This document shows positions 1-38,207 of a DNA stretch of 38,207 nucleotides, piece by piece. Both the position numbers and the translations under genes were made by a program. The DNA comes from Pseudogemmobacter humi (GTDB lineage Bacteria > Pseudomonadota > Alphaproteobacteria > Rhodobacterales > Rhodobacteraceae): assembly GCF_900609055.1 (NCBI RefSeq), contig NZ_UXAW01000113.1:1-38207 (forward strand), written 5' to 3'. Position 1 is the first letter of the stretch; each line of letters starts with the position of its first letter. Below the pieces are notes generated by a model that saw only the letters and a list, made by a program, of their open reading frames with translations, was not told where the DNA came from and did no database searches.

Positions 1-19
1 CCCGGATACTGCGGCCCTG

Positions 20-409
20 ATGTCCGGCACCCCCGCCCCGCAACACCCCTCTCAGCGGCTCGACGCCGTTTTCGCCGCCCTCGCCGATCCGACGCGGCGG
101 GCGATCCTGTCGATGCTGCTCGAAGACGACATGGCGGTGACCGACGTGGCCGAACCCTTCGCCATGAGCCTCGCCGCGATCTCGAAACATCTCGGCGTGC
201 TGGCCGAGGCCGGGCTGATCTCGCGCGAGCGGCGGGGGCGGGTGATCTGGTGTCGGCTGGAGCCCGACGCGCTTCGCGCCGCCTCGGTCTGGATGCAGGG
301 CTTCGGCCAGTTCGAGCCGGTCGATCTGGATGCTTTCGAGCGGTTTCTGGAAACCGAACTGAACGAGGCGCAGACAGAAGTCGCGGACGCCTCCGGCGGG
401 GGTATTTAA
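20..409 (+). CDS. ArsR-family winged-helix transcriptional regulator
   Basis: A 129-residue DNA-binding protein of the ArsR/SmtB class. The winged helix spans about residues 14-85, with the family signature ALADPTRRAIL at 20-30 and the recognition helix region at 49-65 (SLAAISKHLGVLAEAGLI). The metal-binding ELCVCDL-type motif is absent and there is a single Cys (residue 78), so metal sensing is unlikely; many such regulators are paired with SRPBCC or transporter genes. The start ATG overlaps a TGA at 18-20 (TGATG), which suggests translational coupling to a gene left of the window. The last residues (ASGGGI) and the stop codon are encoded by a copy of the dispersed repeat starting at 389, so the C-terminus looks like a later addition. 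The target is unknown. Confidence 0.88.
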   Translation: MSGTPAPQHPSQRLDAVFAALADPTRRAILSMLLEDDMAVTDVAEPFAMSLAAISKHLGVLAEAGLISRERRGRVIWCRLEPDALRAASVWMQGFGQFEPVDLDAFERFLETELNEAQTEVADASGGGI

Positions 410-503
410 GTCAGGGTGAAAGCACAAAAGCGCCGGAAAGCCCTTTCATCCTGATCCAAATACCCCGGGGGAGTCTGCGCAGCAGACGGGGGCAGCGCCC
501 CCC
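389..503. repeat. Paired inverted copies of a dispersed repeat plus hairpins (locus A)
   Basis: Two copies of the same element face each other between the convergent arsR and matB genes. The left arm (389-422) has the core GGTATTT, a short spacer, then TCAGGGTGAAAG. The right arm (443-470) is its reverse complement with 21 of 26 aligned bases matching. To the right are two hairpins: arms GTCTGC/GCAGAC at 473-487, and a five-pair G/C hairpin at 488-503, just beyond the matB stop codon. Read from matB, the order is hairpin, hairpin, repeat, the same order as after trmD. It may act as a two-way transcription terminator, but no U-tract is present. Confidence 0.8.
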
Positions 504-511
504 GCGACACC

Positions 512-2020
512 TCAACCGGCGAACCAGTCCCTATAGGTCTCACGCAATATGTTCTTCTGGACCTTGCCCATGGCGTTGCGCGGCAGTTCATTCACCACCA
601 CCGCCGCCTTCGGCTGTTTGAACCGCGCGATCCGGCCTGCGAGCGCAGCAAGGATCGCCGCCGGATCGGGCGAGGCCCCCGGCGCGCGGGCGAGGACGGC
701 AAACACCGCCTCGCCGAAATCGGGATGCGGCAGGCCGATCACCGCGCTCTCCAGCACCCCCGGCGCCTCGTCGAGCAAGAGCTCCACCTCTTTGGGATAG
801 ACGTTCAGCCCGCCGGTGATCACCAGATCCTTCGCGCGCCCGACGATCCGGACGTAACCTTCGGCATCGCGCCGCGCCAGATCGCCGGTGACGAACCAGC
901 CGTCCTCGCCGAGTTCCTCACGGGTCTTTTCCGGCATCTGCCAGTATCCCGCAAAGACATTCGGGCCGCGCACCCCGATCACCCCGGTCTCGCCCGGTGC
1001 CACCTCGCGCCCCTCGGCCATGATCCGCAACTCCACTCCCGGCAGCGGAAAGCCGACGGTGCCGGCGCGGCGCTCGCCGTCATAAGGGTTCGAAGTGGAC
1101 ATGTTGGTCTCGGTCATGCCGTAGCGCTCAAGAATGCGGTGTCCGGTGCGGGATTCGAATGCCCGGTGGGTTTCCTCCGGCAGCGGCGCCGAGCCGGAGA
1201 CGAAGAGCCGCATATGGCCGGCCAGATCGCGGGTGAAGCGCGGGTCGGACAAGAGCCGCGTGTAGAAGGTCGGCACTCCCATCATCGTGGTCGCCTGCGG
1301 CAAGAGGCGCAGCACCTGATCGAGGTCGAATCCGGGCAGGAAGATCATCTGCGCCCGCGCCAGCAGCGCGATATTCGTCGCGACGAACAGTCCGTGGGTG
1401 TGGAACACCGGCAGCGCGTGCAGGAGCACATCCTCTGCGGTGAAGCGCCAGAGAGAGGTCAGCACTTCGGCGTTCGACAGCAGATTGCCATGGCTCAGCA
1501 TCGCGCCCTTCGAGCGCCCGGTGGTGCCCGAAGTATAGAGGATCGCCGCCAGATCACCCGCGCCGCGCGGCGCGGGCGTGAAGCGGGCGGCCTGCCCCGC
1601 CATCGCGGCCGCGAAACTCCCCTCGCCCGCGCCGCCCAGCGTCAGCAGCCGCGCGCCATGCCGGGCCGAGACCGGCGCCAGGGCGCGCTCAGACCCGGGA
1701 TCGCAGAGGAAAACCTTCGGTGTGGCATTGCCGAGGAAATAGTCGATCTCATCTGCCGCATAAGCGGTGTTCAGCGGCAGAAACACCGCCCCGGCCGAGA
1801 CCGCGGCGGCATAGAGCGCCAGCGCCTCGGGCGATTTCGCCACCTGCGCCGCCACCCGGTCGCCGGGCTCCACCCCCTGCGCGGCCAGCGCATTCGCCGC
1901 CCGCGCGATCATCGCATAAAACGCGCCTTCGGTGATCCGCCCGCCATCGGCCAGCAACAACAGATCCCGCGCCCCGTCCGCCAAAGGCGCGAACAAGGCG
2001 TCATGCAGCAGGTTCGCCAT
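512..2020 (-). CDS. matB: Malonate--CoA ligase (malonyl-CoA synthetase)
   Basis: An acyl-adenylate-forming enzyme that makes malonyl-CoA from malonate, CoA and ATP in the cytoplasm. The 502-residue length matches MatB. The ATP-binding P-loop TSGTTGRSKG is at 163-172, the adenylation motif YGMTE at 300-304 is followed by NMSTSNPYDGERRAG, which is typical of MatB rather than of general acyl-CoA ligases, the conserved Asp is at 380, and the C-terminal catalytic Lys is in MGKVQK (about 486). The N-terminal stretch AAQVAKSPEALALY and the motif PLNTAYAADEIDYF also match Rhodopseudomonas MatB closely. An ATG with GGAGG nine bases upstream sets the start. No malonyl-CoA decarboxylase (matA) gene is adjacent on the side visible here, so the enzyme may serve malonate use or malonyl-CoA supply on its own. 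Confidence 0.93.
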   Translation of the reverse strand: MANLLHDALFAPLADGARDLLLLADGGRITEGAFYAMIARAANALAAQGVEPGDRVAAQVAKSPEALALYAAAVSAGAVFLPLNTAYAADEIDYFLGNATPKVFLCDPGSERALAPVSARHGARLLTLGGAGEGSFAAAMAGQAARFTPAPRGAGDLAAILYTSGTTGRSKGAMLSHGNLLSNAEVLTSLWRFTAEDVLLHALPVFHTHGLFVATNIALLARAQMIFLPGFDLDQVLRLLPQATTMMGVPTFYTRLLSDPRFTRDLAGHMRLFVSGSAPLPEETHRAFESRTGHRILERYGMTETNMSTSNPYDGERRAGTVGFPLPGVELRIMAEGREVAPGETGVIGVRGPNVFAGYWQMPEKTREELGEDGWFVTGDLARRDAEGYVRIVGRAKDLVITGGLNVYPKEVELLLDEAPGVLESAVIGLPHPDFGEAVFAVLARAPGASPDPAAILAALAGRIARFKQPKAAVVVNELPRNAMGKVQKNILRETYRDWFAG

Positions 2021-2158
2021 TCAGAACCCTCCGTTGCGATAAAAGGAAACAGTCTGTCTGTAGCCCTTCGCCGATGGCCGCGGTTTCATCCGGCGGTTGC
2101 CACAAACCTGCCCCGGTTCGCGCCGATCCTGGAGGCAGGAAACAGAAGGAACCCGATC

Positions 2159-2326
2159 ATGGCCAAAGCAATCGAGCTGCTGCGGAAACTGACCGCGAAA
2201 CGGGCCGAGCCTGTCGAAACCGTCTCTGCCTTCGACGAGCGCCTCAGGAAGATGGGCGGCGTGCGTCATGTCTCGGTGTCGCGCGCGGTTCTGTTCAGAA
2301 CGCGACCTGCACACCAGGAAGCCTGA
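2159..2326 (+). CDS. Possible 55-aa small protein
   Basis: A short reading frame starting MAKAIELLRKLTAKRAE. It has an AAGGA ribosome-binding sequence about nine bases before the ATG, codons rich in third-position G/C over the first 40 codons, and a charged, helix-prone composition. It sits in the gap upstream of matB and its last 32 bases overlap the end of mipZ on the other strand. The C-terminal part (after about residue 38) lies mostly opposite mipZ and looks less protein-like. It is not recognised as a member of any family. It could be a real small protein or a chance frame. Confidence 0.4.
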   Translation: MAKAIELLRKLTAKRAEPVETVSAFDERLRKMGGVRHVSVSRAVLFRTRPAHQEA

Positions 2327-3104
2327 GCGCGGCGATCAGATCGCGCAATTCCTGCCGGGCGGCGACGTTCGACAGGTTCAGTTGCTCGACGCCGGTGTCT
2401 TTCAGATCGAGCAGCGTCAGCCCGCGGGGGAACAGTTCGCGGAAGATCACCCGCTCGGAGAAACCCGGCGCCACCCGAAAGCCGATCCGGCGCGACAATT
2501 CTTCGAGCGCCGAGCCCACCTTCTTCTTGTTGTGCATCTGTTGCGCGCCAAGCCGGTTGCGCAGCACGATCCAGTCGATCGGCTTCAGCCCCGCCTGCGC
2601 GCGCAACTGCCGCGCCCCCCAGACCATCTCGGCATAGATCGACGGCCCCCTGACCTTGCCGGTGTCGGGGTCGATCCGCGCCAGCAGGTCGAAATCCACG
2701 AAAGAGTCATTCAGCGGCGTGATCAGCGTATCGGCCAGCGAATGGGCGATCTGGCTCAGGCGGGTATGGCTGCCGGGGCAGTCGATCAGGATGAAATCCA
2801 TGACCGGATCCATCGCCGCCACCGCCGCCGTCAGCCGCTGGTCGAACGGGTTCTCGCCGGGGGCGAGCGTCGCCGGATCGACCTCGGGCAGGTCGCGGTA
2901 ATCGGGGCCGGGCAGATCGAGGCCCGCTTTGGCGAGAAAGGCGCGGCGGTTCTCGACATAGCGACCGAAGCTCTTCTGCCGCAGGTCAAGATCGAGCGCG
3001 CCGACGCGGTGGCCCATCCGCGCCAGTGCCGTCGCGACATGCATGCAGGTCGTGGACTTGCCCGAGCCGCCCTTTTCGTTGCCCACGACAATGATATGCG
3101 CCAT
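2295..3104 (-). CDS. mipZ: Division-site positioning ATPase MipZ
   Basis: A ParA/MinD-type ATPase of 269 residues. In Caulobacter and relatives MipZ binds the chromosome-partition complex ParB at the poles and inhibits FtsZ there, so the Z-ring forms at midcell. The deviant Walker A motif GNEKGGSGKST lies at 8-18, the LDLDLRQ switch at about 37-43, FILIDCPG (Walker B region) at about 104-111, NDSFVDFDLL in the middle, and the C-terminal block FRELFPRGLTLLDL that is specific to MipZ. The matches to Caulobacter MipZ continue across the whole length (DWIVLRNRL, RIGFRVAPG, ARQELRDL). It is a single gene with no ParB neighbour, as is usual for mipZ. Confidence 0.94.
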   Translation of the reverse strand: MAHIIVVGNEKGGSGKSTTCMHVATALARMGHRVGALDLDLRQKSFGRYVENRRAFLAKAGLDLPGPDYRDLPEVDPATLAPGENPFDQRLTAAVAAMDPVMDFILIDCPGSHTRLSQIAHSLADTLITPLNDSFVDFDLLARIDPDTGKVRGPSIYAEMVWGARQLRAQAGLKPIDWIVLRNRLGAQQMHNKKKVGSALEELSRRIGFRVAPGFSERVIFRELFPRGLTLLDLKDTGVEQLNLSNVAARQELRDLIAALRLPGVQVAF

Positions 3105-3187
3105 ATGCCCTGCCCCCTGCTGGCCTCGCCTCCTCTATTGGCAAGGACCCGCCGAAAGGGGAAGAGCTTTCTTCGCAGAAAACCCGC

Positions 3188-3652
3188 TCAGCAGGGCGGC
3201 CGAGTCGGGCCGCAGGGCAGATACCAGTTGCAATACTGGGCTCCCCCGGCGGGGAAGAGGCCGAGGCAGACCCGCCCGTCCGGCGCGCGCCAGAGCCTCG
3301 CTTCGGCCTGTCGCAGTTCCCCGGGCACGACCGGGTTGTCCGGCGCCGTATCCTCCGAAAACAGATGAATCGCATCGGGCGCGTGGCCGGTCACGATATA
3401 GGCCGGATCGAATTCGGCGTCCTCGCTTGCGCCGCGGATCAGCAGGATCGCCCCACCGCTCCGCGACTCGAAGCGGATGGGGCGGACCGCACAGATCGCA
3501 GGATCACCGCCCTCCCGGAAAAAGTCTCCGGCGAAGGGCGCGAAACCCGGCACCTGCGCCCGGGCCGGGGCCGCAGCGGCGCAAAGCAAAAGGGCGCATC
3601 CGAAGATGCGCCCCTTGTTTCTCTGGCCCGGATCAGAAACCGAGGCCGGCAT
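3188..3652 (-). CDS. Small secreted protein of unknown function
   Basis: A 154-residue protein from an ATG at 3652, directly downstream of rpmE and overlapping its end by 20 bases. The N-terminus is a clear signal peptide: a basic stretch (RNKGR), the hydrophobic core [13 protein letters not shown] and the cleavage box PARA before Gln, so the mature protein is periplasmic or secreted. The mature part is about 120 residues with four Cys and no motif I recognise. Its signal-peptide codons coincide with the strong hairpin terminator of rpmE at 3588-3613, so expression would need read-through or a promoter inside rpmE. A GTG at 3676 is an alternative start. The even residue composition favours a real gene. 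Confidence 0.62.
3588..3613 (-). terminator. Intrinsic terminator after rpmE
   Basis: On the minus strand a perfect nine-pair stem (arms GGGCGCATC and GATGCGCCC) encloses a stable TTCG tetraloop and is followed by TTTT. It begins 20 bases after the rpmE stop codon. This is the best textbook terminator in the window. It lies inside the reading frame of the secreted protein that follows. Confidence 0.85.
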
Positions 3653-3854
3653 ACTTGTTTTTGAACTTCGACACACGGCCGCCGGTGTCCATCAGCTTGG
3701 CCGACTGGCCGGTCCAGGCCGGATGCGCCAGCGGATCGATATCAAGCGACAGCGTGTCGCCTTCCTTGCCCCAGGTCGAACGGGTCTGGTAGGTCGAGCC
3801 GTCGGTCATTTTCACTTCGATGAAGTGATATTCGGGGTGAATGCCCTCTTTCAT
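3633..3854 (-). CDS. rpmE: 50S ribosomal protein L31
   Basis: A 73-residue large-subunit ribosomal protein. The motifs [38 protein letters not shown] and HPAWTG are characteristic of alphaproteobacterial L31. It has no CxxC pair, so it is of the zinc-independent (C-minus) form. It starts 14 bases after the rplS stop codon and is very likely transcribed with it; transcription probably ends at the TTCG hairpin just downstream. Confidence 0.96.
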
Positions 3855-3868
3855 CGCTTCGGCTCCTC

Positions 3869-4243
3869 TTATTCGGATTTGGCTTTGTAGGTGCTGTCTT
3901 CGGCGATACGGGCCGACTTGCCGCGGCGCGAGCGCAGGTAATACAGCTTGGCGCGACGGACCTTGCCGCGGCGGACCACTTCGATCGAGTCGATATTGGT
4001 CGAATAAAGCGGGAAGACGCGCTCGACACCTTCGCCGAACGAGATCTTGCGCACGGTGAACGAGGCCGCGAGGGTCGCACCGCCGCGGCGCGAGATGCAG
4101 ACGCCTTCATAGGCCTGCACACGCGAACGGGTGCCTTCGGTCACTTTATAGCCGACGCGAACGGTGTCGCCGGCCTTGAAATCCGGGATCTTCTTGTCGA
4201 GGGTGGCGATCTGCTCCGCCTCGATCTGTGCGATCAGGTTCAT
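3869..4243 (-). CDS. rplS: 50S ribosomal protein L19
   Basis: A 124-residue protein at the 30S-50S interface. It shows the standard L19 blocks: [56 protein letters not shown] and [23 protein letters not shown]. The start ATG has AAGGAG eight bases upstream. It is separated from trmD by 458 bases that contain a good promoter and a leader region, so it is probably transcribed independently of the trmD block and together with rpmE. Confidence 0.97.
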
Positions 4244-4452
4244 CGCGATACTCCTTATGCCTGCGGTTCGTTCCGCAGAGGTGATCCTCGCCGAGAGCTC
4301 CTGGTCTTCGCCCGGATCCCTGCGCCGCTTGCGCGGCCGGTCCGCCGGAGGGTCGGTTCGGTTGACGCTTCTGCCGCCCCCGCCCGCCCCCGCCGAAGAA
4401 GACGGTTCGATCGCGCAAAGGGAATCGGATCCGGCGGGCTTTCGCCCCGGAC
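4244..4452 (-). promoter_or_regulatory. Long 5' leader of rplS
   Basis: About 200 bases lie between the predicted rplS promoter and the start codon. No gene fits here. Next to the ribosome-binding site there is a hairpin (CTGCGG/CCGCAG arms at about 4261-4278) that could expose or hide the AAGGAG. Leaders of this kind are used for ribosomal-protein feedback in other bacteria. Whether this one is regulatory is inference only. Confidence 0.4.
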
Positions 4453-4458
4453 CCCGGG

Positions 4459-4487
4459 CGTATAGGCGCGCGGCGCGCCCGGGTCAA
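4459..4487 (-). promoter_or_regulatory. Predicted sigma-70 promoter of rplS-rpmE
   Basis: On the minus strand, TTGACC (4487-4482) is followed by a 17-base spacer and TATACG (4464-4459). This is the best housekeeping promoter match in the translation block and points at rplS, 215 bases downstream. Confidence 0.6.
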
Positions 4488-4511
4488 GCGCCGCGCCGAT
4501 GGCGCCCCGCG

Positions 4512-4570
4512 GAATATCCGCCCCTTGGGCGCGGATGCCTACGGCGAGGATATTCAGGGCAGGATGAAAG
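4512..4570. repeat. Dispersed repeat, degenerate pair (locus C)
   Basis: A right-hand copy (4537-4570) reads GCCTACGGCGAGGATATTC and then GGCAGGATGAAAG, a diverged version of the element at 4603. A partial inverted partner, GAATATCCGCC, lies at 4512-4522 and pairs with GGCGAGGATATTC except for a two-base bulge. It sits between trmD and rplS, upstream of the rplS promoter. Confidence 0.65.
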
Positions 4571-4602
4571 CCCGAACGCTCGCCGTCAGACCAGCGGCGG
4601 AT

Positions 4603-4703
4603 GCCTCCGGCGGGGGTATTTGGATCAGGATGAAAGCCCATTTCACCTTGATTTAAATACTCTGGGGGTGAGCGCGGAACGCGCGAGGGGGCAAGGCCCC
4701 CTC
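4603..4703. repeat. Paired inverted copies of the dispersed repeat (locus B)
   Basis: The left copy (4603-4636) begins with 19 bases identical to those at 389-407 in locus A and ends TCAGGATGAAAG. The right copy (4641-4668) is inverted. Next come a short GCGCG/CGCGC hairpin and a seven-pair hairpin GAGGGGG/CCCCCTC (4685-4703) that overlaps the trmD stop codon. Read from trmD, the order is hairpin, hairpin, inverted repeat pair, the same as after matB. Confidence 0.8.
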
Positions 4704-5514
4704 AGCCCCCTTTCCGCCCGCGGAACGTTTCCCACAGATCGGGGCGGCGCTCGGCGGTGATCTTTTCCGCCTCGGCGCGGCGCCATCTGGCGATCTCGCC
4801 GTGATTGCCCGAACTCAGCACCGGCGGGATTTCGTGGCCCTGCCAGAGCGCGGGCCGGGTGTATTGCGGGTGCTCCAGCAATCCGTCGGAGAAGCTCTCC
4901 TCGACCGCCGATTCCGCATTTCCCAAGACCCCGGGCAGCAGGCGGACCGTCGCGTCCAGCACCGCCTGCGCCGCGATCTCGCCGCCGGTCATGACGAAAT
5001 CGCCGAGGCTCACCTCCTCGATCTGCCAGTGGTCCAGCACGCGCTGGTCCACCCCTTCGAAACGGCCGCAGAGCATGGTGATCCCCGCCCCCGCGGCGAA
5101 GCGGCGGGCCGTGGCCTGATCGAAAGGCCGCCCGCGCGGCGAGAGATAGACCAGCGGCCAGGCGGCGCGGGCCTCGCCCGCCCCCTCCATTGCGGCGGTC
5201 AGCGCGCGGTCCACCACATCCGGGCGCAGCACCATCCCGGCGCCGCCTCCGGCCGGCGTGTCGTCGACATTGCGATGCCTGCCCTCGCCGAAGCCGCGCA
5301 GATCCAGCGTCTCCAGCCGCCACAGCCCCTGATCCAGCGCCTTGCCGGTCAGCGACAGCCCGAGCGTGCCGGGAAAAGCCTCGGGGAACAGGGTGATCAC
5401 ACGGGCATCGAAGGCGCCCCGGACGTGGCGCTCTTCCATCAGATCGCGCGGCCTCATACTGGCGCGGATCGACAGTCTGCCGTGGCTGCGGGGCGTCTCG
5501 GGGGTATCGTTCAT
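4702..5514 (-). CDS. trmD: tRNA (guanine-N1-)-methyltransferase TrmD
   Basis: The enzyme methylates G37 of tRNAs reading CNN-type codons, using S-adenosylmethionine, and so prevents frameshifting. Of the 270 residues, the core begins at VITLFPEAFPG (39-49). Conserved blocks are EGRHRNVDDTPAGGGAGMV (77-95), LSPRGRPF (124-131), CGRFEGVDQRV (149-159) and the trefoil-knot loop GDFVMTGGE (171-179). About 38 extra N-terminal residues (MNDTPETPRSHGRLSI...) precede the usual start. This extension is a known feature of Rhodobacteraceae TrmD, so the first ATG was kept. The gene follows the membrane-protein gene after a 42-base gap. Confidence 0.95.
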   Translation of the reverse strand: MNDTPETPRSHGRLSIRASMRPRDLMEERHVRGAFDARVITLFPEAFPGTLGLSLTGKALDQGLWRLETLDLRGFGEGRHRNVDDTPAGGGAGMVLRPDVVDRALTAAMEGAGEARAAWPLVYLSPRGRPFDQATARRFAAGAGITMLCGRFEGVDQRVLDHWQIEEVSLGDFVMTGGEIAAQAVLDATVRLLPGVLGNAESAVEESFSDGLLEHPQYTRPALWQGHEIPPVLSSGNHGEIARWRRAEAEKITAERRPDLWETFRGRKGG

Positions 5515-5556
5515 GCCCCCGGGATTAGCGGCAATCGCGGTGCGGCGAAAGAGGGC

Positions 5557-6543
5557 TCAGGCGCCGCGCGCCGCCGGAAGCGGCGCGGGCGCGAAGACCC
5601 GCGGCGCGGCGGCGGCGGCGGCACGCAGGGGTTTCTCTTCGGGCACGGACGCCTCCTCATGCGCGCGCAAGGCCGCGGCAAGAGTGTCGAGCGCCCGGAC
5701 CGCCGCATCGCCGGCGCAGTCCGCGGCCAGATCGGCGACCACCCGGGCAGGCGGAAAATGAGCCGCCGCCCCGGGGATGCGGCGCAAAAGCGCCGCGCCG
5801 CGCACCGCGAGCAGCGCTAGCAGATCCGGCGCCGCACCCGCCGCCGCAAAGGCCGTGCGCAACTCGCCGGGCACCGCGCATTCGGGCTGCGGGCAGGGAT
5901 CCGTCGCCCGCAGGATCACCGCGATGCGCAGCGCCTCATGCTGCCCCGGAGGGGCGCCATCCAGCGCCTCCGTCAGCGCCGCCAGCCGCGCCCAGACATC
6001 GCCGGTGTCGAGAAAGCGGTCGAGATGCCCGACCATGACCTCGGCCTCGTCTCCGACCCGGTTCGAGAGCGCCAGAAGCAAGGCGAGGGCGTCATCCGCC
6101 ACCGGCGCGGGCGGCCTGGCGCCGCTCCGGCGGGCGCGGATGATCAGCTCGTCGATGGTTTCATCGCTTTCCAGCGACAGTTCCGGGTTCCAGACCAGCC
6201 GCATCAGCGGCAGCGCAAGGAAGGACACCGCCACCGGCAGAAGCGGATGGAACATCGGCAGAAAGCCCATCACGCCGCCGAGGCCGCGCCCCACACCGAA
6301 CAGCACCGCAACGAACAGGGTCTGGCTGAGCAGCAGCGTCAGCGCCGCGCCCCAGGCCGGAAACGTCAGCCATTCGCGCGCCTCCTGCGGCCAGCGGTGC
6401 GGGCGCAAAAGCACCAGCCACAGCATGAAGATCGAGACGAAAGGCACGACCAGCGCCGGCCCGTAGCCCGCCAGCCCGCCAAGCAGCGGCCCCATGTAAA
6501 GAAGTGCCGTGGCCGCCTGAAGCATTCTCATCCGGTTGCGCAT
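5557..6543 (-). CDS. Four-TM membrane protein of unknown function
   Basis: A 328-residue protein with four hydrophobic segments in the N-terminal third (about residues 10-28, 30-47, 62-88 and 95-112). A cytoplasmic, Ala-rich helical domain of some 200 residues follows and ends in an Ala/Pro tail. The start ATG has an AGGAG ribosome-binding site. It lies between rimM and trmD, 42 bases before trmD, so it is probably co-transcribed with trmD. I do not recognise a family. The C-terminal part contains no catalytic motif that I can identify. Confidence 0.75.
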   Translation of the reverse strand: MRNRMRMLQAATALLYMGPLLGGLAGYGPALVVPFVSIFMLWLVLLRPHRWPQEAREWLTFPAWGAALTLLLSQTLFVAVLFGVGRGLGGVMGFLPMFHPLLPVAVSFLALPLMRLVWNPELSLESDETIDELIIRARRSGARPPAPVADDALALLLALSNRVGDEAEVMVGHLDRFLDTGDVWARLAALTEALDGAPPGQHEALRIAVILRATDPCPQPECAVPGELRTAFAAAGAAPDLLALLAVRGAALLRRIPGAAAHFPPARVVADLAADCAGDAAVRALDTLAAALRAHEEASVPEEKPLRAAAAAAPRVFAPAPLPAARGA

Positions 6544-6724
6544 GTCCCGCTCCTGTTCGCGGCCCCGCCCGCCGGGCCGGTTGCTGATCCCTCTCCCGCC
6601 GGTCGGCCCCCCGTGAAAAGGCGCTCCACCGCAGGCTGACGGGCACAGCTATCCAGCCGCGCATGGCAGAATGATGGCGCCGCCAGGGCGAGGATTGAAA
6701 TGCGCTAACGGCTTCACCCGGCGT

Positions 6725-6746
6725 TTGCGGGCGATCCGGCCCGCAA
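6725..6746 (-). terminator. Hairpin downstream of rimM
   Basis: A seven-pair stem (arms TTGCGGG and CCCGCAA, eight-base loop) lies 29 bases after the rimM stop codon, in the 232-base gap before the membrane-protein gene. There is no T-run, so termination here is only possible. Confidence 0.3.
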
Positions 6747-6775
6747 TCCGCGGCGGGAGGCAGGAGCGTCGCCGC

Positions 6776-7285
6776 TCAGCCGAGGCCTTCGGGAAGGTCG
6801 GCGATCAGCAGGCCGCGGGCAAGATCGACGGTCGGCACATTGGCGCGGGTGAAGGGCAACAGCAGCGGTGCGGGCTTGTCGGCCTGGCGGATCTCCAGGA
6901 GATCGCCCGCCCCGTGGTTGTGCACCGAGAGCACCCGGCCAAGCGTGGCCCCCCCCGGATCGCGCACCTCAAGCCCGATCAGATCGGCATGGTAGAATTC
7001 GTCGTCCGGCAAGGCGGGCAGCCGGTCGCGGTCGGCGTAGAGGCCGGTGCCTTTCAGCGCATCGGCCGCCTCCTTGCTGGTCACACCCGCGAGTTTCGCC
7101 CCCAGCCCCGCGGCCACCGGGCGGGTGAGCGTGACGTGGAAGCTGCGGCTGCCGTCTTCGGTCCACAAGGGCCCGTAGGCGGCGATGTCGGTCGGCTCGG
7201 CGCAGTAGCTTTTCAGCCGCACCTCGCCACGAACGCCGAAGGCTCCGGCGATGGAGCCCACGCAGATCCGGTCCGGTTTACTCAT
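6776..7285 (-). CDS. rimM: 16S rRNA processing protein RimM
   Basis: A 169-residue assembly factor that binds S19 and helps mature the head of the 30S subunit. The N-terminal beta-barrel carries [19 protein letters not shown], and the PRC-barrel domain carries [34 protein letters not shown] and [15 protein letters not shown]. The chosen start ([10 protein letters not shown]) is the only ATG directly before the conserved domain; it overlaps the stop of the 59-aa gene upstream in the arrangement ATGAGTAA, a sign of translational coupling. Confidence 0.95.
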
Positions 7286-7457
7286 GGACGGCCCCCTTGT
7301 CGCAGCCTTCACAGATGGCACCACCCGGCGCCGTGGCGCGTTCGACCTGCATCCCGGCCCAGAACGACCCGGCGCAGAGCGCAAGCGTGATCAACCGGCG
7401 CACGAGACCGAGGCCCGGCAGACCGGCGACCCCGAACGGGATCGCCAGAAGTTTCAC
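7278..7457 (-). CDS. 59-aa membrane protein between rpsP and rimM
   Basis: A short gene starting with GTG 11 bases after the rpsP stop codon and ending in a TAA that overlaps the rimM start (ATGAGTAA). The product begins [19 protein letters not shown], continues with a basic RR pair and a hydrophobic stretch [17 protein letters not shown], and ends with a small polar domain containing CEGC. This gives one or two membrane spans and a C-terminal Cys pair that could bind metal or form a disulfide. The tight packing on both sides argues that it is translated as part of the rpsP-rimM operon. The function is unknown. Confidence 0.72.
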
Positions 7458-7468
7458 CAGCGAAAAGA

Positions 7469-7822
7469 TTACTCTTCCGCCGGAGCCGCCGAACGGGCGG
7501 CTTTCTTGGCGGCGCGCTCGGCCATCGCCTTGCCCGGGACGGCCGATTTCGGATTGTTGCGGACGGCCTTCTCGCGCGCGCCGGCGGCTTCCAGGAAGCG
7601 GGCGACACGGTCGGTCGGCTGGGCGCCCTGCGAGATCCAGTGCTGGATGCGCTCGATGTTCAGCACGACGCGCTTTTCGTCGTCTTTCGCGAGCAGCGGG
7701 TTGTAGGTGCCCAGCTTCTCGATGAAGCGGCCATCGCGCGGCATGCGCGAATCAGAGGCCACGACCGAGTAGAACGGGCGCTTCTTGGAACCGCCACGGG
7801 CGAGACGGATTTTCATAGCCAT
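7469..7822 (-). CDS. rpsP: 30S ribosomal protein S16
   Basis: A 117-residue small-subunit protein. [38 protein letters not shown] and [20 protein letters not shown] are the standard S16 blocks. The tail of about 35 residues is Ala/Lys-rich, as in other Rhodobacteraceae. The start ATG is preceded by AAGGAG. It follows the chorismate mutase gene after 44 bases and leads into the 59-aa gene and rimM. Confidence 0.97.
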
Positions 7823-7866
7823 TTTGTATCTCCTTCAGATGGCTGTGAGGCGGACCCGGGGCCCGC

Positions 7867-8160
7867 TCATTTTTGCAGTTTCTCGTGATGCCTGATGACT
7901 TCGGAAATGATGAAGGTCAGGAATTTCTTGGCGAACTCCGGGTCGAGCCGGGCCTCTTCGGCCAGCCGCTCCAGCCGTTCGATCTGCCGCGCCTCGCGCG
8001 CGGGGTCCGAGGGCGGCAGGTCGTGCCCGGCCTTGAGCCGGCCCACGGATTGCGTGTGCTTGAACCGCTCGGCCAGGGTGAAGACGAGGATCGCATCCAG
8101 CCGGTCGATCGACTCGCGGTGTTCCTTCAGCAGTTCGGCGGCGCGGGCGGTGACGTCCAT
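7867..8160 (-). CDS. AroQ-class chorismate mutase
   Basis: A 97-residue all-helical protein of the AroQ family, which converts chorismate to prephenate for Phe and Tyr synthesis. Visible features are the first-helix RxxIDRLDAILVFTLAERF pattern (R for the substrate carboxylate, then D-I/L), the central K-x-x(H)DLPPSDPAREARQIERL block and a final helix FLTFIISEVIRHHEKLQ. The ATG overlaps the stop codon of the acetyltransferase gene (TGATG); a GTG three bases earlier is an alternative. The placement just ahead of rpsP is common in this family of bacteria. Confidence 0.9.
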   Translation of the reverse strand: MDVTARAAELLKEHRESIDRLDAILVFTLAERFKHTQSVGRLKAGHDLPPSDPAREARQIERLERLAEEARLDPEFAKKFLTFIISEVIRHHEKLQK

Positions 8161-8696
8161 CACGGGCTCTCTTTCGCTGCGGGCGGCGCGGCGTGGCGCC
8201 AGAGCGTCACCGGCTTGCCGAAAACCACGGTCTCGGGGCCGGGCATGGCGCCCAGACGGCGCGCGACCGCCTGCGAGCGCGGGTTGTCGCGGGCGATCAG
8301 GCTGATGGCGTCAGTCCAGCCGAGCGCGCCGAACGCATGATCGCGGATGGCGAAACCGGCCTCGGTGGCATAGCCCATGCCCTCATGCTCTGGCGACCAG
8401 AGGTTCCAGGCCAGCTCCGGCCCGGGCCAGCCGGGCGGGTTCAGATGGCCGGCGAGGCCGATGGTCTCGCCGCTGTCGCCAGATGTGACGGCGAACAGGC
8501 CGAAGCCGTTCAGCACCCAATGACCGATGATCCGGGCGAAGCTCCGGAAGGCCTCGGCCTCGTCCACGGGCCCGCCGGTAAAGCCCGAACGCGGGCTCGC
8601 CATGTAAGCGGTGAAGCCGGGCAGATCGCGGGCCTCGGGCGCGCGCAGCACGAGGCGCAGGGTGGTCAGCACGGGGGTGCCCGAGAGCCGGATCAT
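8160..8696 (-). CDS. GNAT acetyltransferase, RimJ/RimL type
   Basis: A 178-residue acetyl-CoA-dependent N-acetyltransferase. It opens with LTTLRLVLRAPEARDLPGF, as RimJ/RimL-like proteins do. The acetyl-CoA loop region is seen as EHEGMGYATEAGFAIRDHAFGALG (about 103-126), followed by ISLIARDNPRSQAVARRLG (about 132-150), the typical final strand-helix. The substrate may be a ribosomal protein N-terminus or a small molecule; nothing in the sequence settles it. It is coupled to chorismate mutase through overlapping stop and start codons. Confidence 0.88.
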   Translation of the reverse strand: MIRLSGTPVLTTLRLVLRAPEARDLPGFTAYMASPRSGFTGGPVDEAEAFRSFARIIGHWVLNGFGLFAVTSGDSGETIGLAGHLNPPGWPGPELAWNLWSPEHEGMGYATEAGFAIRDHAFGALGWTDAISLIARDNPRSQAVARRLGAMPGPETVVFGKPVTLWRHAAPPAAKESP

Positions 8697-8888
8697 GCCG
8701 CGGCCCTCAGATCGTGCCGGATCGCCACATCGCCCGGGTCGATCCCCGGCCGAGTGGCGTCGGACGCCCGGATCCCCGAGGTCTGGCCGCAGGACTGCAG
8801 CCCGCCTGTCGACCGGCAGCGGCCAGAGGCGTGAAAAGCCGTGCGATGTCCAAAATCAAACATTTTCGGCATGCGCAGCCGCAAAGCC

Positions 8889-8905
8889 CCGGCCCCAGGG
8901 ACCGG
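8889..8905 (-). terminator. Hairpin downstream of ffh
   Basis: In the 244-base gap between ffh and the acetyltransferase, a stem of CCGGTCCC with GGGGCCGG (one G-T pair) lies about 35 bases after the ffh stop codon, followed by GGCTTTGC. It could end ffh transcription. The rest of the gap holds only a frame of doubtful value (8693-8944) that overlaps the next start by ATGA. Confidence 0.3.
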
Positions 8906-8940
8906 CGCTTGCGAAAATGCGACATTTGCCGAAAGCAGGG

Positions 8941-10461
8941 TCATTTCTTGCGCATCATCCCCGACAGGCCCGCAGGCAGGGTGACGCCGCGCGGCATCCC
9001 CGGGATCGCGCCGCCGCCGAGGCCCGGCAGGCCGCCCATTCCCCCCGCGCCCTGCTGCATCCCCTTCGCCATCTCGGCCAGTTGTTCGGGCGACATTTTC
9101 GACGGGTCGGGCATCCCGGCCTTGCCGGTGAACTGGCGGATGATGTTCTTCATCATCCCGCCCTTGCCCATCTTCTTCATCATATCGGCCATCTGCTTGT
9201 GCTGTTTCAGCAGCCGGTTCAGATCCTGAACCTCAAGCCCCGCCCCCGCCGCGATCCGCTTCTTGCGGCTGGCCTGAAGCATGTCGGGATTGGCGCGTTC
9301 GCGTTTGGTCATCGAATGGATCAGCGCGATCTGCCGCCGCAGCATGGAATCGTCGATCCCGGCCTCGGCCGCCGCAGCCTGGTGTTTCGCCATGCCCGGC
9401 AGCATGCCCATCAGCCCCTGCATGCCGCCCATCTTGAGCATCTGCTCAAGCTGCATGCGCAGGTCGTTCATGTTGAACATGCCCTTGGCGAAACGCTTCG
9501 CCATGCGCTCGGCCTGTTCGGCCTCGAAGGTCTCCTGCGCCTTCTCGACCAGCGCCACGATGTCGCCCATGCCGAGGATGCGGCCGGCGACGCGCTCGGC
9601 ATCGAAAGTCTCGATGGCGTCCATCTTCTCGCCGAGGCCGACGAAACGGATCGGCTTGCCGGTGACGGCGCGCATCGAAAGCGCCGCGCCGCCGCGGCCG
9701 TCGCCGTCCATCCGGGTCAGCACCACGCCCGAAATGCCGACCTTGCCGTCGAATTCGCTGGCGACATTCACCGCGTCCTGGCCGGTCAGGCCGTCAACCA
9801 CCAGCAGCACCTCGCGGGGCTGGGCGATGTCGCGGACCGACTGCACCTCGTCCATCAGCACTTCGTCGATGTGCAGACGGCCGGCGGTGTCGAGGAACAG
9901 CACGTCATAGCCGCCAAGGCTGGCCTGGGTCTTGGCGCGTTTCGCGATCTGCACCGCGGATTCGCCCTTGACGATGGGCAGGGTGTCGACGCCGATCTGG
10001 CCGCCGAGGATCGCAAGCTGCTCCATCGCCGCCGGGCGGTTGGTGTCGAGCGACGCCATCAGCACCCGCTTGCCCGCGCGATCCTTCAGCCGCTTCGCCA
10101 GTTTCGCGGTGGTGGTGGTCTTGCCCGAGCCCTGAAGCCCGACCATCAGAATCGTCGCGGGCGGGTTGTCGATCTTCAGCGCATCCGCCTGCCCGTCGCC
10201 CTGAAGCACCCGCACCAGTTCGTCATGGACGAATTTCACCACCATCTGGCCGGGGGTGATGGATTTCGTCACCGCCGAGCCGGTGGCCTTTTCCTGCACC
10301 CGCTTGATGAAATCGCGCGCGACCGGCAGCGAGACATCGGCCTCCAGCAGCGCGACCCGCACCTCGCGCAGCGCGGTGAGAACGTCGGCCTCGGTCAGCG
10401 CGCCCTGTTTCGTCAGGCGATCGAAAACGCCGCCAAGGCGTTCTGACAGGCTTTCAAACAT
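8941..10461 (-). CDS. ffh: Signal recognition particle GTPase Ffh
   Basis: The 506-residue SRP54 protein binds 4.5S RNA and signal sequences and delivers ribosomes to the membrane receptor FtsY. The N domain starts MFESLSERLGGVFDRL. The G domain has GLQGSGKTTTTAKLA (G1, from residue 108), LDTNRPAA, DTAGR(L), and GGAALS. The M domain is methionine-rich, with several GGM and MMKKMGKGGMMK stretches and a Gly/Pro/Met tail. The start was placed at the ATG at 10461 because the conserved N domain begins there and the promoter lies in the upstream extension. Confidence 0.97.
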   Translation of the reverse strand: MFESLSERLGGVFDRLTKQGALTEADVLTALREVRVALLEADVSLPVARDFIKRVQEKATGSAVTKSITPGQMVVKFVHDELVRVLQGDGQADALKIDNPPATILMVGLQGSGKTTTTAKLAKRLKDRAGKRVLMASLDTNRPAAMEQLAILGGQIGVDTLPIVKGESAVQIAKRAKTQASLGGYDVLFLDTAGRLHIDEVLMDEVQSVRDIAQPREVLLVVDGLTGQDAVNVASEFDGKVGISGVVLTRMDGDGRGGAALSMRAVTGKPIRFVGLGEKMDAIETFDAERVAGRILGMGDIVALVEKAQETFEAEQAERMAKRFAKGMFNMNDLRMQLEQMLKMGGMQGLMGMLPGMAKHQAAAAEAGIDDSMLRRQIALIHSMTKRERANPDMLQASRKKRIAAGAGLEVQDLNRLLKQHKQMADMMKKMGKGGMMKNIIRQFTGKAGMPDPSKMSPEQLAEMAKGMQQGAGGMGGLPGLGGGAIPGMPRGVTLPAGLSGMMRKK

Positions 10462-10633
10462 CGGCGACACTCCTGTTCGGCGGTCGGGCGGTGGACGGAT
10501 CCGCCCCGATGTGGGGCGGCGGCGGGGGCGGGCAAAGCCGGGCGGCACCCGTGGGCGCGAACGCGCTGACGGATGGCGATCCCGGGCCACGCCCAAGGGA
10601 CCGGAAGCCTGTGCCTCCGGGGAATTGATCCGG

Positions 10634-10662
10634 GCGATACGCCTCTCGCCCGCGGGAGTCAA
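10634..10662 (-). promoter_or_regulatory. Predicted sigma-70 promoter of ffh
   Basis: TTGACT (10662-10657), a 17-base spacer and TATCGC (10639-10634) on the minus strand, about 170 bases before the ffh start codon. The -35 box is strong and the -10 box is partial. Confidence 0.45.
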
Positions 10663-10690
10663 GGAAAACGGCGCGTCCCGCCCGCGCGAC

Positions 10691-10760
10691 GCCGGAGTTT
10701 TGAAAAACTCCGGCCCGGAGCCTTTGAAGGCTCCGGCACGATTTCTTCAAAGAAATCGTG
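10691..10760. repeat. Three contiguous perfect hairpins
   Basis: Three perfect inverted repeats abut without a gap: 10691-10714 (11-base arms GCCGGAGTTTT/AAAACTCCGGC), 10715-10736 (10-base arms CCGGAGCCTT/AAGGCTCCGG) and 10737-10760 (11-base arms CACGATTTCTT/AAGAAATCGTG). Each has a two-base centre. The third ends next to the stop codon of the hydrolase gene, which is transcribed towards them. They may be a multi-hairpin terminator or RNA-stabilising structure that separates this gene from the ffh promoter. Confidence 0.85.
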
Positions 10761-12422
10761 TCAGATCCCCTCCGCCGCGAAGATCTCTTCCAGCGCCCGC
10801 AGCCGCCCGGCCTCCCATTCGGTGCCCAGCACCTCATTCCAGGCCGCGAGATAGTCGCGCGCGGCATAGACATGGCCGTGGCCGGGCGGCGTGCTGGTCG
10901 CGGTCATCATATCGAATCCGAGTTGCAGGAAGGTGATCACCGGCCACCAGCGCAAAGATGGCGTCACATCCGGCCCGCGCGGGCTTTTCAGCCAGTCGGG
11001 CGCGCGCCAGAGCACGCCGGTGTTGAAAAAGGCGATCGGGTCCGAGGGATATTCCAGGAAGACCATCCGCATCGGCCCCCAGGGCGCATAGTCGCGGCCC
11101 GTCTGCGGCTCTTGCGTCATCACCCGGATCGCCGCCCCGTCGCGGTAGCGCGGCGCCCAGGCCGGGCTGTCCGCTCTGCGCCCCGCCCGCAACTGCTGCC
11201 AGCCGCGCATGGCGAAGGGCGGCCCGACCCAGAGCGCGCCCTGCGGCGGGTCCGACAGCAGATCGGGCCAGCTGATCGGCAATTCGCCGTTCCGCGCCCC
11301 CAGCGACAGGCCGAAGAGATAGAGCTTCGGCCGCGTCTCCGGCGGCAGGCTACGCCAGTGGCCATGGATCTCGCGAAAGACCGCCGTCGCGGTCTCGGCG
11401 CCGTATTCCGGCTGCAAAAACAGCGACATCCAGCTTGGCAGGTAGGAATATTGCACCGCCACCACCGCAACGTCGCCCCCCGTAAGATGGTCGAGCGGGC
11501 GCATCCCGGCCGGGTCCATCCAGCCGGTGCCGGTGGGCGTGGCGATCACCAGGGTGCCGCGCTCGAAAGCGCCCACCCGCAAGGCCTCGGCCAGCGCCAG
11601 CCGCGCGCGGCTTTCGGCATCGTGGGCGTTGTTCAGCCCGACATAGATGCGCAAAGGCTCCTGCGCCGCGCCGCCGCTCAGCCGCCCGATCCCGTCGGCC
11701 GCAGGCGGGTCGAGCACCCATTGCCGCCCCGCCGCCCCCAGCCCCTCCCAACTGGCGAGCGAGGCCGGGCTGCCGGATTTCAGCGGATCGCCGGGCGGCG
11801 CCTGCTCGGGGGGGATCAGCGCGTCCAGCGCCGCATAGGTCTCGTCCAGCGTGGCCAGCACCCGGCCCAGCACCATGTCGTTGCCCACCGCCCAGAACAG
11901 GGACAGCGCCGCCACGATGCCGATCAGCCTGGCCAGTCTGCGCGGCACGAAAGCCTCAAGCTGCGCCGCGATCACCCGCCAGAGCCTGCGAAACAGCCGC
12001 CCCGCCAGCACCAGCAGCGCCGCCAGCACCGAGGCCACGCCAAGGATCGTCAGCGGGCGGGCGCTTTCCACCGGGGGGATGCCCATCACCGCATGGATGT
12101 CGTTCTGCCAGCCGGTCACGCTCAAAAGCGACCAGAGCAGCGCGGGCAGCGCGACGATCAGCGCCAGCAGCATATAGCGCCGCAGCCGGCCGGGGCTGGC
12201 GGGCGCGGGCTCGAACACCCAATGCCAGAGCGCGACCAGAGCCCAGCCGATCAGATAGCCGGTGGCGAAGCACAGCCCGCCCAGCACCCCCTGCACCAGT
12301 CCCGCCCGCGGAATCAGCGAAGGCGTCAGCGAGGCCGCGAAGAACAACGCGCCAAGCGCCAGCCCCGCCGCCGAGGGCCTGCCGGTCAGCCGATGATCCT
12401 GCGACGCGCGCCAGCGAAACAT
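10761..12422 (-). CDS. Membrane-anchored alpha/beta hydrolase (Abhydrolase_9 type)
   Basis: A 553-residue protein with a hydrophobic N-terminal third containing several membrane spans (for example LALGALFFAASLTPSLIP, YMLLALIVALPALLWSLL, ILGVASVLAALLVLAG and LIGIVAALSLFWAVG). A C-terminal catalytic domain follows with the nucleophile elbow GLSLG (Ser about 373). The blocks RIYVGLNNA, GTGWMDPA, YSYLPSWMSLF and FLEYPSDPIAFF match the family described as alpha/beta-hydrolase with its own N-terminal membrane domain (PF15420/PF10081). The substrate is unknown; a membrane esterase or lipase role is inference. The start at the ATG at 12422 gives a positively charged N-terminus before the first span. 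The gene is divergent from lysR. Confidence 0.85.
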   Translation of the reverse strand: MFRWRASQDHRLTGRPSAAGLALGALFFAASLTPSLIPRAGLVQGVLGGLCFATGYLIGWALVALWHWVFEPAPASPGRLRRYMLLALIVALPALLWSLLSVTGWQNDIHAVMGIPPVESARPLTILGVASVLAALLVLAGRLFRRLWRVIAAQLEAFVPRRLARLIGIVAALSLFWAVGNDMVLGRVLATLDETYAALDALIPPEQAPPGDPLKSGSPASLASWEGLGAAGRQWVLDPPAADGIGRLSGGAAQEPLRIYVGLNNAHDAESRARLALAEALRVGAFERGTLVIATPTGTGWMDPAGMRPLDHLTGGDVAVVAVQYSYLPSWMSLFLQPEYGAETATAVFREIHGHWRSLPPETRPKLYLFGLSLGARNGELPISWPDLLSDPPQGALWVGPPFAMRGWQQLRAGRRADSPAWAPRYRDGAAIRVMTQEPQTGRDYAPWGPMRMVFLEYPSDPIAFFNTGVLWRAPDWLKSPRGPDVTPSLRWWPVITFLQLGFDMMTATSTPPGHGHVYAARDYLAAWNEVLGTEWEAGRLRALEEIFAAEGI

Positions 12423-12561
12423 GAAAACCTGTCTTACCCTTTGCCGTCCGGCAGCTTTCTCCGCCCCGACCGCCCGCGTCAAGGCGCGGCGGGGGCGCGG
12501 AGGACGCAGCGGGGGCACATCCCGCCCCGCCCCCTTGCGCATGCACCGAATCCGTTCTTAC

Positions 12562-12579
12562 CTGTGCGCATCTGCACAG
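12562..12579. promoter_or_regulatory. Candidate LysR operator
   Basis: A perfect inverted repeat, arms CTGTGC and GCACAG separated by six bases, 12 bases before the lysR start codon. It fits the T-N11-A pattern of LysR-family sites and could mediate autoregulation. Confidence 0.45.
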
Positions 12580-12591
12580 AGGGAAGGCCGC

Positions 12592-13479
12592 ATGGACAAC
12601 TGGGACGAGATCCGCACCGCCTATCAGGTCGCACGCCTCGGCACGGTCTCGGGCGCGGCCGAGGTTCTGGGCGTCCATCACGCCACGGTGATCCGCCATA
12701 TCGACGCGCTGGAAAAGCGGCTCGGCACCCGGCTGTTCCAGCGCCACGCCCGCGGCTACACGCCGACCGAAGCCGGGCGCGATCTTCTGACCGTGGCGCA
12801 GACCACCGAAGAGCAGTTCGCCCAGCTTTCCTCGCGCATCAAGGGCCATGGCGAGACCGTGCAGGGCGAGTTCATCATCACCTCGGTCGCGGGGCTTGCC
12901 GGGCTGCTGGTGCCGGTGCTGGCGGAATTCCAGCGCCTGCATCCGGCGGTGATCGTGCGGCTGATGACCGATATGCGGATCTTCCGGCTGGACTACGGCG
13001 AGGCCCATGTGGCGATCCGCGCCGGGGCCGCGCCGGAAGAGCCCGACAATGTGGTCCAGCCGCTGATCCGCATCCGCTACGGGCTTTACGCCTCGAAAAC
13101 CTATGTCGAGGCGCATGGCAAACCCGCATCGGAACACGATTTCGCCGGGCATCGTTTCGTCACCGCCGAGCAGGAAGGCAGCCGCGCCGCCTTCTTCCGC
13201 TGGCTGCGCGAGCGCGTCGCGCCCGAGCAACTGGTGTTCCGCTCGACCGAGCCCGCGGCCTGGGACGCGGCGCTGCATCAGGGCTCGGGGATCGGTTTCC
13301 GCCCCGCCTGGGAGGCCGCGGCACAGCCCGATCTGGTTGAGGTTCTGGCGCCGCGCCCGGAATGGGATTCGCCCTTGTGGATCGTGACCCATGTCGATCT
13401 GCACCGCACCCGCAAGGTGCAGGCCTTCGTCTCGCTGCTGAAGGAATCGGCGAAATCCTGGCCGCAATGCGCAATCTGA
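12592..13479 (+). CDS. LysR-family transcriptional regulator
   Basis: A 295-residue regulator. The N-terminal helix-turn-helix spans about residues 4-60 (AYQVARLGTVSGAAEVLGVHHATVIRHIDALEKRLGTRLF) and is followed by the linker helix and a periplasmic-binding-protein-like effector domain. The ATG at 12592 was chosen because the family begins immediately there and it has GAGGGAAG upstream; longer frames would lack homology. The inducer is unknown. A DMT exporter gene follows after only seven bases, so the regulator and exporter are probably one operon. Confidence 0.92.
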   Translation: MDNWDEIRTAYQVARLGTVSGAAEVLGVHHATVIRHIDALEKRLGTRLFQRHARGYTPTEAGRDLLTVAQTTEEQFAQLSSRIKGHGETVQGEFIITSVAGLAGLLVPVLAEFQRLHPAVIVRLMTDMRIFRLDYGEAHVAIRAGAAPEEPDNVVQPLIRIRYGLYASKTYVEAHGKPASEHDFAGHRFVTAEQEGSRAAFFRWLRERVAPEQLVFRSTEPAAWDAALHQGSGIGFRPAWEAAAQPDLVEVLAPRPEWDSPLWIVTHVDLHRTRKVQAFVSLLKESAKSWPQCAI

Positions 13480-13486
13480 GCGCGCC

Positions 13487-14395
13487 ATGATGACCCGCGA
13501 CCAATGGCACGGCCATCTGGCGATGCTGGTGTTTTCCCTGCTGGTCGCCGGATCGTTCTCGCTGGGCGCGAGGGCGGCGCCGCTGATCGCCCCCGAGGCG
13601 ATCACCGCGCTGCGTTTCCTCCTGGCGGCGCTGCTTCTGACGGTGGCGGCGCGCGCGGGCGGCGGCCTGCGGCGGCGCGATTTCCGTGCGCCTTGGCGGT
13701 ATCTGGTGCTCGGGCTCGCAATGGCCATCTATTTCGTGCTGATGTTCGAGGGGCTCAAGACCGCCAGCGCCGTCTCGACCGCCGCGGTCTTCACCATGAC
13801 CCCGCTGATCGCCGCCGGTTTCGGCTGGCTGCTGATGCGCCAGCATCTGACGCCGCGGATGGCGCTGGCGCTGGCCACGGGCGCCTTCGGGGCGCTCTGG
13901 GTGATCTTCCGCGGCGATATGGGCGGGCTGATCCGGCTGGAGATCGGGCGGGGCGAGGCGATCTATTTCCTCGGCTGCGTCTCGCATGCGCTTTACACCG
14001 CGCTGGTGCCGCGGCTGAACCGGGGCGAGAGCGCGCTGACCTTCACCGCAGGCACGATGATCGCGGGGAGTGCGCTGCTCGCGGTCTGGGGCGCGCCCGC
14101 GCTGATCGCGCTGGACTGGGGGGCGGTGCCGGGGATCGTCTGGATCACCCTGGCCTATATTTCGGTGGCGGCGACGGCTGTCTCGACCGCCTTCGTGCAA
14201 TTCGCAGCGCTGCGGCTGCCGGCATCCGGGGTGATGGCCTATACCTATCTGGTGCCGGGCTGGGTGATCTTGTGGGAACTGGCGCTCGGGGGCGCCGCCC
14301 CGCCCCCGGTGGTGGCGTTCGGCGTGGCGCTGACCGCGGTCGCGCTGGTCCTCTTGCTGAAAAACCAACCCGCAAGGACAGGGTCTGCCGAGTGA
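13487..14395 (+). CDS. EamA/DMT-superfamily transporter
   Basis: A 302-residue inner-membrane transporter with ten predicted spans arranged as two EamA repeats (about residues 10-140 and 155-290). The first repeat has ITALRFLLAALLL and TAAVFTMTPLIAAGFGWLLM; the second has AATAVSTAFVQFAALRLPASGVMAYTYLVPGW. Members usually export amino acids or metabolites. It directly follows lysR and may be its target. A second ATG three bases downstream is equally possible as the start. Confidence 0.9.
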   Translation: MMTRDQWHGHLAMLVFSLLVAGSFSLGARAAPLIAPEAITALRFLLAALLLTVAARAGGGLRRRDFRAPWRYLVLGLAMAIYFVLMFEGLKTASAVSTAAVFTMTPLIAAGFGWLLMRQHLTPRMALALATGAFGALWVIFRGDMGGLIRLEIGRGEAIYFLGCVSHALYTALVPRLNRGESALTFTAGTMIAGSALLAVWGAPALIALDWGAVPGIVWITLAYISVAATAVSTAFVQFAALRLPASGVMAYTYLVPGWVILWELALGGAAPPPVVAFGVALTAVALVLLLKNQPARTGSAE

Positions 14396-14698
14396 ATTGT
14401 TTTATTTCATAAAATTTTATAGTCCCGGACGGAGTTACCCCGGGGCCCCACCGGGAGGCCGGGAAAGCCGGGCGGGCAGCGACCCTGAATTCTGCCTTGT
14501 TGACCCCATATCATCACCGCGACCCGAAACAGTCGCTTTGTCCTCCCCCTTCCCGGCCTCCGGCGCGGCGCTGACCGGCGTATCGGCCGCCGGGCGGGGC
14601 CTGAGGGGCGGGCCATGCCCTCGCCCCTTCCCTTCCCCGGGCTTTCACTGTAAGGCGCTTGGGTTCCAGCCAAAGCCCGAAAGACCCGGAGTCCGCCC
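14396..14698 (+). other. Intergenic region with AT-rich palindrome upstream of suhB
   Basis: 303 bases without a gene. At the left end, immediately after the transporter stop, is an AT-rich patch unusual for this genome, with a perfect 12-base palindrome ATAAAATTTTAT (14409-14420); TTGTTT (14397) and TATAGT (14418) could form a weak promoter with a short 15-base spacer. The rest is GC-rich with no frame or strong hairpin that I can support. A GGAG sequence precedes the next gene. Confidence 0.4.
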
Positions 14699-15487
14699 AT
14701 GCAGGGAAGCGCCAACCTGAACCTGATGATCAAGGCCGCGCGCAAGGCCGCGCGCTCGCTGATCAAGGACTTCCGCGAGGTTGAGAACCTCCAGGTCTCG
14801 GCCAAGGGCCCCGGCGATTTCGTCACCAAAGCCGATCAGGAGGCCGAGCGCATCATCAAGGAGGATCTCCTCGGCGCGCGCCCGACCTATGGCTGGCTGG
14901 GCGAGGAAACCGGCGCGCGCGCGGGCGAGGATCCGACCCGGCGCTGGATCGTCGATCCGCTCGACGGCACCACCAACTTCCTGCACGGCATTCCGCACTG
15001 GTCGGTCTCGATCGCGCTGGAACACAAGGGCGAGATCGTCTCGGCGGTGGTCTATGATGCGCCCAAGGACGAGATGTTCTATGCCGAGAAGGGCGCGGGC
15101 TGCTGGCTGAACGACAACCGCCGCCTTCGGGTCTCGGGCCGGCGCCATCTGCATGAATCCCTGTTCTGCACCGGCGTGCCGTTCGGCGCGCAGAAGACGC
15201 TGCCGGCCACGCTGAAGGATCTGTCCCTGATGATGCCGGGCAGCGCCGGGATGCGGCGCTCGGGCTCGGCGGCGCTGGATCTGGCCTGGGTGGCGGCAGG
15301 CCGCTACGAGGGATTCTGGCAGCGCGAGCTGAAAGCCTGGGACATGGCGGCGGGGATGCTGCTGATCAAAGAGGCCGGCGGCATGGTCGAGGGCATCCGC
15401 GAGGGCCAGGACCCGCTGGAAAGCGGCTCGATCCTTGCCGCGAACGATCAGATCTTCGGACAACTGACGAAGATGATGCGCGGCTGA
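14699..15487 (+). CDS. suhB: Inositol monophosphatase family protein (SuhB-like)
   Basis: A 262-residue Mg2+-dependent phosphatase of the IMPase fold. The metal ligands are visible in GWLGEETG (Glu about 69-70), WIVDPLDGTTNF (Asp 86 and 89, residues 83-94) and LKAWDMAAG (Asp about 217). KGPGDFVTKAD near residue 36-46 is the mobile loop. The E. coli relative SuhB also acts in rRNA transcription antitermination, so the true role may be either phosphatase or RNA-polymerase partner. The gene is monocistronic, with a strong hairpin right after the stop. Confidence 0.92.
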   Translation: MQGSANLNLMIKAARKAARSLIKDFREVENLQVSAKGPGDFVTKADQEAERIIKEDLLGARPTYGWLGEETGARAGEDPTRRWIVDPLDGTTNFLHGIPHWSVSIALEHKGEIVSAVVYDAPKDEMFYAEKGAGCWLNDNRRLRVSGRRHLHESLFCTGVPFGAQKTLPATLKDLSLMMPGSAGMRRSGSAALDLAWVAAGRYEGFWQRELKAWDMAAGMLLIKEAGGMVEGIREGQDPLESGSILAANDQIFGQLTKMMRG

Positions 15488-15523
15488 GCCGCCACTGATC
15501 CGGCCCGGCCCGGGAGTGGCGGC
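15488..15523 (+). terminator. Hairpin terminator after suhB
   Basis: A perfect nine-pair stem (arms GCCGCCACT and AGTGGCGGC, with an 18-base GC-rich loop that can pair further) starts on the base after the suhB stop codon. No T-run follows. The next 180 bases up to the rhomboid stop codon contain nothing I can call. Confidence 0.45.
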
Positions 15524-15707
15524 GGAAAGGTCACCGCTTTCGGCGCCCGCCTTGCGAAATTTCATGCCGGCGGCTCATCCGGTGTTTCCTCTGCGGCCAT
15601 GTCGGCTCAGGGGTGGTCTTTCACACGGTGCCCCCTGGCGGAACGCTTGCGGGTGATCCGCCGCGCCGCAATCCGGGGGGCCATGGTGCGACGCCTGGAA
15701 GGCCGCG

Positions 15708-16448
15708 CTAGCGGCGCCCGACCTTCGGAATGTTGCTCTTCGCCAGCGGCCAGGCCGCATCGGGACACGGCGGATGGCCCTCGGTGCGGCGCCAGTAGCC
15801 GGAGCCGCCGCGCCGCAGCCACAGGGGCAGCGCCAGCCCCACGCCCGCGAGGAAACCGCCGATATGGGCGAACCAGGCCACGCCGCCTTCGGCCGTGGGC
15901 GTGGTCAGGCCCGAGAACAGCTGGATCCCGAACCAGACCCCCAGCACGATCCAGGCCGGCAGGGTGAAGATCCTGAAAAAGATCACGAAGATCAGCAGAA
16001 CATCGACCTTCGCGCGGGGATACAGCAGAAGATATGCCCCCATCACCCCGGCGATCGCCCCCGAGGCCCCGACCATCGGCACCTTTGATCCCGGGTCCGG
16101 CAGGATCTGCAAGGCCGCCGCCGCCAGCCCGGTGGCCAGGTAGAACAGCAGAAAGCGGAAATGGCCCATCTCCTCTTCGAGATTGTCGCCGAAGATCCAC
16201 AGAAACAGCATGTTGCCGATCAGATGCATCCAGCCGCCATGGAGGAACATATGCGTCAGCAGCGTCTCGGCGCGGTGGAGCGACAGCGCGCTGTCCGGAA
16301 CCAGGCCCCAGTTGTAATAGAACCGCATGAGCCACAGCTCTGACGCGCCGGGAAAATAGGCGAGGAACACCAGCACATTCGCGACGATCAGCGCGATGGT
16401 GACGAAGGGGAGCCGCCCGGAAGGGTTGTGATCGCGGATCGGAAACAT
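15708..16448 (-). CDS. Rhomboid-family intramembrane serine protease
   Basis: A 246-residue polytopic membrane protein. The catalytic dyad is visible: Ser129 in GASGAIAG (127-134) and His195 in AHIGGFLAG. HLIGNMLFLWIFGDNLE (75-91) supplies the conserved His and Asn of the second span. The hydrophobic pattern indicates six to seven spans. Rhomboids cut membrane proteins within the bilayer; the substrate is unknown. The start ATG is followed directly by PIRDHNP, the usual rhomboid N-terminus. Confidence 0.95.
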   Translation of the reverse strand: MFPIRDHNPSGRLPFVTIALIVANVLVFLAYFPGASELWLMRFYYNWGLVPDSALSLHRAETLLTHMFLHGGWMHLIGNMLFLWIFGDNLEEEMGHFRFLLFYLATGLAAAALQILPDPGSKVPMVGASGAIAGVMGAYLLLYPRAKVDVLLIFVIFFRIFTLPAWIVLGVWFGIQLFSGLTTPTAEGGVAWFAHIGGFLAGVGLALPLWLRRGGSGYWRRTEGHPPCPDAAWPLAKSNIPKVGRR

Positions 16449-16513
16449 GGCGCGAGCCTCGCGCGGGCGGAGGCCGCGGTCAAGGCGGGTCTTGCGGGTG
16501 GCGCGGAAGGAGC

Positions 16514-16583
16514 GGGGGGCTTTCTGCCCCCCGGGCGCCGCGCGCGGCGCCTCCCCCCGAGGGTATTTCGGTCAGGATGAAAG
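16514..16583 (+). repeat. Dispersed repeat with two hairpins (locus D)
   Basis: A single copy of the repeat (16550-16583: a C-run, GAGGGTATTT, then TCAGGATGAAAG) is preceded by a G6/C6 hairpin (16514-16532) and a perfect 16-base palindrome (16535-16550). The order hairpin, hairpin, repeat is the same as after matB and trmD, but here no gene reads into it from the left; it lies between the rhomboid start and the putA end. Confidence 0.75.
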
Positions 16584-16661
16584 GTATATCGGCGCATGGG
16601 GGCGGTATGGCGCCACGCCCGGAACGAGGGTGGGACGCGGCCCGGGGGCCGCGCCGATGGT

Positions 16662-19600
16662 TTACTGCCCGGCCACTTCGGACAGAAGTTTCGCATTGCC
16701 GCCCGAGGCGGTGGTGTCGATGCAGACATGGCGCTCGATCAGCGCATGGCCGCGGTCGGGGCGTGCGGTGATCAGGGGCAGGATCGGCCCCTGACGTTCC
16801 GCCAGCGCCAGCGCATAGCCGCGCGCGGCTTCGGCCTCGCCCCAGTAAAGCGCCGCGCCGAAACCTTCGAGCCGCGCGAGCGCCGGGGGCGCGAGGTCGG
16901 GCGCGGCCACCGCGAGGCCACCGAGCGCCGCCACTTCCGCCGCCTGGGCCTTTGCCACTTCGGAGCCGGGGCCGAGGCAAAGCACCGGCGGGCGCGGGAA
17001 ATGGCCGAGCCGGTTCGATTCGCCCGTGGGCCCGGGCAGATCGGCGGGTTCGGGCGCCGCGGTGGCGGTGGCGGCTTTCAGCGCGGCGGAGACCGCGGCT
17101 TCCTCAGAGGCCGGGCCGGGCATGCCCTGGACGGGAGCGGCGGCGACGGTGAAGCGCGGCAGGTAATCCGGGCCGCCCGCCTTGGGGCCGGTGCCCGAAA
17201 GCCCCTCGCCGCCGAAGGGCTGGCTGCCCACCACCGCGCCGATCTGGTTGCGGTTGACGTAGATGTTTCCGGCGTGGATGCGCTCGACGAAATGCTGCAC
17301 CCGGTCGTCGATACGGGTGTGCAGGCCGAAGGTGAGGCCGTAGCCGGTGGCGTTGATCTCCTGGATCACCTTGTCGATCTCGCCGGCCCTGAAGGTGGCG
17401 ACATGCAGCACCGGGCCGAAGATCTCGCGCTCCATCGCGGCGATTCCGGGCACTTTGATCACCGCGGGGGCGGCGAAAGTGCCCTGGCCGGGCACCCGGC
17501 AGTCGCGGATCAGCCTGCCGTCGGCGCGCGCCGCCTCGGTATGGTCGCGGATCACCGCGAGCGCCCCCGCGTCGATCACCGGGCCGACATCGGTCGACAG
17601 CAGCACCGGGTCGCCGATCGAGAGTTCCTCCATCGCACCCCCGAGCATTTCCAGGATCACCGGCGCGATATCCTCCTGGACGTAGAGGCAGCGCAAAGCC
17701 GAGCAGCGCTGGCCCGCCGACTGGAACGAGGACGCGATGATATCGCGCACCGCCTGTTCCGGCAGCGCGGTGGAATCGACCACCATCGCGTTCATCCCGC
17801 CGGTCTCGGCGATCAGCGGCGCGCCGGGGGCAAGGTTTTCGGCCATCGCACGGCGGATCTTCAGCGCGGTCTCGGTCGAGCCGGTGAAGGCCACGCCGTC
17901 CACGCGCGGGTCCGAGGTGAGCCAGGCCCCCACGTCGCCCTCGCCGGGCAAGAGTTGCAGGGCGGTCGCGGGCACCCCGGCCTGATGCATGAGGCCCACC
18001 GCGAGAGCGGCGATCAGCGGGGTCTGCTCAGCCGGTTTCGCCAGCACGGCATTTCCGGCCGCGAGGGCCGCCGCGATCTGGCCGGTGAAGATCGCCAGCG
18101 GAAAGTTCCAGGGGCTGATACAGGCGAAGCGGCCGCGGGCGGGATGGGTCAGGCCGGTGGCGCCCGCCGCGTAATAGCGCAGGAAATCCACCGCCTCGCG
18201 CAGTTCCGCCACCGCATCGGGCAGGTTCTTCCCGGCCTCGCGCGCCAGAAGCGCGAAGATCGGGCCGAAATTCGCCTCGTAAAGATCGGCGGCGCGGTTC
18301 AGCGCCTCGGCCCGGGTGGCGGCGTCCGTGGCCCAGGGCTCGGCCAGTCTGAGCGCAGTGTCCACATCGGCGCGGGCAGCGGCCAGCACCTGGCCCACCC
18401 GCGCGCCCGTCGCCGGGTTGACCACATCGCTGCGAAGCGCGCCCGCCGGACGGCCCGCCAGCATCGGCCCGGCCTCGGCGAAGCTGTCGAGATGCGGCAC
18501 CATCGCCGCCCCGATCCTGCGCAGATCGGCGCGGCTGGTCAGATCCCAGCCCTGCGAGTTCCTGCGCCCCGGGAAGATCTGCGGCCCCGGCGGCACCGCG
18601 GGATTCTCCTTCGGCGAGACGCCTTCCATGAAGGTCAGCGGGCAGGCGGCGACCTCTTCGGCGGGCACGCTTTCATCGACGATCTGGTTCACGAAGGACG
18701 AGTTCGCCCCGTTCTCCAGAAGCCGCCGCACGAGGTAGGCCAGCAGGTCGCGATGCGCGCCCACCGGGGCATAGATCCGGCATCTTGTGCCTTTATCCGA
18801 CAAAATCAGGTCGTGCAGCCGCTCTCCCATGCCGTGGAGACGCTGAAATTCGAACATTTCCGGGGTGACGCCGGCCTCTGCCGCCATGTCCAGCACCGCG
18901 GCCACGGTATGGGCATTGTGGCCGGCGAATTGCGGATAGATCCGGTCGGTCATGCCCAGCAGTTTGCGGGCATTGGCGATATAGGAAACGTCGGTCGCCT
19001 GTTTGCGGGTGAAGACCGGGAAGCTCTCCAGCCCCAGAACCTGGGCGCGTTTGATCTCGGCATCCCAATAGGCGCCCTTCACCAGCCGCACCATGATCTT
19101 GCGATCCAGCCGGGTCGCAAGGTCATAAAGCACGTCGATCACCGCCGCGCAGCGCCGCCCGTAGGCCTGGACCACCACGCCGAACCCGTCCCAGCCGGCC
19201 AAAGCGCGATCCTCCAGCACCGCGGCGATGACCTTCAGCGACAGATCCAGCCGGTCGGCCTCTTCCGCGTCGATGTTGAAGCCGATCCCGGCCGATTTCG
19301 CCAGCCCCGCCAGCGCGCGCACCCGCGGCACCAGTTCGTGCATGACGCGGGTCTCATGGGCGACCTCGTAGCGCGGATGCAGCGCCGAGAGCTTGACCGA
19401 GATCCCCGGATTGGCGCCGATGTCGCGGCCCTTCGCCGCCCCGGCGATCGCGGTGATCGCGCGGGTATAGGCGAGGTGATAGCGCCGCGCGTCGGCCTCG
19501 GTCCGCGCGGCTTCCCCCAGCATGTCGTAGCTGTAGGTGTAGCCTTTCGCCTCCAGTTCCTTCGCCCGGGTCATGGCCTTCTCGATGGTCTCGCCCAGCA

Positions 19601-20102
19601 CGAACTGGCGGCCCATCTCCTTCATCGCCCGGGTGGTGGCGGTGCGGATCACCGGCTCGCCCAGGCGGCGGATCGCGCCGCGCAGATGGCCCGCGATGCC
19701 GGGGCCGCGCTCGTCCAGCACCTTGCCGGTCAGCATCAGCGCCCAGGTCGAGGCGTTCACCAGCGACGAGGCCGAATGCCCGAGATGCCGCCCCCAGTCC
19801 GACGGCGCGATCTTGTCCTCGATCAGCGCGTCCATGGTGGGCGCGTCGGGCACCCGCAAAAGCGCCTCGGCCAGACACATCAGCGCGATGCCCTCATCGG
19901 TCGACAGCCCGTATTCGGCGAGGAAGACCTCCATCAGCCCCGGCTTCGCGCCTGAGCGGATCCGGCGTACGAGCTCTGCGCCCGCGCCCGCGATCCGCGC
20001 CCGGGCGGCGCCGTCCAGCCGGCAGTCGTCGATCAGTTTCGCGACCAGCGCGGCCTCGTCGGCGAGGCTGTCGTCGGCGACCACATCCCAAGGATTCTTC
20101 AT
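16662..20102 (-). CDS. putA: Bifunctional proline dehydrogenase / P5C dehydrogenase
   Basis: A 1146-residue enzyme that oxidises proline to glutamate in two steps, passing delta-1-pyrroline-5-carboxylate between its active sites. It acts at the inner-membrane face with FAD and NAD+. The proline dehydrogenase barrel (about 190-480) contains SVKLSALHPRYE, MVRLVKGAYWDAEIKRA (337-353) and RRLLENGANSSFVNQ (459-473). The aldehyde dehydrogenase half (about 540-1000) contains ISPWNFPLAIFTGQ (662-675), FTGSTETA (739-746), the general base in AETGG (Glu 766) and catalytic Cys800 in GQRCSALR. It has no N-terminal ribbon-helix-helix, so it cannot repress its own gene; the divergent putR does the regulation. 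A C-terminal extension of over 100 residues, common in long PutA forms, follows. The start ATG has AGGAG upstream. Confidence 0.96.
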   Translation of the reverse strand: MKNPWDVVADDSLADEAALVAKLIDDCRLDGAARARIAGAGAELVRRIRSGAKPGLMEVFLAEYGLSTDEGIALMCLAEALLRVPDAPTMDALIEDKIAPSDWGRHLGHSASSLVNASTWALMLTGKVLDERGPGIAGHLRGAIRRLGEPVIRTATTRAMKEMGRQFVLGETIEKAMTRAKELEAKGYTYSYDMLGEAARTEADARRYHLAYTRAITAIAGAAKGRDIGANPGISVKLSALHPRYEVAHETRVMHELVPRVRALAGLAKSAGIGFNIDAEEADRLDLSLKVIAAVLEDRALAGWDGFGVVVQAYGRRCAAVIDVLYDLATRLDRKIMVRLVKGAYWDAEIKRAQVLGLESFPVFTRKQATDVSYIANARKLLGMTDRIYPQFAGHNAHTVAAVLDMAAEAGVTPEMFEFQRLHGMGERLHDLILSDKGTRCRIYAPVGAHRDLLAYLVRRLLENGANSSFVNQIVDESVPAEEVAACPLTFMEGVSPKENPAVPPGPQIFPGRRNSQGWDLTSRADLRRIGAAMVPHLDSFAEAGPMLAGRPAGALRSDVVNPATGARVGQVLAAARADVDTALRLAEPWATDAATRAEALNRAADLYEANFGPIFALLAREAGKNLPDAVAELREAVDFLRYYAAGATGLTHPARGRFACISPWNFPLAIFTGQIAAALAAGNAVLAKPAEQTPLIAALAVGLMHQAGVPATALQLLPGEGDVGAWLTSDPRVDGVAFTGSTETALKIRRAMAENLAPGAPLIAETGGMNAMVVDSTALPEQAVRDIIASSFQSAGQRCSALRCLYVQEDIAPVILEMLGGAMEELSIGDPVLLSTDVGPVIDAGALAVIRDHTEAARADGRLIRDCRVPGQGTFAAPAVIKVPGIAAMEREIFGPVLHVATFRAGEIDKVIQEINATGYGLTFGLHTRIDDRVQHFVERIHAGNIYVNRNQIGAVVGSQPFGGEGLSGTGPKAGGPDYLPRFTVAAAPVQGMPGPASEEAAVSAALKAATATAAPEPADLPGPTGESNRLGHFPRPPVLCLGPGSEVAKAQAAEVAALGGLAVAAPDLAPPALARLEGFGAALYWGEAEAARGYALALAERQGPILPLITARPDRGHALIERHVCIDTTASGGNAKLLSEVAGQ

Positions 20103-20113
20103 GCGCGGCTCCT

Positions 20114-20135
20114 GTGTATTTTGCCCATAATACAC
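20114..20135. promoter_or_regulatory. Candidate PutR operator
   Basis: An inverted repeat with seven-base arms GTGTATT and AATACAC around eight bases, lying 12 bases before the putA start codon in the 105-base putA-putR gap. A second AT-rich pair, ATTAT (20160) and ATAAT (20181), is nearer putR. Lrp-type regulators bind such AT-rich dyads. The first dyad includes a TATTAT that could be the putA -10 box. Confidence 0.5.
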
Positions 20136-20207
20136 CGGAACATGAAGGCGGTTTTCCTGATTATCGAAATATGCTAAGCCATAATGACCACAAATAAGGA
20201 GTTTCCC

Positions 20208-20669
20208 ATGCCAGCCGTCCAGGCCGATCTCGACCGTTTCGACCATGCGATCCTGCGGGTTCTGGCGACCGAGGGCCGGATCAGCGCGGTGGAACTCGCC
20301 CGCCGGGTGGGGCTGTCGAAAAGCCCGGTCCAGGCCCGGATGAAACGGCTGGAGGAGGACGGGGTGATCGCGGGCTACCGCGCCATCCTCGATCCGGTGA
20401 AGATGGGGCTGGCGCATGTCGCCTTTGTCGAGGTGCGGCTCGACGACACCCGCGAGGCGGCGCTCCAGGCCTTCAACCGCGCGGTGCTGACCGTGCCCGA
20501 GGTCGAGCAGTGCCATATGATCGCCAGCCGGTTCGACTATCTGCTGAAGGTGCGCACGGTGGACATCGCCGATTACCGCCGGGTGCTGGCCGAACGGATC
20601 AGCGCGCTGCCGCATGTGGCGCAGACCTCGACCTATGTCGCGATGGAGGCGGTGAAGGAGGCGGTCTGA
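20208..20669 (+). CDS. putR: Lrp/AsnC-family regulator of proline use
   Basis: A 153-residue Lrp-type regulator. The helix-turn-helix (about residues 8-58: DRFDHAILRVLATEGRISAVELARRVGLSKSPVQARMKRLEEDGVI) is followed by the ligand-binding RAM domain (about 65-145). It is divergent from putA by 105 bases. In Rhodobacter capsulatus the divergent PutR activates putA in response to proline, and this arrangement is the same. The ATG at 20208 is preferred because AAGGAG lies six bases upstream of it; the ATG at 20184 lacks such a site. Confidence 0.93.
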   Translation: MPAVQADLDRFDHAILRVLATEGRISAVELARRVGLSKSPVQARMKRLEEDGVIAGYRAILDPVKMGLAHVAFVEVRLDDTREAALQAFNRAVLTVPEVEQCHMIASRFDYLLKVRTVDIADYRRVLAERISALPHVAQTSTYVAMEAVKEAV

Positions 20670-20763
20670 TAAGGCCAGGGCGGGAAATCCCGGCAGTCCA
20701 GCCGCCGCCAGGCTTGCCCGGGACCGCATCCGCCCTAGCATGGCGGAAAACCCGGAGACCCCG

Positions 20764-21420
20764 ATGAGCGATACTCCCCGCCCCGAGGCGGTGCCGGTCC
20801 TTCACCTGGAGGACGAGCGGTTCCGCGTGACCGAATGGCGCTTCGCGCCCGGCGCCCAGACCGGCTGGCACCGCCATGGCCATGACTATGTGATCGTGCC
20901 GCTGACCGACGGGCGGCTGGCGCTGGATCTGCCCGGCGGCGCGCAAAGCAGCGCCGCCCTGAGCCATGGCGTGCCCTATTCGCGCCGCGTGGGGGTCGAG
21001 CACAATGTGATCAACGCAGGCGACGCGCTGCTCGCCTTTCTTGAGGTCGAGGTGGTGGACGATGCGCAGGCCGCCGCGCGCCGCGCCCTGCTTGAGCGGC
21101 TGATGGCCTGTTTCAACGCCCGCGATCTGGCCGGGCTGATGGGCTGCATGGCGCCGGACTGCGCCTTCCATGCCTCGGATGGCACCCTCCACCAGGGCCC
21201 CGAGGCCGTGCGCGCCGCTTATGCCGCCTTGTTCGACGCCTTCCCTGACGCCGCCTGGACCGAGGGCGCGCATGTCGTGGCGGGCGAGACCGGGCTTTCC
21301 TCCTGGCGCTTCCTCGGCACCCGGCGGGACGGCACGAAACTGGACCAGCGCGGCTGCGACATCTTCACCTTCGATGGCGATCTGATCGCGCGGAAAGACA
21401 GCTACCGCAAACCGGGCTGA
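20764..21420 (+). CDS. Cupin-SnoaL fusion protein
   Basis: A 218-residue soluble protein in two parts. Residues 15-98 form a single cupin barrel with the metal-ligand block WHRHGHDYVIVPL (His 36, 38 and 40) and a later His 80. Residues 105-215 form an NTF2/SnoaL-like domain: ERLMACFNARDLAGLMGCMAPDCAFHASDG, GPEAVRAAYAALFDAFPDAAW and GCDIFTFDGDLIARKDSYRK. Each domain is common alone; the combination is unusual. It probably binds or converts a small polar compound, but no substrate can be named. The ATG at 20764 has GGAG upstream and was preferred to one at 20740. It lies 94 bases after putR on the same strand. Confidence 0.82.
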   Translation: MSDTPRPEAVPVLHLEDERFRVTEWRFAPGAQTGWHRHGHDYVIVPLTDGRLALDLPGGAQSSAALSHGVPYSRRVGVEHNVINAGDALLAFLEVEVVDDAQAAARRALLERLMACFNARDLAGLMGCMAPDCAFHASDGTLHQGPEAVRAAYAALFDAFPDAAWTEGAHVVAGETGLSSWRFLGTRRDGTKLDQRGCDIFTFDGDLIARKDSYRKPG

Positions 21421-21488
21421 GGCCCCCTCCCCGCGCCCGACATGCGCGAATCCGGGCGCACCGGCGGCCCTCGCCGCCCGGCCTGCCT

Positions 21489-21547
21489 CTTTCACCCTGA
21501 TCAAAATACCCTGCGGGGAGGTCCGGAGGGGTGCAAAACCCCTCCGG
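21489..21547 (-). repeat. Dispersed repeat with terminator-like hairpin (locus E)
   Basis: An inverted-orientation copy of the repeat (21489-21521) and a perfect nine-pair hairpin (arms CCGGAGGGG and CCCCTCCGG, 21523-21547) with a TTTTGCA loop on the minus strand. It follows the stop codon of the acetyltransferase at 21589 and the cupin gene converges on it from the left, so it is again between convergent genes. Confidence 0.75.
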
Positions 21548-21588
21548 GGCCGGCCAGGGACACCGTCCCCGGCCGAATGTCGACCGGC

Positions 21589-22032
21589 TCAGCGGTTGTA
21601 GCGGATGAAGGGCGTGACCTTCGCGATCCGGTCGTAAAGCTGGCGGGCGGTGGCGTTGAAATCCTGGGTCAGCCAGTAGACCGCGGGCGCGCCTCGGGCG
21701 TCGGCCTCGGCATAGACCGCCTCGATCAGCCGCCGCCCGAGGCCGGTGCCGCGCGCTTCGGGCGCGACATAAAGATCCTGGAGATAGCAGACATCCTCGA
21801 TCTTCCAGCCATGGCGGTGGAACAGATAATGCACCAGCCCCACCGGCTGGCCATCGACCAGCGCGATCAGCCCCGAGAAATCGCGCGGATCATCGCCCAG
21901 AAGCCGCGCAAAGCTGCTCTGGTAAACCTCTTCGGGCACCGAGGTCTGGTAGAACTCCAGATAGGCGGTCCAGAGCCGGCGCCAGTCTGCCTCGTCGCCG
22001 GCGCGCAGCGGGCGGATATCGATCTGCGGCAA
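21589..22032 (-). CDS. GNAT acetyltransferase with TTG start
   Basis: A 147-residue acetyltransferase. The acetyl-CoA site is clear: VCYLQDLYVAPEARGTGLGRRLIEAVYAEA (about 81-110, with RGTGLG). The C-terminal part has VYWLTQDFNATARQLYDRIAK. The frame contains no suitable ATG. The only start that fits both the fold (PQIDIRPLRAGDEADW) and a ribosome-binding site is the TTG at 22032, with GGAGG five bases upstream. The substrate is unknown. It is divergent from the VWA gene. Confidence 0.88.
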   Translation of the reverse strand: MPQIDIRPLRAGDEADWRRLWTAYLEFYQTSVPEEVYQSSFARLLGDDPRDFSGLIALVDGQPVGLVHYLFHRHGWKIEDVCYLQDLYVAPEARGTGLGRRLIEAVYAEADARGAPAVYWLTQDFNATARQLYDRIAKVTPFIRYNR

Positions 22033-22209
22033 GGGGGCCTCCGGGTGTGATTGCGGGGCCCAGCCTGGCGAAAGCCGCGCGGGCCGCACAGGTCCAGTTC
22101 CGCTGTGCGGATAGCGCCAGCGGCGGGCGCGATCAGCGCGCTTGCTCCGACTCGGCTCCTCGCTCAGAGTTGTGCCCCTGACGGCCGTGCATTTTTCCCG
22201 GAGATTTCG

Positions 22210-23853
22210 ATGAACCTCCTTCGCGCTCTCGTTCTTGCCCTGGGCCTTACCGCCGTACTCCCCGCCTTCGCCGAAGGCCGCTCGATCATCGTGCTCGACG
22301 CCTCGGGGTCGATGTGGGGCCAGATCGACGGCCGCGCCAAGCTGGAGATCGCGCGCGAGGCGCTCGGCACCGTGCTCTCGACCCTGCCCGCCGAAACCGA
22401 GATCGGCCTGATGGCCTATGGCCACCGCGAGAAAGGCGATTGCGGCGATATCGAACTGGTGGTGCCGCCCGGCAAGGGCACCGCCGCGGCGATCGTGGCG
22501 GCGGCGCAGCAGATGAAATTCCTCGGCAAGACGCCGCTGACCGCGGCGGTGCGCCAGGCGGCGGCGGATCTGCACTCGACCGAAGAGAAAGCCACCGTCA
22601 TCCTGATCACCGACGGGATCGAGACCTGCGAGGCCGATCCCTGCGCGCTCGGGCGCGAGCTTGAGACCTCGGGCGTGGATTTCACCGCCCATGTGGTGGG
22701 CTTCGGCCTGACCGCGGACGAGGGCCGCGCCGTCGCCTGTCTGGCCGAGAACACCGGCGGAAGGTATATCCAGGCCAGCGATGCGGGCCAGCTGGAAGCG
22801 GCGCTGAAAACCACCGTCGCGGCAGAGCCCGAGCCCGCCCCGCCCCCGGAGCCCGCGCCCGCGAAGCTCGACCGCAACATCGACCCGGTCCTCTTGCTGA
22901 CCGAAGGCGGCAAAGAGCCGGAGATCGCCGCCGATGCGATTTTCGATTTCTACCCGCTCACCGACGAGGGGCCCGCCGCGGACCGCACCCATACGCTTTA
23001 CGGCAACAGCGTCGAATATCTGGCGCCCGGGCGCTATCTGATGAAGACCCGCCTGCACAAGGCCACCACCGAACAGGAGATCGAGGTCACCGACAGCGAA
23101 CTGGCGCAGCCGGTGGCGGTGCTGGATGCGGGGCTCCTGCGGCTGCGGGTGCTGGCGAACGAAGGCGGCGAGCCCGACGGTGACGCCTGGTTCGAGATCC
23201 GCGGCCCCGGCGACATCGTGGAAAGCGGCTACGGCAAGGCGACGGTCGTGCTGCCCGCGCAGGAATATGCGCTGAGCCTGCGGCTCGGCGCCGCCGAGGT
23301 CAGCCAGAGCTTCGTGATCGTGGCGGGCGGGGAACTGGTGAAAGACGTGGTGATGGGCGTCGGCGTGGCCGCCTTCAGCGTGGTCTACGCCGCAGATGCC
23401 GCGGTCTCCGACGGCGATCTGCACACCGAGATCTTCGAGGCGAAGACCGACCTGGAGGGCAACCGCAAATCGCTGACCTATGCCTGGGGGCCGGATGCGA
23501 AATTCGACCTGGCGCCGGGAGAGTATCTCGCCGTGGTTTCGCTCGATGCGGTGCAGGCCCGGATTCCGCTGACGATCCGGGTGAACGAGCGCAGCGAGAT
23601 CCGCGTCGACCTCCAGGCCGGAGTCGCCGCTTTCACCACGCCCGGCGACGAGCTGATCGAGGTGCTCTCGGCCGCGAAGGACATCGAAGGCAACCGCAAG
23701 CAGCTGGCTTACGGCTACGGGCCGGAATGGCAGACCGTCCTGCCGGCGGGCGATCTGGTGGTGCGGGTGGAGAAAGACGGCACCGCCTCGGAAACCCCGG
23801 TCACGGTGAAACCCGGGGAGCGACTGGAACTGTCGCTGAAAGCGGCACCCTGA
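22210..23853 (+). CDS. Secreted VWA-domain protein with C-terminal repeats
   Basis: A 547-residue exported protein. A signal peptide ends at PAFA (residue 21). The von Willebrand A domain spans about 23-205, with an intact metal-ion-dependent adhesion motif DASGSM (30-35), a Thr in LGKTPLTAAV and ITDGIETCEAD. A Pro/Glu-rich linker follows (EPEPAPPPEPAPAK). The rest consists of beta-rich modules of about 90-100 residues; two clearly repeat the block DLEGNRKSLTYAWGP / DIEGNRKQLAYGYGP. It probably binds other proteins in the periplasm or at the surface in a metal-dependent way. The ATG has GGAG upstream. It is not obviously part of the T6SS cluster to the right. Confidence 0.85.
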   Translation: MNLLRALVLALGLTAVLPAFAEGRSIIVLDASGSMWGQIDGRAKLEIAREALGTVLSTLPAETEIGLMAYGHREKGDCGDIELVVPPGKGTAAAIVAAAQQMKFLGKTPLTAAVRQAAADLHSTEEKATVILITDGIETCEADPCALGRELETSGVDFTAHVVGFGLTADEGRAVACLAENTGGRYIQASDAGQLEAALKTTVAAEPEPAPPPEPAPAKLDRNIDPVLLLTEGGKEPEIAADAIFDFYPLTDEGPAADRTHTLYGNSVEYLAPGRYLMKTRLHKATTEQEIEVTDSELAQPVAVLDAGLLRLRVLANEGGEPDGDAWFEIRGPGDIVESGYGKATVVLPAQEYALSLRLGAAEVSQSFVIVAGGELVKDVVMGVGVAAFSVVYAADAAVSDGDLHTEIFEAKTDLEGNRKSLTYAWGPDAKFDLAPGEYLAVVSLDAVQARIPLTIRVNERSEIRVDLQAGVAAFTTPGDELIEVLSAAKDIEGNRKQLAYGYGPEWQTVLPAGDLVVRVEKDGTASETPVTVKPGERLELSLKAAP

Positions 23854-23883
23854 GCGCCACGGGCTGCCCCCTGCCCGCCCGGT

Positions 23884-23915
23884 CTGCGCCCCGCAAGGAA
23901 TGCGGCCGGGCGCAG
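23884..23915 (+). terminator. Hairpin after VWA gene
   Basis: An outer stem CTGCGCCC/GGGCGCAG and an inner stem CCGCA/TGCGG form an extended hairpin with an AGGAA loop, 30 bases after the VWA stop. No T-run follows. Confidence 0.4.
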
Positions 23916-24138
23916 TCCGCTTCACCGGCAGGCCGGGTGCGCAGCCCCCCGCGCGCATGCCTGGCACCTTCGCCTCCCGGCAAGGTCCCGCATAGAAGGT
24001 GGGAGCGTGCCCGGCCAGAAAGCCCGGCCGTGAAAGCGGCACATTCTGCCGCCCGTCAGCGAGACGACGGTTTCCGGTCGCCGGGGCAAGGCCGCCCGGA
24101 GCAACCCGCGTGCCTGCCGGAAACACCGGACCCGCCTA

Positions 24139-24345
24139 CGCAAAAGTGCATACTTCTCTGCCGCGGGCCGGATTGCCCGCTCTTCCGTAGCCCCCGAGGG
24201 CCAGCGAAAACTGCGAGGCCTTGCCGTCCGCGCCCCATCTTCGCAAAAGCGCATACTCCTCTGCCGCGCGCCGGATTGCCGCTCTTCCGTGAGCCGGACG
24301 GGATCTGCCAGGAAAAACTGCCAGGGTCTTCCCCGTCAGCGCCTG
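24139..24345. repeat. Tandem duplication of about 103 bp
   Basis: Two copies of a unit of roughly 103 bases follow each other (24139-24241 and 24242 to about 24345). The first 52 bases match at about nine positions in ten (CGCAAAAGTGCATACTTCTC against CGCAAAAGCGCATACTCCTC, then CCGGATTG and CTCTTCCGT in both). The match weakens and then returns at GCCAGCGAAAACTGC / GCCAGGAAAAACTGC. It lies in a 695-base gene-free stretch between the VWA gene and the tRNA. Nothing else in that stretch resembles a gene. Confidence 0.65.
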
Positions 24346-24548
24346 CATCGAAGACCGCGATCCCATCCTGTGCGGCAGCAGATACGCGGCCCGGGGCGCC
24401 GATATCAGACAGGAGAGCCGGGAGACCTCTCTCCGGGGGACAGTGATGCGGTCAGTTCCCGGCAAAAGCGCGCGGTGGAAGACGGCCCGGCAAAGCCGCG
24501 CTCCGCTCTCTGACGGGTGGCCGGGGCAGAGATGTCCGGGCCGGCGGG

Positions 24549-24884
24549 TGGTGCGGACGACGGGACTTGAACCCGTAATTCCTTGCGGAAGGCAGATTTT
24601 CATCCCACTTCGGCTTTCGCCGCCGCCCCCGTTCCGGGGCCGTTCGTGGGCTGGACTGTCCCTTTGCCATGGCCATGCGGTTTCCCGGCAAGGCTACAGG
24701 CACCGCCCGTCCAGTCTCTACACCTTCCCGCGGGACTGACTGCCCGCGGGCTTGGCTCGGGATTGGCGTGGGGCCCGGAGGCCCGTTAGCTTTCCCCGAA
24801 TTTGAGCGGTTCTGCACCGGAGGTTTCCCCCCGGGCACTCCAATCGTCAAAGTCTGCTGCGTATACCAGTTTCGCCACGTCCGC
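24549..24884 (-). tRNA. tRNA-Leu(UAA), split by a group I intron
   Basis: On the minus strand the 5' exon (24884-24850, 35 bases) gives acceptor GCGGACG, a D-arm with GCGAAACTGG, and the 5' half of the anticodon arm ending GCAGACTT. The 3' exon (24600-24549) resumes AAAATCTGC, then has a class-II variable arm (stem TTCC/GGAA, loop GCAA), a T-arm with GGTTCAAGT, acceptor CGTCCGC, discriminator A and an encoded CCA. Joined, the anticodon stem is GCAGA/TCTGC around the loop CTTAAAA, so the anticodon is UAA and the mature tRNA is 87 bases. All four stems pair perfectly or nearly so. A standard bacterial tRNA search is likely to miss this gene because of the 249-base insert. Confidence 0.93.
24601..24849 (-). 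other. Group I intron (IC3-like) in the tRNA-Leu anticodon loop
   Basis: A 249-base insert between U34 and A35 of the anticodon. On the minus strand it shows the ordered core blocks of the cyanobacterial tRNA-Leu intron: AAATTCGGGGAAAGCTAA (P/P4 region, 24804-24787), CCAATCCCGAGCCAAGC (Q/J4-5 region, about 24766-24750), GGTGTAGAGACTGGACGG (R/P7 region, 24724-24707) and GGACAGTCC (S region, 24661-24653). The insert follows a U, and ACTT in the exon can pair with GAGT in the intron with a U-G pair at the splice site; it ends in G. No homing endonuclease gene is present. Self-splicing is expected from the family. Confidence 0.92.
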
Positions 24885-25249
24885 CCGGCCCGCCTGGCCC
24901 GGCGCACAAGCTCTAACCGATCGCGAAACGATTCGGCACCCCCGCCGCGCAGCGCGACGACGACCGACAGCAACGAGCGCGCGGCCCGGAGAGACGCCCC
25001 CCGCTCGGGTGTCAGCCCCGCCCCACCGGCACCCGGGATCCGGCATCGCGGGCGGCAAAACCCGCGGGGGATGGCCCGAGGCGGCGTCGGCGTTTTCCCG
25101 CGCGAAGCTGGTCCCGGCCCGGCGCGCCGTTTCGATATGCCCCCGGCAACCCGCAGAACCACCCAGGGATTGATGCGGCCCCACAGCATCTCCCCCGCCC
25201 GCCCTGGCTGTATCCGGTCCGGGGCGGCCCGGGGGAAAGGCCCGCCGGG
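24885..25249. other. Gene-free stretch between tRNA-Leu and the transporter remnant
   Basis: 365 bases in which I find no supported gene, tRNA or strong hairpin. The promoter of the tRNA must lie at its left end, but no clear -35/-10 pair stands out. Weak protein-like frames on the minus strand continue from the pseudogene and match no family that I know. Confidence 0.4.
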
Positions 25250-25840
25250 AGACGCTTGCGGCATCAGATCGGCGACCGGGATCGTCCATTCGTCGCCCAC
25301 CGCCGGAACACCGGCATTGGTCCCGACGCTCAGATCGCGCGCCTCGTTCTGGTGGTGCAGCTCGGCCGTGAAGAGGCGCGGGCCGAACTGCCTCGGCTCA
25401 CCCCTCATCTTCTCCGGTGCCGCCACCACGGCGACGGTTTAGGTGGTGCCGGCGCGCTCGACCGCTTTGGAACGGACCCCGATCCTCACATCGCCGGACA
25501 GGTGTATTCCTTGGCAGTCCGGCCCCGGTCACCCCGGGGTTCGGGTCGTCGCCGCAGACCGGGCCCTGCACCGGGGTGAAGAAATCCGACAGATCCGGCA
25601 CGGCGGACAGCCAGTCGCTGCCGTCGATCCCCGGGCCGGCCAAGCTCATCGAACTGACTCCGGCGGCGCGCAACGGCCTGATGGCCGAGCATCCGCCCGG
25701 CATCATGGTGAAGAGCATGATCGCGTCGGGCTCCCAGGGCCGCGCCTTGATCCGGGTGATCCGGGCGGTGATCGGGGCATTCTCCTTCAGGAATCTGTCC
25801 TGACCCGCGAGGGCGGCCTCTGGCAGCTTCGGCGGCATCC
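25250..25840 (-). pseudogene. Remnant of a branched-chain amino acid-type ABC transporter binding protein
   Basis: Two minus-strand fragments in different frames align in order with the C-terminal part of periplasmic binding proteins of the Leu/Ile/Val type. The first (25838 down to about 25500) reads AGQDRFLKENAPITARITRI, then PDAIMLFTMMPGG, SAIRPLRAAGV, GSDWLSAVPDLSDFFTPVQG and GDDPNPGV. After a frame change, the second reads SKAVERAGTT, an in-frame TAA (25439-25441), then TVAVVAAPEKMRGEP, FGPRLFTAELHHQN and VGDEWTIPVADLMP. The N-terminal half is missing. At least one frameshift and one stop make a functional product impossible. Confidence 0.72.
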
Positions 25841-25996
25841 AGCCGACTGAAGCCGCGCGCTGCCGCCGCCCTCGCAGGTATTCCGCGCCTTCCTGTCATT
25901 GTTGCCGGGCAGCGGCGACTGACGCGCACCGGCAAAACCCGCCCGCGCGCCACACGGGGAACGGCAAAGCGCGCGCATCGTGCAAGGGGCTGCGGC

Positions 25997-26848
25997 TCAG
26001 ATCTTTCCCTCGGCGCGCCAGCGTTCAAGCTGCTGGCGGCTCACCTCGAAATGCATCGAATCCTCGCGCGAGAAGCCCGCGCCCCAGACCCAGCCTTCCG
26101 CATGGAAGAAATCGGCGAGGATGGTCAGGCCGAGCTGGGTCTTCCCGTCGGCGAAACCGTCGAGATGGCCGTCGATGTTCAGATCGACGGCGAGGCCGAA
26201 GGAATGGGTCGAGGTCCGGTCGGTGGTGCCGCGGATGCGCCGGACGCAGAGCGAACCCGCGGTGCTGATCCGGTCGTAAAGATCCTGATCGGCCTCGCGT
26301 ACCTTCCCGAACACCTCCTTGAGGCTGTCGAGCGCGGGCCGCAGCATCTGCACCTTGATCGGCCCGACCTGCTCGACGATCAGCATCTCCTTCAGCTTCG
26401 GATTGTCCATCGGCTCGCAGTCGTCGGACAGCACCTGGCGCGGGCGGCCGAGGAAGCCTTCGAGGAAACTGGGCGAGGCCACCGTCAGCCCTCGGTTCAC
26501 GTCGCGCCGCCCCGCGATCAGCACCACCGAGGCGTAATCGCCCAGAATGGTGTTCTCGCCGTCGCGCGGGAACGGCGCCGGGGTTTCGTCGGCGGATCCG
26601 GGGCTTTCGTAAGAGGCGATGGCATCCATCATCCCCAGCCCGTCGATCTCAAGCTGCATGGCGTCGAGCTGTTCCTGAAGCCCGGCGATCTGCTGCTGGA
26701 GGTTCTCGATCTCGATCCGCGCCAGGCTGTCGACGGCCGAGCCGCCCTGCTGCCGCTCACGTTCGGGCCAGAGGGTCCACAGGCCGAAGCCGATGAGCGC
26801 GACGGCGATCACCACGATCGCGGCAATAACGATCTGAACGGGTTTCAA
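25997..26848 (-). CDS. Membrane-anchored M15/VanY-like peptidase
   Basis: A 283-residue protein. A membrane span (5-27) is followed by a coiled coil (about 41-70, LARIEIENLQQQIAGLQEQL) and a C-terminal domain with the zinc-ligand pattern of M15 D-Ala-D-Ala/endopeptidases: STHSFGLAVDLN (His215, Asp222) and REDSMHFEVS (His266). LRPALDSLKEVF and WGAGFS also fit the family (PF13539 type). It would cut peptide cross-links in the periplasm. The gene is divergent from an OmpA-like gene that leads into the T6SS kinase, so a role in opening the wall for the T6SS is possible; it could also be unrelated wall maintenance. Confidence 0.85.
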   Translation of the reverse strand: MKPVQIVIAAIVVIAVALIGFGLWTLWPERERQQGGSAVDSLARIEIENLQQQIAGLQEQLDAMQLEIDGLGMMDAIASYESPGSADETPAPFPRDGENTILGDYASVVLIAGRRDVNRGLTVASPSFLEGFLGRPRQVLSDDCEPMDNPKLKEMLIVEQVGPIKVQMLRPALDSLKEVFGKVREADQDLYDRISTAGSLCVRRIRGTTDRTSTHSFGLAVDLNIDGHLDGFADGKTQLGLTILADFFHAEGWVWGAGFSREDSMHFEVSRQQLERWRAEGKI

Positions 26849-26877
26849 AGGGCGGATCCGTCTGTCGGGCGGTTTTC

Positions 26878-26906
26878 AGAATGCGGGGCCGGGCAAAAGC
26901 TGTCAA
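26878..26906 (-). promoter_or_regulatory. Predicted promoter of the M15 peptidase gene
   Basis: A perfect TTGACA (26906-26901), a 17-base spacer and CATTCT (26883-26878) on the minus strand, about 30 bases before the start codon. Confidence 0.5.
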
Positions 26907-26929
26907 CGCCCGCGGGCAGCCATAATCAT

Positions 26930-26959
26930 TTGGCATGAAGATATGTTTGGGTGTAGACT
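26930..26959 (+). promoter_or_regulatory. Predicted promoter of the ompA-like/ppkA unit
   Basis: TTGGCA (26930-26935), an 18-base AT-rich spacer and TAGACT (26954-26959), 33 bases before the start codon of the OmpA-like gene. It is back to back with the peptidase promoter. Confidence 0.5.
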
Positions 26960-26992
26960 CCGCCCATTCAATCCGGCCCTTCGGAGAGACAC

Positions 26993-27553
26993 ATGACTCG
27001 TTTTTCGCTGGCGTTTCTTGTCGCACTTGCCCTTGCCCTCGTCCCGGTCGCACAGGCGCAGACCCCGATGACCGAGGACGAGATCGCCGATGCCTTCAGG
27101 AAGCAGAAGACCCGTGGCCTGACCCTGGTGCCCACCACCGAAGAGACGGCGGCCGGCAGCGAGACCGCCGCGCCCGAAGGGGCGACCGAGATCGCCTATC
27201 AGGAACTGCCGCAGGACGAGCAGGTCAATGTCTCGATCCGCTTCGATCTGGACAGCGCGGCGCTGCGCGAGGATCAGAAACCCGCGCTTGTCGCTTTGTG
27301 CAACGTGTTGAAATCGGATCCGGTTTCCACGCTGCGCATCGTCGGCCATACGGACATCACCGGCTCGGCCGAATATAACGAGCGGCTGTCGCTCTTGCGC
27401 GCCGAAGAGGTGAAACGCTATCTCGCCTCGTCGGATTGCGGCATTGCGGATGCGCAGATGGAGGCCGTGGGCGTGGGATCGCGCTTCCTGCTGGACGGCG
27501 AAAAGCCGAAGGACGCGGTGAACCGCCGGGTCGAGTTCCAGGCCCTCTCCTGA
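26993..27553 (+). CDS. Periplasmic OmpA-domain protein
   Basis: A 186-residue exported protein. The signal peptide (1-22) ends at AQA. The C-terminal OmpA domain (about 75-184) binds peptidoglycan diaminopimelate: VSIRFDLDSAALRE, LRIVGHTDITGSAEYNERLSLLRAEEVKRYL and NRRVEF carry the usual Asp and Arg. There is no lipobox Cys, so it is soluble rather than a lipoprotein. It lies 15 bases upstream of the kinase gene and is presumably co-transcribed; it may anchor or signal the T6SS to the wall. Confidence 0.9.
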   Translation: MTRFSLAFLVALALALVPVAQAQTPMTEDEIADAFRKQKTRGLTLVPTTEETAAGSETAAPEGATEIAYQELPQDEQVNVSIRFDLDSAALREDQKPALVALCNVLKSDPVSTLRIVGHTDITGSAEYNERLSLLRAEEVKRYLASSDCGIADAQMEAVGVGSRFLLDGEKPKDAVNRRVEFQALS

Positions 27554-27568
27554 GAACGGCGGCCTGAG

Positions 27569-29719
27569 GTGAGCGGGCACCCCCCGATCTTCCGCACGGG
27601 CGATGTGCTCAACAACACCTACCGGATCGAGGCGATCCTGGGCCGCGGCGGCACGTCCGAGGTCTATCGCGCCCGGTCCGAGATTTCCGGCAAGGTCGTG
27701 GCGCTGAAGGCGCTGCGCTCGGAATTTGCCCGCAACGACGATTATCTTGCGCTGATGACGCGCGAGGAAGACATCCGCGACATCCGCCACGATGTGATCG
27801 TGCGCTATTTCGACACCCAGCGGACCGACGACGGCACCGTCTATCTGGTGATGGATTACATCGACGGCCCGGCGCTCGACAAGAAGATGCGCGACGGCGG
27901 CATGTCGGCCGGGGATCTGATGGTGGTGGCCGGGCGGGTCCTTGAGGGGCTGCACGCCGCCCACAGCCGCAACATCGTGCACCGCGACCTGTCGCCCGAC
28001 AACATCATCCTGCGCGGCGGTGATCCGAAACATGCGGTGATCATCGACTTCGGTATCGCCAAGGACACCAACCCCGGCGCCCAGACCATCGTCGGCGGCG
28101 AATTCGCCGGGAAATACGCCTATGCCGCGCCCGAACAGCTGGCCGGCAAGGCCGATGCGCGCACCGATCTCTACTCGCTGGGCGCGCTTTTGCTGGCGGT
28201 GTTCCGCGGCAAGGCGCCCGACAGCGGCGCCAATCTGATGGAAGTGGTCGAGCGCAAGGCGAAACCGCCCGACACCTCGGGCGTGCCCGAGCCGCTGCAA
28301 AGCCTGATCGCCCGGCTCACCGACCCGGACCGCGAGAGGCGCTTCCCCTCGGCCGAGGCGGCGCTGGCGGCGATCCGCTCCGGCGCGCTTGCGCTGCCAT
28401 CCGCCGACAGCGAGGCGACGGTGATCGTGCCGCGCAAGGCGGCGCCCGCGCCCGCATCATCGCCCCCGCCTGCGCCGAAGCCCGCGCCCCCTGCCCCGCC
28501 GAAGACGGCCGCGAAGAAAGGCGGCAAGGGCGGGCTGATCGCGGCCCTGCTGGCGGTTCTGGCCCTGGGCCTTGGCGGCGCGGAATATGCCACCGGGGCG
28601 CTCGGCCTCTTCGGCCCTTCGCTGCCGCTGGAAAAACCCTTCACCCTCAGCGTCACCCGCGACGAGGGCGCGGCGCCGGTCGCCACCGGCTTCGTCCCCG
28701 ACCAGGAGGTCGCGACCCGGCTTTCCGCCGCCATCGCCGAACAGGGCGGGGCGGCGACCGAACTGCCGCTGGCGAGGGGCGACATCGCCGAGACCTGGGG
28801 CGCGGGCGTGGTGGATCTGGTCGACCGGCTGGCCGGCCTGCCGGAATACCGGCTGCTGGTCGCGGACAACCAGGTCCAGGTCGAGGGGATCACCAGCATC
28901 CGCTCGGATTACGAACAGGCGAAGGCCGATCTCGCGACACTGCCGCCGGGGCTGAGCGGCACCGCGGTGATCGAACTCGGGCCGCGGATCCTCGGCCTGC
29001 GCGCGGTGCAGTCGGTGCTGGCCACGCATGAGGATTGCGGCCCGCTTTCGGTGATCAACGCCCCCGCCCAGGGCTGGGGCCTTGCCGCCACCATCCAGAT
29101 CAGCGGCCGCATCGCCTCGGCGGAAAGCCAGGCGAAGCTGCGCGCGGCGCTTGAGGCGGTGATCGGCAACCGGGTGGCGCAGCTCGATCTGGAGGTGCTG
29201 AACCCGACGCTCTGTCTGCTGGACGCCGCTTTGCCCACGGCTTTTGGCGGCGGGCTGAGTTTCACCTTCGGCTACGGCGACCGCGACGAGCCCAATCCCC
29301 AGGCCCGCTATCTGGTGGGCGAAAACCCGGTGATCGACCTGACCATCCCCGCCGATATGCCGGACGGCTATCTCTATGTCTCGGCGCTGGACGTTTCGGG
29401 CAATATCTTCCACCTGATCCCCAATGTTGCGCGCACCGACAACCGGCTGAGCGATCTGCGCGCGGGACAGGCCGGGCCGGTGACGGTGCGGCTGGCCTAT
29501 GGCATCGAAGAGGCCAAAGGCACCGGCCGGATCGCCTTTGCGGTGGACGACAGCGCGCTCGGCAAGACGCGGCTGGTTGCCATCGTCTCGGACGCGCCGC
29601 TGTTCGGCGGCCTGCGCCCGATCACCGAAAGCGCCGGAAGCTATGCCAAGGCCCTTGGGGAACTGACCACGCCGATCCGCAGCCTCGATTCCGCGGTGCT
29701 GACCACGGCGAGGCCCTGA
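27569..29719 (+). CDS. ppkA: T6SS Ser/Thr protein kinase PpkA with periplasmic DUF4384-type domain
   Basis: A 716-residue membrane kinase. The N-terminal kinase domain (about 18-270) is complete: GRGGTSEVYRA (25-35), Lys47, HRDLSPDN (138-145) and DFG (160-162). A Pro/Ala-rich linker (290-315), one membrane span (about 322-340) and a periplasmic region follow. The end of that region has GYLYVSALDVSGNIFHLIPN, the signature of the DUF4384 domain found in T6SS kinases. It is expected to phosphorylate the FHA protein TagH and promote T6SS assembly. Its GTG start lies 15 bases after the OmpA gene. It ends seven bases from the convergent pppA. Confidence 0.92.
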   Translation: MSGHPPIFRTGDVLNNTYRIEAILGRGGTSEVYRARSEISGKVVALKALRSEFARNDDYLALMTREEDIRDIRHDVIVRYFDTQRTDDGTVYLVMDYIDGPALDKKMRDGGMSAGDLMVVAGRVLEGLHAAHSRNIVHRDLSPDNIILRGGDPKHAVIIDFGIAKDTNPGAQTIVGGEFAGKYAYAAPEQLAGKADARTDLYSLGALLLAVFRGKAPDSGANLMEVVERKAKPPDTSGVPEPLQSLIARLTDPDRERRFPSAEAALAAIRSGALALPSADSEATVIVPRKAAPAPASSPPPAPKPAPPAPPKTAAKKGGKGGLIAALLAVLALGLGGAEYATGALGLFGPSLPLEKPFTLSVTRDEGAAPVATGFVPDQEVATRLSAAIAEQGGAATELPLARGDIAETWGAGVVDLVDRLAGLPEYRLLVADNQVQVEGITSIRSDYEQAKADLATLPPGLSGTAVIELGPRILGLRAVQSVLATHEDCGPLSVINAPAQGWGLAATIQISGRIASAESQAKLRAALEAVIGNRVAQLDLEVLNPTLCLLDAALPTAFGGGLSFTFGYGDRDEPNPQARYLVGENPVIDLTIPADMPDGYLYVSALDVSGNIFHLIPNVARTDNRLSDLRAGQAGPVTVRLAYGIEEAKGTGRIAFAVDDSALGKTRLVAIVSDAPLFGGLRPITESAGSYAKALGELTTPIRSLDSAVLTTARP

Positions 29720-29726
29720 GCCGGGC

Positions 29727-30440
29727 TTAAAGGCAATCGACGACGATGGCCGAGATATTGTCGCCGCCGCCGCCGCGCAGCGCGATCTGGATCAGCGCGT
29801 CACAGACGGTCTCCATCGGCTTGCCGGTCACCGCGCGGCGCAGCACCTCGAAACCGGCGTATTTCGTCAGCCCGTCCGAACACAGCAGGAATCGGTCGCC
29901 GCGCCGGATCTCGCCGCGCAGCTTGTCCAGATCCAGCGCATCGCCCACCCCCACCGCCCGGGTGATGGCGTTGGATTGCGGATGCTGCTCGGCCTCGTCC
30001 CAGGTCAGGGCGCCGGCGGCGACCAGTTCGCCCGCGACGGAATGGTCCGCGGTCAGCAGTTCGATCCCGCCGTCGCGGAAACGGTAGAGCCGGCTGTCTC
30101 CGGCCCAGAACACCACGAAATGGCCGTTGGCGACCAGAAGCGCCACCACCGTCGCCCCGATCACCGCCCCGCCGCGGCGCAGGGCCTCGGCCCGGATCGT
30201 GTCATGGCTTTGCAGGATGGCCTGGCGCAAAGCCTGCATCGCATCCGCCGGGGCCAGATCGGGCGGCAAGGCGGCGATGGTCTCGGTCACGGTCTGGCTG
30301 GCGAAATCCCCGGCCTCATGCCCGCCCATCCCGTCCGAGACCACCCAGATCCGCTGCTCGGGCAGCGACAGGATGCTGTCCTCGTTGATCTTGCGGCGAA
30401 GGCCGGTATGGGTGGCGGCACTGTAGCGCAATGTCGTCAT
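29727..30440 (-). CDS. pppA: T6SS PP2C-type Ser/Thr phosphatase
   Basis: A 237-residue metal-dependent phosphatase. The metal ligands are in NEDSI (Asp21), VSDGMGGHEAGD (Asp36, Gly37), LLCSDGLT and GGGGDNISAIVV (Asp227). It should reverse PpkA-dependent phosphorylation of TagH and reset the T6SS. The start ATG overlaps the tagF stop codon (ATGA), so it is the last gene of the minus-strand T6SS operon. Confidence 0.93.
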   Translation of the reverse strand: MTTLRYSAATHTGLRRKINEDSILSLPEQRIWVVSDGMGGHEAGDFASQTVTETIAALPPDLAPADAMQALRQAILQSHDTIRAEALRRGGAVIGATVVALLVANGHFVVFWAGDSRLYRFRDGGIELLTADHSVAGELVAAGALTWDEAEQHPQSNAITRAVGVGDALDLDKLRGEIRRGDRFLLCSDGLTKYAGFEVLRRAVTGKPMETVCDALIQIALRGGGGDNISAIVVDCL

Positions 30441-31114
30441 GGCTGGCCCCTCCCGCAGGCGTCAGGGTCGATCAGGTGGCGAAAGCGGTCCGGCGGCGGC
30501 AGGCCGTCGGTCAGGACCAGCGCCTCGCCTTCCGCCAGCAAGGCGGTGAACAGAGCCGCGCGGGGAAAGGCGGAGCGAGCCAGCGCAGCGGCGAGCGCCG
30601 CCCCCGGATCGGGCCCCGGATCGGGCGCGCAGAGCCCGAGGAACCCCGGCGCCGCCTGAACCGCCGCCGCAGGCAGGGAAGCGCCGCCGATCCCGGCCAG
30701 ATCCTGTTGCAGCCGCGCCTGCGTTCCGCCGTCATCCAGCGCCGACAGCGCCACGGTTTCCAGCGCGGCGAACCGCTCGCCCGCCGCCAGGTGGCTCGCC
30801 ACCGGATCGCAGCCCGCGGGCAAGGCGCGCGCCAGCGTCAGCGGAAACTGCCGTCCCACCCGGTCGACCGAGGCCATCAGCACGCCCTCGGCCCCCGCGC
30901 GCCCCGCCACCCCCGGCGCCAGGGTAAAGCGCCAGATCGGCGCCGACATATAGGCGCCCTGCCAGCGCTCCCCCAGCCCCATACGCGCCGCCGGGATGCC
31001 CGCCTGCAACCAGCGGTCCCAGGCGGCGATGAAATCCGGTGCCAGTCCGAAACGGAAGAAATCCCCCAAAGCGGGGATCTTGCCGTAGGCGCCGAAGGCG
31101 GTTTCCCCCGCCAT
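30437..31114 (-). CDS. tagF: T6SS regulatory protein TagF
   Basis: A 225-residue cytoplasmic protein of the TagF/ImpM family, a post-translational brake on T6SS firing. The N-terminus AFGAYGKIPALGDFFRFGL (about 5-23) is the family hallmark, followed by FIAAWDRWLQAGI, GAYMSAPIWRFTLAPG and VDRVGRQFPLTLA. The ATG at 31114 begins two bases after the tssM stop codon and gives the usual N-terminus; an ATG at 31135 (MPGLVLT...) overlapping tssM is possible. In other systems TagF is sometimes fused to PppA; here they are separate but coupled. Confidence 0.92.
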   Translation of the reverse strand: MAGETAFGAYGKIPALGDFFRFGLAPDFIAAWDRWLQAGIPAARMGLGERWQGAYMSAPIWRFTLAPGVAGRAGAEGVLMASVDRVGRQFPLTLARALPAGCDPVASHLAAGERFAALETVALSALDDGGTQARLQQDLAGIGGASLPAAAVQAAPGFLGLCAPDPGPDPGAALAAALARSAFPRAALFTALLAEGEALVLTDGLPPPDRFRHLIDPDACGRGQP

Positions 31115-31116
31115 GG

Positions 31117-34100
31117 TCAGAACGAGGCCGGGCATTTGAACTCGGTCAGCGCGGCCAGCGCGAAGGGGTTCTTCACCGATCCCGACTGCATCCCGAAGAT
31201 CGCGATCCGCCCGCCCACCTTGAAGATCACCCGGGTGCGGTCGGCCACATTGGTGCGGCGGATCTCGGCCGCGTCCAGCAGGCGAAACAGCGCCCAGGGC
31301 CCGTCGCGGCTGATCGTGCTTTCGCCCCCCGCCAGCGGCGGCTCCATGGTGATCCGCCCCAGCCCCACCGCGCCGGGCCAGCCGATGGCCGAGGGCGTGG
31401 GCTGGCCTTCCCCTTGCGCGAAGGCCACGCGCTGGCCGTCCAGTTCCAGCACGATGGAATTGGCCTTGGGGTCCAAAGCCTCGGGCGTCATCTGGAACTG
31501 CACCTTCGGCACCGGACCGGCGGCGAAAAAGGCGTCGCGGATCTCGGCCGCGTGCTGCATCTGCAACAGAACCTGGGGCGAGATGCCCAGATCGGCGTCG
31601 TTCACCTTCTTGAAGGTCCAGGGCCGCGCGCGCTGATCGACATGTTCGGCCAGGTTGGCCTGGAAGAATTTGTCGATCAGCCCGCCCGGCGCGAAGAGCG
31701 TGGTGAAATCCTGGATCGAGATATCCGCCGCCGCGCGGCGCGAGAACGGATATTTGTTCTCGGTCGCCTGCTGGCACAGGGGCATCACCTCGGCCTGCCA
31801 TTTGGCGTTGATTCCGGCGCGGGTGCCGTCGGCGGTGATCCCCGAGGATCCAGAGACGACCTGGCTGACCCATCGCTGGATCGGCCCCGGCAGTTGCGAG
31901 GCGGCCTGGACAAGGCCCTGGATCGCCGGGCCCGCGGTCTCGGAACTGCCGACGCCTCCGGAAAACGCCAGCTTGTTCAGCTCCTGGTTCACCTCGGTAA
32001 GGCTCGCGATCAGCGTGTCCAGCGGCGAGGGCGCCCCTTCGGGGGCGGTGACCAGATCCTGGATCGCGGCGAACCTTTCTTCGACATAGGCGCCCGGGGG
32101 CACCGGCTCGCCGCCGGGGACGGCGGGCACCGAGAGCGCATCGAGGATGCGGCGGCTTTGCGACGGCAGCCGCCCGAGCGCCCCGGTGGAGAGGATCGAG
32201 GACGGGATCGCCGCGCTCACCCCCTCGGCCGCGGCCAGGGCATCGCCCACCGAAGCCGGGGCCGCCGCCACGGTCGAGGGATCGACCGTCAGCCGCGTCT
32301 CGTCGGCGATGGCGCCCAGCACATTGCGCAAGGGCGAGGCCGGGCCGGACAGCACATTCGTCACCTCGACCGCATGCGGCAGGGATTCCAGCGGGATGAT
32401 GTCGAGATCGGACAGCATCTGATCGTAGCGCCCGACGTAATCGTTGTAATACAGCGCCAGCACGTCGCGCGACAAAGCGGTCTGCGCGGCGTCGGACAGA
32501 TCCTGACTCGCGGTCGGCCCCAGCACGAAGGCATCGCGCTGGATCTGGGCGGAAACCCGCAGTGCCTCGGGCAGGAAGACCTCGTAGAAGCCCTTGCGGG
32601 TGTAGATCCCCTCGATCCCCTCGTTGAGCGGCCGCCCCGAGGAACGGGTGAAGGCGCGCGCGATGGCCGGGCCGCCGATGTCGGTCGGCCGCCAGGCCGG
32701 CAGGGCACGGGCGGCGTCGGTCTGGACAATGCCGTTATAGATGCGCTGCGCCTGCGGCATCCGGGTCAGGATATCCTGGACCTGCGATACCAGGTCTGCG
32801 TTCAGGTCGATCTTCTTCATCGGCCCGGCCAGCAGCGCGTCGAGATGCAGCGCCAGCACCTGGCGCAGATCCTCACGGCTGGCGCCGCCATAGAGGCGAT
32901 CCCAGTCGGCGGTGAAATATTCCTTCACCAGAGCCTCGTCCATCGGGCCGATCTGGCCCAGCATCAGATAGACCTTCAGCAAGTCGAACAACACCACGGG
33001 ATCGTTGATGCTGGACTGCATCTGATCCTCCAGCCGCACCAGCAGGCGGGGCAGGAAATGGCGGTTCAGCGCGTCGCGCCAGGCGAGTTTCGCCTCGTTC
33101 CCCAGCACGGCGGACTGATCGAGCCCCCAGGCCAGCACTCCGGCCTGCGCGACCGGCGCCCCGGCGCCCGGCACCACCCGCAGATGTTCCAGCGCCGGCA
33201 CCACCAGCGGCAGATCGCTGTCGGCGACCGGCCCCACCGGGATCGCGGCGGCCTCCAGCCGGTAGGCCCCGATCCGGTCGGCGACTTCCTGGCGCTGGCG
33301 GCCGGTCTCCTGCCAGAACTGGAACCAGGCAAGGCCGATGCCGCCCGCGATCAGCACCGTCGCCGCCACCGCGCCGTGGCGCATCCAGCGGTAACGCCGT
33401 TCCACCCGGTCGTCGGAGCTGACGAGACCGGCCTCGGGGAAGATCACCCCGTCGAACAGCCGGGTCAGGAAGAAGCTGCGCCCGGTGCCCCGCCCGGTGC
33501 CGATGGCCTGGCGGCCGATGCCGAAGCTGCGCGCCATGCCCATCATCAGCCGGTCGATGGGCGTGCCTTCCTGGGTGCCGGAGGCGAAATAGACCCCGCG
33601 CAGCATCTGGCGGTGCTCATAGCGGTTTTCCTGAAAGACCTCGGTCAGGAAGTCGCGGGCGATCTGGCGCATGCTGGCAAGCTGGCCCGGAAAGCCCGCG
33701 ATCAGGCTGCGGCGCGGCGGATCGCTTTCCGCCTGCATCCGCTCCAGCACCTGGGCGTTCAGCCGCGCGATCAGCAGGCCGAATTCCTCGTCGAACCCGG
33801 CGATGGCGGGGGCTGCCTGGCGGCCCTGCGGCAGGGGAAGGGTGAAGCCCCAGACCTGCTCGCGCCCCTCTTTCGGCAGACGGTCGAAGGTCTCGGTGAA
33901 GCCGGCGATCAGATCGGCCTTGGTGAACAGCACATAGACCGGGAAACGCACGCCCAGCTTCTCGCGCAATTCGTGCAGCCGGCGGCGAATCGCGGCGCCA
34001 TGGGCCTTTTGCGTCGCGGGATCCTGCATCAGCAGATCCGACAGCGAGATCGCCACAACGGCGCCGTTGATCGGCTGGCGCTTGCGGTATTTCTTCAGGA

Positions 34101-34716
34101 GGCCCAGGAAGCCGAGCCAGCCCGCATTATCGGCCGAGGCGTCGCTTTCCTGAGTGGTGTAGCGCCCGGCGGTATCGACCAGCACCGCATTGTCGGTGAA
34201 CCACCAGTCGCAGTTGCGCGTCCCCCCCACCCCGCCGATCGAGCCCGCGCCCATCTCTTCGGCCAGCGGAAAGCTGAGGCCGGAATTGACGATGGCGGTG
34301 GTCTTTCCGGCGCCGGGCGGGCCGATGATCACATACCACGGCAGTTGCGCCAGATGCCGCCGCCCGCCTTTGGCGCGGCGCAGCTTGCCAAGCGCTCCGC
34401 GCAGTTTCTCGCGCAGCTCCGTCATTTCGTCGCCGACGCCGATATCCCCCGCCGGGCCGGTGTCGGGGGTGGCGATGATCTCTTCGGCCAGCCTGTCGTC
34501 GCGCTTTTGCGCCCGGATCAGAAGGATCAGCACGACCAGAAGCGCGAGGATCCACAACACGCCCAGCCCGATCAGCCGCCCGGTCACGCCGTCAAACGGG
34601 CGCGCCTCGCCGAAGGCGAAGAACGGCCCGAGCAGCCAGAGCACTACTGATAACACCAGCGTGACGATCAGGGTGATCCCCACCCCCGAGCCGATGGCAC
34701 GCAGGATCTTGCGCAT
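31117..34716 (-). CDS. tssM: T6SS inner-membrane complex protein TssM (IcmF)
   Basis: A 1199-residue protein that spans the envelope and connects TssL to the outer-membrane lipoprotein TssJ. Two N-terminal spans (13-33 and 47-67) are followed by a cytoplasmic GTPase-like domain with an intact Walker A motif GPPGAGKT (132-139), and by DTAGRY. A third span lies near residue 425-450. The large C-terminal part is periplasmic and ends with the TssJ-binding beta domain (AIGWPGAVGLGRITMEPP and WALFRLLDAAEI). Start and stop are unambiguous; only three bases separate it from tssL. Confidence 0.95.
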   Translation of the reverse strand: MRKILRAIGSGVGITLIVTLVLSVVLWLLGPFFAFGEARPFDGVTGRLIGLGVLWILALLVVLILLIRAQKRDDRLAEEIIATPDTGPAGDIGVGDEMTELREKLRGALGKLRRAKGGRRHLAQLPWYVIIGPPGAGKTTAIVNSGLSFPLAEEMGAGSIGGVGGTRNCDWWFTDNAVLVDTAGRYTTQESDASADNAGWLGFLGLLKKYRKRQPINGAVVAISLSDLLMQDPATQKAHGAAIRRRLHELREKLGVRFPVYVLFTKADLIAGFTETFDRLPKEGREQVWGFTLPLPQGRQAAPAIAGFDEEFGLLIARLNAQVLERMQAESDPPRRSLIAGFPGQLASMRQIARDFLTEVFQENRYEHRQMLRGVYFASGTQEGTPIDRLMMGMARSFGIGRQAIGTGRGTGRSFFLTRLFDGVIFPEAGLVSSDDRVERRYRWMRHGAVAATVLIAGGIGLAWFQFWQETGRQRQEVADRIGAYRLEAAAIPVGPVADSDLPLVVPALEHLRVVPGAGAPVAQAGVLAWGLDQSAVLGNEAKLAWRDALNRHFLPRLLVRLEDQMQSSINDPVVLFDLLKVYLMLGQIGPMDEALVKEYFTADWDRLYGGASREDLRQVLALHLDALLAGPMKKIDLNADLVSQVQDILTRMPQAQRIYNGIVQTDAARALPAWRPTDIGGPAIARAFTRSSGRPLNEGIEGIYTRKGFYEVFLPEALRVSAQIQRDAFVLGPTASQDLSDAAQTALSRDVLALYYNDYVGRYDQMLSDLDIIPLESLPHAVEVTNVLSGPASPLRNVLGAIADETRLTVDPSTVAAAPASVGDALAAAEGVSAAIPSSILSTGALGRLPSQSRRILDALSVPAVPGGEPVPPGAYVEERFAAIQDLVTAPEGAPSPLDTLIASLTEVNQELNKLAFSGGVGSSETAGPAIQGLVQAASQLPGPIQRWVSQVVSGSSGITADGTRAGINAKWQAEVMPLCQQATENKYPFSRRAAADISIQDFTTLFAPGGLIDKFFQANLAEHVDQRARPWTFKKVNDADLGISPQVLLQMQHAAEIRDAFFAAGPVPKVQFQMTPEALDPKANSIVLELDGQRVAFAQGEGQPTPSAIGWPGAVGLGRITMEPPLAGGESTISRDGPWALFRLLDAAEIRRTNVADRTRVIFKVGGRIAIFGMQSGSVKNPFALAALTEFKCPASF

Positions 34717-34719
34717 GGG

Positions 34720-36186
34720 TTATTCCTCTCCTGCCGGGCTGTCCGCCGGTTCTGCGGGCGCCTCTTCCGCCGGATCGCCTGCCGGATCGCCTTCGGGCAC
34801 GCCGTCGCGGCGCAGGACGATCTCGATCCGCCGGTTCTTCGCCTTGTTCGCGGCGCTGTCGTTCGGCACCAGCGGCTCGCGGTCGGCGCGGCCCTCGGCG
34901 CTCAGCCGGTCGGCCTGTTTCACCGTTTCCGCCAGCAGCTTGCGCACGCTTTCCGCCCGCGCCAGCGACAGGTGCATGTTCGACGGGAAGCGCGAGGTTT
35001 TGATCGGATCGCTGTCGGAATGGCCCACCACCAGCACCGGGCCTTTGGTGTCGTTCACCGCCTCGGCCACCCGCGCAATCGCGGTCTCAAACCCCGATTT
35101 CAGCACATCCGAGCCCGAGCCGAACATCCCCGCCCCGGCCATCACCACCTTGATGCTGGTCGCATCCTGTTCGACCGTAACCAGCCCGTCGTCGATCTCG
35201 GCCTTCAGAAAGCCCTTGATCCGGTCGAGCTGCTGGCCGGTGTTCTCCACCTCCGGGGGCGGCGGCGGCACCGGCGGGGCGCGGCGGGCAAGCTCGGGCG
35301 GCGGGCCGGATTCCAGCGTGGACATCGCGCCCAGAAGCCGCCCGGTCTCGGACGACAAAGCCCAGGACAGGCCCATGAACCCGGCGCCCAGCAGGGCGAC
35401 CGTGGCGGCGACAGCGATCCAGAACGGCTTCCACAGCGACAGGGCGCGGAAGGGTTTCACCACCCCGGGCCAGTGCGGCGACAGATCCTGCCCGGGCTCG
35501 CCGCGCTGGCGGCGGATGATCTGCGCCAGCCCCTCGCGCACCTGGAGATGGCGGTCCGCCCCGCCCTGCTCGACCCTGAGCCGCCCCTCGAACCCCAGGC
35601 TGAGGCACATGTAGAGAAATTCCAGCAGGTCGATGTTGCGGGCCGGATCCTGCTCCAGCCGCGCCAGCAGATCGTAGAAACGATCACCCCCCACCACCTC
35701 GCGGTGGAAGGTCGACACAAGGCTCTGGGTGCTCCAGCCCGAGGTGCCGCCCCAGGGCGTGTTCAGCACCAGATCGTCGATGGTGGCGCAGATCGCATAG
35801 CGCGCGACCTTGATCGCCTGCGGATCGCAGCCCTTTTGCAGGGCATGGGTCTCGAAACTGCGCACCGCGCCCACGACCGAGCGGCGAAGCGCGTCGGGGT
35901 CGGGATGCTGGGCGCGGTTCCTGATCCGGCTGATCAGCGCGAAAAGCGTGCCCGCGCTCGCGACCAGCGGATTGACCCCGGTCAGGCTGTCTTCCAGCAC
36001 CGCATCCGCCGCGGGGGGCGGGGCCGCGAGGCTGCTGGCCGGAACTGCGGCGGGAGCGGGTTCGGCATAAGCCTGCGGCGCAGAGGCGGGCTGCGCCAGC
36101 CCCGCCCGCCGCCCGCCCGGATTGGGACGGATCACCGTTTTGTCGCTGTCGCCCGGTTCGGCGAAAGGATCGTCGTCGTCGATCAC
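34720..36186 (-). CDS. tssL: T6SS membrane complex protein TssL with OmpA-type C-terminus
   Basis: A 488-residue protein. The DotU/TssL cytoplasmic domain (about 75-245) carries NPLVASAGTLFALISRIR, ARYAICATIDDLVLNTPWG and DLLEFLYMCLSLGFEGRLR. A single span (about 255-277) leads to a Pro-rich stretch and a periplasmic OmpA peptidoglycan-binding domain (VLVVGHSDSDPIKTSRFPSN, LSLARAESVRKLL and NRRIEIVLRR). The GTG at 36186 was chosen because AGGAGG lies five bases upstream of it; a GTG at 36201 would give five more residues but has no such site. Confidence 0.95.
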   Translation of the reverse strand: MIDDDDPFAEPGDSDKTVIRPNPGGRRAGLAQPASAPQAYAEPAPAAVPASSLAAPPPAADAVLEDSLTGVNPLVASAGTLFALISRIRNRAQHPDPDALRRSVVGAVRSFETHALQKGCDPQAIKVARYAICATIDDLVLNTPWGGTSGWSTQSLVSTFHREVVGGDRFYDLLARLEQDPARNIDLLEFLYMCLSLGFEGRLRVEQGGADRHLQVREGLAQIIRRQRGEPGQDLSPHWPGVVKPFRALSLWKPFWIAVAATVALLGAGFMGLSWALSSETGRLLGAMSTLESGPPPELARRAPPVPPPPPEVENTGQQLDRIKGFLKAEIDDGLVTVEQDATSIKVVMAGAGMFGSGSDVLKSGFETAIARVAEAVNDTKGPVLVVGHSDSDPIKTSRFPSNMHLSLARAESVRKLLAETVKQADRLSAEGRADREPLVPNDSAANKAKNRRIEIVLRRDGVPEGDPAGDPAEEAPAEPADSPAGEE

Positions 36187-36201
36187 GCGCGCCTCCTGCA
36201 C

Positions 36202-37542
36202 TCAGCCCTGGCGGATCGCCCAGAGTTCCATCTTCAGCCCCGGATAATCGCCCGAGACATGCACCGCGATACCGCCCGAAGTGGTCATCCGCGCCCAGTG
36301 AGGGCTGTCCGGGGCGACCTCGAAATAGACCATATTGGCGTGATAGGGGATCTGCCGCGGCGCGACCGGCAAGGGCCGCAGCGCGATGCCGGGCAAAGCC
36401 GAATTGACCATCTGGCGGATTTCCTCGACCGGGCCGATCTTTGCCTGGCCCGCGAAATGGCGGCGGATGTTCTCGGCCGGAAGCTCCGCCGAGACCGCCA
36501 GCACGAAGCCCGAGGTTCCGATCAGCTTGCGGTCGGCGATCAGCCCGACCGAGATGCCGTATTTGCGCGGCTCCAGCGGGATCGAGACCGCGTTCTGCTC
36601 CAGCACCGCCGAGAGATAGCGCCGCAGGACCCGGATCACCGGGGCCCAGGTGGTGGCAAGGTCATGGTGCTGATAGGGCGGAAATTCCGGCGGGTGTTTC
36701 TCGGGCGCCATGAAGGTCGCCAGCTCCCCCGCCAGCGCGAGGCAGTCGCGGTAAAGCGCCGCCGGATGGATGTTCTCCATCGTCGAGATGTTGCGAAACA
36801 CCGGCAGGTTGCGGTTGATCGTCATCAGAAGCAGGAAATCCTGCAATTCCGCCGCGCCGCGCGCCGTGCCCGAGGCCGCCAGCCGCCCCGAAAGCGCCTG
36901 CATCCGGTGGCCGAGCAGCCCGTCGATCTCGCCCACCAGCCCCTCCAGCACCGGGGCCGCGCGCAGATCCAGCACCGAGGGGATGAAAGCGCGGTCGAGC
37001 ACCACCTCCTGGTCGGGGCGCACCTCGATGATCCGCGCGATCGGGATCGACAGCCGGTCGGCCAGATCGTCCACCGCCAGCGCCAGTTGCAGCCTGAGCC
37101 GTCCGACCGCCAGCCGCACGGGCTTGCGGCCCGCGCCCATCGTATCCGTCACCTCGATCTCGGCCGGGCGCAGCCGGGCGGCGGAAAGCTCCACCCCCGA
37201 CATGTCGACCTCGGCCGCGCCCTGGCGGCGGGCGGGCAGCGTCAGCAGCACCACGCAGTCCCTGATATGCGAGGGCACTTCCAGCGCGGGCGGATGGTCG
37301 TCGGATTCGGGCAGGCGAAAGGCGGTGCCGTCGTGCCACAGCCCCGCCGCCGCGCGCAGCGCGAACCGCCCGGTCCTGAGCGCGTCATTGTCGATATCGA
37401 GCGTGGACACCCCCCAGCCATAGGGCACCAGCGCGCGGGCAAGCCCCGCCCGCATCGCCTCGGCATGGCGGTCGGCCTGCTGGAAATGCTGCGGTTGCAG
37501 GAACATTCCCTCGGTCCACAGAACCTTGCTATCCCAGGCCAT
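36202..37542 (-). CDS. tssK: T6SS baseplate protein TssK
   Basis: A 446-residue baseplate component that links the wedge to the TssL/TssM membrane complex. The N-terminal WDSKVLWTEGMFLQPQHFQQADRH is the family signature. GWGVSTLDIDNDALRTGRFALR, PPYQHHDLATTWAPVI and the C-terminal block GIALRPLPVAPRQIPYHANMVYFEV also match. It ends 15 bases before the preferred tssL start, whose ribosome-binding site lies just after the tssK stop codon. Confidence 0.95.
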   Translation of the reverse strand: MAWDSKVLWTEGMFLQPQHFQQADRHAEAMRAGLARALVPYGWGVSTLDIDNDALRTGRFALRAAAGLWHDGTAFRLPESDDHPPALEVPSHIRDCVVLLTLPARRQGAAEVDMSGVELSAARLRPAEIEVTDTMGAGRKPVRLAVGRLRLQLALAVDDLADRLSIPIARIIEVRPDQEVVLDRAFIPSVLDLRAAPVLEGLVGEIDGLLGHRMQALSGRLAASGTARGAAELQDFLLLMTINRNLPVFRNISTMENIHPAALYRDCLALAGELATFMAPEKHPPEFPPYQHHDLATTWAPVIRVLRRYLSAVLEQNAVSIPLEPRKYGISVGLIADRKLIGTSGFVLAVSAELPAENIRRHFAGQAKIGPVEEIRQMVNSALPGIALRPLPVAPRQIPYHANMVYFEVAPDSPHWARMTTSGGIAVHVSGDYPGLKMELWAIRQG

Positions 37543-37578
37543 GCCTTCCCCGTCCTTCCTGATGGTGCCGGAGCGGCG

Positions 37579-38207
37579 TCATTTCAGCCGCTCCAGTTGT
37601 TCGCGATAGGCGCGGGCGAATTCGCGGGCGAAAAGCTCGTGGAATTCGTTCTCGGCCTGGTCGGCGATTTCGGCGTAAAGCGTTTCGTAGACTTCCCAGT
37701 AGCGGGCCTTTTTGCCCTTCAGCAGGCCGCTGAACCCGCCTTTCGTGTCGAGCCGGGTCTCTAGCCCCGCCGGGTCGAGCCGGGCGAGAAGATGTTTCAG
37801 CGCCGCCTCCATCCCGGTCAGCATCGCCACCTCATGCGCCTTGAGATCCTGAAGCGCCTGATCGGCGGCGGCATCGGGGGGAAGCCAGCCCGGGCCGCCG
37901 GGCCGCACCATGGCCTCGACCGCCTGTTCGGGGCTGACGCTGAATTTCAGCGGGTTGTTGCCGCCCGAGGCGATCACCGTCTGGCCGATGCGGAACTCCT
38001 GCTTGATCGAGGCGCGGGTCATCAGCACCTCGCGCAGGCCGGTGATCATGCTGCGCAGGGCACGGCCCAGCCGCTCCATCGTGGCGGGGGTCTCTTCCGG
38101 CGGGATCTGCACCTGCGACGCGCCAAGGCCGGTGAGAAAGGCCGCCAGAGCCTCGCCGCCGCCCGCGGGCGCGGCAGGCGGGGGCGCAGCAGGGGGGGGC
38201 GCAGCAG
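37579..38207 (-). CDS. tagH: T6SS FHA-domain protein TagH (C-terminal part, runs off the window)
   Basis: An open frame from the right edge to the stop at 37579, giving the last 209 residues of a larger protein. It begins within an Ala/Pro-rich linker (AAPPPAAPPPAAPAGGGEAL), followed by the C-terminal domain of T6SS FHA proteins: MERLGRALRSMITGLREVLMTRASIKQEFRI, NPLKFSVSPEQAVEAM and FHELFAREFARAYREQL. The N-terminal phosphothreonine-binding FHA domain lies outside. It is the likely substrate of PpkA and target of PppA. A GTG at 38112 inside the frame is not the true start, because the frame is open and homologous before it. Confidence 0.88.
   Translation of the reverse strand, partial: AAPPPAAPPPAAPAGGGEALAAFLTGLGASQVQIPPEETPATMERLGRALRSMITGLREVLMTRASIKQEFRIGQTVIASGGNNPLKFSVSPEQAVEAMVRPGGPGWLPPDAAADQALQDLKAHEVAMLTGMEAALKHLLARLDPAGLETRLDTKGGFSGLLKGKKARYWEVYETLYAEIADQAENEFHELFAREFARAYREQLERLK

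Follow-up and report, generated by a model that had tools for sequence, protein, structure and literature searches.

How does an alphaproteobacterium come to read UUA with a tRNA-Leu(UAA) gene that is interrupted inside its anticodon, and by what route did such a gene reach its genome? The question is raised by positions 24549–24884 of a Pseudogemmobacter humi contig (NZ_UXAW01000113.1), analysed here as a whole stretch of 38,207 nt, called the window; the tRNA gene and all its parts given below lie on its minus strand. The locus is a tRNA-Leu(UAA) gene with a group I intron of 249 nt between U34 and A35. The 5' exon (24850–24884) holds the acceptor, the D arm, the anticodon stem, U33 and U34, the intron (24601–24849) ends in a conserved G, and the 3' exon (24549–24600) holds the variable arm, the T arm and the encoded CCA. 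These boundaries are exactly those of an earlier sequence-only reading, and its description of the joined exons as a class II tRNA-Leu with CCA was borne out by ARAGORN, which called the 87-nt product tRNA-Leu(taa) and folded it as a class II cloverleaf whose variable arm is paired and whose CCA is encoded. Its placement of the insert also holds, as the U34|A35 junction ranked first among 1040 T|...G splice combinations around the core, albeit narrowly (118.0 vs. 117.0).

The gene escapes standard annotation. ARAGORN with default settings missed the split tRNA-Leu(UAA) gene in the window, and its sole call, a doubtful tRNA-Leu(cag) at 23808–23885, is probably false, being without Rfam support, overlapping ORFs and having another CAG gene elsewhere in the genome. 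The intron mode of ARAGORN placed the junction one base off and named the gene tRNA-Phe. A whole-window Rfam scan at gathering scores found neither tRNA nor intron at 24549–24884, and a permissive local scan of the intron with RF00028, the check that the sequence-only reading had proposed, reached 27.9 bits (E 2.8e-5) against a gathering score of 50. Taken by itself this shortfall speaks against a group I intron, but it is not decisive and was dropped as a disproof, since 15 of 20 tRNA-Leu(UAA) intron loci (hand-picked, the window locus included) fail the same cut-off. With only five of the 20 passing it, the shortfall looks like a limit of sensitivity. The case shows that default ARAGORN and the Rfam cut-off can overlook a sole tRNA-Leu(UAA) gene. 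Elsewhere in the window, Rfam matched RF01793 (ffh sRNA) at 10538–10590 on the minus strand, and genes for a protein kinase, a PP2C phosphatase, a TagF-like protein and an IcmF-type type VI secretion protein adjoin the tRNA at 27569–34716.

The structure of the intron was mapped by hand (P1–P10) from the window sequence onto an alignment (A1) of 63 whole genes, the tRNA helices being counted in. A1 retains 63 of 69 dereplicated genes after the manual removal of six long ones from Paraburkholderia; genes with introns above 300 nt and one duplicate had been excluded earlier. P1 is formed by the last four exon bases and the first intron base (24849–24853), which pair with the internal guide (24837–24841). 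P3 pairs 24804–24810 with 24702–24708, the 5' strand of P4 (24794–24799) pairs with 24757–24762, and P6/P6a is a hairpin at 24727–24750. The 5' strand of P7 (24712–24716), which contains the guanosine site, pairs with 24654–24658 across P3 and so forms a pseudoknot, and P9.2 (24611–24622) is a hairpin with a GAAA loop. In A1, 92.3% of 4811 cells were paired, compared with 79.9% in shuffled alignments and 34–44% with partners slid, and double-sided changes numbered 584 vs. 187 in the shuffles (tRNA helices included in both measures). Changes on both sides were seen in 55 of 81 pairs, and none of 500 shuffles reached any of the five measures. The crossing helices P3 and P7 had double-sided changes in 5 of 7 and 3 of 5 pairs, respectively; one compensatory example is the column pair 210–284 (AU 45, GC 18). 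Furthermore, the U·G pair at the 5' splice site was present in all 63 sequences, and the last intron base G was invariant in the alignment, the same 3' intron end having been part of the search pattern. The weak spots are P10 (70.6% paired), the poorly aligned P9.1 (52.9%) and the outermost P3 pair, which fails in 54 of the 63 sequences. The pseudoknotted P3–P7 core is present together with P4–P6 and P8, as is characteristic of group I. Thus, on comparative grounds, the intron is confirmed as a group I intron with P1–P9 supported by compensatory changes, as the sequence-only reading had proposed; by type it is an IC3-like tRNA intron. According to this model, the pre-tRNA would be transcribed, guanosine would attack the U34 splice site at the U·G pair of P1, the exons would be joined, and the mature, presumably self-spliced tRNA would read UUA.

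Whether the cell depends on this splicing is a separate matter. In the genome of the window (G000, a draft of 143 contigs), RF00005 gave 39 tRNA matches, and ARAGORN on these loci assigned the leucine anticodons CAA, CAG, GAG and UAG, with no UAA. This list is judged incomplete, because Tyr, Ser(UGA), Ala(UGC) and Ile(GAU) are also absent from it. DNA searches of the same draft with the spliced gene and with the intact type of the congeners found no intact tRNA-Leu(UAA) either, so the supposed absence of another such gene was upheld across the 143 contigs. The supposition that this is the only tRNA reading UUA and UUG fails for UUG, for which tRNA-Leu(CAA) is present. The further claim that cell growth depends on splicing found no support. 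TTA was counted after codon position 100 alone, because the apparent TTA codons of dnaA-like and tRNA-synthetase-like ORFs fell in doubtful N-terminal extensions, for which reason UUA in essential genes was also dropped as a proof of dependence. Five TTA were left in 79,970 internal codons (295 ORFs, 438 kb, about a tenth of the genome), compared with 24 in 109,470 codons before the N-terminal parts were excluded; some UUA codons look real, such as codon 189 of PutA. With UUA nearly absent in this sample and UUG served by a separate tRNA, it is plausible but unproven that growth depends on splicing.

The sequence-only reading had suggested that such an intron is unusual in proteobacteria, which was not borne out. 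A survey pattern made of the intron 3' end and the 3' exon matched at least 119 stretches in the genome collection, and 103 of the 119 matches listed could be parsed as full tRNA-Leu(UAA) genes interrupted at the identical position, frequently in Alphaproteobacteria (127 pattern places considered, 8 + 119; locus L104 is the same gene as L034). The 16 unparsed matches lie at contig ends, have no matching 5' exon or, in one case (L106), arose by chance. By contig title, the carriers belong to Rhodobacterales, Caulobacterales, Hyphomicrobiales, Sphingomonadales, Paraburkholderia, Acidobacteria and others, and tRNA-Leu(UAA) introns were also found in contigs titled Beta- or Gammaproteobacteria. 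A core model (R1) detected introns of this type, in any host tRNA, in 29 of 190 class, 20 of 198 family and 7 of 13 genus genomes. The training set of R1 (38 of 61 cores, alignment A2) contains the window sequence itself, which makes the R1 score of the window circular. An exact-pattern survey of the class gave 10 of 385 genomes, which is a lower bound. The host tRNA, read from the three best junctions, could be assigned for 32 of 49 class and family loci (17 unassigned): 21 Leu(UAA), 5 Arg(CCU), 4 Lys and 2 Arg(UCU). Because related introns occupy Arg(CCU), Lys and Arg(UCU), they must have changed host tRNA at some time. As a separate observation, this intron type was located in alphaproteobacterial tRNA-Lys(UUU/CUU) and tRNA-Arg(UCU) at L039, L263, L270, L274, L291 and L295.

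Comparable tRNA introns are known. We take U34|A35 to be the exact insertion site of the cyanobacterial tRNA-Leu(UAA) intron, and Vepritskiy in 2002 reportedly described a tRNA-Leu(UAA) intron in gammaproteobacteria. The cited part of one study places the cyanobacterial-type intron within the UAA anticodon (PMC5733544), and an excerpt of another gives 37/38 as the position of most bacterial tRNA introns (PMC4033280). The likeness to the cyanobacterial introns, in the same tRNA and in the UAA anticodon, is one of description; unlike them, some of the proteobacterial genes stand in another, mobile context with an integrase and a broken native half. Among Gammaproteobacteria, Beggiatoa and Thiomargarita likewise have tRNA-Leu-TAA and tRNA-Arg-TCT genes interrupted by putative group I introns, and the cited section of that report, which describes neither a structure of these introns nor a mobile setting, contradicts the supposed rarity further (PMC4853749). 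The Bartonella intron BbgpI in tRNA-Arg(CCU) splices in vivo and in vitro and leaves its host gene un-annotated, according to the cited part of that work (PMC7717549). The alphaproteobacterial tRNA-Arg(CCU) introns share a related core and this effect on annotation; they differ in the tRNA and in the anticodon position, and the five compared here form a group of their own (support 0.70). Among the papers listed in a literature search, which reached little of the subscription literature, none dealt by title or abstract opening with alphaproteobacterial tRNA-Leu(UAA) introns or with intron tRNAs linked to integrases.

Within Pseudogemmobacter, the intron gene is present in 7 of 13 genomes and an intact tRNA-Leu(UAA) in five (G002, G003, G006, G009 and G011); the core model and DNA searches found neither form in G010. 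The exons of the window are 93–97% identical to those of the other carriers of the genus and 67–74% identical to the five intact congeners, no nearer than to a typical intron-bearing gene elsewhere (median 74%); two intact genes from other families reach 79% and 76%. With the limit set at E 0.001, the search with the intact type found matches in 117 of 149 family genomes, the weaker of these matches including other leucine tRNAs. The locus can be followed by its neighbors. A GNAT-like gene lies about 1.6–1.7 kb upstream of the intact gene in G006, G009 and G011, with two CoA-transferase genes in between; these two genes adjoin all four intact genes tested (G003, G006, G009 and G011) and are absent from the flanks of all seven intron carriers. 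In the carriers G001, G004, G005, G007 and G012, the GNAT-like gene lies 0.25–0.33 kb upstream of the intron gene. An antisense frame had at first been taken for the GNAT gene and was replaced after re-examination. On the other side, putA (proline dehydrogenase/aldehyde dehydrogenase; 16662–20741, minus strand, in the window) marks the locus in the genus: it lies downstream of the intact gene in G006 and G011, and the putA side is common to the carriers G000, G005 and G008, G005 showing both the GNAT-like and the putA side. The window gene thus combines exons of foreign type with the position of the native tRNA, as would be expected of a rescue tRNA. Because the carrier exons are unlike those of the intact congeners and yet occupy the same locus, the intron gene appears, from these comparisons, to have arrived whole and to have replaced the native intact tRNA-Leu(UAA).

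Such a replacement could also follow from ordinary horizontal spread, in which the tRNA locus moves together with its intron by transformation or transduction and homologous recombination, the intron being a neutral passenger and any neighboring integrase incidental. We regard this as a possible but distinctly less likely account. It fits the whole-gene replacement at one locus in the genus, it fits a window that shows no trace of an element, and, as tRNA genes are common integration sites, it leaves room for integrase neighbors. Moreover, whole genes are 93–95% identical across orders, as between a plasmid copy described below and those of Enterovirga, a Bradyrhizobiaceae MAG, Novosphingobium and Phyllobacterium. 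The surroundings of the intron gene in some relatives, however, are not those expected of an incidental association.

In some relatives, a second, broken tRNA-Leu(UAA) lies upstream of the intron gene. It comprises the acceptor and the D arm up to GACTTAAA and then turns into foreign sequence, that is, after the anticodon loop, where the motif used to find it also ends. None of these halves was called by ARAGORN. Among 81 named loci with 1.7 kb of upstream sequence, 16 have a broken 5' half on the same strand, the motif finding none at the other 65; among 74 with 1.7 kb of downstream sequence, one has a half (L060, on the opposite strand). At 13 loci the gap of about 1.05–1.5 kb between the half and the intron gene holds an ORF of one protein family, 390–450 aa long in 10 of the 13. 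These ORFs encode a tyrosine recombinase/integrase: Phage_integrase or SAM-like Pfam domains were matched in 9 of 10 scanned, 3 of them above the cut-off (the tenth, from L166, was a wrong opposite-strand ORF and had no match), the two gap ORFs scanned against PHROG matched the integrase PHROG 1 (E 9e-35 and 9e-29), and the blocks NTGLRPDE, RGKRG, SLRHTY and YYASH are conserved in 12 sequences. The family occurs within 1.7 kb upstream at 19 of 103 loci and downstream at none of the 103. Since L079, L146 and L166 have the element-side flank in common and the tRNA half of L166 is unlike the other two, the element boundary probably lies near GACTTAAA. Horizontal spread with incidental integrases would account poorly for the one-sided position of halves and integrase, and for halves that turn foreign at this point.

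The integrase family was also searched for in class genomes, with an alignment built from integrases beside intron genes and a strict threshold of E 1e-60. Strong matches occurred in 10 of 337 genomes, at 13 places. A Leu half stands upstream at three of these (L319 in G032, L320 in G123, and L327), and an intron core lies downstream at all three; the "half" of G032 was rejected as a split gene, as a matching T arm follows and it is a decayed whole gene. At 7 of the 13 places an intact tRNA-Met or tRNA-Arg lies upstream, and six of these have no intron core by motif within 700 nt. Because an intact tRNA remains upstream of the integrase at these places, integrases of this family can evidently do without an intron as such, which weighs against the element hypothesis set out below; this behavior beside other tRNAs also counts against an incidental association with the broken tRNA-Leu(UAA). 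At the seventh place (L329, with L049), the second integrase of G032 lies between two tRNA-Met(cat) genes and a second intron-like core starts about 0.7 kb downstream of it. A partial integrase (L331) adjoins an intron gene, and neither an upstream tRNA nor an intron core was seen beside the integrase at L328 and L330. No phage matched the family. Among plasmids, five records matched, and the four examined had neither half nor intron core (H59, a partial match, was left out). Crude motifs found no broken halves near the Lys and Arg introns, the two motif matches being the intron genes themselves.

The most complete arrangement was resolved in one genome, G123, which has an estimated contamination of 10%. 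On the minus strand of its contig 9, the native tRNA-Leu(UAA) is split by 20,347 bp, with the 5' half starting at 464692 and the core of the 3' half at 444307, and the core CGGACTTAAAATC is present at both ends. The joined halves give an 87-nt tRNA-Leu(taa), and neither half alone is called a tRNA. From the 5' half onwards, the order is the integrase, an intron-bearing tRNA-Leu(UAA) (intron of 281 nt) and further genes: a type I restriction-modification set with KwaB, ArdA, a T4SS coupling protein, a relaxase and AbiEii. Judged by this gene content, the 20-kb stretch (L336, L342) is an integrative mobilizable element that carries defence genes. When all of G123 was searched, no tRNA-Leu(UAA) match appeared apart from the halves of the split native gene and the exon pair of the intron gene. 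Integrative elements at tRNA genes usually restore the tRNA. The G123 element resembles them in its tyrosine recombinase beside a tRNA and in the direct repeat of tRNA sequence at both ends; unlike the usual case, it leaves its target disrupted in the anticodon loop and provides a full copy with an intron. A complete split gene with a shared core speaks against neutral passage, and sequence comparison supports the view that in relatives an element interrupts native tRNA-Leu(UAA) within the anticodon loop while delivering a copy that contains an intron.

We hypothesize that the vehicle of such genes is an integrative element whose tyrosine recombinase would integrate into the anticodon loop of tRNA-Leu(UAA) and thereby break the native gene. 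The element would carry an intron-bearing rescue copy of the same tRNA. Because the intron parts U34 from A35, this copy would have no integrase core site in its DNA, and the site would be rejoined in the RNA alone. The integrase would accordingly recognize the anticodon arm, and the intron would protect the copy. The element may later be lost, so that the intron-bearing gene stays as the only tRNA-Leu(UAA). For the whole of this reading, namely a spliceable tRNA, a whole foreign gene replacing the native one, and an integrative element with an intron-hidden rescue copy as the vehicle, we think the chances are better than even. Against it count the 65 of 81 loci at which the motif found no half, the single complete element, resolved in a genome with estimated contamination, and the viral carriers described below. 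In the examined flanks of the window and of the six intron-carrying congeners, no broken tRNA half was found; the integrase family had no match in the window or the congener flanks, nor in G000 at E 1e-60. For the carriers of the genus we therefore infer the vehicle from relatives, and on that basis an integrative-element origin of the window gene is most likely. In a congener (G004), an ORF that follows the intron tRNA on its downstream side within 1.7 kb (L222, after 10109) has a weak, below-cut-off Pfam match to Int_N and is perhaps another integrase that now uses the tRNA 3' end.

Two other histories are much less probable. Vertical inheritance of an ancient tRNA-Leu(UAA) intron, proteobacterial or cyanobacterial in origin, with repeated loss, would suit the insertion point, which the sequence-only reading gave as that of cyanobacteria and plastids, and the single clade formed by the introns of the genus (support 0.825). 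It would also give the correlation between exon and intron distances over 72 Leu loci (r 0.73, reached in 0 of 999 permutations). The sporadic occurrence at the level of genus, family and class speaks against it, as does the divergence between carrier and non-carrier exons within the genus, which intron loss alone would not produce, and we consider this history very unlikely. Similarly improbable is a history in which a mobile group I intron recently entered the native gene through homing or reverse splicing. The related introns in other tRNAs might suggest it, but the exons are as foreign as the intron, and a homing endonuclease was dropped as a candidate, 249 nt being too short for one and the crossing ORFs running through the tRNA and looking, by eye, like frame artefacts.

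The rescue-copy reading concerns a gene that is also found outside chromosomes. On pCTX-M3 (L197, 6001–6299) and other Enterobacterales plasmids, an intron tRNA-Leu(UAA) of the alphaproteobacterial type has an AAA-ATPase gene and aac(3)-IId as neighbors. This copy is 95% identical to that of Enterovirga, which suggests an alphaproteobacterial source for the stretch. Its right flank is as in L061 and L075 and its left flank has no tRNA, as expected of an unintegrated site. The gene matches 1,280 of 72,556 plasmid records (1,257 over 80% of its length) and 635 of 5,426 complete E. coli genomes (624 over 80%), and it has no annotated feature in the 10 E. coli matches listed or in the AR_0013 stretch. 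Furthermore, 19 IMG/VR viral contigs (L178–L196) match the tRNA-Leu(UAA) intron pattern. Several are identical, and the 5' exon is present in 17, L188 being cut at the contig end and L184 ambiguous. Two of three contigs checked have phage tail genes and the third (L185) has unknown or HNH-type phage families; no link to an integrase was seen in the viral contigs. As far as the cited part of a 2014 review goes, all phage introns then known were in protein genes (PMC3984707). The Gordonia phage Daredevil (L198, 1033–3260) offers a parallel with another tRNA: an integrase and a tRNA-Lys(UUU) with a 238-nt intron, unannotated in the record, stand close together, and the stretch read contains a single uninterrupted copy of the tRNA-Lys anticodon arm, GGACTTTTAATCCGC.

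We put forward tentatively, and at a little under even chances, the wider proposal that introns at U34|A35 persist by hiding a rescue tRNA from the integrase of their own element, the window gene being the settled remnant of such a takeover. At least two tRNAs, each with its own integrase, may come under the proposal: tRNA-Leu(UAA) in Alphaproteobacteria and Acidobacteria, and tRNA-Lys(UUU) in Daredevil. Genes of this kind are also carried by phages and by Enterobacterales plasmids that are very common. A split native gene together with an intron-bearing copy would offer a testable mechanism for endonuclease-free introns in the anticodon loop, for their patchy occurrence and for the joint movement of exons and intron.
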